Shown here: positions 1 to 44,458 of the stretch, in pieces
Layout: the number at the start of each line of letters is the position of its first letter
Numbering within the stretch: the stretch's first letter is position 1
Source: Patescibacteria group bacterium
GTDB lineage: Bacteria; Patescibacteriota; Microgenomatia; UBA10105; UBA927
Assembly (NCBI GenBank): GCA_023379025.1
Contig: JAMCTH010000004.1
Location: forward strand, 83,740 to 128,197
Direction: 5' to 3'
Length of the DNA stretch: 44,458 nt
Made by a program: the position numbers and the translations under genes
The notes under the pieces: generated by a model
What the model was told of the DNA's origin: nothing
The model's database searches: none
The model's input: the letters and a program-made list of their open reading frames with translations, nothing else

Positions 1-390
1 GCCGATAAGTCCTATCCCATAGCCCTCTTTTGCCGCCATCCCGACCAGATTATTCATGAACCCAACCCCTGGTATTCTTTCCAGTTTCTTTTGGTCATTG
101 AGATTTGCGATTTGTGACTTGAGGAGTTTTGCTGCGAGCACTATTCCTGTCCCGTCCGGGAGCGCTATATCAGCCTGATTCAGAAGTTCACCAAACCAAG
201 GACAGCGCCGGGCATACACCACTTGCTCGGGGTTAGGAGTAACGATCGTGAGGATGGTTGTGCTTTTTTGTTGATTTCTGACGACGGGTTTTGGGTGATT
301 GAAAAGGAACTTTTGAATATACTCCAGGATTTCTTTTTTGGAAGAATTTGTAAAGGATATTCCCAGTATTTTTACCGCATGAAGGCTCAT
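1..390 (-). CDS. WecG/TagA/CpsF family glycosyltransferase (GT26), 3' end cut by window edge
   Basis: Manual minus-strand translation MSLHAVKILGISFTNSSKKEILEYI...TPNPEQVVYARRCPWFGELLNQADIALPDGTGIVLAAKLLKSQIANLNDQKKLERIPGVGF...; 'LPDGTGIVLAAK..RIPG' is typical of the family. Not in the supplied ORF track. Confidence 0.85.
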   Translation of the reverse strand, partial: MSLHAVKILGISFTNSSKKEILEYIQKFLFNHPKPVVRNQQKSTTILTIVTPNPEQVVYARRCPWFGELLNQADIALPDGTGIVLAAKLLKSQIANLNDQKKLERIPGVGFMNNLVGMAAKEGYGIGLIG

Positions 391-592
391 AGAAAAGTAA
401 ATAAGTTCTTAAATAGTTTACGCCGCTCCTTCCTTACCCGGAAATGAGTACTATTTTTCGAAGCTAGTCAGTCAGATTTAATTGTTCTATTGTTTTATTG
501 TTATATTATTATAAGTCTAATTTAACTTCATGTTCATTTCTCTAAAATATCGCTCCGGCTCAAATGTTAAAAGTATACTACAGGATAGTATC

Positions 593-1648
593 TTATTTCC
601 TGCTGATGCTGCGTTTATAAAGCTCGATGTTTTCAAGCGCCACTCCCGTCCCGCGCACCACGCAGAGAAGCGATTCTTCGGCCACGTGACAAACGACTCC
701 GGTCGTCTGGGTCATGAGCTGGTCAAAATTCCGGAGCATACTGGTGCCCCCCGCCATGACGATCCCTTTGTCTATGATATCCGCTGCAAGCTCCGGCGGC
801 GTTTCTTCCAGAACCCCTTTGACTGCCAGGATGATCTGCTGGAGAACCGGGAGGATCGCTTCCGTCACTTCCGGGCGGGTGAGTTCGACCATCCGGGGAA
901 GTCCGCTTATGGCATCCCGGCCGCGCACTTCCATAGTATTTAACTCTTTCCCCCGCTCTTCCGCTCTTCCTCTCGTCGCATCCCCTCCTACAGCGTCACC
1001 GATCGTCACCTTTATGAGTTCGGCCATCCGCTCGCCGATGATCAGGTTGTATTTTTTCTTGACATAAAGCGCTATGGCTTCGTCTATCTTGTTGCCGGCG
1101 ACCCTCGCACTTTTGTGGACTACCACGCCGCCGAGCGAGATAATGGCCGCTTCCGTCGACCCTCCGCCGACATCGACAATCATGTGCCCCGACGCCTGTG
1201 CGATCGGGATTTTGGCGCCTATTGCCGCGGCGAGCGGCTCTTCGATAAGGTACGCAGCGCGCGCGCCTGCCGAAAGCGTCGCATCCAGGACCGCCCGGCG
1301 CTCGACCTGAGTCACCCCGCTCGGCACACAGATCATGACTTCGGGCTTGAAAAACCGGTTCCTGCCTACCACGCGGTCGATAAAGTACGAAAGCATGACT
1401 TCCGTGATGCGGTAGTCCGCGATGACGCCGTCCCGCATCGGCCGGGTAGCCGTAATGTTGCCGGGCGTCCTTCCCAGCATTTCCTTCGCCTCGTTCCCGA
1501 CGGCAACCACGCGGTTGTCATCGACCGTCACGGCTACGACGGTCGGCTCATTGAGGACGACCCCGGCTCCGGCAAGCCACACCAGGGAATTGGCCGTCCC
1601 TAAATCTATCCCGATGCGTTTGGTAAACATAGGAATTCTCATTCGCAT
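593..1648 (-). CDS. mreB: Rod shape-determining protein MreB (likely start at 1630, MFTKRIGIDLGTANS)
   Basis: IGIDLGTANSLVW, DVGGGSTEAAIISLGG, TMEVRGRDAISGLPR; actin-like ATPase motifs. Confidence 0.97.
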   Translation of the reverse strand: MRMRIPMFTKRIGIDLGTANSLVWLAGAGVVLNEPTVVAVTVDDNRVVAVGNEAKEMLGRTPGNITATRPMRDGVIADYRITEVMLSYFIDRVVGRNRFFKPEVMICVPSGVTQVERRAVLDATLSAGARAAYLIEEPLAAAIGAKIPIAQASGHMIVDVGGGSTEAAIISLGGVVVHKSARVAGNKIDEAIALYVKKKYNLIIGERMAELIKVTIGDAVGGDATRGRAEERGKELNTMEVRGRDAISGLPRMVELTRPEVTEAILPVLQQIILAVKGVLEETPPELAADIIDKGIVMAGGTSMLRNFDQLMTQTTGVVCHVAEESLLCVVRGTGVALENIELYKRSISRK

Positions 1649-1683
1649 TCTATCATACTTCCTGGTATAATAAGCGGGAATAT

Positions 1684-2964
1684 ATGCGGAAATTCCTGAA
1701 CATTTTGATGCCTATTGTTACGTTCTGTACTATTATAGGTGCGTCTGTTGCCGTCATTGCGTACGGCCGCGGATACCGGATCGACCTGAATAATCCATCC
1801 ATCAAGCCCACGGGACTTATCTCGGCAACCAGCGACCCGATCGGCGCGGAAGTTTTTGTGGATGACCAGCTCAAAACAGCAACAAATAACTCATTCAATA
1901 TCGATCCGGGCTGGTATACCGTACGGATTACCAAAGACGGGTACATCCCCTGGCAGAAGGACCTCCGTGTCCAGGGAGAAGTCGTAACCCGCGCCGATGC
2001 GTACCTCTTCCCCACCAACCCGAGCCTGTCCCCGCTTACCACGACGGGCGTCCTTTCGCCAACGCTTTCGCCCGACGGCACAAGGATCGCCTACATCATA
2101 CCGGAATCCGCAAAAAACGGCAGTACGGAGAAGGCTGGGCTCTGGACGCTTGAACTCGGGGACAAACCGCTCGGCAGAAACCGCGACCCCCAGAATATCG
2201 GTCTGGATTCGGCAACATTCAGCTTTGACGCGGCAACTATCACCTGGTCGCCGGACTCAACGGAGCTCATGGCAGCAACTCCCCATGAAGTCCGGCTCTA
2301 TAGCCTGAGCCGGCCCGGCACGTATGACGACATTACCGGAGCCCAGGACGCCATCCTCTCCGAGTGGCAAAGCGACCACAGAACCAAAGAGCTCCAAAAG
2401 CTCGCCGCCTTCCCGCCGGAGATCATCAACGTTGCCACCTCATCCGCCAAACTTATCGCCTTTTCCCAGGATGAAACAAAGATGCTCTATGAAGCGACGG
2501 CGAGCACCACCATACCACAGGCCATCACACCACCGCTTATCGGCACAAACTCTACCCCGGAACAGCGTACGGTCAGCCCGGGGAAGTACTACGTCTATGA
2601 CGTCAAGGAAGACAAGAACTACTTTATCATGGATGCTTCAGAACTCCCTCACACTACCCCTACTCCACCACCAAAAGCATCAAAACAGATCAATACCCCG
2701 GAATCATCTCCTATTCCTGCGGTAACGGGTATGCCCTCTTTCCCGCTCGAATGGTTTCCGACGGACCGGCACCTTATCGTCATTTACCCCAATAAAATCG
2801 ATGTCATGGAATATGACCGCACCAATTGGATCACCGTCTATGCCGGCCCGTTCCTCGGCGGTTTTGTCGCACCCTGGACGAACGCAAGCCGGCTGGTCAT
2901 CCTCACGAACCTCAATCCCGGAGCGGATAATCTGCCCAATCTCTATACCGTCAACCTGCGATAA
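1684..2964 (+). CDS. PEGA-domain protein with N-terminal TM segment
   Basis: 426 aa; DPIGAEVFVDDQLKTATNNSFNIDPGWYTVRITKDGYIPWQKDLRV resembles the PEGA domain. Confidence 0.75.
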   Translation: MRKFLNILMPIVTFCTIIGASVAVIAYGRGYRIDLNNPSIKPTGLISATSDPIGAEVFVDDQLKTATNNSFNIDPGWYTVRITKDGYIPWQKDLRVQGEVVTRADAYLFPTNPSLSPLTTTGVLSPTLSPDGTRIAYIIPESAKNGSTEKAGLWTLELGDKPLGRNRDPQNIGLDSATFSFDAATITWSPDSTELMAATPHEVRLYSLSRPGTYDDITGAQDAILSEWQSDHRTKELQKLAAFPPEIINVATSSAKLIAFSQDETKMLYEATASTTIPQAITPPLIGTNSTPEQRTVSPGKYYVYDVKEDKNYFIMDASELPHTTPTPPPKASKQINTPESSPIPAVTGMPSFPLEWFPTDRHLIVIYPNKIDVMEYDRTNWITVYAGPFLGGFVAPWTNASRLVILTNLNPGADNLPNLYTVNLR

Positions 2965-3044
2965 CAACCGCGTTGCCCTCCCCTCCTGTACCTGTGCACT
3001 CCCCGGCGGCTCCGGTTTCTCTCATCGGCATCCGCCGTTCTTGT

Positions 3045-3109
3045 GCGTTCCCGGGCAGGATCGGACTGCCATCGGAGGTTGAGGAAACCTCTGCCCCGCC
3101 TGCCAACGC
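3045..3109 (-). pseudogene. Degenerate tRNA-Arg(CCT)-like remnant
   Basis: Anticodon arm GAGGTTTCCTCAACCTC nearly identical to the adjacent intact tRNA-Arg; T-arm-like GGCAG-TCCGATC-CTGCC; no canonical D-arm and no 7-bp acceptor stem. Confidence 0.6.
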
Positions 3110-3116
3110 TTCATTG

Positions 3117-3188
3117 TGCTTCCGGAAGGAATCGAACCTTCATCGGAGGTTTAGGAAACCTCTGCTCTATCCATTGAGCTACGAAAGC
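3117..3188 (-). tRNA. tRNA-Arg(CCT)
   Basis: Cloverleaf: GCTTTCG/CGGAAGC acceptor, D-arm GCTCAATGGATAGAGC, anticodon arm GAGGT-TTCCTAA-ACCTC, T-arm GAAGG-TTCGATT-CCTTC. Confidence 0.93.
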
Positions 3189-3245
3189 TGCGCGGCGGGC
3201 AGGTCTGTCCGTTGGGCTTCAGAAACGGAACACCATAAAAATCTG

Positions 3246-3318
3246 TCGGAGCGGACGGACTTGAACCGTCGACCTCACGGTCCCGAACCGTGCGTTCTAC
3301 CAACTGAACTACGCTCCG
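3246..3318 (-). tRNA. tRNA-Pro(CGG)
   Basis: CGGAGCG/CGCTCCG acceptor, GTTCAGTTGGTAGAAC D-arm, CACGG-TTCGGGA-CCGTG anticodon arm, GACGG-TTCAAGT-CCGTC T-arm. Confidence 0.93.
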
Positions 3319-3412
3319 AAACGAATATGTAGCGGATTTATTCGATATTGTCTTCTATCCCAGAGACATTCGCATTGTAGCAAAAAAGCTAATGTTGCGG
3401 TATAATAGGCTC

Positions 3413-4063
3413 ATGAATTTATCCTTCACGCGCTCCGGGCAGCCTGAAGTGCCTCCGCCCGTCGGTGTGATCCTGGCCTCGCAGTCTATCGGAAGGAAAT
3501 TCATTCTGGAAAAACTCGGCATCCACTTCCGCGCCGTCATCGCCCGGATTGATGAAGACGCGATTCTGGCAAAAGACCCGGTCACAACCATCACGCTCCG
3601 CGCCGAGGGGAAACTTACGGAGGTCGTCGAGCACCCCAGGATCTACAGCCTGCCGGAAGAAGGGAAAACGCTCGTCATTACGGCAGATTCGATGTCGGTG
3701 CTCGGCAGGAAAACCTTCGGCAAAGCGCGCGACCGCGAAGATGCCAAAGTAATCCTCAAAGCACTTATGGGCAAAACGCATACGTTCATTACCGCGACCG
3801 CTGTCGTGCTTCTTGACACCCTGAAGGTAACCAAACGGTGGAACGCGGTTACGCGCACCAAAGTGACGCTCCGCAAGCTCTCTCCCACTGACCTGGAGAC
3901 GTTTGTAATCCGCTATGACCTTTCCCGCTTCGCCGGCGGGTTTTCCCTAAATGATACGCCCTGGGATCTCGTCGTCAAAATCGACGGCAGCTACACGAAC
4001 GTCATCGGGCTACCCCTTGAGCCGCTCCTCCCCGTCTTCCGGAGCCAAAAGATCATCGTGTGA
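3413..4063 (+). CDS. maf: Maf-like nucleotide pyrophosphatase
   Basis: VILASQSIGRKFILEKLGIHF, ITADSMSVLGRKTFGKARD; ATG at 3413 preferred over the ORF-track start 3392 because TATAAT ends just upstream. Confidence 0.85.
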   Translation: MNLSFTRSGQPEVPPPVGVILASQSIGRKFILEKLGIHFRAVIARIDEDAILAKDPVTTITLRAEGKLTEVVEHPRIYSLPEEGKTLVITADSMSVLGRKTFGKARDREDAKVILKALMGKTHTFITATAVVLLDTLKVTKRWNAVTRTKVTLRKLSPTDLETFVIRYDLSRFAGGFSLNDTPWDLVVKIDGSYTNVIGLPLEPLLPVFRSQKIIV

Positions 4064-4088
4064 TTTCTTGGTGTTATCTAAGACGTCT

Positions 4089-4116
4089 TGACAGAACAGC
4101 CTGATTCTGTATACTC
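4089..4116 (+). promoter_or_regulatory. Sigma70-like promoter for the 243-aa gene
   Basis: TTGACAgaacagcctgattctgTATACT. Confidence 0.65.
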
Positions 4117-4134
4117 TAGGCATCTTCAGTACCT

Positions 4135-4866
4135 ATGAACGTTCTCGAAAATGTTGCAGTCAACTCAGCGCTGGAACCACTTGGCAGGGTAGAGATTGGG
4201 CAACTCCGCAGATTAGGAGAGGATCTCGACGCTCTCTATGCGACTGCTCTGCCGCTTGGCGCGGATGCGATCCTGACGGTTGGATCTCCTCGCGATAAGT
4301 GGCCGGAATTTGGAAGTCTCGTTCTCGCCGCTCTCTATAATAATGCCGAAATTGTCGTTCTCGGAAATGGACAACCCTTAGCACCAGAAGTTGCAACGGC
4401 TACGAGCATATACAACAGTTATGTTACATATTTTAGTGATAAGACGCCCGACTTCCTTGTGGCTGCAGATCGAAACCTCTTTGATATCATGCTCCTTCCG
4501 GATATGCACCTAAGAGCTGATGAGGCAACATGGAGCGACCTCATGCAGAAAACAGCATATAGGCTCGCACTTATGGCGTCTCGATTGCGTCATTTTGACG
4601 GAATCATAGCGATAAGCGAACCAAAAGAAAAAAATGGTGTGACAATTAGCAGAATACTCGAAGAAAATATTCGGCTTTCTGCATTATTTCTCCATGTTCA
4701 TCATCCTCACCCACCGGAAATGCATCAAGATTGGTTCATCTTCAGTAATCCAGATCCTGCCGTTGTAGAAAGGGCATTAGATCATCCTGAGATACTATTA
4801 ACGAATGCCGGCATGCAAGTGTATTCACCATATTCTCAAGAATTCATTTTTACACCTGAAGGATAG
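4135..4866 (+). CDS. Hypothetical protein, 243 aa
   Basis: Long ORF; upstream TTGACA-16 nt-TATACT promoter; no recognised family. Confidence 0.7.
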   Translation: MNVLENVAVNSALEPLGRVEIGQLRRLGEDLDALYATALPLGADAILTVGSPRDKWPEFGSLVLAALYNNAEIVVLGNGQPLAPEVATATSIYNSYVTYFSDKTPDFLVAADRNLFDIMLLPDMHLRADEATWSDLMQKTAYRLALMASRLRHFDGIIAISEPKEKNGVTISRILEENIRLSALFLHVHHPHPPEMHQDWFIFSNPDPAVVERALDHPEILLTNAGMQVYSPYSQEFIFTPEG

Positions 4867-4887
4867 GTCTTTAACACGTTCTATTTC

Positions 4888-5027
4888 TCAAACATTACCA
4901 TATGGGGTCCACCATTTCAACCCGGCGGGTTGATCAGGTTTAAACCTCTTCTCACCCCCAGCATATGCTTGGATTAAATTAGGAATATCTATCTTCACTT
5001 CCCTACCGCGTATACAAGATAAACCAG
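4888..5027 (-). pseudogene. Short coding remnant
   Basis: Minus-strand frame reads SCIRGREVKIDIPNLIQAYAGGEKRFKPDQPAGLKWWTPYGNV*, no start codon or upstream continuation in frame. Confidence 0.4.
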
Positions 5028-5150
5028 TATTCTACAAATATCTCGCTAAATGACCAATCATTGCACAAAGGATGGGTCCACCGTACTTTAATCTATAGTT
5101 GGTATATCTCATATAGACTGATATAATCGGCTATTCATTAAGAATAACGC

Positions 5151-5765
5151 ATGATACACCCTGAACTCAAATTTACCCATGAGGATGAGGGAGAAACTGT
5201 AGAAATTCCAGCGATCCTACCACCGGATTTCAGCACCGTTTCCTGTCATACGGGAGTAATCGCTTGCGCAATCGACACCCTTACGCAAACGGATCCGCTC
5301 ATCACTGCCGAAAATATCAAAGACTTTGGGTTCCGGACCAACTTAAATTCGATTCCACCTCTCTTAATTGCTGTCGAGAAGCAATTTGGCATCCGAGTGG
5401 CATTTAGGCATGGATTGGTAGTCCCATATGAAGCGGAGCTTGGGAGAACACTCATAGAGGCAATCCATCATAGAGAACTTGTTTATCTTCCAGTTGATGC
5501 TGACACATGGCTGGAACGGATCTACTGTACGCAGTACGACAATCCTGTGGGCCATTCGGTACTCGTCAGCGGATACAGCTATGATGACAAAAATCCAAAT
5601 ATGGAAATTATCGTTCAAGATCCTTACGAAGGAGAAGTTTCTGTGTCTCTCCCAAATCTCTTTGAAGCGTCTCGCGATTACCTCGTCAGAGAATACAGGT
5701 TTGCCAGTATTCTCCGTAGAATTGCATCAATTCCTGTCGGATTTTTCTCACTTCCGGAAGGATAA
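5151..5765 (+). CDS. Putative C39-like/papain-like cysteine peptidase
   Basis: 204 aa; candidate Cys in VSCHTGVIACAIDTL, His in NPVGHSVLVSGYSYDD, Asp in IIVQDPYEG: order and spacing consistent with the C39-like fold. Confidence 0.5.
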   Translation: MIHPELKFTHEDEGETVEIPAILPPDFSTVSCHTGVIACAIDTLTQTDPLITAENIKDFGFRTNLNSIPPLLIAVEKQFGIRVAFRHGLVVPYEAELGRTLIEAIHHRELVYLPVDADTWLERIYCTQYDNPVGHSVLVSGYSYDDKNPNMEIIVQDPYEGEVSVSLPNLFEASRDYLVREYRFASILRRIASIPVGFFSLPEG

Positions 5766-5796
5766 ATTATTTCATGCAGGCGGAGTAATTGAAGGT

Positions 5797-6216
5797 TTAG
5801 GAGAATAATTCTTCCGGCGTGAACAGGAGGCCGATTTCTTTTTGCGCGGCTTCGGCGGAATCGGAGCGGTGGACGACATTATGCGGCTTATCGACGCCAA
5901 AATCTTTCCGGATCGTACCCGGCGCTGCTTCCGCGGGATCAGTCGGGCCGCAGATCGCGAATACCTTTTCTATGGCATTCTCGCCGGAAAGGACCATGGC
6001 GACCACCGGCGTTGACATCATCTGTTTTGAGAGCTCCGGAAAAAACGGCTTGTCTTTATGGTGTGCATACCAGACATCGAGGACCCCTTGGGTCAGACGG
6101 ATCATTTTGAGGCCAACCAATGCTAGCCCTGCCCGCTCGAACCGGTCAATCACCTGCCCCACGACTTTTTTTTCGAATCCATCCGGTTTCACGAGGACAA
6201 CAGTTTGTTCTTCCAT
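5797..6216 (-). CDS. ndk: Nucleoside diphosphate kinase
   Basis: TVVLVKPDGFEKKVVGQVI, AAPGTIRKDF, HNVVHRSDS active-site region. Confidence 0.96.
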   Translation of the reverse strand: MEEQTVVLVKPDGFEKKVVGQVIDRFERAGLALVGLKMIRLTQGVLDVWYAHHKDKPFFPELSKQMMSTPVVAMVLSGENAIEKVFAICGPTDPAEAAPGTIRKDFGVDKPHNVVHRSDSAEAAQKEIGLLFTPEELFS

Positions 6217-6485
6217 GAAGGTATCATACTATACTCTGCGATATGTTGCCAAAAACTATTGGCCGCCCCGCACTCGGCAAGGCATCCTGACTCTTGGGTA
6301 TTCCTGTCGGGTTTTTTGTGCACTTTCGTTTCTCATTACAGGAATTTTGATCGCCTGGACAATCATTCTGACCGTATGACCAACCTCAAACAGTTTCCCT
6401 GTCGATACGCAAAGTAGCCTCTTCCGTCATATCACCGGATGGCATAGATAATGAGCTTTTGTTTGAAGACATACGGCGTTTACCG

Positions 6486-7301
6486 CTATTTGCATGCAAT
6501 ATACAAATCCGGGCTCGGATGGTGTGGTTCGTCAAATTCCAGCCAGTACGATCCATCCCGTTCTCTCAGATGCTTCCAGAGCTCACCGGTGTTTGATGTC
6601 GCCGTCACCTCTCCACGAAGCATCCGGATGGCATCAAAGACTTCTCCGGTTATCGGAATTTTCAAAATATCCATTACCGTTTCATGATCGACGCTGAAAC
6701 CGACTTCGCGTAAAAGCCGATCAACTGGTATTTGCTGAGGAACGAAAAACCGTTTGCCCCAACGCCCGGGGTGATTGTTGGTTTGGAGAAGCAACCTTCC
6801 GCCGGGAGCTAACACCCGCCAATAATTCTCCAAAACACCAAAAAGAAAGTGTTCACGGTTGCGCCTGCCGGAACACAGCTCAAAACACACATACACCAGC
6901 GTATCGTGATCAATGATGACGTCAAGTGACGCATCCGGCAGCCCGATTTTCTGGAGCCCGCTCTCAGAACCAAGCCAGTTTGGTATGCCCAACGGCATAC
7001 CAAGTGCACGGAGCATATCAATCTCCCGGAGGTAATGCTGTATGTTTCCGCGGCCGTCAGCATGCCTGACGACGACGGACTGCCGACCGAAAGAACCCGC
7101 CTCCCCCTCAAATCTCGGGTCGAGGATCGTCACCATCGGATGCCGGGAAAGAAAATACAGCAGTCCGGCATCCAGAGCAGAAGATATTGACGGCCCAACC
7201 ACCATCACCCGATCATCCTGACCAATCAACGTGCCATAGACATCGGCAAGCTCAGGCGGAGAGTCAAAAGAAAGCGCTTCAGTACACTCAGGCTTCAGCA
7301 T
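6486..7301 (-). CDS. Putative class I SAM-dependent methyltransferase-like protein
   Basis: 271 aa; DASLDVIIDHDTLVYV and ENYWRVLAPGGRLLLQTNN resemble motifs IV/post-IV of class I methyltransferases; glycine-rich motif I is weak. Confidence 0.5.
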   Translation of the reverse strand: MLKPECTEALSFDSPPELADVYGTLIGQDDRVMVVGPSISSALDAGLLYFLSRHPMVTILDPRFEGEAGSFGRQSVVVRHADGRGNIQHYLREIDMLRALGMPLGIPNWLGSESGLQKIGLPDASLDVIIDHDTLVYVCFELCSGRRNREHFLFGVLENYWRVLAPGGRLLLQTNNHPGRWGKRFFVPQQIPVDRLLREVGFSVDHETVMDILKIPITGEVFDAIRMLRGEVTATSNTGELWKHLRERDGSYWLEFDEPHHPSPDLYIACK

Positions 7302-7405
7302 GGTATTTATCGGACTTCGAACGATTTTCGAAGTATAGTACTACTATAAGCCATTATCAACCCTAATCAATCACTTCTTGCAACCTATAATAATTCTGCT
7401 ACAAT

Positions 7406-8014
7406 GTGCTTTTCTTCTGTATGAATGGCGAATTTCGGGAATTTTGCGACATATTTGCAGAAGGGCTTCAACCCGTCGGGTATTCACCGCACCTGCAGTT
7501 TTCTGATGAACGAAGCATACTCAGTACACTCTCTCAGGCAGGTCTTTTGGACGGAAATGATACACTCTCCGACGTATCCACTGCTCTTGCACGAAATCTC
7601 AATGGGCAGGAGACCTGTACAGGAGCTGGTACTGATGCTTGAGTTCGTAACCCTTGGTACGACGTGGGATTCGACGGAGCTGCCTCGCCCCAACTGAAGC
7701 AGCCTATGAAGCGGCGCTTGAGGTGGAGGCGGATGTGGAGCGGATACTTTTCCAAAAATTCGGCTCCCCGCATGCGGAACATACCAATTAACGATCTATT
7801 TTCAGGGAAAATCAATGACCGGATCCGATATTCCGTTTCTGTTTGAACGGCGCCTCCTTGTGTGGCAGCAGCAGGAAAATACCCGGCATATTGCCTGTAT
7901 TATGCCTCACAGGACTTCTACAACATTCTGGATGCTGTCGTTACAAATGATCTGGTCCGGGACACACCGGTTGCAGGACGTTGTCAACAGATTTCCAAAA
8001 CCGACGGGCAATGA
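7406..8014 (+). pseudogene. Frameshift-scarred gene
   Basis: Coding-like sequence alternates frames: ...EFREFCDIFAEGLQPVGYSPHLQFSDERSILSTLSQAGLLDGNDTLSDVSTALARNLNG / RRPVQELVLMLEFVTLGTTWDSTELP / TEAAYEAALEVEADVERILFQKFGSPHAEHTN / KYPAYCLYYASQDFYNILDAVVTNDLVRDTPVAGRCQQISKTDGQ*. Confidence 0.55.
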
Positions 8015-8075
8015 ATGCGTGAAGTTGCGCAGGGAAAATCCGCACCGGAAACAGGAAAAAGCGCGTAACTGCTCA

Positions 8076-9371
8076 CTACAACCGGAGAAGTGCAGAAAGA
8101 CGGCGGTCTTCCGGCTTTTGCCACACAAGGGCAAGATTGAGGTGTTCCTGCCGCAAATAGACGGGGAGGAGTTTATTGATGTCTTCTGCGGTAATGCCGT
8201 TTATCTTCCCCAGATATTCATCAAGGGTCAGGATAGGCTCGTGATAGAGCTCCTGCTTGCCGTAAAAGCTATTGAGGAACTCCGGGTCCTCGCTTTTGAA
8301 CGCAAGGATGGTTTTGAGTCGTTTTTTCGAAACGGCAACCTCTTCTTCCGTCACCCCATGATCACGCACTTTTGCAAGCTCAGCGATAATGGCCCGGATT
8401 GCTTCCGTGACTTTTTCGGTCGCAACTCCGGCATAGATACTCCAGTAGCCGACATCGTCCCAGGTGTCGGCGCTACTTGATATATGGTAGCAGAGCCCCC
8501 GTTTCTCCCGTATTTCCCGGAAAAGCCGTGACGTAAACGAGACGCCCATCAGAAGATTAAAGACGCTCCAGGCAAACCGGTGCTCACTCGCCCTCGGGAA
8601 AAGCCGGAGACCGAGCGTAAGGTGTGCCTGCTGGGCATCCGGCTTGGTGACGACGGCAACCCGGGGTTTCTCCTGCAGATCCTTAACTTTTTCTGTATAT
8701 TCCGGCGATTTTCCTTCGAGACCTCCAAACCATTCTTCTGTTTTCCTTGTCACCTGTCTCATGCCTCCTGTCGCAATCTTCCCTGCTACCACTACCACGA
8801 TCCGCTCCGGCGTATACCATGTATCGTGATATGCCCTAAGCTCTGCTGCAGCGGTTGCCCGAAGCGGGGCTTCCTCGCCGATTGTGCGCATCCCGAGCTT
8901 TGTGCCGGGATACATGAGGGAGTGGAACGTTTCGCTCACCTTGGCCGCGGGTTCATCTTCATACCGCTTCATCTCTTCGAGTATGACATCCCGCTCGCGG
9001 TCGACATGGTTTTGTTCCAATCTGGGCGCCAGAGCAAGCTCTTTATTTATCTCTAGCGCTAACTCCCAGTCAGTGCTAAGGACTTTGTTGTGATAATTGG
9101 TGACGTCGATATCCGTATAGGCGTTCTGGATCCCTCCGGCGCGCTCAATGACGTTGACATCATCGGTCGTCGGGTATGTGTTGGTCCCCTTAAATACCAT
9201 GTGTTCGAGGAAATGGGAAATGCCGTTATTTGCCTTGGTTTCAAACCGGCTCCCGACATGCACCATGACGCTTGTTGCCACACTATTGACGCCATCCATG
9301 GGAACGAGGATTAGCCGGACACCGTTGGGGAGCTCTTTTCTTATATACTGTACGCCGCCGGATCGACCCAT
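8076..9371 (-). CDS. M16 family zinc peptidase (insulinase-like)
   Basis: GISHFLEHMVFKGT (HxxEH), GIQNAYTDIDVTNYH, RDVILEEMKRYEDEP. Confidence 0.94.
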   Translation of the reverse strand: MGRSGGVQYIRKELPNGVRLILVPMDGVNSVATSVMVHVGSRFETKANNGISHFLEHMVFKGTNTYPTTDDVNVIERAGGIQNAYTDIDVTNYHNKVLSTDWELALEINKELALAPRLEQNHVDRERDVILEEMKRYEDEPAAKVSETFHSLMYPGTKLGMRTIGEEAPLRATAAAELRAYHDTWYTPERIVVVVAGKIATGGMRQVTRKTEEWFGGLEGKSPEYTEKVKDLQEKPRVAVVTKPDAQQAHLTLGLRLFPRASEHRFAWSVFNLLMGVSFTSRLFREIREKRGLCYHISSSADTWDDVGYWSIYAGVATEKVTEAIRAIIAELAKVRDHGVTEEEVAVSKKRLKTILAFKSEDPEFLNSFYGKQELYHEPILTLDEYLGKINGITAEDINKLLPVYLRQEHLNLALVWQKPEDRRLSALLRL

Positions 9372-9494
9372 AAGGCATCCATCGTATCAAATCTTATTCT
9401 TCTCTTCCAGAGGGACTTTAGAGACACTCTCCCTTGTCTCCAAGCTCTTGTATCTCTTGTGTCTCCTTCTATATCCCCTGTATGATAAAGACGT

Positions 9495-9893
9495 ATGTCC
9501 CCAGATGATATCCGCCAGGATATTGAGATAAAAGTTGTCGAACTTCTGAAAACCCTGGTCGAAAGCGGTCGGATGAGCGATGAGCGAAGCCAGGTGATCG
9601 CCCAGAAGGTCCTGGACACGCTTAGACCCGGCATGACGTACGAGGAGTTATATCGGGCCATCCCAAAACTCGATGACAATTGCCCGGAAGTTTCTCCTGT
9701 TATTCTCCCTTATATGAAAGAATATGAAGAAAAAGTTACAAAAAAGGCGGCCGATACGGTCCGCAATCTGATCCGGCAGGGGCAGTTCGATGCGGCGACC
9801 AGGCTTGCCACCCGCGCGATCCATCAGGAGGTTGACCTCGTTTGGCAGGGATCCGGAAAAGGAAGTTCTTCCCAATCAGGGGTAACGGAATAG
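9495..9893 (+). CDS. Hypothetical protein, 132 aa
   Basis: ORF with plausible helical composition; no recognised family. Confidence 0.65.
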   Translation: MSPDDIRQDIEIKVVELLKTLVESGRMSDERSQVIAQKVLDTLRPGMTYEELYRAIPKLDDNCPEVSPVILPYMKEYEEKVTKKAADTVRNLIRQGQFDAATRLATRAIHQEVDLVWQGSGKGSSSQSGVTE

Positions 9894-9922
9894 AAACATA
9901 ATGTGCAAAACGAGACAAGTAC

Positions 9923-9951
9923 TTGACAGAGATAACTTGATAAATTATACT
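9923..9951 (+). promoter_or_regulatory. Sigma70-like promoter
   Basis: TTGACA-17 nt-TATACT, 21 nt before the ATG at 9973. Confidence 0.7.
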
Positions 9952-9972
9952 ATAAGTTATTAAATTCTGCCT

Positions 9973-11805
9973 ATGTCAGAAAATCTGCTCCGCGAGGGAA
10001 TGGATTTCGGTGAACTCAGACAAGTCTATTATGGCTTCGCCGATTTTACCGACCCACCTGATATACCCAAAGGTCTGAGTGATCAAGATATCCGAGATGC
10101 TGAACATCACGCAGCAAACCTCTTCCCGATGCTCCTCCATGTAAGCAGGAACGAAAATCCTTCGCTTCAGGGAAACATTCCAAGTCTCCTCCTCGAGGCG
10201 GCAACAGCAGCCGGCTATCGCGCCGGCGAAGAGGTTTCCCTCGGTGACCTGAGCCGCGGTGACCTTCAGAAAAAACGGGGAGATCGGTATGCATGTACGC
10301 TTGTCGGTGAACGCTATATCACTGCAGCTGCAGTCATGGACGAAAAGCTCGGGGAACAGGTACGGATGGCATACGAAACGGCGGGAAAAAATGCCACTCT
10401 CGAGAGTAATCTTGCGGTTCTTGACCGCGGCAGCCACCGGGTGATGCCGTCAAAATTTAGAGAACGGGTGGACGCCGTCACCTCCCAGAAAGGTAATGAG
10501 GACAGCCGCTCTATCGCCGGTTTTGTCAAAGATCTGGTCTTTCCTGCACGGAAATTCGAGGGGCGAGAATCTGAAATCTTTAATAAAGGCCTCTCCTTTG
10601 ACGTTTTTTCTGAACGGTTCCGCGCGGCCCGGTTTTGCCTCCCTAAACAGGATGAGACAACGCTTGCAGCGTTTGACAAAGTGTGGGACGGCGTATTTGT
10701 GGATCGAAGCGGTAAACCGCCCGGAAAAAAATTTGCATCCTGGATAGAATCGACGAAAGGAATTTCGGAAAGCGACTGGAGATTTGACCGGGAACGATTT
10801 ATGGACGAACCCATCCGGTCGGATCTTACCCTCATAGTCTTTAAGGATAAAGTAGTCCATGCGCTGGTAAAAAGCGGAGCTCTTGGCGGTTCACTTGATG
10901 AGGTACAGCAACACGCCAGCCACGCAGTTGACGGAGTGGAGTATTACCTGGGCACTAAGGCAGGAAAAGTAAGCAGAGAAGCGGTCGCTGCGGCGCAAAA
11001 AGCTTCAGCCAGAGCTGCCGCACGCGTAGACCACACACGTGCCGCTGATTTCAGGGCGCAATTTCGTGTAGAAAGCAAGGTTCGCGAGGATCCGACAGTT
11101 GACCGGATATGGGCTGATAAAATGCTCTTCAGGCTGCTCGATCTCACCGGAAAAATAATCCATTCAGGCGCTGAAAAGAAAAGCCTGCCCTCATTGGAAT
11201 TCGCACATGCACTCCTGACGGCAACGGATCACTTGTTTACCGCAAACGACCTGACACGACTGGAGCAATCAAAGGCGCTCCAAGGAAGAACCCTTGCCCA
11301 TGCGAAACAGATATTCCTCGAGCGGGCAGTTATGCCATTTCTCATACAGACAGGAACACCTGAGGCTCCGCTTGCACCGGATGCTGAACATGTTCTCGTC
11401 CGTACGAGAGCTGATTCGTCCGTACGACTGGACCTTGATGCACCGCACGCCTCCCCCATCGGGCAGGAAGGACTTGTATACCGTGTCGCAACTGCGGATC
11501 GTATACCCACTAGGAGTAAAAAAGTGGCAGAAACCGTACCTGTGAAACTTGGCAGCATGACGCTTTTTGTAGCTAACGTGGATATAGAAGAGGCGGCAAA
11601 GCCGGAAAAGAAAATAAAATCTACAAAAGGTTCTGTGAACCGTCAATCTAGTAGGGCTCGTACTCCAGCAAAAACATCCCGCGCTGCGTTGAGGAATCTT
11701 GCTAGAGAAGATGAAGAATCTGAAGTTCGTAAAGGAAAAGCATCAAAAAGAAGAAAAACCGCCGGCAAAAAAATGGGCCGCGGAGGCCGCAGTGACGACG
11801 AGTAA
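9973..11805 (+). CDS. Large orphan protein with Lys/Arg-rich C-terminal tail
   Basis: 610-aa ORF; tail KKIKSTKGSVNRQSSRARTPAKTSRAALRNLAREDEESEVRKGKASKRRKTAGKKMGRGGRSDDE. Confidence 0.8.
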   Translation: MSENLLREGMDFGELRQVYYGFADFTDPPDIPKGLSDQDIRDAEHHAANLFPMLLHVSRNENPSLQGNIPSLLLEAATAAGYRAGEEVSLGDLSRGDLQKKRGDRYACTLVGERYITAAAVMDEKLGEQVRMAYETAGKNATLESNLAVLDRGSHRVMPSKFRERVDAVTSQKGNEDSRSIAGFVKDLVFPARKFEGRESEIFNKGLSFDVFSERFRAARFCLPKQDETTLAAFDKVWDGVFVDRSGKPPGKKFASWIESTKGISESDWRFDRERFMDEPIRSDLTLIVFKDKVVHALVKSGALGGSLDEVQQHASHAVDGVEYYLGTKAGKVSREAVAAAQKASARAAARVDHTRAADFRAQFRVESKVREDPTVDRIWADKMLFRLLDLTGKIIHSGAEKKSLPSLEFAHALLTATDHLFTANDLTRLEQSKALQGRTLAHAKQIFLERAVMPFLIQTGTPEAPLAPDAEHVLVRTRADSSVRLDLDAPHASPIGQEGLVYRVATADRIPTRSKKVAETVPVKLGSMTLFVANVDIEEAAKPEKKIKSTKGSVNRQSSRARTPAKTSRAALRNLAREDEESEVRKGKASKRRKTAGKKMGRGGRSDDE

Positions 11806-11906
11806 AACCGCTTCTTACCCTTAAATCCCCCGTTGCATTCTATAGGTCTTTGTGCTATACTCCCCCGAACGTTCAGCATGTTGCAGTTTTAGCCTGATCC
11901 GACGCT

Positions 11907-12701
11907 ATGAAACACCAAGGAACCATCTACGAATTCGGCGGGGACCGCTGGGGATTTACGTACATCCCGGGGAAAAACCTCACGGTCATCACGCCGCTTC
12001 CCGCACGCAAAAGCCGGTCTCATGGTTCACGCACGCTTCTTCGGTCAGTGGGTATTGCGGTCGTTGCCTTTGCCCTGGGAGGGATGTTCGGCCCCCTGAC
12101 ACCGGAACTCCGGCTCGAAACCATGTATCAGGCACAACAGGCATATTTTGCCATAAGAAGCTATGTCTCCCCGGCTGCTGCCCTGCCGCCCTCGGCTCCG
12201 GTCATCTTCGACCCGCTCGTCGGCCCGGACGGCCGGGAAATCAAGCCGGTCAATACCGATTTTTCCATCATCATCCCGAAAATTGGAGTAAATGCTGCGG
12301 TCATCCCGGCCGTCAACCCTGCCAATTCGGCCCAGTACGATCAGGCGCTCCTCCACGGCGTGGCCCATGCCTCGACGAGCTTCTTTCCTGACCAGAACGG
12401 GACAGTGTACCTTTTTTCCCATTCGACGAACTATGACTGGTTTGTGAAAGACTTGAATGCCGTCTTTTACCTTATAAAAAACCTCCAAAAGGGCGATCTC
12501 ATCGTCCTTATCTATAAGGGCAAAGAATACACCTACCGCCTGCGGGAAGAGCGGATTGTAGCGGCAAATGATGTCTCCTACCTGACCGGCCAGCCCGGAG
12601 ACAGGAGCCTCATCCTCCAGACCTGCTGGCCCCCGGGAAGCACGGCTGAACGGCTTCTTCTCTTTGCAGATCCCGTAGAGGGACAGTCGGGATCAATTTA
12701 G
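11907..12701 (+). CDS. Sortase family transpeptidase
   Basis: IIIPKIGVNAAVIPAV, LFSHS (catalytic His), LILQTCWPPGSTAERLLLFA (TLxTC-like with R). Confidence 0.9.
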   Translation: MKHQGTIYEFGGDRWGFTYIPGKNLTVITPLPARKSRSHGSRTLLRSVGIAVVAFALGGMFGPLTPELRLETMYQAQQAYFAIRSYVSPAAALPPSAPVIFDPLVGPDGREIKPVNTDFSIIIPKIGVNAAVIPAVNPANSAQYDQALLHGVAHASTSFFPDQNGTVYLFSHSTNYDWFVKDLNAVFYLIKNLQKGDLIVLIYKGKEYTYRLREERIVAANDVSYLTGQPGDRSLILQTCWPPGSTAERLLLFADPVEGQSGSI

Positions 12702-12789
12702 GAACATGCGCTGACTTGTGTACTGGAGAATATAAATTTACATGTGATTTGGTCATTGGGATTTGTGATTTATCTATAGCTTATAGTTC

Positions 12790-12818
12790 TTGACAAAGTA
12801 TTTAGCTCGTGGTATAGT
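12790..12818 (+). promoter_or_regulatory. Sigma70-like promoter for surface protein
   Basis: TTGACA-17 nt-TATAGT. Confidence 0.65.
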
Positions 12819-12870
12819 ACCGCGACTTGTCCGAAATATATATAAACATTTATTACAATTACATACTATT

Positions 12871-13512
12871 ATGAAGCATATCGCATTTACCTTGGTTGCT
12901 GTTCTTGCCAGTTTCGCATTTCTCCTTGCTACACCGGTCAAAGCCGATCAGTGTACAACGGATTATGGCGGAACGACAACCTGTACTCCGTCCGATCTCG
13001 TAATCTCCAAGGCCGTAAAAAATCCTATAACCGGACAGTTTGTTGCCAACCTCACCTCAACCGATGCTACATTTTCTCCGGGCTCCGAGGTTGACTTCCG
13101 GCTGACGGTCAAAAACACGAGTGGCCAGACCTTTGATCCGGTGACGGTCAAGGACATCTTCCCCAATTACCTGACGTTTGTCGCGGGTCCCGGAACCTTT
13201 GACAGCTCGACCAATACCCTGACATTCACGCTCAATAACCTGATTGCCGGGGAAACCCGGACGGTCGGGGTAGTCGGAAAAGTTGTGGATGCAAGCCGGT
13301 TTCCGGCCGGAGAAAACTTCTTCTGTGTGGTCAATACCGCAGAGGTGTCGGCTCTGAACCGCAATGACCAATCAACGTCACAGCTTTGTATCGCAACAAG
13401 CGTTCTCGGAGCCACGACCCTGCCGGTTGCCGGCTTCAATGACCTCCTCGTCCTTCTCCCGTTCCTCGGGATGGGACTTGGCGGATTTGCTCTTATTACA
13501 AAGAAAAGCTGA
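12871..13512 (+). CDS. Secreted DUF11-like surface protein with sortase sorting signal
   Basis: Signal peptide MKHIAFTLVAVLASFAFLLATPVKA; VDFRLTVKNTSGQTFDPVTVKDIFPNYLTFVAG repeat; C-terminal LPVAG + hydrophobic stretch + KKS. Confidence 0.85.
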   Translation: MKHIAFTLVAVLASFAFLLATPVKADQCTTDYGGTTTCTPSDLVISKAVKNPITGQFVANLTSTDATFSPGSEVDFRLTVKNTSGQTFDPVTVKDIFPNYLTFVAGPGTFDSSTNTLTFTLNNLIAGETRTVGVVGKVVDASRFPAGENFFCVVNTAEVSALNRNDQSTSQLCIATSVLGATTLPVAGFNDLLVLLPFLGMGLGGFALITKKS

Positions 13513-13583
13513 CGCACGGTAACCAGCGTGATGCTTCTGCCGGGGCACAATACGAGACAAGCGACAAGAAACAAGAGACAAGT

Positions 13584-13608
13584 AAACCGGCAGAAGGGCC
13601 GGTTTTTT
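13584..13608 (+). terminator. Rho-independent terminator
   Basis: AAACCGGC-agaagg-GCCGGTTTTTT. Confidence 0.75.
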
Positions 13609-13810
13609 GTGGTCATTTCGGAAGATAGGGATTTAATTCAATCCCCTTCTCCCGAAATGAATCGGGTGAAGCGCAGGAAAAACACTGCCACGTCGGTAGA
13701 ACATTTTCGTTTTACTTGTCACGTGTCACAGGTCTCCTGTCTCTTTATACAGCACATTAACATCGATTGTTGGGTTTTTAATGATTGGACGGGTCCGTCG
13801 TGGAGAGCAA

Positions 13811-14119
13811 TTATTCAAGAGTAGAGATACCTAGGTGTTTATCGATCCGCTCGAAGCGATCATTGATCTTTCTATGTTCGTCGCTATGGAGTGCAAACTC
13901 TTCTCTCATGGTCTTAAGCTCACCTGAGAGTTTATCCATACGGGTAAAGAATTCTTCCTTCGTGGGAAGGTGGCTGATGCTTTCATTCAACCTTTCTTCG
14001 GCGTCATGTATCTCTAACCGCATCTCTTCCCGCGTGGGAAAGATGCGCTTCATGTGCGTGGTAATATTCTTGAGATCGCTTTGAGTCAAGACCGACTTTC
14101 CTTGGCTGGCTTTTTTCAT
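13811..14119 (-). CDS. Predicted coiled-coil hypothetical protein, 102 aa
   Basis: Charged heptad-like sequence EERLNESISHLPTKEEFFTRMDKLSGELKTMREEF. Confidence 0.65.
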   Translation of the reverse strand: MKKASQGKSVLTQSDLKNITTHMKRIFPTREEMRLEIHDAEERLNESISHLPTKEEFFTRMDKLSGELKTMREEFALHSDEHRKINDRFERIDKHLGISTLE

Positions 14120-14227
14120 ACCTTCACTCTACTGTGTGAAACGCCGAGGGTCAACAGATCAAAATTTGATCTCCACAATGGACTCCGTCCAATAAAAAAC
14201 CGGAACCAAAAAAATAGGGAGGTGCGT

Positions 14228-14338
14228 ATGATCGATCAAAATTTGCTACATGCGATGATGGCGCTGGGAGCCCTTCTTGTGGCTCTCTGCAGCCGCGTCG
14301 TCATGCTTTCGGCGAAAGGAGGTCAAAAGGGGAAATAA
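14228..14338 (+). CDS. Possible 36-aa membrane peptide
   Basis: ggaggtgcgtATG; MIDQNLLHAMMALGALLVALCSRVVMLSAKGGQKGK; good Shine-Dalgarno, one TM segment. Confidence 0.4.
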   Translation: MIDQNLLHAMMALGALLVALCSRVVMLSAKGGQKGK

Positions 14339-14420
14339 TTTCTTTTGATCTCCAAACAACGGGTAGTCAAACTCGTCCCGATACCTTGTGTCGGGATCAT
14401 TCTGAAAGAGGAGGGCTATC

Positions 14421-15857
14421 ATGCCTGGCAACAAACAGGGTAGCAAGAAGAGTGCGCCCAAAAAGAGAACGAGTACTACACCGACGTATCTCCTAACGAT
14501 CGTCGGCGGAACGATCGACGCAACTGGTCGGGCGCAAGGGCGGTTCAAAGCCGGGGATTCGGTGAAGATTCTCGCGGCAACCGCACCGGGCGGACAACAA
14601 TTCGCTAACTGGACGGGCGTGAACGTGGTCGACAGCCAAAATTCGAAAGCGACCGTTGTGATGCCTGCGCGCGACCACACCGTCACGGCAAACTATGTCG
14701 CGGCTGGCCCGGTGCCTTTGTGCACCGTGACACTGGAACGGGCGACGTTCGCGGACGGAAGCGTTGTGAAAGCGCTTCCTCGCGGGTCGACCGTTCAGAT
14801 CAAAGCCAACGTCTACAATGGTTGGGAGTTTAAAAACTGGAACACCTATGGCTGGACCGTCGCGCTGGCAAGTCAAGCAGCAATAACCACAATGACAGTG
14901 CCGGATTCGGCGCTCGTAACCGTATCCGCGAGTTACAAACAGTTACCCGCGCCGCCACCGCAACCGCGTCCAGCTCCTCAGTCGAACACAACGGGTTGGA
15001 TTGTAGTCGCATTGTTTCTCATCGCGCTTGCGATCCTCGCGCTCGCCGCATCCTATCTGTCGAAACCCAGTGCTGCCGCCCCGACGGCTCAACCGCCCGC
15101 GGCAACGCCTACGCCCGACTGGTACGCGCCATGCCCCGCCGGAACATTGGCGGACGGCACGTCATACCCGGAAATCAAAAAGGGTATGACTGTCAAAGTC
15201 GAGCTGAAGGACGGATCGTGGCTTAGACTGAGCTGTGACTACGGCTACACGACAAAGCCGTCCAGTCAGCCGATCGACGCGACGCCGACCGCGATGCCAA
15301 CGGCCGCACCGACCGTTGTTCCAACCACAGCGCCGACGCTCGCACCAGCAGTCTCTTCGGGCAACACTATCAGTGACGCGTTGAAGCTCGTAGGTCCGGC
15401 GCCGTACAAAACCGTTGAAGCCAAAGACGAAAAAGGACGGAAGGTCATTCTCGTTAACGCTGGCTTCGACTTGAACGAGTTCGGCGGCAACGACGCAAAG
15501 TGCACACGTACCGAGCTTGACTCGATTCATATCGGAGAGGTCGTCAGTTCTCAGTCTGAGGGCTGCCTCACCGTGCTCGAGTGGAGCTTGAAACTTGATG
15601 CGTCGACCGTTATGGCCGGTACCTATCCGCTCAAACCCGGGGAATGGTTCTATATTCCCTTGGCGGTAAGCGGCGTCAATGATCACGTCCGAATTGTGGG
15701 TACCCTTTGGTACTTGCCGAAGGGATGGAATGCCCACATGTATGCCGCAGACTTGGCAAGCGACCGCGACACTCGCGATGCAACGCACTCGATCGTAGGT
15801 CTTTCGCCCACGGACGACTATGTCGTCAAGCTCGCCAATGCACTGCTCGGCAAGTAA
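14421..15857 (+). CDS. InlB B-repeat-like (divergent) surface protein with TM and Ala/Pro/Thr-rich linker
   Basis: GGTIDATGRAQGRFKAGDSVKILAATAPGGQQFANWTG...TVTANY (two such repeats), WIVVALFLIALAILALAASYL TM, PTAMPTAAPTVVPTTAPTLAPA linker; SD gaggagg. Confidence 0.75.
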   Translation: MPGNKQGSKKSAPKKRTSTTPTYLLTIVGGTIDATGRAQGRFKAGDSVKILAATAPGGQQFANWTGVNVVDSQNSKATVVMPARDHTVTANYVAAGPVPLCTVTLERATFADGSVVKALPRGSTVQIKANVYNGWEFKNWNTYGWTVALASQAAITTMTVPDSALVTVSASYKQLPAPPPQPRPAPQSNTTGWIVVALFLIALAILALAASYLSKPSAAAPTAQPPAATPTPDWYAPCPAGTLADGTSYPEIKKGMTVKVELKDGSWLRLSCDYGYTTKPSSQPIDATPTAMPTAAPTVVPTTAPTLAPAVSSGNTISDALKLVGPAPYKTVEAKDEKGRKVILVNAGFDLNEFGGNDAKCTRTELDSIHIGEVVSSQSEGCLTVLEWSLKLDASTVMAGTYPLKPGEWFYIPLAVSGVNDHVRIVGTLWYLPKGWNAHMYAADLASDRDTRDATHSIVGLSPTDDYVVKLANALLGK

Positions 15858-15939
15858 ACCAACAATCGAATAGTTAGATGTGCTTGCGCGAACGCGCTTC
15901 TTTCCCGTGAGGGTTTGAAGTTTCGTTCGCGCTTGACTC

Positions 15940-15973
15940 TAGTCCCGCATTTACGGCAGGAAATGCGGGACTA
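15940..15973. repeat. Perfect 13-bp inverted repeat (hairpin)
   Basis: TAGTCCCGCATTT-acggcagg-AAATGCGGGACTA, 9 nt upstream of the GT4 start. Confidence 0.85.
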
Positions 15974-15982
15974 AAGCGAAGT

Positions 15983-17338
15983 ATGAAACTTGATACTAAA
16001 TTTAAATTAGCCCAGCAATATAACAGGCCTGACACGGTCGTCATTGTTGCGAGCTATCCGGGAAAAACAGACCGGTCCATCAAAGATATCGACGCTGTTG
16101 CCTCCTATACCGACCACTTCACCGCGTCATTTCGACGGGAATTGGCCAAATCAGGAAGACGCATCATTGTGCTTGCACAGAAAATGGATCGCAAGGAAGA
16201 ATGGTACCAGGAAAAAGGTATGCTCATATGTCGTGTGTGGGATAAAGGAGACCTCATATATATTGCCCAAATACTCAGAGCTCTTTTATTTTTCCCTCGC
16301 GTCCGGTCAATTCTTGTGGAATTTGAGTTTCACCAATTTGGAGGAAACCTCACAACCATGCTTTTCCCACTTCTTCTTGCAGGTTTCAAACTCCTCCACA
16401 GGGTTCCTACGCTCGTCATGCATCAAGTGGTAAAAGACATAGTATCACTTTCCGGTCATGTAAATATAACACCGGGCTCATTTTTAGCCACTATCTTTAA
16501 CGAAGCACTTTCGTTGTTTTACCGAATCTGCGCAATACTTTCGGATAGCGTTGTAGTCCATAACGAAATTCTTAAACAACGGCTAACAAGGCTTACTGCT
16601 GTTCAAGCCACGGTCATCCCCCATGGTTTGGGCGCGATTCAGCAATCTTTCAGCAAAGACAAAGCAAGAAAAATACTGGGGATCAAGCGATCGGAAAAAA
16701 TAATTCTTTCGTTCGGATTCCTCACGTGGTACAAAGGCGCCGATTGGCTGATACACGAATGGACAAAAACAAAACTTCCGCAGAACTGGCGGCTTATCTG
16801 GGCTGGCGGAGAAAGTCCAAACATCCGTAACCGAAACCATTATCAGCGTTTTGTATCAGCGCTCTATAACGCAGTAGAAAAAAGAAAAGATACGAGCATT
16901 ACCGGCTTTCTTGAAGACAAAGATATCCCGCTCTATTTTGCCGCAGCGGATCTTGTGGTGCTTCCATATAGAACGCTTATGAGCTCAAGCGGCCCTCTTG
17001 CCATGACGATTGCGTTCAAAAAACCATTCCTACTCTCTAAAGCGCTTACACCCTATCTCTCTGACAATGATTTTACTGCGTCACTGAAGGCGCTCAAACT
17101 CACCAAAGAAGATATTTCCTTTGCTCGTACCGGTGAAGACTTTCTCCTGAAAACAAAACGAGCGTTGAAGAAACCAAAAATACTGTCGAGTCTTTCTAAA
17201 CGCCTGTGTCTATCACGGCAATGGCCTGTTGTGGCAACTGAATTTGACCGTCATGTACGCCAAACAGCCTTGGCGAGCAACTCCCGATCTGCCATAATGC
17301 ATAGGGAACCTATATCCTATGCCAACGCCTATCACTAA
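15983..17338 (+). CDS. GT4-like glycosyltransferase
   Basis: VIVASYPGKTDRSIKDIDAVASYTDHF; VIPHGLG; ILSFGFLTWYKGADWLIHEW; ADLVVLPYRTLMSSSGPLAMTIAFKKPFL. Confidence 0.8.
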   Translation: MKLDTKFKLAQQYNRPDTVVIVASYPGKTDRSIKDIDAVASYTDHFTASFRRELAKSGRRIIVLAQKMDRKEEWYQEKGMLICRVWDKGDLIYIAQILRALLFFPRVRSILVEFEFHQFGGNLTTMLFPLLLAGFKLLHRVPTLVMHQVVKDIVSLSGHVNITPGSFLATIFNEALSLFYRICAILSDSVVVHNEILKQRLTRLTAVQATVIPHGLGAIQQSFSKDKARKILGIKRSEKIILSFGFLTWYKGADWLIHEWTKTKLPQNWRLIWAGGESPNIRNRNHYQRFVSALYNAVEKRKDTSITGFLEDKDIPLYFAAADLVVLPYRTLMSSSGPLAMTIAFKKPFLLSKALTPYLSDNDFTASLKALKLTKEDISFARTGEDFLLKTKRALKKPKILSSLSKRLCLSRQWPVVATEFDRHVRQTALASNSRSAIMHREPISYANAYH

Positions 17339-20300
17339 ACGATACAGTGCCATACAAAAACGTTTTCTTGATGCACTTCCGTACTTAATTATCGCCGGTA
17401 TTGTCACGGCGCTCTTTTGGACGAACTACATCCCCGGAACATGGCTAACCGGCTGGGACAACCTTCATCCGGAATTTAACTTCAGGATAAATATTATCGA
17501 TCGTTCCATCTTCAGCACATGGCAGGAATATCAAGGCCTTGGTGTCCGCGCGGGAAATGCTCACGCGGCCGACCTCCTTCACCAAATTGGCCTTTGGATT
17601 ACGTCGTTATTTCTGAACCCCAGTATTCTTCGATATTTTTATCACTTCCTGGCTCTTGCCGTTGGCGGAATCGGTGCATACGAATTATTGAAAAGAAAGG
17701 TTGTACGGACATATTCCTCAAAAACGTATCTTATCGGAGCTTCACTTTGCGGAGCACTTTTTTACATCCTAAATCTCGGGACAATGCAATATTTTTATGT
17801 GCCTTATGAGGCATTTTCTCATTTTTTCGCCTCCCTTCCATGGCTTCTTTTAGCACTTCTCGCGTTTCTCGAAAAACCTGGAAAACGAACGGGCCTGTTC
17901 TTTACACTAGTAAATCTCTTAGCAATACCATCATTTTATATCCCTACCGTATTTGTCGTTTATCTTATCATGGCCGGCGCAGCATTCCTTTTTCATACAG
18001 CACAAACTAAATCCCTAAGATTGCCCATTCTGGCTACAGCAATTATAGTTGCTGTAAATGCCTATTGGCTCTTTCCGTTTGTATCGTTTGTCGCGAAAGG
18101 CACTACGTTTGTCTCGGAAGTAAAGATAAACCGGATTTTTACCGGGGAAGCGTTCCTCAGAAATCAGGAGTTTGGCACACTGCCGAACGTTGCGCTTCTC
18201 AAAGGATTTCTCTTTGATACCACCGATCTCACGGGAACATCCGGTACGCATGAATTTATCATGAAACCGTGGATGAATTTTCTGGCTCACCCTGAAGTGC
18301 GCGGCATACTCTATGCCTATTTCATTATCATCATATTGGGGTATATATGGGCAATCATTTCGAAGAAAAAAAATGGAGCGTTTCTTTTCCTGCTTTTTGT
18401 TCTATCGCTTGTCGCACTCATTAATGACAACCCACCGACCGGATGGTTGTTTAGTTTTCTGCAACTGCATCTTCCCTTTTTTAATCAAATCTTCCGCTTC
18501 CCTTTCACAAAATTTATCCCTCTTGCCTCACTGACGTATGCAATAGGTTTGACGTATGGCATGGGATTTTTACTTTCATTACCCTTTGCGCACATGACAA
18601 AAACAAAACTGTCCTATGCCCTATATACAATCATCATTACCTTACTTATCTCTGTAAGTCTCCCTTCTTTTCGTGGAAATTTCATCTATAGCGCGATGAA
18701 GCAAAAGATACCACCTGAGTATTTTTCAGTGTATCAATTCTTCCAAACACAACCGCCTGAAGGAAAAATTGCGAACCTCCCCCAACCGTCGTTCTGGGGG
18801 TGGGAGGCCTACGACTGGGGCTACAGAGGTTCTGGATTCCCCTGGTATGGCATTCAGCAACCCATTCTTGACCGCGCTTTTGATGTCTGGAACACGGTGA
18901 ACCAGACATATTATCAGGACCTGACAGACGCCCTCTTTACCAAGCAATCCACAAACGCTCTTGAAGGTGTATTAGATAAATATGATGTACGATATATTTG
19001 GCTAGATGAAAGGGTACTATTTCCCGGAAAGCAGTCGCTACTTTTTATAAACAAAACAAAAAAACTTCTTGCATCCTCCAAATATATATCGACGGTATTT
19101 AGCGCGGGCAAACAAACAATCTTTGAATACTCGCCTCCTTCCTATGTACATGCTATCGGAATAACCCAGCATACCAGCCCAAAAGTGTATCCTTTTGAAG
19201 ACATCACGCGTATCCCTTCACATACGACGATTTCTGAGCATAATAACAACCTATCTGTCTCATCAGCTATTCCTGCCGGCACATTAGTCATTCCCCCGAT
19301 TACTACTGACTCGGGTGACATAACATTTTCAGCTGAGAACACAGGAAAAGCCCTCGAGTTTACATCCTTATTGCCGGATATCTCTATCCAAAATCAACCT
19401 ATTACACTCCCGAATTACTCATTTTCTGAAACACTCCTCCACCCGTTTTCAATCACATCGGTTAACGGATCCCTTATACCGTTAGATTCGCAACAGCAGA
19501 TCATACTTCGGCCAATGAATAATGATCTAACGTACTTTTCGAATACTTCAATCGTGCAGACGGATCTGTCGCCTCTTCTGGACAGCCCGCTGCATAATTG
19601 TATTGATCAAAACAGAACAGCACAAACTGAATTCGATAAAATCACGACTGGCGACGGCATGCTCCTTCAAGGAAGAAGTAGCCATCCGTGTCTCTATGAT
19701 CAAATGAAGAATTTCTTTCCTGCAAAAATTATCGGGACACTTCCGGATACGTATCTTCTGACTGTAACCTTTGACTATCAATCAAATCCCGGTACAACTA
19801 CATCACTTTGTATTACCCGTGAAGGCGAAAATTCCTGCCTTTTTCATAAAATACTTACTTCATCCAACTCATCTAACAAATGGGTACATGCAAATATCTC
19901 AATCCCGATTATGCATGCAAATTTGTCCTCTTTATGGCTGAAATTCGAGCTTAATGCCGACCGCGAAGATACACTTCAAAGCGTTACGCTAAAGAATATA
20001 AAACTTTCAGTCAATCCGGCGATAAAAACTGTCCTGTTCAACCGACCTGAGTTACAACAAACAATACAACGAGAAATTCCGACTGCAACCAATGTAAGGA
20101 TTCAGTTACCCACCGAACGCTTAAATCCAACACTCATTCGGCCAGCAGATACAATAAAGTCGGCACAAAATTGCTACACTCTTGGTCGGGGAACGCCAAA
20201 ACGGCAAATTCTAACAGATCCACTCGTTGGTCCATATGTGCGATATGATGCCACTGATAGTAGTAGTTGCGATGCCTTTCCTTTTTATAAAACAAGTCTT

Positions 20301-21080
20301 ATGGCCGGAGGTATCGCAACCATATTGAACCGAAATGTATCGGGACGACCAATCAAGGCATGCCTTGCAATCGATCCTCCAGGAAACTGCCTATTTGAAG
20401 ATATTCTTTATAGTAAAAAAACAGGCTGGAAATCGAACTATTATGCTTTTTCGTCTATCGGTTCCGTCCCGCCATTTCAATATTTCTTGACTCTTGATGA
20501 TTATGCTGTTGGCGAAGAAACGCGCATAAACGATGTTGCTTCAATCAAATTTCAAAGTGTACCGATAGACTGGCTCAAAACTATCTCTATCGAACCCAAA
20601 CAACCTCAGGGGGGTGAAATAACAGTACGTGGAAATACGCCAATATCATCAGTAGTTACGCGGTATTCCCCTACGTCATATACAGCTACTTATACTATCC
20701 AAAAGAATGCTTTTGATGACATAATATTTTTTCAGTCATTCGACCCGGGGTGGAAAGCCTACGTTCTAAATAATCCAATACTCCAATACTCATGTAGTCC
20801 AATTATCCAATTTCTGGTCCAAAATGCACCATTTCTCTTTGGCACAGAAGTAAAAACGCATATCCTCGTCAATGGCTGGGCAAACGGATGGGACATGAGC
20901 CACACAAGCAACACGCGTTACTTCGCACATTCGAACAAACCTATCGGCATTCCTTCAAATCACGAGTCACGAACGAACGAAGTAACTATTGTTATTTTCT
21001 TCCTCCCGCAACTCCTTGAGTGGATAGGGCTTCTCCTTCTGCCGATTCCTTTCCTTTTGCTCCTGACAAAACGGCAGTAA
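17319..21080 (+). CDS. Large multi-TM membrane protein, GT-C/arabinofuranosyltransferase-like N-terminus
   Basis: 1253 aa, many N-terminal TM helices, long extracellular region, C-terminal TM; TGWDNLHPEFNF...; overlaps the GT4 gene by 20 nt. Confidence 0.7.
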   Translation: MPTPITKRYSAIQKRFLDALPYLIIAGIVTALFWTNYIPGTWLTGWDNLHPEFNFRINIIDRSIFSTWQEYQGLGVRAGNAHAADLLHQIGLWITSLFLNPSILRYFYHFLALAVGGIGAYELLKRKVVRTYSSKTYLIGASLCGALFYILNLGTMQYFYVPYEAFSHFFASLPWLLLALLAFLEKPGKRTGLFFTLVNLLAIPSFYIPTVFVVYLIMAGAAFLFHTAQTKSLRLPILATAIIVAVNAYWLFPFVSFVAKGTTFVSEVKINRIFTGEAFLRNQEFGTLPNVALLKGFLFDTTDLTGTSGTHEFIMKPWMNFLAHPEVRGILYAYFIIIILGYIWAIISKKKNGAFLFLLFVLSLVALINDNPPTGWLFSFLQLHLPFFNQIFRFPFTKFIPLASLTYAIGLTYGMGFLLSLPFAHMTKTKLSYALYTIIITLLISVSLPSFRGNFIYSAMKQKIPPEYFSVYQFFQTQPPEGKIANLPQPSFWGWEAYDWGYRGSGFPWYGIQQPILDRAFDVWNTVNQTYYQDLTDALFTKQSTNALEGVLDKYDVRYIWLDERVLFPGKQSLLFINKTKKLLASSKYISTVFSAGKQTIFEYSPPSYVHAIGITQHTSPKVYPFEDITRIPSHTTISEHNNNLSVSSAIPAGTLVIPPITTDSGDITFSAENTGKALEFTSLLPDISIQNQPITLPNYSFSETLLHPFSITSVNGSLIPLDSQQQIILRPMNNDLTYFSNTSIVQTDLSPLLDSPLHNCIDQNRTAQTEFDKITTGDGMLLQGRSSHPCLYDQMKNFFPAKIIGTLPDTYLLTVTFDYQSNPGTTTSLCITREGENSCLFHKILTSSNSSNKWVHANISIPIMHANLSSLWLKFELNADREDTLQSVTLKNIKLSVNPAIKTVLFNRPELQQTIQREIPTATNVRIQLPTERLNPTLIRPADTIKSAQNCYTLGRGTPKRQILTDPLVGPYVRYDATDSSSCDAFPFYKTSLMAGGIATILNRNVSGRPIKACLAIDPPGNCLFEDILYSKKTGWKSNYYAFSSIGSVPPFQYFLTLDDYAVGEETRINDVASIKFQSVPIDWLKTISIEPKQPQGGEITVRGNTPISSVVTRYSPTSYTATYTIQKNAFDDIIFFQSFDPGWKAYVLNNPILQYSCSPIIQFLVQNAPFLFGTEVKTHILVNGWANGWDMSHTSNTRYFAHSNKPIGIPSNHESRTNEVTIVIFFLPQLLEWIGLLLLPIPFLLLLTKRQ

Positions 21081-21116
21081 TTCCGTATCATCTGGTCACA
21101 TCCTGCCGATAGATGT

Positions 21117-21400
21117 ATGAGCACTCTTTGTGAAACCGACAGGATGATGGCCGCTGAGCTTCGGGAGCTTGATGATGAGGCGTTTGCGGTGCTTCTCGCT
21201 GATGGGCTTGACGATATCCGACGAGGACGGCTTAGGGACTCTCTGCGATGAGGTACTTCACGCTATGATCCGCTATCATAAACGCGATGTAACCGGGAAG
21301 ATTATGACAGTGCGGTGGCCATCACACGTCTCGTGGTTCGCAAGGCGAGGCCTTGCCAAGCTAAACTTTTTCGGCCATGCACCTCCCGCGTTCCGGGGCA
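21117..21400 (+). pseudogene. Frameshift-scarred short gene
   Basis: MSTLCETDRMMAAELRELDDEAFAVLLADGLDDIRRGRLRDSLR* then a different frame CDEVLHAMIRYHKRDVTGKI then DSAVAITRLVVRKARPCQAKLF. Confidence 0.4.
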
Positions 21401-21618
21401 TCCAAACCGAGAAGCCGCACCCGCCGGCCATCGGCCAGATCAGGACTGTCTCCATCCGACACCGCAACGACTGCACCCCGATTCCAATCCTGGCAGGGAA
21501 AAAGAGCGGGTATTATGACAAGCACGAAGCTCACGAGCGGCCACACGTTCCGGCGAAGGACGGAGATGAATCTGAACAATGAGCTTCTCTGCCGCAACTC
21601 TGCCATACGGTGCAGCAT
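21361..21618 (-). pseudogene. Truncated thermonuclease (SNase-like) gene
   Basis: 85 aa: TM segment then GAVVAVSDGDSPDLADGRRVRLLGLDAPERGRCMAEKV*; matches the SNase N-terminal signature but stops about 35 aa into the domain. Confidence 0.65.
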
Positions 21619-21686
21619 GACAGAGATTCGTTGATGGTCTGTAAGACAGAGTACAAGAGATTGTGGCGGTGATCGACTGCCTGCCG

Positions 21687-22274
21687 CTAAGACGAACCCT
21701 CGAAGACCGTGCTGCTATCATTCGCGGGCTTATCATCGATGATATGCGGAAGTTGAACATCCTTACTGTATAACAGGGCGGTGCGGACGGCCTCGGAACG
21801 CAACCGTTCCCCCTGCTCCCGGCTGCCCCGGCCAAACAGTCCCGGCTTTTTCCTGAGCAGGAATGCCGCGGTCTCAAAGCTGAGTATGGCGTCGGGCGTG
21901 AAATCGCTGCATCCGGTATCCCTACCGGCCGCGGTCTCAAGGAGTACTTCCCCAAACCCGCGCAGGACCGCCAGCCGGCCGACCAGAAGCTCGGCATTCT
22001 TTCCTTTCGGGCCAACCCCGTCCAAACAGCTCATCCGGGTTGTAAAGCCCTGCGTCTGCCCCACGATCATCGAAAGGGTTCCCTCATCGTTGACGGCAGA
22101 CGGAAGCATGCTCCATGACGCCCTGGTAAAGGCGAGGGCGGTACGCACAAAATCCTCGGGATGCTGGTGCGCAAGCCTGACCTCCGTCTGCGTCCGATAC
22201 GAACGAACCAAATCCGGAGCATCTTCAGCCATAGGTAAGATCGCCTCATCCATTCCCCGGTCTCCTGTCATCAT
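21687..22274 (-). CDS. Hypothetical protein, 195 aa
   Basis: ORF with protein-like composition; no family recognised. Confidence 0.55.
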   Translation of the reverse strand: MMTGDRGMDEAILPMAEDAPDLVRSYRTQTEVRLAHQHPEDFVRTALAFTRASWSMLPSAVNDEGTLSMIVGQTQGFTTRMSCLDGVGPKGKNAELLVGRLAVLRGFGEVLLETAAGRDTGCSDFTPDAILSFETAAFLLRKKPGLFGRGSREQGERLRSEAVRTALLYSKDVQLPHIIDDKPANDSSTVFEGSS

Positions 22275-22413
22275 ATGCTTGTCCTCCCCTTTCCATCGTA
22301 GAAGACAAGCCGGCAGCCGTCAAATAGCGGGAGGGAAGGGTTGCTTCTGCATAATCCGGTACGCGTGTCATACAAAGGGACACGCCCGCCATTCCCCGGG
22401 CATACTCGCCTTT

Positions 22414-22621
22414 ATGCCGTTTGTGGAATACGCTCCGATCGACCTCGTTTATGTCCCGCCTCACGCCCGCAACGTGCGATACAACACCGGAGAAACCGGA
22501 AGTGTCCACGGAAACGGAGCGCGTATTTGTCTCCCGGACTCTTTGTCCGCCGTTTGCCGGGACTATTGAAGATACCGGCCTGACCTTCCGGGTCATCCCG
22601 CAGGAGGAAGTTTTAGAGTAG
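22414..22621 (+). pseudogene. Frameshifted short gene
   Basis: MPFVEYAPIDLVYVPPHARNVRYNTGET in one frame, TERVFVSRTLCPPFAGTIEDTGLTFRVIPQEEVLE* in the next. Confidence 0.4.
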
Positions 22622-22664
22622 GGACGCTCTTGCCGCAACGCCGAAAATCAGCGATACTCAGACC

Positions 22665-23402
22665 ATGACACTCCTTGTTATACTCCTTGCCGAAGGCATC
22701 GGCCTGTATCTCGTCTCCCGCGCGCTCACACAACGGCTGTACGACGTATTCTTCTTCCTTTCAGGCGGCCGGCGAAGTGCGGCAGTAAGTCTCACGACTG
22801 CGCTCCTTTTCCCCGGCACCGTGATCCACGAACTTTCCCACCTCTTTACGGCAGAAATCCTGGGCGTCCGGACGGGAAAACTGACGCTTGCCCCCGAAAA
22901 TATCCGCGACCCGGACATCCAGACCGGCTCGGTAGCCGTTGCCCAAAGCGATCCGTTCCGGCGCGCACTGATCGGTCTTGCGCCGTTTTTTCTTGGTATC
23001 GGAGCCCTTCTTGCGGTCTCTTACGGGCTATCACGGGAATTTTCCGGTCAAACTATATCAACCCTTCTCCAAGGAACCGTTTCACTCAATTTCCTGACCA
23101 TTCTTCTCCTCTATCTCATATTTGCCATATCCACCACCATGTTTCCATCGGGAGCCGACTTCAAGGGCACCCCGGCATTGGCGTTGACCATCGGAATATT
23201 TCTCCTTCTCGCATATCTGGTAGGATTTCGGTTTTCCCTGAGCGGACAGGCTCTTTCCGTAGCGGAGGGCGTCATGACAACCCTCCAAAACAGTCTGGGG
23301 GTCATTTTGGCAGTCGACCTTATACTACTGCTACTAATTACCGTTGTGGTTGCCGTAATGCGGAAAATACTTCATTCCCGCTTGATTCCAAGCAATACCT
23401 AA
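22665..23402 (+). CDS. Membrane-embedded metallopeptidase-like protein (HExxH)
   Basis: Multi-TM; FPGTVIHELSHLFTAEILGV contains HELSH. Confidence 0.65.
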   Translation: MTLLVILLAEGIGLYLVSRALTQRLYDVFFFLSGGRRSAAVSLTTALLFPGTVIHELSHLFTAEILGVRTGKLTLAPENIRDPDIQTGSVAVAQSDPFRRALIGLAPFFLGIGALLAVSYGLSREFSGQTISTLLQGTVSLNFLTILLLYLIFAISTTMFPSGADFKGTPALALTIGIFLLLAYLVGFRFSLSGQALSVAEGVMTTLQNSLGVILAVDLILLLLITVVVAVMRKILHSRLIPSNT

Positions 23403-24254
23403 CTACCTACGCCCGTATGCCGCAAACACGGATAGGATTGTTTCATCCAGCTCATTCAGTCCATCCGAGGAATGTAAAGAAACGTAGTTCTCCCGCGCTC
23501 CGGCGGAATTGGCGGCAAAACTTACTGCATCGGAAAACTGTAACAGATATGCCGCCAAATTCGCATCAGTTTTTCCGACGGGGGAAACGAGCGGTGTTTC
23601 TCCGAGTGCGGCCAGAACCCCAAAATGATGCTCAGGAATACCAAGGACCTCCATCATGCATGCCAGCTTATATGCCTTCATACCAAACACAACCATTTCG
23701 TCCAGCACCAACACATGAGCGGGTAACGCACTGCCGCCATTATATTCAGAGAGCTTGTCTCCAAGCTCTCTCACGTCATCCAAGGGACTGTCTGCGGTGG
23801 CGCGGCCGCTTTTATAGATCCGAGAGGAGATGCTCACCCATGGTATCGTTTGAAATGCTTCTCCGGCAGAAAACTGAAATGTAACCGGAAGAATCCGTTC
23901 TGCACTGCTCCCGACAAGGGCGATCACGTCCGGAGGATTCTCCGCAATCCGGCAGAAAAGGCTATCTCTGGCCGTATGCCATGCATCAAGGATCTCGTCC
24001 GTGGGTCGGATGCCCTCGAGAGTAAAGGCAAATCCCCAATCTGAAGAACGTTCAAAATCAAACCGTGCCTTACGCGGATCAAACAGATATCTGGGATGAG
24101 CCAAATCCGCAAGAAGTTCCAGGCACCAATCTTCATGGACCTGCTGATCGGCAACGAGCCTGCGATTTAGGTTCCGTGAAATCCAGTGCGGTTCCCATTC
24201 TGCCGGGAGTGACATAGTGATATGGATTGTATCAACAGGCCATTTCCTATTCAA
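23403..24254 (-). CDS. Divergent phosphoribosyltransferase-like paralog P1
   Basis: PPDVIALVGSSAERILP...HVLVLDEMVVFGMKAYKLACMMEVLGI...GKTDANLAAYLLQFSDAVSFAANSAG. Confidence 0.6.
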   Translation of the reverse strand: MNRKWPVDTIHITMSLPAEWEPHWISRNLNRRLVADQQVHEDWCLELLADLAHPRYLFDPRKARFDFERSSDWGFAFTLEGIRPTDEILDAWHTARDSLFCRIAENPPDVIALVGSSAERILPVTFQFSAGEAFQTIPWVSISSRIYKSGRATADSPLDDVRELGDKLSEYNGGSALPAHVLVLDEMVVFGMKAYKLACMMEVLGIPEHHFGVLAALGETPLVSPVGKTDANLAAYLLQFSDAVSFAANSAGARENYVSLHSSDGLNELDETILSVFAAYGRR

Positions 24255-24309
24255 ATGCCGCTTCTACAAAAGCTCCGCAATCGGCATGCCCCATAGCGGC
24301 AGCCCTATG

Positions 24310-25131
24310 CTAGATCATCCCGATCCCCTGCCAGTAAGCTGCATGGACAGAGGAAAGAAGAGCGTTGAGCTCTGATACCTCCCGGGGGTCGCCGCGGGAG
24401 ATGGTCAAAAAATCACGGATTTTATCCGGGTTTGCCGCAAAGGATTCTGCCTGCTGGAGGTTATACATAAAGGCAAAAAACGTAGGGTCCGTACTTCCGG
24501 CAAACACGAGGTCGGATTCTCTGTGGCTGGCAAGCGCCGCAATGCGGATGTCGCCGACGCCGATGCCTTTGAGCGTTCTCCAGCTCGCATGTGCCTTACT
24601 TGCGCCGGCGACGATATCGTCCACGAGAACAAGCGAACCGGGAAGGCGTCCCGTTCTTCCGGCAAGAAGCCACCGGAGATACCCGGGATCTCCCGGTATA
24701 ATGAGGTGTTCATCCTGATGTCTGTATTTATAGAGAGCATATGCGCCGTATTCATCCAGCCACACCGTGGGGATCCCAAAAAAATCCGTATCTTTTTCCG
24801 ATACCCCAAAGCTAAGCGGCAGAAGAGACAGCGCGCTTTTCCCGGAAACGAGCAGTGCGTCCGGCCGGGCTTCTTCAATAAACCTTCCAACCCCGAGGGC
24901 CGCCGCATACCACTCCGAGAGTATCTCCGGCCCGGCGGAAAGACCGGAAAAGACAAAATAGGCTTCCTCCTCTATACCGCTATACCCCCGTAGCCTGTCC
25001 CAGTTATAGACGTAGCGCGGATCTGCCGCATGTAAAGCATCGCCATACTGTTCAAACGGAGCAAAATCTGCCCGTGCTGCCTCAGCTTCACTCGGATCAA
25101 CCGGTTTGGGAAATTCGTGCGGAAAAACCAT
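24310..25131 (-). CDS. Divergent phosphoribosyltransferase-like paralog P2 (best-preserved PRPP-like motif)
   Basis: RPDALLVSGKSALSLLPLSFG...SLVLVDDIVAGASKAHASWRTLKGIGV...GSTDPTFFAFMYNLQQAESFAANPDK. Confidence 0.65.
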   Translation of the reverse strand: MVFPHEFPKPVDPSEAEAARADFAPFEQYGDALHAADPRYVYNWDRLRGYSGIEEEAYFVFSGLSAGPEILSEWYAAALGVGRFIEEARPDALLVSGKSALSLLPLSFGVSEKDTDFFGIPTVWLDEYGAYALYKYRHQDEHLIIPGDPGYLRWLLAGRTGRLPGSLVLVDDIVAGASKAHASWRTLKGIGVGDIRIAALASHRESDLVFAGSTDPTFFAFMYNLQQAESFAANPDKIRDFLTISRGDPREVSELNALLSSVHAAYWQGIGMI

Positions 25132-25167
25132 GTATGGTCCTTTCTTCCGGATACGGCAGATCAGACT

Positions 25168-25785
25168 TCAGAATGCAATATCCAGATCATTGAATGGAGA
25201 ACCTGCTATAACATCACCCGTTTGCATGATCGGTACGATGGATGCAGCAGCGAGCGTTATATGGAGATCGACTACCTCTATCATGTCAGACGGCAACCGG
25301 TACGGGCTATAGTCCCGTGCTACGAGCCCGGAAGGCGACAGGATGGTGAGCGGTTCTTCCTCTCCCGGCCGGATGGTCAATGAAAATTTCCACGCTTCGA
25401 CCTCTCCGGTGGTATCCGGCTCGCCGCGAAGCGTATCTCCTTTGATGATACCCATTTCTTTATGATAAAAATGGAGTCCGACCGCACGGCCGTCATGTGG
25501 AACGTGCACACAAATCAGATCATAGGAGGCCACATCCGGCATAGGCATATACTCATTCACCACCCAAAGCGCACTTCCCTTGCCGTCATCGGTTCCGAAC
25601 CACGCAACGACCGTATTGAGATCTCTTGCAAGGAGCGGGTACGTGTACGGACTCTCGTCAATCCGTCCGCTGTCACGGAGCCGTTGTAAATACTCCGATA
25701 CGACAACGAGCTCACTATGGGTAACCGTTTCAGCAGTACGTGCAGCCGGCCAAGGCACTGATGCGTCCCAGGTATCGCTAAACAT
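25168..25785 (-). CDS. Hypothetical protein, 205 aa (family B)
   Basis: Intact ORF; C-terminus DMIEVVDLHITLAAASIVPIMQTGDVIA resembles the remnant at 26739-26871. Confidence 0.6.
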   Translation of the reverse strand: MFSDTWDASVPWPAARTAETVTHSELVVVSEYLQRLRDSGRIDESPYTYPLLARDLNTVVAWFGTDDGKGSALWVVNEYMPMPDVASYDLICVHVPHDGRAVGLHFYHKEMGIIKGDTLRGEPDTTGEVEAWKFSLTIRPGEEEPLTILSPSGLVARDYSPYRLPSDMIEVVDLHITLAAASIVPIMQTGDVIAGSPFNDLDIAF

Positions 25786-25880
25786 AGTGGGAAACCCGGA
25801 TTTCCCCCGATGGCACCGGGAGCGAGCTCGTCGAAGGACAATCCTGAGTTTTCAGAGTATAGTATAAACCTATAGTTCTT

Positions 25881-26732
25881 TCAACCTTCAATGTTTTTCT
25901 CTGAAAGGATACCAATCGCTTGATCAAGTATGCCGGGAAGTTCATAAAAATCAGGCTCCGGCGTGCCCTCTGCCTCGTAGAGCGCACGCCATCCGTGCGA
26001 ATCTTCCGAAAAACTCACTGCATTGGCAAGATTTATGACATACCCCGCAAAATCACGATCCGTCGAGCCGACGAGAGAAACAAGATCGTTTTTCCGGAAC
26101 GCAGAAAGAACTCCGACAGTTACCCTGGGAATACCTAATTCTCGCATATGGATATAACTGATATATGCTTTTTCCGCACCCCCGATACGGTCATCAAGGG
26201 TAAGCACGTGTCTCGGAGGATGTTCATCCCATATCCCAAGAGACTCGCCCATTTTGGTCAGCATCGCCTCATGCTTTTCCGCCCGCTCATCGGCCATTCT
26301 ATGGGTATAAAGTGTATTGGAATCAAACCATACGACTGGTATGCCCGCGATATGACCATCGGCAAGCGCTGGAACGGCCGCTCCGAGAAGACGCAGCCCG
26401 CTTTTTCCGGATACAACAATTCTATCCGGCTCCGTCCGCGCAATCTGCCGCTCCAGCTTTTCCGCAGCTTCATGCCATTTCTCACAGATATAGTCATCCG
26501 GAAAGACACTCGCGAGCTGAAAGTGCCCTGCAAGTTCCATGGCCGAAGCATACGGACCGGAATAATTGATATACCGCTCACTGACACGAAGGCATGCCGG
26601 ATCGAGGACGTCAAATTGCGTTGACGCCTTGAACATCCTTCTGTCCTCGCTCCCCGGCACACAGTACGGATGCCATATATCCGGTCTGGTCATACTGGAA
26701 GGGATTGTACAGACAACCCGGTCGGCAGACAA
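25881..26732 (-). CDS. Divergent phosphoribosyltransferase-like paralog P3 (likely ATG start within SMTRPDIWHP, near 26693)
   Basis: EPDRIVVSGKSGLRLLGAAVPAL...HVLTLDDRIGGAEKAYISYIHMRELGI...GSTDRDFAGYVINLANAVSFSEDSHG. Confidence 0.6.
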   Translation of the reverse strand: MSADRVVCTIPSSMTRPDIWHPYCVPGSEDRRMFKASTQFDVLDPACLRVSERYINYSGPYASAMELAGHFQLASVFPDDYICEKWHEAAEKLERQIARTEPDRIVVSGKSGLRLLGAAVPALADGHIAGIPVVWFDSNTLYTHRMADERAEKHEAMLTKMGESLGIWDEHPPRHVLTLDDRIGGAEKAYISYIHMRELGIPRVTVGVLSAFRKNDLVSLVGSTDRDFAGYVINLANAVSFSEDSHGWRALYEAEGTPEPDFYELPGILDQAIGILSEKNIEG

Positions 26733-26738
26733 GTGGGC

Positions 26739-26871
26739 TCATGCATGCGGATCGGTGATCCGCGAGATGATCATGCTTGCGGCCGCAATCTCAAAATGCT
26801 CAAGGAAAACCGCCGGCATCTCGTCCAAAAACCCGTCGACCGGCCACACCCTAAACATCCGCGCGGCATTC
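26739..26871 (-). pseudogene. 5'-truncated remnant of a family-B gene, abutting REP copy A
   Basis: AARMFRVWPVDGFLDEMPAVFLEHFEIAAASMIISRITDPHA*; compare DMIEVVDLHITLAAASIV in the 205-aa protein. Confidence 0.5.
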
Positions 26872-26900
26872 GCTTCCAGGGTCGGACCCTGAAGCCTATA
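26872..26900. repeat. REP-like palindrome copy A
   Basis: GCTTCCAGGGTCGGACCCTGAAGCCTATA. Confidence 0.9.
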
Positions 26901-26978
26901 ATCCGATCATGGACTTAAAACTAAAATTTTGTAAACTATATAACTGCATTTTCCCACAGGGAATGAGAAAATGAAAAT

Positions 26979-27638
26979 ATGCCGGGCAAAAATGTCGTAA
27001 AAACATATATAGAAAACGGCTATTATCATCTCTACAATCGTGGGGTGAGACAATCTCCCATCTTTCTACACAATCCGGATTATGCCTATTTTTTATATCT
27101 TCTGAACTCTTATCTGGCACCTGAGCATGAAACCGATCCGAAGACAGGTCTATTGAACCCAATGTATCGCGGAGGCGAAGTTAAATTACTCTGTTACTGT
27201 CTTATGCCAAACCACTTTCATCTTCTTATAAAACAACTGTCCAAAAATGGAATGACACGACTCACACGCCAACTGTTCACCTCGTACGCCATGCATATCA
27301 ATATGAGATATCATCTAAAAGGCAGTTTATTTCAAGGAAAACTTCGGGCCGTACTTATTGAAAGTGAACCTTATCTCCTTCATCTCAGCAGATACATTCA
27401 TACCAACCCAAAACCATTACTCCAAAAAGCTGCACCGTTATCATCATATAGCTTTTCTAGTTACCCAAATTATTTGGGCATTCTGAATAGCTCCTGGATA
27501 CATGCAGATGAAATTCTTTCTTTATTTGAAACGGACGGAGCAAGAATATCACGCGCTTCCGAGAGGTATCAAAATTTTGTTGAACGAGAAGATATTGATA
27601 GCATCTCTGTTTTGAAGGATCTCATACTCGAATCTTGA
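26979..27638 (+). CDS. REP-associated tyrosine transposase / Y1 (IS200-like) transposase
   Basis: GYYHLYNRGVRQ, YCLMPNHFHLLIKQ (HUH), LLHLSRYIHTNP (candidate catalytic Tyr). Confidence 0.92.
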   Translation: MPGKNVVKTYIENGYYHLYNRGVRQSPIFLHNPDYAYFLYLLNSYLAPEHETDPKTGLLNPMYRGGEVKLLCYCLMPNHFHLLIKQLSKNGMTRLTRQLFTSYAMHINMRYHLKGSLFQGKLRAVLIESEPYLLHLSRYIHTNPKPLLQKAAPLSSYSFSSYPNYLGILNSSWIHADEILSLFETDGARISRASERYQNFVEREDIDSISVLKDLILES

Positions 27639-27659
27639 GAGATGAGCAGCAAGGATCTA

Positions 27660-27688
27660 GCTTCCAGGGTCGGACCCTGAAGCCTATA
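27660..27688. repeat. REP-like palindrome copy B
   Basis: Identical 29 nt to copy A; ends 1 nt before the lepA ORF. Confidence 0.9.
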
Positions 27689-27689
27689 G

Positions 27690-29714
27690 TTAAATGTGTT
27701 TGAGGACGGCAAAAAATGCGGATTGTGGAATTGCAACTTTACCGACCATCTTCATCCGGGCTTTTCCTTTCTTTTGAGCTTCGAGAAGTTTGTCTTTCCG
27801 GGTTCGATCACCGCCGTAAAGCTTTTGTATGACGTCCTTCCGGAACGACTTGACGTCTGCCCGGGCGATCACCTGGCCGCCGATTGCCGCCTGGACCGGG
27901 ATCTGAAATTGAGCGCGGGGAATGACCGCGGCAAGCCGTTCTACGATCTCACGGCTCCGCCGCCCGGCTTCTGATGCAGTCATGAGGAAGCTCAGCGCAT
28001 CGACCTTTTCCTTATTGACCAGAATGTCTACCTTGACGAGGCTGACCGGCTGGTAGTCGAAAAACGCATAATCCAGGCTCGCGTAGCCCTCTGTAGCGGC
28101 CTTTAAACGATCAAAGAAGTCGATGATCATCTCTGAAAGGGGTATGCTATATGTTAGCTTCACCTGGTCCCCGAGATAGCTCATATCAAGATAGACCCCC
28201 CGTTTTTCCTGAGAAAGCTGCATGACTGCACCGACATACTGCTTTGGGCTAAAAATTGTGACCTTCATGACCGGCTCCTCTACCGATTCAACCTGAGACG
28301 GGTCCGGATACTCGGCGGCAGACTGGATAGAAAAAGAATTAGAAAATGGTTCTCGGATGTTGGAAATTGGTAATGGAGGTTGGAAATCAGAAATTTGATC
28401 CCCGCTTTTATCCATTTTCAAATTTCTATCAACTAATTGCTCATTTTCAAATTTCATCTTTGATCTTATTGTCAATCTGTACTCTACACTGGGTGCGGTC
28501 GCGATCATCGAAAGCCCGAATTCCCGAAATATCCGCTCCTGGACGATTTCCGCGTGGAGAAGACCTAAAAATCCGCAGTGGAAGCCGTTGCCGAGCGCGA
28601 GCGAGGAAATAGGCCGGAAGGTGAATGCGCTGTCCGCAAGCCTGAGTTTTTCCATGGCATCGCGGGCGGACGAAATATCGTCGCTTGAGAGCGGGAAAAG
28701 GCCCAGGAATACCATGGGCTTGGGCTCCTGATAACCGGGGAGCGGAACTGCTAGGTCTTTTGTATTATTTGTGATTTGTGATTTGGGATTTGGGATTTCA
28801 ACGGAAGTGATCGTATCCCCGACTTTTGCCATCCGCGCATCCTTGAGACCTGTGGCGATATAGCCGACTTCTCCGGTGTTGATATGGTCCGATCTGGTCA
28901 TCCGGGGAGTAAAATACCCTACTTCTATCGGAGTAATTCCCGCACCGGAGGCCATGAAATGCAATCGGAGAGATGGATCAAAATCTATACTTCCATCTAC
29001 TACCCGTACAAATACGATCACGCCTTTATGCGTATCATACTGCGAGGAAAAAACGAGGGCCCGTAATTGTGCGGGGATAGAGCCTCCCGGCGCAGGTATA
29101 CGGGTTACGATCGAATCTAGCAACTCAGGGATATGGGTGCCAAGCTTTGCCGAAATCGTCAGAATGTCCTCTTTCTGAAATCCGAGGCTAACAAGCTGCC
29201 CGGACGTTTCCTCTACCCTGGCATTTGGAAGGTCAATCTTATTGATGACCGGAATGATGACCAGATTATGCTCCTCTGCAAGGTGGAGGTTGGCAAGCGT
29301 CTGCGCCTGGACACCCTGGGTCGCATCGACCACAAGGATGGCCCCTTCACATGCCGCAAGCGAACGGCTCACCTCGTAGGAGAAATCAACATGCCCCGGA
29401 GTATCAATGAGATTCAAAACAAATTCCTGTTTTGAATCTGAAAATCCCAAATCTGAAGCTCCAAATCCCAATCTATTTGGATTTTTTGTGATTTGGGCAT
29501 TGGGATTTGGGATTTGATAGATCATCCGTACCGGCGCAAGTTTGATTGTGATCCCCCGCTCGCGCTCGATGGGGTTGCTGTCAAGCATCTGCTCGGTCAT
29601 ATCGCGCCGGGCAACCGTCCCCGTCGCCTCAAGGAGCCGGTCTGCAAGTGTGGACTTGCCGTGGTCGATATGAGCAATGATCGCAAAATTTCTGATGTGG
29701 TCCCGGCGCAGCAT
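27690..29714 (-). CDS. lepA: Elongation factor 4 (LepA) with three repeat-derived insertions
   Basis: IRNFAIIAHIDHGKSTLADRLLE, NLIDTPGHVDFSYEV, GLFPLSSDD, GYASLDYAFFDYQ. Confidence 0.96.
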   Translation of the reverse strand: MLRRDHIRNFAIIAHIDHGKSTLADRLLEATGTVARRDMTEQMLDSNPIERERGITIKLAPVRMIYQIPNPNAQITKNPNRLGFGASDLGFSDSKQEFVLNLIDTPGHVDFSYEVSRSLAACEGAILVVDATQGVQAQTLANLHLAEEHNLVIIPVINKIDLPNARVEETSGQLVSLGFQKEDILTISAKLGTHIPELLDSIVTRIPAPGGSIPAQLRALVFSSQYDTHKGVIVFVRVVDGSIDFDPSLRLHFMASGAGITPIEVGYFTPRMTRSDHINTGEVGYIATGLKDARMAKVGDTITSVEIPNPKSQITNNTKDLAVPLPGYQEPKPMVFLGLFPLSSDDISSARDAMEKLRLADSAFTFRPISSLALGNGFHCGFLGLLHAEIVQERIFREFGLSMIATAPSVEYRLTIRSKMKFENEQLVDRNLKMDKSGDQISDFQPPLPISNIREPFSNSFSIQSAAEYPDPSQVESVEEPVMKVTIFSPKQYVGAVMQLSQEKRGVYLDMSYLGDQVKLTYSIPLSEMIIDFFDRLKAATEGYASLDYAFFDYQPVSLVKVDILVNKEKVDALSFLMTASEAGRRSREIVERLAAVIPRAQFQIPVQAAIGGQVIARADVKSFRKDVIQKLYGGDRTRKDKLLEAQKKGKARMKMVGKVAIPQSAFFAVLKHI

Positions 29715-29734
29715 AGGCTCTCCGCTATTCTACC

Positions 29735-29979
29735 ATGCGAAAGCTCCCACACCCTATGCCCTACGTAGACCCTGAAATGATCGGGACGTACTGGTATATA
29801 CACAACTGGGTCATGGTCCATTGGAAACGCGATCAGCTTACGGCGCAGACGGACGGCATGCCTCTCTGGATCCCACGGCCCTGCGGGACCAGCTTCTTCA
29901 TCGGTTAGGGAGGCTTTCCGGGGAGAGAGCCGAAGAAGCCGGGGTATCTCCGGTTTCATCCGCTACGTTTGTATCATAA
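29735..29979 (+). pseudogene. Frameshifted short gene
   Basis: MRKLPHPMPYVDPEMIGTYWYIHNWVMVHWKRDQLTAQ in one frame, DGRHASLDPTALRDQLLHRLGRLSGERAEEAGVSPVSSATFVS* in another. Confidence 0.4.
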
Positions 29980-30008
29980 ATCAGCCAGCTTCAAAAATTC
30001 ATGGCATC

Positions 30009-30037
30009 TTGACAACTGCTATAGGATATGATATACT
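30009..30037 (+). promoter_or_regulatory. Strong sigma70-like promoter
   Basis: TTGACA-17 nt-TATACT. Confidence 0.75.
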
Positions 30038-30546
30038 TCTTCTCTGTCAATGGTCATGGTCCCTGCCCCATTGACACGAACCAAGAGCGTACGCCAAGAA
30101 AACGTATATATCCTACCGTATGTGTTGCCTTGGCTTTTTTCGTGCCTTGTTGGGATCTTTAGCTTCAGATGTGGGTAGGTGAGCTACCGGTAGGGCCCCG
30201 CCCTAGGCGGGATGGTAGTTTGCCTGCCGGCATGTGAAGGGAAAATGAACAATGGGTTGCTGAAGCTCATCCCGGGGATCGGCTTCCGGCAATCTGCTCA
30301 TAAGAGTGCTAGGACAGAGGCACCAGCGCCTCCGGACAGGCATCTTGTGAACGGGATGTACTTTAACATCTAGCTTTTTCCTTGCGATTCGGTGGTACGG
30401 CACGCTTTCTCCCCGACCCTGTCCGTCAGGAAGAGTGCGTGTCGTATGCCAATCGCGGGGGCGAAGAACATCAGGGGCAACGACAATGAACGCATCGGGT
30501 ACGAAAAACAATCTCAGGATTTGCGCCCAAGGCGCAGGAGGAAACC

Positions 30547-31482
30547 ATGTTCAAGTTCCGTCGGCCGAAAATCAATCTGTTCAATCTGATTATGGTGATA
30601 TGCGCGATCGTGATTGTTGTCAGTCTGACCAAACTCGCCACCAGTTTTATAGACGAGTTCGGACCTGACATCCAAGCACACTTCACAACTGCCAACGATC
30701 TGGAATCGACGAGAGTCGCAAACGCCCGCCCGTACCGAAACCTCGGGGATGTCGCCGAACTGAGGATGAATACCGATTTCGAAAGCGACATCAAGTGGAT
30801 GACGGTTGGATATGTCGCAAAATCCGACCTCAAAACCACATACAAGACCGATATCGGCGAGGGATACAGTGTCCTAGTCAATAACGCGCTTTCTTTTCAA
30901 GTCGACTGGGACGGAACAACTCGATTCACCTCGAGCAAAATCTATCCCAATCGAGCATTCCAAGCATTCACCGGAAACAGATCGATCGGGTTGTACCGGG
31001 TCGAAGACACCGGCTCAACGATCCAAGTTGAGCAGGGTATCTTGTGCGGAAAATCGCCGATTGAATCGTATCGCTATCCCGACGCAGGACTCGTGTACTT
31101 TGCCGGCCCGGGATGCAGTCCATTCTCGCCACCCTTGGACACATCGTCGTGGAACGGTACCGGCTATGTCTTGCTTTCGTTGTCGGACGCCAAGCTCGAA
31201 GTCGGCGAAAGCGGAGTCTTGGTTCTCACGGTCGACAACTTCGAGTTTCGTTTTCCGGACAGCAAAGTACCGGCGCTCTTGCAGGCGCGCATTGATCTCG
31301 CCAAAGTCGGACAACCCGACTACGCGTCTCTCGAGGTCCGATTCACGAGCGTCTATAGGATGAACCTTGTCAACGATGGTCAAACCCAGGCATGGGATAT
31401 CTCGTTTGATCGACCATCGATCATCTGGTCAGACGGACACGTATTGTACGTGGATCCCTCGGTCCGACCGGATTTGCAGTAG
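30547..31482 (+). CDS. Hypothetical membrane-anchored protein, 311 aa
   Basis: SD aggagg, N-terminal TM LFNLIMVICAIVIVVSLTKLA, long intact ORF. Confidence 0.75.
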   Translation: MFKFRRPKINLFNLIMVICAIVIVVSLTKLATSFIDEFGPDIQAHFTTANDLESTRVANARPYRNLGDVAELRMNTDFESDIKWMTVGYVAKSDLKTTYKTDIGEGYSVLVNNALSFQVDWDGTTRFTSSKIYPNRAFQAFTGNRSIGLYRVEDTGSTIQVEQGILCGKSPIESYRYPDAGLVYFAGPGCSPFSPPLDTSSWNGTGYVLLSLSDAKLEVGESGVLVLTVDNFEFRFPDSKVPALLQARIDLAKVGQPDYASLEVRFTSVYRMNLVNDGQTQAWDISFDRPSIIWSDGHVLYVDPSVRPDLQ

Positions 31483-31513
31483 TTCACTTCGCCCCCAACA
31501 AAAGCTAGATCCT

Positions 31514-31557
31514 GTGCCGAGCGGATACGCTCACAACAATCGCTCGGCACTCTTTTT
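31514..31557 (+). terminator. Rho-independent terminator of the 311-aa gene
   Basis: GTGCCGAGCG-17 nt-CGCTCGGCAC-TCTTTTT. Confidence 0.85.
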
Positions 31558-31588
31558 GAGGACCGGATCCGTTCGGCCTTCAAATTGA
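31546..31588. repeat. Direct repeat R1 flanking hicBA
   Basis: ggcactctttttgaggaccggatccgttcggccttcaaattga; 39/43 identical to R2. Confidence 0.85.
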
Positions 31589-31624
31589 CATAGCACATTA
31601 CAAAAAGGGTGTAACAGAATGAGG

Positions 31625-31846
31625 CTAAAGAAGCTTGCGGAGCTCATCGATCGAGATCCCGAGAGGGTTCAGGATGCCTTTTTTGAGCGTTCCCTTCTTG
31701 ATGATTTTGTGGTTCGGAACGATTGCGATCCTGCCATCCGGATGGCACATTTTGATATGCGAACCGCGCTGGGATACGAGGGAAAAACCGAGCCTTTTGA
31801 GGACGCCGACCAACTGTCGGGCGGAAACGACCGGTTGCTTAGGCAT
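31625..31846 (-). CDS. hicA: HicA family toxin
   Basis: MPKQPVVSARQLVGVLKRLGFSLVSQRGSHIKMCHPDGRIAIVPNHKIIKKGTLKKGILNPLGISIDELRKLL; internal start in the ORF-track 132-aa frame. Confidence 0.92.
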   Translation of the reverse strand: MPKQPVVSARQLVGVLKRLGFSLVSQRGSHIKMCHPDGRIAIVPNHKIIKKGTLKKGILNPLGISIDELRKLL

Positions 31847-32072
31847 ACACGCGCACCGGAAGGACGAACTGCTTTTTGAAATCGTCATCGTCCGCTGCCT
31901 TACCGCCGCGGTCTTCGAGATACAACTCGATGGCTTCACGGATATGCCGGAGCGCATCATCAAAGGTTTCGCCCTGTGAAGCGCAACCGGGAAGGGACGG
32001 CACCCATACGGAAAATCCGCCATCCTTCTCTTCCTGAAATACGGCTGTGTATTCTAAAATCCGACGTTTCAT
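31839..32072 (-). CDS. hicB: HicB family antitoxin
   Basis: YTAVFQEEKDGGFSVWVPSLPGCASQGETFDDALRHIREAIELYLED; overlaps hicA by 8 nt. Confidence 0.93.
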   Translation of the reverse strand: MKRRILEYTAVFQEEKDGGFSVWVPSLPGCASQGETFDDALRHIREAIELYLEDRGGKAADDDDFKKQFVLPVRVYA

Positions 32073-32093
32073 ATAAGCCTATCATACCATATT

Positions 32094-32136
32094 GGCACTC
32101 TTTTTGGTGGCCGGATACGTTCGGCCTTCAAATTGA
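32094..32136. repeat. Direct repeat R2 flanking hicBA
   Basis: ggcactctttttggtggccggatacgttcggccttcaaattga. Confidence 0.85.
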
Positions 32137-32342
32137 AAGGCAATACCGCTCTTTACCATACATAATCTGATGTACCCGCCGGGAATGGTACGGCACGCCG
32201 CGGTTCTGAATTCCGTTCGGAGCCGGAGCGCGCCGTATCAATTTTTCCGGAGGAGGTGATGAGGTTTTTTTCGCGCCGTCGTCGTTCGTAAAAAAACACA
32301 GATTCGGGCGCTTTTCGAGGCGTCCACAATCAAGGATAAAAA

Positions 32343-32507
32343 ATGGGTTACAATCCGTACAGTGCACCGCTTCGGCGGGCGAGAATTATCAGACTTTGTT
32401 TTGGAATTCTCCTAGCACTGTTTCTGGCGATTGCGTGTAATTTCATAACTACCTATTCATTATTAACTGTAGTGCTCCCAGCACTGACGCAAACACCCCA
32501 TCCGTAA
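32343..32507 (+). CDS. Small membrane protein/lipoprotein candidate, 54 aa
   Basis: SD aaggat; MGYNPYSAPLRRARIIRLCFGILLALFLAIACNFITTYSLLTVVLPALTQTPHP*; below the ORF-track length cut-off. Confidence 0.45.
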   Translation: MGYNPYSAPLRRARIIRLCFGILLALFLAIACNFITTYSLLTVVLPALTQTPHP

Positions 32508-32618
32508 ACAAGTCAGATTATGTACCACCTGGTGGGCCGGAAGGCTCAAAGAAGTTTTTCGGTCCACCAGTGTTTGTCCGAGGCTCCCGAACCGGAGGTT
32601 CGGACGAACAAAAATGCC

Positions 32619-32637
32619 GGCTTCAGGGTCGGACCCT
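32619..32637. repeat. Partial REP-like palindrome copy C
   Basis: GGCTTCAGGGTCGGACCCT. Confidence 0.75.
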
Positions 32638-32665
32638 CGATCCCGTTCAAGGGCTTTCGCGGAAA

Positions 32666-33394
32666 TCATACATTGGCGGCAGTATTCATAATGGGAGCGT
32701 GGTGAACGGCAAACCCGGGGATTGTCGCTGCGAGAAAATCGAGGAAGGCCTCCCGCGCCTCCTGATTTGGTTCCGAATACCCGAGCGAGGTTGCCACCAC
32801 ATCGGAAAATACCGTAATTGCCATCTCGCCATGAGCCTGCTCGAGCTGTACCCTATAGTCATCCAAAAACTTTTCTGCCGCCTCAGGAGTCTGGAACCGG
32901 GCTAGAGCTATATCACGAAATCTTTCAACATATTCTGTAACCTTCTCAGAAGGCCATTGCCTGTTCACCCGCAACCATCCCGCATCATCGAACGTCCGAT
33001 CAAAAAAGACCGGTATCTCAAATGCAATATCTTTGTGTTCCGGAGCATCCGGATAACCCGGATCAAATCGGAACAGATACATGACGCCGGCCCTGCGGTC
33101 AAAGATATATTTCCACAGTGAATTATCCGGATAGAGTTCTTCCGACAGTACTGCTTCCACGCCTCCGCTAAATCTGGCTATTTCGTGTTGTAGTTCATGC
33201 GGCATGCGGATCGCAGTATAAAAGAATCCGATCCTAACAGTCAATTTTTGATCTTGACACGGAAACGGTCTATAATCCGACGCACGAAGAGACAACCGGG
33301 GGACACCAAACACGCTTCTAGACTCCGGACCAACTTCATATACATATGAATCATCCCGACCGCCCGCGCTGTCAAACTCAATTTTATGCATCAA
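32666..33394 (-). CDS. Hypothetical protein, 242 aa (start uncertain)
   Basis: Long ORF; overlaps the divergent methyltransferase start, so the true start may be downstream. Confidence 0.55.
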   Translation of the reverse strand: MMHKIEFDSAGGRDDSYVYEVGPESRSVFGVPRLSLRASDYRPFPCQDQKLTVRIGFFYTAIRMPHELQHEIARFSGGVEAVLSEELYPDNSLWKYIFDRRAGVMYLFRFDPGYPDAPEHKDIAFEIPVFFDRTFDDAGWLRVNRQWPSEKVTEYVERFRDIALARFQTPEAAEKFLDDYRVQLEQAHGEMAITVFSDVVATSLGYSEPNQEAREAFLDFLAATIPGFAVHHAPIMNTAANV

Positions 33395-33873
33395 TCAGGG
33401 AAGGACAGTATGATGCATGGGACTCGATCGTCAGAAAACCATTGGAAGGACTGGTAAGCGCTGATTCCGTCCGGACGGTTATTGATCTTTACTGCGGCAA
33501 CGGAGTGATGACTGCCGCCGCCTTATCCGTCTTTTCCGAATGTACGGTCCATGCCGTCGATTTTTATGATGGCGTTTTGGCCCCGCCGTTACAGAAAGAC
33601 CCGCGCGTCATCTTCCATCAGGGACTGGTTGCCGATGTATTGGCCGCCGGTGCAGTTCCTCCTAGCGATCTTGTTATCATGGGCTTTGCCGGAAGGACGC
33701 ACGGCATGACCGAAGAAACAATCCTCTTCCTGCGCGCGGCCGTAGACGGCCTACTTCTCACATACGGAGACAATGCGTTTGTGGAGGTCAGATCGTATTT
33801 CCTGGATCATTTTTCCCTCCTCCGGCATGATTACGACCACGATCCCCTTGCCGCCGTCTACGTCGGCAGGTAA
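33346..33873 (+). CDS. Class I SAM-dependent methyltransferase
   Basis: RTVIDLYCGNGVMTAAALSVF (motif I), CTVHAVDFYDG, PSDLVIMGFAG. Confidence 0.75.
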   Translation: MNHPDRPRCQTQFYASIREGQYDAWDSIVRKPLEGLVSADSVRTVIDLYCGNGVMTAAALSVFSECTVHAVDFYDGVLAPPLQKDPRVIFHQGLVADVLAAGAVPPSDLVIMGFAGRTHGMTEETILFLRAAVDGLLLTYGDNAFVEVRSYFLDHFSLLRHDYDHDPLAAVYVGR

Positions 33874-33931
33874 GCGCTCAATAGTTCAACGCGGAGCGTT
33901 GGATGTGGGGAGGGTGCCCGGACGGCTTCTT

Positions 33932-34127
33932 TCAACCGAATGGTTCCATCTTCTGTAACTCGGAAACATCATGGATAACCCCTTCCGGATCGGGCAATTC
34001 ATTAAGCACCTCCTGTACCACGCGGTCACCGTTCTCACTGACCCATGTTTCATAGGCTCTTATCTCTTCCTCTGACGGCTCAGGTCGTGTTCCGTGCTCG
34101 ACCGTTGCGCGCTTCCTGTGCCAATAA
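33932..34127 (-). pseudogene. 5'-truncated gene remnant abutting REP copy D
   Basis: Frame reads HRKRATVEHGTRPEPSEEEIRAYETWVSENGDRVVQEVLNELPDPEGVIHDVSELQKMEPFG*; open only back to the REP. Confidence 0.5.
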
Positions 34128-34156
34128 TATAGGCTTCAGGGTCGGACCCTGGAAGC
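34128..34156. repeat. REP-like palindrome copy D (inverted relative to A/B)
   Basis: TATAGGCTTCAGGGTCGGACCCTGGAAGC; reverse complement of A with one central change; supplies the last base of the argS stop codon. Confidence 0.88.
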
Positions 34157-36156
34157 TACATCTGCTCGAGTGTTTCGATCCCCAAAAGATAGAGCCCGTT
34201 TTTGAGGACCTGAGCAGTGGCCGCAGTGAGCAACAGACGTAGCGTCATAGTGTCAGAAGGTGTCATTGTATCAGAGTTTTTCTTTGATACCCTGACACCT
34301 TGATACGTTGATGCCTTTCCTGTATCTCTGAGGATCGAGTGTTTGGCATAAAACAGGTTATACGCCTGGCCAAGGGAGAAGAGATACGTGCAGATCGTGC
34401 TCGGCGACAGGGTTTTGGCCGCATCGGCGACAACGTCCGGATAAAATACAAGAAGTCTTGCTATCGCGCGCTCCTCCGGATTAAGAAACACGCGGTCATA
34501 GTGAATTTCTTGTGATTTGGTCATTGGGATTTGAGATTTACGCAAGACGCTGCGCGCTCTTGCGTACGTATACTGGAGATACGGTCCGGAGTCACCTTCG
34601 AAGGAAACGGATTCTCCCAGATCAAAAGCGATTTCGGATTGTGGCGATACCTTAAGGAAAGAATATTTTACAGCCGCAACAGCTGCCTTATCGGCGATCA
34701 TATCTTGTTCCTCTTTTGTATAGTTTGAATTACTTTTTTGTAGAATGGTATATATTTCTTTTTTAGCTTCATCGAGGAGCCATTCGCCTAACACTACCTG
34801 CCCGGTACGGCTGCTCATCTTTCCATGCTTCAACTTCACCCACCCATAGATATAATGCTGTTGTTGATCTTTTTGAATTCCCAATAGCTCCTCTACTTTA
34901 AATGTAACCTTAAAAAAGCTCGCCTGTTCGGGACCAACTACATGAATGAGCTTGTCCAGATGACCAAATTCGGTAAATTCTGCAGGCGCTAGCGCAAGTT
35001 CTTTAGCCTCGTAGGTCGGTAGTCCCAGGCTATTGACAAACACCCGCGTGTCCAACCCATAAGGTTTGCCATAAAAGATAATTGCCCCTTCACTTTCCAT
35101 AAGCACTTTTTTCTTGACCGCTTCTCGCGCGCTGTCCACACCGGCCAAACACTCACTCTCAAAGTAATATCGATCAAAGTGAGAGCCAACACGCTTGTAG
35201 ATCGTTTCGAAATAATCAAGACTCCATTGCCTGGTTTCCTTCCAGAGATCATAGATTGTGCCCACAGCATCTTTATTTCCCTTCACGAGGCTAATATAGT
35301 CAAATGATCCCGCTTCAATCCCCTTCTCACGGGCAAAGCGCTGCGCTGATGCATAAATAAGAGCGTTATAGTCTACTATTTGCTCTTTTGCTTTCGGATC
35401 TTCCTCAAACGCGGTAGACCCGGCAGCATATGCCTTTCCTAGAAATTCGACTTTTTCTTTGACGGTTTTTGTTCGAATCGTTGGGATTTGAGATTTGAAG
35501 CTTGGGATTTGCATAAGCCCATACAGGGCTTTTGCTATATGCATGCCGACATCACCTTCATAATTTACTCTGATGACCTGGCTTCCCCAGGCCTCGAGCA
35601 GACGGATAAGTGATTCGGCAGTCGTGATATTGCGGAGGTGCCCGATATGAAAGGATTTGTGCGTATTCGGATGGGCATACTCGACCATAATCTTCTTCTT
35701 TTTAACTTGTTTATCCTGCGTGTCAACGAAGGATCGCGTACCATAGGCCTCACCGTCTTTTATCACTCTGACGATCGTCCTGCTAAGCGCAGCTTCGGTA
35801 AAAAAGATGTTTATGAACCCCGGCGGTACCACGTCAATGTGATCAATATCCTGGAGTAGTAAACTTACGGTCTTTTGTTGTGATATCTTCTGATCTTGAT
35901 TACTCCTATTCAGACCTTGATGTCCAGGCTTGGTCGTTGAGATTTGAGATTTGAGATTTGTAGAAACCTGTAGTGCTATATCCATCGGAGACTTTTTGAG
36001 CTGTTTTGAAAGCCGGAGAGCAATATTTGTAGTATAGTCACCATGTTTCGGATCATCGGAAATTTCGACCTCCGGCACAACATCTGGCACACCAAGGTCA
36101 GTAAGAACGGACTGGAGGAGGAAAGAGATCGCATGTTTCATAGTATGCAGCCTCAA
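34156..36156 (-). CDS. argS: Arginyl-tRNA synthetase with repeat-derived insertions
   Basis: VEYAHPNTHKSFHIGHLRNITTAESL, GWVKLKHGKMSSRTGQVV, TAQVLKNGLYLLGIETLEQM. Confidence 0.96.
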   Translation of the reverse strand: MRLHTMKHAISFLLQSVLTDLGVPDVVPEVEISDDPKHGDYTTNIALRLSKQLKKSPMDIALQVSTNLKSQISTTKPGHQGLNRSNQDQKISQQKTVSLLLQDIDHIDVVPPGFINIFFTEAALSRTIVRVIKDGEAYGTRSFVDTQDKQVKKKKIMVEYAHPNTHKSFHIGHLRNITTAESLIRLLEAWGSQVIRVNYEGDVGMHIAKALYGLMQIPSFKSQIPTIRTKTVKEKVEFLGKAYAAGSTAFEEDPKAKEQIVDYNALIYASAQRFAREKGIEAGSFDYISLVKGNKDAVGTIYDLWKETRQWSLDYFETIYKRVGSHFDRYYFESECLAGVDSAREAVKKKVLMESEGAIIFYGKPYGLDTRVFVNSLGLPTYEAKELALAPAEFTEFGHLDKLIHVVGPEQASFFKVTFKVEELLGIQKDQQQHYIYGWVKLKHGKMSSRTGQVVLGEWLLDEAKKEIYTILQKSNSNYTKEEQDMIADKAAVAAVKYSFLKVSPQSEIAFDLGESVSFEGDSGPYLQYTYARARSVLRKSQIPMTKSQEIHYDRVFLNPEERAIARLLVFYPDVVADAAKTLSPSTICTYLFSLGQAYNLFYAKHSILRDTGKASTYQGVRVSKKNSDTMTPSDTMTLRLLLTAATAQVLKNGLYLLGIETLEQM

Positions 36157-36309
36157 TCATAGCAGAGAAGAGGAATAATGAGAAGAATGGTGTGGTTCTG
36201 TCGACGGAGCGTCCGCTCAGAGTACCTCCCCTCAAAAGAGGAGGTGGTCCGAAAGGACGGTTCGTTCTGCCTTCTCTGCTCAACGAGAAAAAAATAGACT
36301 ACCACAAAT

Positions 36310-36818
36310 AGCTACACCTGTCAATATCCTATAGCAATAGCTAAACAGTTTCCTACCAAAAATCCCCTCAGTATCCGCATGCGGACGCGAGGGGAGTATG
36401 GAACGCCGCAACAGTTGCCGTAGTTGGAGAATCCGCGGAATGAACCCGTGTTCATACCGCAAAATCGTCCAACTACTGCTTTTTCTTCCCTCCTGAGAGG
36501 AGCCAGACTGGCTACATAAAACAACACCAGTCCGTTTCCTATAAGGAGATGCAGTGCAAACACCCCAAGGATGCCTGCCGTCAGGCTTCCACAATCGCAC
36601 GTTTCTCTCAGTCTTCCAGATCATTATTGCTGACATCGTCTCCTTCCGGCCGGAGACTGACGACAATCTCTCGGTAAAGCACAAAGAGCATCAAGAGAGA
36701 TCCGGAAAGAAAAAACTGTTGCGATGTCAAAGAGCAACCGGTATAAAAGCATGGCCATGCTACCAGAGACAAACCGGTAAGTCAAAACGCACCTCTTTAT
36801 TTTTCCTTTACCCGCCAT
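36310..36818 (-). pseudogene. Frameshifted membrane protein remnant
   Basis: YRFVSGSMAMLLYRLLFDIATVFSFRIS / MLFVLYREIVVSLRPEGDDVSNNDLED* / LTAGILGVFALHLLIGNGLVLFYVASLAPLRREEKAVVG in different frames. Confidence 0.4.
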
Positions 36819-37765
36819 GTACGGCCGTCACTCACGATTTCTATATCCCCTTCGGTATCCGTCCGTAGCACCCGGCTCCCTATATGTGCTAACTGCGCGA
36901 GGGTTTCCGGAGTCGGGTGCCCGAACGTATTCCGGCCGACGGAGATAACGGAAAGGACCGGCCGGACGGTTTCAACAAACGACCGGCTCATGCCGGTCTT
37001 TGACCCGTGATGCGGCACCTTTAGCACTTCGACTATCCTGTGTGCTAATTCCTGCCGGTGCACCGGATCAAACTCCGGTTGACTAAGGGAAGCTTCCAGC
37101 ATACCGCGGTATGCGGATTCGACGCGCGTGTCCGCATCCCCGGGAAAGAGCGCATCAAAGTTTCCGTACCGGAGATAGACGATAACACTGAAGTCATTGA
37201 GGTGTTCGGAGGCGGTTGAAGCGCCGAGGACTGCCGCGTTCGGATCCGGAAGGGCGGAGAAGCCGCCCAAACGGGCTTTGGCAAGCTGGACCTCCGTGGG
37301 CCAGAGGACGGAAAGGAACGCATCTCCGATACGGATCTCTTCGCCTGCCGTGACGAAACGCGTTTGGACACCGCCCGCCCGGATGGCGGCCTCAGCCGCT
37401 TCATAAGCGGCCCCCAAACCGCCTACATCGCTTCTCACGAGGTAGTCAACCCTGAAGCGCCGGAGGATTTCCGCCAGTCCGCCGATATGGTCCGCCTCCG
37501 GATGAGTGATGAAGATCATCGATATCCTGCGGTCCCAAAGCGGCATATGCCTGCCGAGGCAGGGAAGCGTTTTGCCGGCATCCGGACCGGTGTCGATAAG
37601 GATGTCCCGGCCGCCGGGCAGCCGGATATACGCCGCGTCTCCCTGCCCGACATTGCAGATGATGATGTGGAGGTTGCGGTCCGGAATGGCACCGGCCAAT
37701 GCTATCAACAAGGCAAGGCCTGTAGCAATACCAAGCACCAATGGGTAAAGCCGGAGGTGTTTCAT
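36797..37765 (-). CDS. ComEC-type metallo-beta-lactamase-fold protein
   Basis: IIICNVGQGDAAYIRLPGGRDILIDTGPD, THPEADHIGGLAEIL, KVPHHGSKTGMS. Confidence 0.92.
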   Translation of the reverse strand: MKHLRLYPLVLGIATGLALLIALAGAIPDRNLHIIICNVGQGDAAYIRLPGGRDILIDTGPDAGKTLPCLGRHMPLWDRRISMIFITHPEADHIGGLAEILRRFRVDYLVRSDVGGLGAAYEAAEAAIRAGGVQTRFVTAGEEIRIGDAFLSVLWPTEVQLAKARLGGFSALPDPNAAVLGASTASEHLNDFSVIVYLRYGNFDALFPGDADTRVESAYRGMLEASLSQPEFDPVHRQELAHRIVEVLKVPHHGSKTGMSRSFVETVRPVLSVISVGRNTFGHPTPETLAQLAHIGSRVLRTDTEGDIEIVSDGRTWRVKEK

Positions 37766-37966
37766 GCCGTATGGTTCCGATAGCTTCTACTGATTGTACT
37801 CATTGTACGAAATACGGCCATCTTATAACAAAAGTTATTCCGTTTTTTTCTGCGTCCCTGCCAGCCTCGGGCTGATATAGTACGCACCAGTCGTACCGAC
37901 ACCCAATCTATGCTCGTCCGGATGGTCCGGTCGCTGTTTTTATACACGCAGAATTAACGCAAACTG

Positions 37967-38887
37967 TTACCACCCTACACTCGCCATGGGCAATCCGGCG
38001 CTCACCCGCACAACCGTCAGGAGATACTCAAGCCACACCCAACAAATCCACGCTGCCGGAATGCCCAGCGGAAGAACGAAAAATCCCAGGACAGCCGCCG
38101 CCCAGCCGGCGATCGTCAGTGGCGCAATAAGAAAACCGATGAGAAGATTTGACAGGGGACTGACCAGTGATATCCGGTGAAACACAATAAGAATAAGCGG
38201 AATGGTAAACACCTGTGCAGCCAGGGTAACCTGGAGATCATCCCGAAGCGTCCGTCCGGCCGTTTCACCGGCGTGGATTAGGACAGACCGGACAAGACGG
38301 AAAAAGGAAGGGTGCGGATTGTCTGCCGGCTCATCGGAACAGGACGTGGCGCCGTCTTTGTGAATGCCCGGGGCGGCGTTACCTCCGCCGCCAAAGAGAA
38401 TGATCCCGAGGGTCGCGAGCACGGAAAGCTCAAAAGAAAGGTCCGTGAGCCACGCCGGACGGTAGAGGAGCATGGAAGCCCCCGCAACCAGCCAGAAAAA
38501 AAGGGTCCACCGTTGTCTGCCGAATACAACAGCCAGAAGCGACAGAATGCCCATAATTGCGGCGCGGATGACGCTCGGGGAAGGACCGATAAACCAAACA
38601 AAACCTATAATAAATATCACTGATAGCAAACTGGCTATGCGTCTGCTAAACCACCGGAGAAGGGTAGTACCCACCATCGCCGTCACGAGAGAAATATTCA
38701 TGCCGGAAAGGGCAATGATGTGGATCGTTCCGGATGTGATGAGCTCCTGCGTCAGGTCCCTGGGTAAGCTCGCCCTGGTGCCGAACAGTATGCCGGCCAG
38801 GAGACCGGCATGCGGCTCCGGGAGAAGCTGTCCCAAAACCGCCGTAAGCGTTGAAACGGAAACTGTTTCCATACCAAGCAATGCCAA
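37967..38887 (-). CDS. comEC: ComEC/Rec2-related competence membrane protein (TM domain only)
   Basis: LLAGILFGTRASLPRDLTQELITSGTIHIIALSGMNISLV, IGPSPSVIRAAIMGIL. Confidence 0.9.
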   Translation of the reverse strand: MALLGMETVSVSTLTAVLGQLLPEPHAGLLAGILFGTRASLPRDLTQELITSGTIHIIALSGMNISLVTAMVGTTLLRWFSRRIASLLSVIFIIGFVWFIGPSPSVIRAAIMGILSLLAVVFGRQRWTLFFWLVAGASMLLYRPAWLTDLSFELSVLATLGIILFGGGGNAAPGIHKDGATSCSDEPADNPHPSFFRLVRSVLIHAGETAGRTLRDDLQVTLAAQVFTIPLILIVFHRISLVSPLSNLLIGFLIAPLTIAGWAAAVLGFFVLPLGIPAAWICWVWLEYLLTVVRVSAGLPMASVGW

Positions 38888-38947
38888 CCTTCACGAAACG
38901 AGCCGTCCCGGGGCATCCTGTGATACCGGTATATAAAACGTCTTGTA

Positions 38948-39583
38948 CTAAAGCGCTAATTGCTCCTTCAGGTTGTCAAAAAGGCTCTGGCTCATCGCCT
39001 TTTTTGCGACCAGTTCCTCAAGCGTCTGGTACGGCCGGCCGGAAATGATTTTCCCGGCAGTTACCGGGCCGACGCCGGGTAACACGTCTAATTCTTCTGA
39101 TGAGGCGGTATTAATGTTAATGAGGTGAGCCACAGATCCGTTTTGCGACAACCCTTGGCCTTGCACTGACGGATCAATGTTGTGCGACGTCTCATCAGCA
39201 ACATACGGTATGTACAATTTTGCTCCGTCCGTGAGTCTTGCCGCCCGGTTCATGGAACCGGCAATATAACCGGTATCGGCATCCGCAAGAAGGCCCCCTG
39301 CCGCCGCAATCGCCTCCCCGACCCGCGACCCCTCAGGCAGTTCTACCGTACCGGGAGCGGTGACGGCCCCTTCAACGTCGACCAGGATTTTCCCGCCCAT
39401 ACGCCCTGAATCCGACGCCTCCGGCGCGATAAACTCAACCGGCGCAGTTGCCGCAAGCGTCCGGAAAAGGAGGACAACCGCAAGGACGATGCAGACGACA
39501 CTGCCGATGCCAAGCGCAAGCGGCACGCGATACAGCTTCAAAAGCGTCTGAAACTCCCCTTCGGTCTCCGGCATCCCTCCCAT
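38948..39583 (-). CDS. comEA: ComEA-like DNA-binding protein (SLBB + HhH)
   Basis: VDVEGAVTAPGTVELPEGSRVGEAIAAAGG; ININTASSEELDVLPGVGPVTAGKIISGRPYQTLEEL. Confidence 0.93.
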   Translation of the reverse strand: MGGMPETEGEFQTLLKLYRVPLALGIGSVVCIVLAVVLLFRTLAATAPVEFIAPEASDSGRMGGKILVDVEGAVTAPGTVELPEGSRVGEAIAAAGGLLADADTGYIAGSMNRAARLTDGAKLYIPYVADETSHNIDPSVQGQGLSQNGSVAHLININTASSEELDVLPGVGPVTAGKIISGRPYQTLEELVAKKAMSQSLFDNLKEQLAL

Positions 39584-39637
39584 TGAAGCATACCCGCCCG
39601 CGCAATGCGGTAAGATAATTTACAAATTGGGGCAGGA

Positions 39638-42600
39638 TCACCGGGTGACGAAATTCAGAAGCTTGCCGGGGATAAAAATGATCTTCTGCTCTTTCGCTTC
39701 ACCTAATGCATGGGCGATCCTGTCGCTTTTTCTTGCACGAGCAAGCACCGTCTCCCGGTCCACCGCTCCGGCAGACGGGAGAGAAAATGTTTCTCGGAGC
39801 TTGCCGTCGACCTGAACTACGACGGTAACCGACGTATCGACCACCTTTGCCGCATCATAGTCGGGCCACGGCGCGCGGTGCACGGACGCGGACGGAACAA
39901 TGCCGGGACCAGTCTCCCCTGCTCTGTGCCAGAGCTCCTCGGTCAGAAACGGCGCAAACGGAGCCAGAAGCCGGAGGAAAATGGAAAGATCAGCCAGTCC
40001 TAACGCCCCGTTTTCATCTGCAACAAGGTTGGTCCACGTCATGAGCGCGGCGATCGCCGTATTGTACCGGCGGTGTTCAATATCGGCAGTAACCTTTTGT
40101 ATCGTCCTCTGTAGCGCCGTTTCAACTTTAGCACCCGATTCCTTTGAGTGCTTTTCTATAGCCGAAAGCGCCATACGCCAAACTCTTCCCACCCACCGGC
40201 TCATGCCTTCCATGGCGCTATCGCGGAAATCCCCGCCCTGATCAAAGGGACCCGTAAACATGAGGTACAGCCGGAGGGCATCTGCGCCGTAGCGCCCGAT
40301 GTAGTCGTCCGGATTGACGACGTTGCCTTTGGATTTGCTCATCTTGGCGCCGTCTTTGATGATGAGCCCATGCGCGTAAAAAACCGGGAACGGCTCGTCA
40401 AATGGCAACAAACCCCAATCATGAAGCGCCATGGTCACGAACCGGCTGTACATGAGGTGGAGGACCGAATGCTCCGCCCCGCCGGTATAAAGGGAAACCG
40501 GGAGCCATGTTTTGGTAATCGCCGGATCCCAAGGCAACTCTAGAGACGCGGCGCGGCGAGTTTGTTCGAGCACCGTCATGCGGCGGTCTGTGCCGGCGGG
40601 TCCTGCCACGGGCGTTCCCCCAAGAATACCCACAAGGGGCGACCCCTTCTTGGGGGTCCCCCTGCCCGCGTCACCCGCCCACGCCGGACCGTTTGACGGA
40701 TGCACAGCAACAAGCGAGCCGCGCATAGCGTCTGACACTCCTTTTTTACGATCGACCTCAGCGACGTTTGATCCGGAATGGACGCTCGGGTATCGGAGGA
40801 AATACCACGAACTATCAAGAAATGTATCGGACACGTCAGTTTCCCGTACAGCCTTCGCGCCGCACGCCGGACACGCCGTTTCATAAAATTCACGGTGCTT
40901 GGCAAGCGGCGACACGCCGTCATCCCCGGGCCGGTAATCCCCGATACGGGGCAAAATAACGGGCAAATCACGCTCCGGCACCGGATACCAGCCCGCCATC
41001 GCTGCGCTCAGGCGCTTGCTGGCGGGCCAACCTGACATATCATTGTTTGATACAATATTCATCACTTTTGCCTCATGAGTGCTAAACCATGAACGGCCCA
41101 CCGCAGCGCATTCTTTACAAAATATCATAGGGATCGGCGGCCCCCAGTAGCGCTGGCGCGAAATGAGCCAGTCGCGGAGATGATACGCGGTGACGCGCTT
41201 CCCCCAGCCTTTTTCCTCAAAATAGTCCATGGTCTTCTGCATGGCACGGGCAAACGGCATGCCGTTTAAGAATCCGGATTGCCGCATCAATCCGTCTCCG
41301 ATGTAGCAGAACGGGTATCGGTCTGCCAAAACCGGCCACAGATCCGTACCGTACCCGTGCGAACGGAAAAATTCGGCACAAAGATCGGGATTGGACAGTA
41401 CCCCGTCTTTTGTAATGACGCCTGCAACCGTTCCGTCTGCCTGCGCAAACGCATGGGGACCGGTAAGTTCATTCCGGACCATCCGTACGACCTTTTCAGA
41501 CATCTGACGGGGTGCAACTACCGCATACTCTTCTCCCCGGTCCTCACCATACACGGCAATTTTTTGCAGGCGGGCGGAAAAATCCGATGAGACAAACTTC
41601 TTTAGGACTACAATATGTACTTCAGTATCAAATGAAATCACGGACCGGATCGGCAATCCGAACGTCCGTGCAAAATCATAATCACGCGCATCATGAGCAG
41701 GACAGGCCTGAATCGCGCCGGTTCCGACGCCCGTCAGGACGAAATCGGATATCCATACGGGCAGACGTTCGCGCGTCACATGGTTCACTGCATACAAACC
41801 GCTGAAGACTCCGGTTTTTTTCTTTCCCTGCCGCTCCCGCTCCTCCCGGCTGACCTGCTGCGTTTTAGTAACGTAACGGCGGATATCAGCAGCCCGTTGC
41901 GCATCTGTCACCTGAAGGATGCGACTGACAAACGGGTGTTCCGGAGAAAGTACGAGGAATGTTGCGGCAAAGTTCACGGGGGTCGTCGTAAAACAGACCA
42001 CCTCTCCGGCGGATGAACCGTCGTTCGTAAGGATGTCGTACGTGATTTCTATTCCCTGTTTTTGTCCTATCCAGTTTTGTTGCGCGACCTTGACCTTTTC
42101 TGTCCAATCCAGCTTCTTCAGATTGTCCAATAATTTTCCCGCATATGCGGTAATTCTAAAAAACCATTGATCTAACAATCTTTTTTCTACTATATTCCCG
42201 CATCTTTCACAACACCCGTCGATCACCTGTTCGTCCGCAAGGACCGTCTTACAGCTCGGGCACCAGTTTACTTCTGCTTTCCCCCGATACGCCAATCCGT
42301 GTTTAAACATCTGCACAAAGAGCCACTGGGTCCAGCGGTAATACCCCGGATCGTACGTTTCCACCGTCCTCGTCCAATCGTACATGGCGCCGATGGTATG
42401 GAGCTGCTCATAAAACCGCTTCTCGGTCACTTCCGCATGGTCCATGGGGTGCCGGCCGATTTTGAGCGCATAGTTTTCACTGTGTATGCCGAAACCGTCC
42501 AGGCCGATAGGCTCAAAAACTTCATACCCTTGGAGCCGCTTAAACCGCCCGTAAATATCCGACCCGGTAAACGCGTACATGTTTCCGACATGAAGCCCCT

Positions 42601-42772
42601 CCGCAGACGGATACGGAAACATCATGAGATTGTAGAACGGGCCTTTCCGCCGGGACCGTTTGGCGGATTTCACTCCGGAAATGGCGGCAACATCCAGGCG
42701 TTCCTTTTCCCATACGGCGCGCCAGGCCCTTTCTATGGCTGTGTGGTCGTAGCGTGCTCCCTGCCGTTTCAT
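39638..42772 (-). CDS. leuS: Leucyl-tRNA synthetase (ORF extends to 42877; ATG at 42772 preferred)
   Basis: PYPSAEGLHVGNMYAFTGSDIYGRFKRLQGY, GLAYRGKAEVNWCPSCKTVLADEQV, DGAKMSKSKGNVVNPDDYIGRYGADALRLYLMF. Confidence 0.96.
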   Translation of the reverse strand: MKRQGARYDHTAIERAWRAVWEKERLDVAAISGVKSAKRSRRKGPFYNLMMFPYPSAEGLHVGNMYAFTGSDIYGRFKRLQGYEVFEPIGLDGFGIHSENYALKIGRHPMDHAEVTEKRFYEQLHTIGAMYDWTRTVETYDPGYYRWTQWLFVQMFKHGLAYRGKAEVNWCPSCKTVLADEQVIDGCCERCGNIVEKRLLDQWFFRITAYAGKLLDNLKKLDWTEKVKVAQQNWIGQKQGIEITYDILTNDGSSAGEVVCFTTTPVNFAATFLVLSPEHPFVSRILQVTDAQRAADIRRYVTKTQQVSREERERQGKKKTGVFSGLYAVNHVTRERLPVWISDFVLTGVGTGAIQACPAHDARDYDFARTFGLPIRSVISFDTEVHIVVLKKFVSSDFSARLQKIAVYGEDRGEEYAVVAPRQMSEKVVRMVRNELTGPHAFAQADGTVAGVITKDGVLSNPDLCAEFFRSHGYGTDLWPVLADRYPFCYIGDGLMRQSGFLNGMPFARAMQKTMDYFEEKGWGKRVTAYHLRDWLISRQRYWGPPIPMIFCKECAAVGRSWFSTHEAKVMNIVSNNDMSGWPASKRLSAAMAGWYPVPERDLPVILPRIGDYRPGDDGVSPLAKHREFYETACPACGAKAVRETDVSDTFLDSSWYFLRYPSVHSGSNVAEVDRKKGVSDAMRGSLVAVHPSNGPAWAGDAGRGTPKKGSPLVGILGGTPVAGPAGTDRRMTVLEQTRRAASLELPWDPAITKTWLPVSLYTGGAEHSVLHLMYSRFVTMALHDWGLLPFDEPFPVFYAHGLIIKDGAKMSKSKGNVVNPDDYIGRYGADALRLYLMFTGPFDQGGDFRDSAMEGMSRWVGRVWRMALSAIEKHSKESGAKVETALQRTIQKVTADIEHRRYNTAIAALMTWTNLVADENGALGLADLSIFLRLLAPFAPFLTEELWHRAGETGPGIVPSASVHRAPWPDYDAAKVVDTSVTVVVQVDGKLRETFSLPSAGAVDRETVLARARKSDRIAHALGEAKEQKIIFIPGKLLNFVTR
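40609..40668. repeat. GC-rich nested palindrome inside leuS
   Basis: CGGGC..CCCCCAAG..AAGGGG-cga-CCCCTT-CTTGGGGG..GCCCG. Confidence 0.75.
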
Positions 42773-43206
42773 AGGCTTAAGTATAACGGAAACCATGCGG
42801 TTTCTCCAGAGAGAGAGATGAGAGAGACCCGGCCCATGTGCACGGACGGCGTCTGCCGGCACAGTGCGGTCTCTCAAACTATAAGGCCGTGAGCAAAATT
42901 ACTATAGGAAAAAATAGAAAATGTCCCGCTGCAATAAGCCGTTAATTTCCCGCATACATCCTGACTGCATTTTTTCAATTCCCGCAAAATATCTTCCGAA
43001 CATAACTACATCAATCAATATTTATTGGTTAAATATATAGTTTGTATTCTTAAATAAAGCTGTTTAAATAATGCGGGAATATGTGAAATATCACGGTATT
43101 CCCGAAAAGCCGTTTCCGGTATTCCCTCCGACCTCGTAACTTTCTACTACTTAACTATATCATCAACCTCTTGACAGGCTTATTATATAAAGTGTTTACT
43201 GTATGT

Positions 43207-43752
43207 ATGGTAAATCTAATATGGTCTAATATCCCGGATTATCAAGCATTTCTCGAAACATTGTTTGAAACATTTTTAATCCGCAAAAAGGTATCGGAAA
43301 AGACACGCAAAAACTATAAAAGCGACCTCCGGCATTTCTTTTCCTGGGCATCGCACACGAACGAATCGCTCCCGCTCCCGAACACGGCACCACACCTCCC
43401 GTCCGGCGAAACGGAAAAACTTACCCTGTATATCGCCGCAATCCGCGCTGAGCATATCGCGGCCTACATTCGCGATAGCCAACGCGCCCGCACGCCGCTT
43501 GCCACCATCAACCGGCGCTTATCTTCCCTCCGGATGCTCTATCGTTTTGCCGAAGAAGAAGGCTGGATCCATGAAAATCCGATGAACTGCGTCCGCAATG
43601 TCCGGGGGCAGGAAAACGGCAGGGAGAATCCCCGGGATCTTATCAACGCCTTTTCCCGGTATCTTGCAGAAGAAGGCGCGTCAAAAACGACAGTCCGTAC
43701 CTATACCGCCGATGCCGCGGATTTTCTCACCTGGCTTGCGGCACAATCCTGA
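43207..43752 (+). CDS. Tyrosine-recombinase core-binding (SAM-like) domain protein lacking a catalytic domain
   Basis: ETFLIRKKVSEKTRKNYKSDLRHFFSWA...EHIAAYIRDSQRARTPLATINRRLSSLRMLYRFAEEEGWIHENP, then a second partial domain FSRYLAEEGASKTTVRTYTADAADFLTWL*. Confidence 0.8.
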   Translation: MVNLIWSNIPDYQAFLETLFETFLIRKKVSEKTRKNYKSDLRHFFSWASHTNESLPLPNTAPHLPSGETEKLTLYIAAIRAEHIAAYIRDSQRARTPLATINRRLSSLRMLYRFAEEEGWIHENPMNCVRNVRGQENGRENPRDLINAFSRYLAEEGASKTTVRTYTADAADFLTWLAAQS

Positions 43753-43758
43753 ACACCC

Positions 43759-44458
43759 ATGAAAAATCTGCCTGAACATATTGAACGCTACCTGTCCGGA
43801 CTTGCTGCGTCCGGCGTAGCACCCGCCACCGTTGAGCGCAAACGATCATCGCTCAAAAAATTTTCGCAATGGTACGGGGGAAAATTCGGCCTCCCCCTGC
43901 TTCCTCCGGTACCCCTTCTGCCAAAAGCACCTCCGGCAATACCACAACCGGAACCGCCCATCCCTGTTAAACCATATCTCAATGATTCAGAACCCATCAG
44001 TTCACCGGATACGTTTGTCGTTCCCCCGCCCCCCGCACCGGCAGTATCGGATGTCCCGGATATTGTTTCCGCACAGAAAGCACGTTTTTCATCTTCCCTC
44101 CTGGAAAAATTGACTACACCGCAGGGCCTCGGCATGGTTGCGCTTCTGCTGTTGTTTCTCTCCGGAGGTATTTTTCTGCAGATTGTCGGAATCAACCGTG
44201 GTGCACAACAACCGCTCTTTTCCCGCGCGGCGGGCCCGCTCATAACGACAGAGGGGCTCGCGCTTGGCCCTTCCGCCTCCCAAGTCGGTGCGGTCCTGGG
44301 AGCAACCGGGGCAACCGGGGCAACGGGAGGAACGGGCCAGGCCGGACCCACGGGAACGACCGGAGGAACCGGAGCAACCGGGCAAGCCGGGCCGACCGGC
44401 AGTACCGGCACAACCGGGGCAACCGGAGCAACCGGTGTCCTTGGGGCAACCGGGCCGA
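43759..44458 (+). CDS. Core-binding-domain / Pro-rich linker / TM / collagen-like repeat protein, 3' end cut by window edge
   Basis: Manual translation [44 protein letters not shown]...[23 protein letters not shown]...[21 protein letters not shown]...[46 protein letters not shown]; no stop to window end; missing from ORF track. Confidence 0.85.

Follow-up and report, generated by a model that had tools for sequence, protein, structure and literature searches.

Three neighbouring paralogs with a probable type I phosphoribosyltransferase core and an altered PRPP loop in a Microgenomatia genome

Three neighbouring minus-strand genes of a patescibacterial genome, termed P1, P2 and P3, encode divergent paralogs that very probably possess the core of type I phosphoribosyltransferases (PRTases) and that form a small subfamily of this known fold, undescribed in the libraries searched. 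They lie in a 44,458-nucleotide stretch of contig JAMCTH010000004.1, here called the window, and their coordinates, together with those of the motifs and sites discussed below, are collected in Table 1.

Gene layout and paralogy

A preliminary description of this DNA, made from the letters alone, had drawn attention to three minus-strand proteins with common motifs, all of which are present. The early motif reads VSGKSALSLL in P1 and VSGKSGLRLL in P3 and is degenerate in P2 (LVGSSAERIL), the strand followed by an acidic pair is found as LVLVDDIVAGASK (P1), HVLVLDEMVVFGMK and HVLTLDDRIGGAEK, and a C-terminal block of the form G(S/K)TD...A(V/E)SF occurs in P1-P3. Pairwise BLASTP identifies this likeness as homology, with alignments of 200-270 aa scoring 53.5-90.9 bits (E-values of 6e-13, 6e-21 and 5e-26) at about 30% identity (27-31%); as judged from these alignments P1, P2 and P3 are true homologues and hence paralogs. 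No additional copies of the family were found in their own genome (1.11 Mb, 12 contigs).

The same description had called the genes tandem, which holds insofar as the three paralogs are neighbours, but the row is interrupted by P4, a coding-like orphan located between P3 and P1 that had been overlooked. Measured against the codons used by the remaining genes of the window, P1-P4 look like coding genes, with 0.17-0.29 bits per codon for the frame in which each is read and negative values for the other frames, and the reading frames of P1, P2 and P3 are all intact. P4 was considered as a further paralog and as a split domain, and both ideas were rejected (hhalign probability 0.1%); by this comparison it is not homologous to P1-P3. 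It matches no family, and no convincing relative was found among 59 genomes (none other at E<=0.1).

Table 1. Features of the paralog cluster and their positions in the window
Feature	Positions	Strand	Evidence
P3, PRTase-fold paralog, 270 aa from ATG	25881..26693	-	BLASTP, AlphaFold2, fold matches, coding score
P1, PRTase-fold paralog, 273 aa, most canonical loop	24310..25131	-	PF00156, BLASTP, AlphaFold, coding score
P2, PRTase-fold paralog, 270 aa from ATG, most degenerate loop	23403..24215	-	BLASTP, coding score
P4, orphan gene, 205 aa, between P3 and P1	25168..25785	-	Coding score, no family
P3 first-strand loop VSGKS, PPi-loop position	26400..26414	-	Motif, hhalign alignment
P1 first-strand loop VSGKS, PPi-loop position	24835..24849	-	Motif, hhalign alignment
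P2 first-strand loop LVGSS, PPi-loop position	23904..23918	-	Motif
P3 PRPP-loop equivalent DDRIGGAEKA	26166..26195	-	hhalign alignment, register
P1 PRPP-loop equivalent DDIVAGASKA	24592..24621	-	PF00156, hhalign alignment, register
P2 PRPP-loop equivalent DEMVVFGMKA	23673..23702	-	hhalign alignment, register
TTGTCT-N17-TACAAT, promoter-like, 10 nt ahead of P3 ATG, near-leaderless	26704..26732	-	
TTGAAT-N17-TACAAT, promoter-like, 10 nt ahead of P2 ATG, P3-like architecture	24226..24254	-	
TTGAAA-N17-TATACT, promoter-like, upstream of P4-P1	25856..25884	-	

Starts and promoter-like sites

The mechanically called reading frames of P3 and P2 extend to TTG codons at 26732 and 24254, respectively. 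Both TTGs belong to the first hexamer of a promoter-like site and are more likely -35 boxes than starts, the true starts being likely the ATGs at 26693 (P3) and 24215 (P2), which both align with the ATG of P1. An N-terminal likeness of P2 and P3 (VxTIxxxM) was rejected as conserved promoter DNA translated as protein. Given the layout that P2 and P3 share, a promoter followed by 10 nt and the ATG, these two genes probably have near-leaderless transcripts of their own, and the duplicated unit probably took in the promoter, a reading drawn from consensus sites. A strict form of the promoter pattern occurs twice in the window, only at P2 and P3, where shuffled sequences lead one to expect 0.003, a figure that is illustrative since the pattern was defined after the sites had been seen. 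In place of this layout, P1 carries a Shine-Dalgarno-like GGAAGAAAGGA upstream.

Evidence for a phosphoribosyltransferase core

Searches with the single proteins return little. P1 matches PF00156 at E 0.021 (14.6 bits, residues 167-206, on the loop), below the curated cut-off of 26.3 bits, and P2 and P3 obtain no score at all. Nothing usable for P1-P3 came from NCBIfam, PHROGs or PADLOC, the PADLOC defence models gave zero matches for P1-P4 at E<=5, and a sequence search of the PDB returned chance matches together with PRTase-type ones that were no more than weak, to a purine PRTase (1vdm, E 0.15) and to an OPRT (1lh0, E 1.5). The earlier view that the proteins match no well-characterised family is therefore upheld for Pfam, NCBIfam, PHROGs and PADLOC, none of which has a family that would suit them.

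The core is recognised when profiles are compared. A profile of four members, P1-P3 and the relative described below, aligned by hhalign, at a probability of 85.9% and E 5.3e-6 across the core, with the XPRT-like PRTases of related genomes (17 sequences), the acidic pair of the family falling on the DD of ordinary PRTases, and 23 window proteins used as controls reached at most 0.8%. For a three-row profile the corresponding values are 41.5% and E 2.7e-4, with controls at <=3.1%. The four-row profile also matches three unrelated genomes of the class (E 2.5e-4 to 4.8e-4), in each case within the loop region (profile positions 145-200); two of these three matches were read (L018, L019) and are ordinary PRTases (VLVVDDLTDTGEQ, VLVVDDVVAHGST) matched across the PRPP loop. 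Further weak matches (L011-L013) were discarded, as they do not read as PRTases.

Predicted structures, of medium confidence, point the same way, and the proposal of a type I PRTase-like core made in the preliminary description is borne out by both approaches. AlphaFold2 modelled P1 from 3 rows with a pLDDT of 52 and a pTM of 0.57, and P3 from 4 rows with a pLDDT of 68 and a pTM of 0.72, most of the P3 core lying at 73-92 and its first 70 residues being unreliable. Among the 50 best PDB matches found by Foldseek, type I PRTases account for 38 with the P1 model and 44 with the P3 model, the matches of both being chiefly HPRT, PyrR and XPRT with a probability near 1. Because the E-values of these fold matches are only 1e-3 and the TM scores modest, at 0.3 for the query and no higher than 0.51 for the target, the models support the fold and not a subfamily. 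The matches of P3 include a few phosphosugar isomerases, and a viral structure comparison gave low-quality fold matches, a few of which are PRTases. In the P3 model, the fourth core strand is followed by a short strand and three helices in place of a typical hood. No Pfam domain was found in the N-terminal region of P1-P3, which in P3 is modelled without confidence, nor any domain for binding DNA or RNA in P1-P3. A predicted structure lacking a PRTase core and a match to a characterised family, the two outcomes named beforehand as speaking against the proposal, were both looked for and neither occurred.

An altered PRPP loop

The acidic pair of the PRPP loop grips the ribose hydroxyls. It is retained here, as had been proposed, in the form of DD in P1 and P3 and of DE in P2 and in the relative from Microgenomates GW2011_GWA2_44_7, the loop of which reads DEFIDGATKA. 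With the first acidic residue as position 1, every one of the four members has Lys at position 9, where each of 29 PRTases from the own and related genomes has Thr or Ser, so the suspected replacement of the loop Thr is real; position 10 is Ala in 4/4, position 6 is G or F and position 7 is A or G. The canonical signature, which we take to be a run of small residues ending in Thr/Ser ((T/S)GxT, the PROSITE PS00103 pattern), discriminates less well: none of the four members matches a PS00103-type pattern, yet only 5/29 local PRTases do, and position 9, Thr/Ser in 29/29, is for this reason the better test.

P1 had been taken for the most degenerate copy, which is contradicted by its loop, the least degenerate of the three and the sole one with a PF00156 score. 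The most degenerate is P2, the furthest diverged paralog, which lacks SGKS and has FGMK in the loop. Likewise, the copies had been said to diverge at the catalytic loop, and although the Thr is indeed replaced, this is not simple degeneration, since the same Lys-Ala and the same loop-helix length are found in all four members. The spacing from Asp to Gly over the loop and the following helix is 21 residues in 4/4, equal to that in the genome's ComF and PRPP synthase, so that no net residue has been lost. Because Lys-Ala is common to copies that are 22-32% identical and to two distant genomes, the loop looks, at the level of the alignment, like a conserved alternative and not like random decay. 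A one-residue deletion that would restore Thr/Ser (GAT/GAS) in P1 and the GW2011_GWA2_44_7 relative is disfavoured by the unchanged spacing; a local shift of the loop, compensated elsewhere and with the same effect in these two proteins, is conceivable. Position-9 Thr is not strictly needed in every active PRTase, some OPRTs carrying Ala, and Lys is therefore no proof of lost activity.

Distribution and neighbourhood

With a profile of the three paralogs, one clear relative was found in the same class, in Microgenomates GW2011_GWA2_44_7 (E 7.7e-9; L053:2494-3324), a single copy without the long N-terminal extension. Outside its own genome the family thus occurs in 1/384 sampled genomes of the class, while it was found in none of 384 genomes of a phylum sample that partly overlaps the class sample and in none of 26 other genomes of the order. 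Phage records yielded no family match, plasmids three chance-level matches only, and scans of genome contigs no member beyond the GW2011_GWA2_44_7 locus. The family is accordingly very rare and patchy and represents a lineage-specific expansion in one reduced Microgenomatia genome. The GW2011_GWA2_44_7 gene has an unrelated gene on one side and, on the other, a comEA-like gene of opposite orientation, and the suggested neighbourhood survey of homologs, having just this one further locus to draw on, revealed no conserved partner.

Relation to known systems and possible role

XPRT/HPRT-kind type I PRTases (PF00156), the best profile-profile and fold matches of P1-P3, share with them the order of core strands and helices, the Gly/Ser loop after the first strand and the acidic pair. 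In contrast to these enzymes, P1-P3 fall below the Pfam cut-off, have Lys-Ala in place of the loop Thr/Ser and about 70 additional aa at the N-terminus, and carry a helical C-terminal block where a hood is usual. The PRTase fold is also that of the Bacillus proteins PurR and PyrR, and the best PDB matches include structures of PyrR, but these are regulatory proteins with a winged helix or RNA binding, of which there is no evidence in P1-P3. In PurR, the PRTase pocket has been turned into a sensor (PMC8789054). ComFC is a further case of a PRTase domain used outside salvage, and here the loop matters for nucleotide binding, which is abolished by T165A at the equivalent of position 9 (PMC9005727). 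ComFC, however, has an N-terminal Cys4 zinc finger and the loop DDIITTGTT, whereas P1-P3 lack a Cys4 cluster and differ in the loop, and the genome has a separate ComFC (L005). A looser parallel is offered by PRTases of polyvalent proteins and Ter systems, which are stand-alone or tandem and of unknown role, the making or sensing of a nucleotide having been proposed for them (PMC5512222); P1-P3 have no Pfam or PADLOC match and no Ter or phage genes were seen adjoining them.

The genome encodes a PRPP synthase (Prs), an OPRT, an XPRT-like enzyme, one further PRTase and ComFC. With Prs, OPRT, the XPRT-like enzyme and ComFC present, basic salvage is covered, and a phosphoribosyl- or nucleotide-binding role outside salvage is therefore favoured. 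Taken as a whole, the best explanation, namely that P1-P3 are divergent type I PRTase-fold proteins that bind phosphoribosyl compounds or nucleotides outside nucleobase salvage, stands in our estimation at about an even chance. A small PRTase-fold subfamily would then have expanded through tandem duplication in one Microgenomatia genome, its 5'-phosphate loop having changed in common from (T/S)GxT to xGAxKA at unchanged loop-helix length. The proteins would bind PRPP or a nucleotide, with the Lys taking over or altering the phosphate contact, and the three copies may be tuned to different ligands or assembled in one mixed oligomer. We infer either sensing or an unusual transfer reaction; by analogy with PurR, PyrR and ComFC, a function as ligand-binding sensors or adaptors appears most likely, while the one other locus provided no conserved neighbourhood in support of sensing over catalysis.

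Among the alternatives, P1-P3 could be active PRTases with an unusual acceptor, such as a modified base, an amine or another nucleophile, the paralogs differing in acceptor and the Lys-Ala loop still holding the 5'-phosphate. This is possible but rather doubtful: the acidic pair is kept, as is a first loop rich in Gly and Ser where the PPi loop would lie, the genome has a PRPP synthase and Gly at loop position 6 is also seen in an ordinary solved enzyme (Legionella, DDILDGGIT), yet the loop Thr/Ser is replaced in every member, the SGKS loop is gone in P2, and biosynthetic neighbours are absent in a family too rare for a pathway to be inferred. A more far-reaching proposal, which we think unlikely, is a "Lys-loop" PRTase-fold family in which P1-P3, perhaps with P4, would be the subunits of one machine for sensing or making a phosphoribosyl compound of an unusual kind, such as a signalling nucleotide, with Lys replacing the loop Thr.

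It is improbable that the genes are degenerate remnants, that is, duplicated salvage PRTases decaying without function, as the reading frames are all intact with host-like codon usage, the promoter layout is kept in P2 and P3, and Lys-Ala and the 21-residue spacing recur in 4/4 members, the distant genome included; the strong divergence (about 30% identity), the departures in the loop and the very patchy distribution would nonetheless agree with such decay. Slightly less credible still is a Rossmann-like fold of a different kind, binding nucleotides or sugars, in which a DD motif arose by chance. Single-sequence family searches without a result above cut-off and the few phosphosugar isomerases among the fold matches are compatible with it, but they are opposed by a profile-profile E-value of 5e-6 with clean controls and by the share of type I PRTases among the best PDB matches of two different paralogs (38/50 and 44/50).

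On the preferred reading, one of the oldest folds of nucleotide metabolism gains a divergent branch with P1-P3, in a reduced Microgenomatia genome that expanded this fold while already holding salvage enzymes, and the consistent rewriting of their phosphate loop offers a clean test of whether Lys can substitute for the loop Thr. At present this amounts to a well-supported fold assignment for orphan proteins, the importance of which would be much greater if ligand binding or signalling proved true.

Flanking genes and an adjoining transposase element

Downstream of P2 lies a convergent plus-strand gene (22665-23402) for a membrane protein with weak M50B peptidase likeness (E 0.048), and the stops of the two genes abut (23402/23403). 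A coding-like minus-strand ORF of 195 aa at 21687-22274, in the same GC-richer stretch, belongs to no known family and is another orphan. On the other side, the region of interest had been extended to 26871, but positions 26733-26871 are part of no paralog; this minus-strand segment, upstream of P3 and beside a transposase repeat, reads as a possible gene tail, ends with VWPVDGFLDEMPAVFLEHFEIAAASMIISRITDPHA and a stop, and is possibly a truncated gene. Next to it, a Y1-type (IS200-like, RAYT-like) transposase gene (26979-27638, plus strand; PF01797, E 8e-7) sits between two identical 29-nt direct repeats, GCTTCCAGGGTCGGACCCTGAAGCCTATA; from its sequence features this region (26872-27688) is a REP-like element with its transposase. 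Lone copies of the repeat core CAGGGTCGGACCCTG occur at 32624 and 34137, and GGGTCGGACCC is found six times in the genome, its backwards control giving 0.

Follow-up and report, generated by a model that had tools for sequence, protein, structure and literature searches.

We analysed a window of 44,458 nucleotides, the whole stretch of DNA under study, from a patescibacterial genome of 1.11 Mb in 12 contigs. Statistics on this source genome are based on 365 kb of stretches and on whole-genome pattern searches. The gene encoding arginyl-tRNA synthetase lies within the window and carries four repeat islands, all on the minus strand:

34156..36156, minus strand: argS, arginyl-tRNA synthetase, 666 aa, the host gene, an open ORF.
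35932..35959, minus strand: argS island 1, [AAATCTC][AAATCTC][AAATCTC][AACGACC]; peptide TNLKSQISTT; codon phase 2.
35483..35510, minus strand: argS island 2, [AAATCCC][AAGCTTC][AAATCTC][AAATCCC]; peptide QIPSFKSQIP; codon phase 1.
34512..34539, minus strand: argS island 3, [AAATCTC][AAATCCC][AATGACC][AAATCAC]; peptide KSQIPMTKSQ; codon phase 0.
About 34250..34312, minus strand: argS island 4, an inverted octamer element, GTATCAAG GTGTCAGG GTATCAAA - loop - CTGATACA ATGACACC TTCTGACAC.

The island-bearing ArgRS has the N-terminal, catalytic and DALR domains of the family (Pfam PF00750, PF05746, PF03485), undamaged HIGH and KMSSR motifs, and a match to the PDB ArgRS 2zue (E 2.6e-45). An AlphaFold model of the protein (mean pLDDT 85.7) has low-confidence linkers at islands 3 and 4, at residue 144 and where island 1 ends, whereas island 2 is predicted to be flanked by two confident helices.

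The sequence-only reading had placed four islands in the open frame of argS and had assigned three of them to a KSQI-type family common with lepA. Both points hold, with refined coordinates for the word runs: islands 1-3 have 28 nt each, exactly four degenerate AAATCCC-type heptamers, and lepA has two heptamer islands. The codon positions that this reading proposed to check cover all three phases in argS. Since 7 is coprime with 3, a heptamer array without stops encodes the same cyclic peptide in every frame; in keeping with this, the three heptamer islands of argS start in phases 2, 1 and 0. The description of the fourth island as an imperfect inverted repeat is supported by its DNA fold (z -4.7, better than 200/200 shuffles). 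The one single-arm heptamer island that was folded has no structure relative to shuffles (z 0.2), so the term is valid for argS island 4 only. The proposed division into two families survives as two distinct word sets, but not as two separate kinds of repeat, because the architecture is common to both.

Further islands were found in lepA and elsewhere in the window. One of them is complete, and matches over its full length R1, a covariance model built from the first element family of another genome of the CPR, described below:

27690..29714, minus strand: lepA (EF4), host gene; Pfam PF06421, PF00009.
29441..29517, minus strand: complete heptamer hairpin of 77 nt, in frame in lepA, 4 + 4 words; R1 full length, E 1.3e-5.
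28771..28798, minus strand: second lepA island, [AAATCCC][AAATCCC][AAATCAC][AAATCAC].
12744..12771, minus strand: four-word arm, [AAATCAC][AAATCCC][AATGACC][AAATCAC], with no spanning ORF of at least 90 aa.
93..120, minus strand: four-word arm, in frame in a WecG/TagA-like glycosyltransferase gene (named by eye).

The lepA hairpin has 12 terminal pairs and folds as DNA better than 200/200 shuffles (z -4.6); its completeness had been missed in the sequence-only reading. A second arm in the glycosyltransferase gene lies just beyond the window edge. In the genome stretches that we read, 16 of the 22 AAATCCC-type arms have exactly four words, and arms inside long ORFs almost always have AAATCCC on the sense strand. 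Among the four antisense arms in long ORFs, two are right arms of complete hairpins, one just upstream of an rpsD-like start and the other within an rluD-like gene, and the remaining two are unresolved or in doubtful ORFs. Host genes of in-frame copies, named by eye, include sufC-, WecG/TagA-, coaD-, glycosyltransferase- and rluD-like genes. Many copies of the source genome sit inside essential coding genes. Many copies of the element occupy intergenic gaps near start or stop codons. The window also contains an octamer island of the CTCTTCCG type (~946-977), in frame in an mreB-like gene (593-1648) with a peptide of about ATRGRAEERGKE, and, at the contig end (44295-44453), a 9-nt periodic array whose plus strand encodes collagen-like Gly-X-Y repeats.

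A chance origin of the islands is excluded. The 365 kb contain 12 islands of local period 7, 14 of period 8 and 7 of period 9, for 0-1 in shuffles; the excess is smaller at period 9 than at periods 7 and 8. The profile of 50 kb of E. coli is flat, as in shuffles. Islands of periods 7 and 8 in the source genome belong to several word families. Runs of AAATCCC-type words number 15 in 365 kb and 0 in ten order-2 shuffles, and the whole-genome pattern search gave 23 matches against 0 with a reversed control. Among relatives, one genome (G001, L175-L192) has 26 period-9 islands in 360 kb, plus 15 of period 7.

The architecture of the element is seen in a CPR genome (G073) with about 35 copies of ~125 nt. 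The plan of these copies starts with an arm of four words whose CCAA cores hardly vary; a conserved stem, AACAAAATCC, and a loop come next, and then the mirror image of the arm, with TTGG cores. Consensus pairing involves cores of 4-5 bp with 3-nt bubbles between them; complementarity of these three-base spacers is not above chance (9/66 for 10.8 expected), and compensatory covariation in the arms is hardly present, with one pair. Support for the hairpin comes from conserved complementary cores rather than covariation, because the cores are nearly invariant and the spacers unpaired. The plan is identical in a second family of this genome, with CAAT-type cores, and remains unchanged in the AATTATC, CATATAC and CAGCNNN families, which lack G-tracts. 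Word positions shift between G073 copies, and copies within one genome are 73-89% alike. Element length varies from ~125 nt there to 77 nt in lepA, and the three heptamer islands of argS are single arms of 28 nt. Searches against Rfam returned no known RNA family for the element: the window gave tRNAs only, and the matches of the second G073 family were merely noise from miRNA-precursor hairpins that fell far short of the cut-offs. A different dispersed repeat of ~110 nt (TGGCGCGGCGGATGCCCCGAGAACATCC...; L207 1037-1165), common to G073 and its congener G133, is not heptameric.

The same words are dispersed across phyla. The exact 20-mer GATTTGGTCATTGGGATTTG, which has the word order of argS island 3 and is contained in it, was found in one-per-species genomes at 56 loci of at least eight phyla. 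Its hosts include Deltaproteobacteria, Methylomirabilota, Chloroflexota, Acidobacteria, Verrucomicrobia, Planctomycetes (Phycisphaerales), Actinobacteria (Acidimicrobiia), Auribacterota and CPR. Near copies number 1-72 per genome in 15 genomes (0 with the reversed control), and islands are present in CP070770.1, a 3.4-Mb single-contig chromosome of another phylum. An inverted arm of at least two words lies downstream of the 20-mer at 28/59 loci and upstream at 0/59; the modal arm at these loci has four words (29/59). R1 gave full-length matches in several phyla, with E down to 1e-20, elements in 41 of 116 CPR genomes, and no match in 50 kb of E. coli. In the source genome it recovered the lepA hairpin, the insertion in the rluD-like gene, the copy near rpsD, and others. 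These E-values are rough, and cross-phylum loci were picked by word combination, so that one arm fits the model partly by construction. Several 20-mer loci without a clear second arm (e.g. L072, L074, L079, L103, L116) fall below the R1 threshold, and a single arm alone therefore rarely gives a match. At one Zambryskibacteria locus, an mnmA-like gene (by eye) has an in-frame KSQ-type arm (L113 4801-4820), and a second full element lies at the same locus (4263-4382).

Comparison of relatives showed that certain loops are hot for insertion. The 17 period-7 islands present in 18 argS genes of the family are confined to five sites, at about residues 69-74, 144, 217, 542-552 and 613-631 of the source ArgRS, four of which coincide with islands of the source gene. 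The same genes have one island of period 8, six of period 9, and none at periods 4-6 or 10-13. The words are unrelated between relatives (CAGCTGT, TGGACAA, GGAATCA, AAATCCC), several islands are hairpins, and site 4 has 3-4 residues in several relatives. Inserts conserved among distant ArgRS homologs would have refuted the idea of a spreading element; we found instead the same loops, filled with unrelated words or empty. Orthologs of lepA have 13 period-7 islands, which cluster chiefly around residues 75-97 and 313 and also occur at 183, 251, 426 and 460; one additional match was masked sequence.

Empty sites were also observed between genomes of one genus. The query that revealed the G073 element found no copy in G133, and six orthologous sites there comprise three that are empty, two with a CAAT-family hairpin and one with other sequence. 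No target-site duplication or clean junction could be resolved between these genomes, because orthologous sites are too diverged (only ~78% identical in the closest pair). Similarly, we caught no recent transposition, because copies within a genome are only 73-89% alike. We could not connect the element with any transposase or reverse transcriptase. RAYT/Y1 transposases were considered as mobilisers and rejected: five genomes gave 15 Y1_Tnp matches, and heptamer arms do not adjoin them. The 260 nt on each side of the located Y1 ORFs contain no period-7 array, although one match had no located ORF and for another the located ORF was not the gene. These Y1/RAYT-like genes are flanked by palindromes of their own. 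In the window, such a gene (26979-27638) lies between identical palindromes GCTTCCAGGGTCGGACCCTGAAGCC (window 26872-27688), two more of which are found at 32619-32647 and at 34132-34160, the latter at the 3' end of argS; the source genome has five further Y1_Tnp matches. Together, the palindromes and the Y1 gene form a REP-RAYT-like system that is distinct from the heptamer elements.

Our results suggest that the islands are probably insertions of a short, non-autonomous, dispersed DNA hairpin element, or of its single arms, resembling Rickettsia palindromic elements (RPE) in behaviour. This interpretation draws on the observed dispersal, architecture, in-frame position, hot loops, empty sites and phylum distribution. 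It agrees with the sequence-only reading that a spreading DNA element, and not protein-specific evolution, produced the islands, as indicated by the same words at unlinked loci, their three codon phases, identical 20-mers across phyla, lineage-specific amplification and empty orthologous sites. That reading took the spreading unit to be a KSQI-coding tandem; the spread at the DNA level stands, but what spreads is a hairpin element, whole or as a single arm.

A full copy is a hairpin. Its first arm usually has four words of 7 nt; a loop follows, with or without an inner stem, and then a second, inverted arm of about four words. The core of the words is fixed, CCAA in one genome and CAA in the source genome, the spacers vary, and the inverted arm has the complementary core. 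Octamer-word families follow the same plan as heptamer families. In the proposed mechanism, an unidentified copying process, blind to the reading frame and by our inference transposition-like, would place new copies at other positions of the genome; loss of one arm would be frequent. Because the usual words are stop-free in all three frames and encode hydrophilic peptides in the AAATCCC sense, selection would leave copies within genes mostly in a single orientation and nowhere but in permissive loops at the protein surface. By inference, in-gene copies are near neutral, and families are carried between phyla by horizontal transfer.

Other explanations may be considered, and we regard slippage, in-place rewriting and selected function as weaker than that of a dispersed element. 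The islands could be microsatellites with a unit of 7 or 8 nt that started from a seed present by chance, grew where they stand by local replication slippage and then decayed. The dominance of periods 7 and 8 and the near-perfect tandems in relatives' argS, such as (CAGCTGT)n and (TGGACAA)n, are what slippage would leave. Yet it is unlikely to be the answer: the length of the arms is typically four words (16/22 here and 29/59 elsewhere), unlinked loci and other phyla have the non-uniform order AAATCCC AATGACC AAATC in common, and slippage cannot make inverted second arms with a conserved inner stem. Concerted evolution is slightly harder to dismiss, though still improbable. Old hairpins would be fixed in place while gene conversion or template switching between copies rewrites their words across the genome, so that sites only seem hot. 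Words do change position between copies, argS and lepA sites are common across genera with unrelated words, and two of the six orthologous intergenic G073/G133 sites have the same plan with a different word family; hairpins of different families at one site could thus be an old hairpin rewritten in place. This does not account for empty sites (the 3-4 aa at argS site 4 in several relatives and the three in G133), and insertion-tolerant loops are expected to be struck repeatedly anyway.

A selected function of the nucleic acid, such as a transcription end signal, mRNA stability or a G-quadruplex, with coding copies tolerated by chance, seems very unlikely to us. The many intergenic copies near start and stop codons are compatible with it, and Xanthomonas GGGAATC arrays have been studied as G-quadruplexes (PMC4692102). 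However, AATGACC, AAATCAC and similar words interrupt G-tracts, the AATTATC, CATATAC and CAGCNNN families keep the plan without any, many copies of the source genome are within essential coding genes, and no Rfam family matches. Since G-tracts are absent from most of the word families, we reject G-quadruplex function as an account of the element in general. Finally, nearly all genomes concerned are metagenome assemblies, which raises the question of assembly or binning artefacts; this is hardly credible when argS and lepA stay open despite islands in many independent genomes, and when islands also occur in the single-contig chromosome CP070770.1.

If the dispersed-element reading is correct, it explains odd KSQI-, LSAV- and DNGQW-like peptides in core proteins, reveals insertion-tolerant loops of ArgRS and EF4, and warns that such insertions mislead alignments and annotation. 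It also raises the question of which enzyme spreads heptamer hairpins. More speculatively, and with little confidence, one may imagine a pan-bacterial superfamily of mobile hairpins with one plan and free words, in which a conserved unidentified enzyme reads the seven-base rhythm and the core, and writes or copies arms word by word. As words are free between families and the plan is shared, such an enzyme would read rhythm and core, not one sequence.

We found no description of a heptamer hairpin element in a literature search made mostly without subscription journals, and nothing relevant for the sequence GGGATTTGGGATTTG. The STRR heptamers of Cyanobacteria are degenerate heptanucleotide tandems, some within functional genes; to our knowledge, no hairpin plan is known for them. 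REP/REPIN with RAYT are also short, dispersed, non-autonomous hairpins, and the source genome has RAYT-like genes with palindromes, but these genes adjoin their own palindromes and not heptamer arms. The TAACTGA repeats of Beggiatoaceae, Cyanobacteria and Bacteroidetes are dispersed heptamers of one sequence in distant phyla, for which horizontal transfer is suspected without a mechanism (MacGregor 2015, PMC4679880). Unlike heptamer hairpins, they are direct, with almost no inverted pairs, and mainly upstream of start codons (PMC4679880).

RPE, described from Rickettsia, are palindromic, dispersed, ~105-146 nt long, tolerated in frame in conserved protein genes, and have a contiguous terminal inverted repeat of ~12 bp (Ogata 2000, PMC2229807). 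The heptamer elements share the in-frame insertion in conserved genes (four islands in argS, two in lepA, plus the sufC-, coaD-, rluD- and glycosyltransferase-like genes named by eye). They differ in having arms of four words with non-complementary spacers instead of the contiguous repeat, lepA alone having 12 terminal pairs, and in their many word families with one plan in many phyla.

Arrays of GGGAATC in Xanthomonas and of GGGGA(C/T)T in Nostoc have a 7-nt unit with fixed and variable positions (GGGANTN), most often in four units. About 90% of them are intergenic, and the published description takes them for simple repeats that may form G-quadruplexes; Xanthomonas has 70-75 convergent inverted pairs per genome, and prominent repeats are at different genes in two close species (PMC4692102). 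Heptamer elements have the same four-unit mode and inverted pairs. GGGATTT fits GGGANTN on the antisense strand, whereas AATGACC and other word families do not, and instead of four uninterrupted G-tracts the arms of argS and lepA have interrupted ones. The description treats the arrays neither as an element with an inner stem and a loop nor as one of many word families, and does not recognise them as insertions within the frame of essential genes. No Xanthomonas sequence was compared, but the likeness in plan (modal four units, convergent pairs, different genes in sister species) suggests that these arrays may be of the same class as heptamer hairpins. Rickettsia coding palindromes and Xanthomonas heptamer arrays would then be joined to a widespread class that has been largely overlooked in uncultured bacteria.
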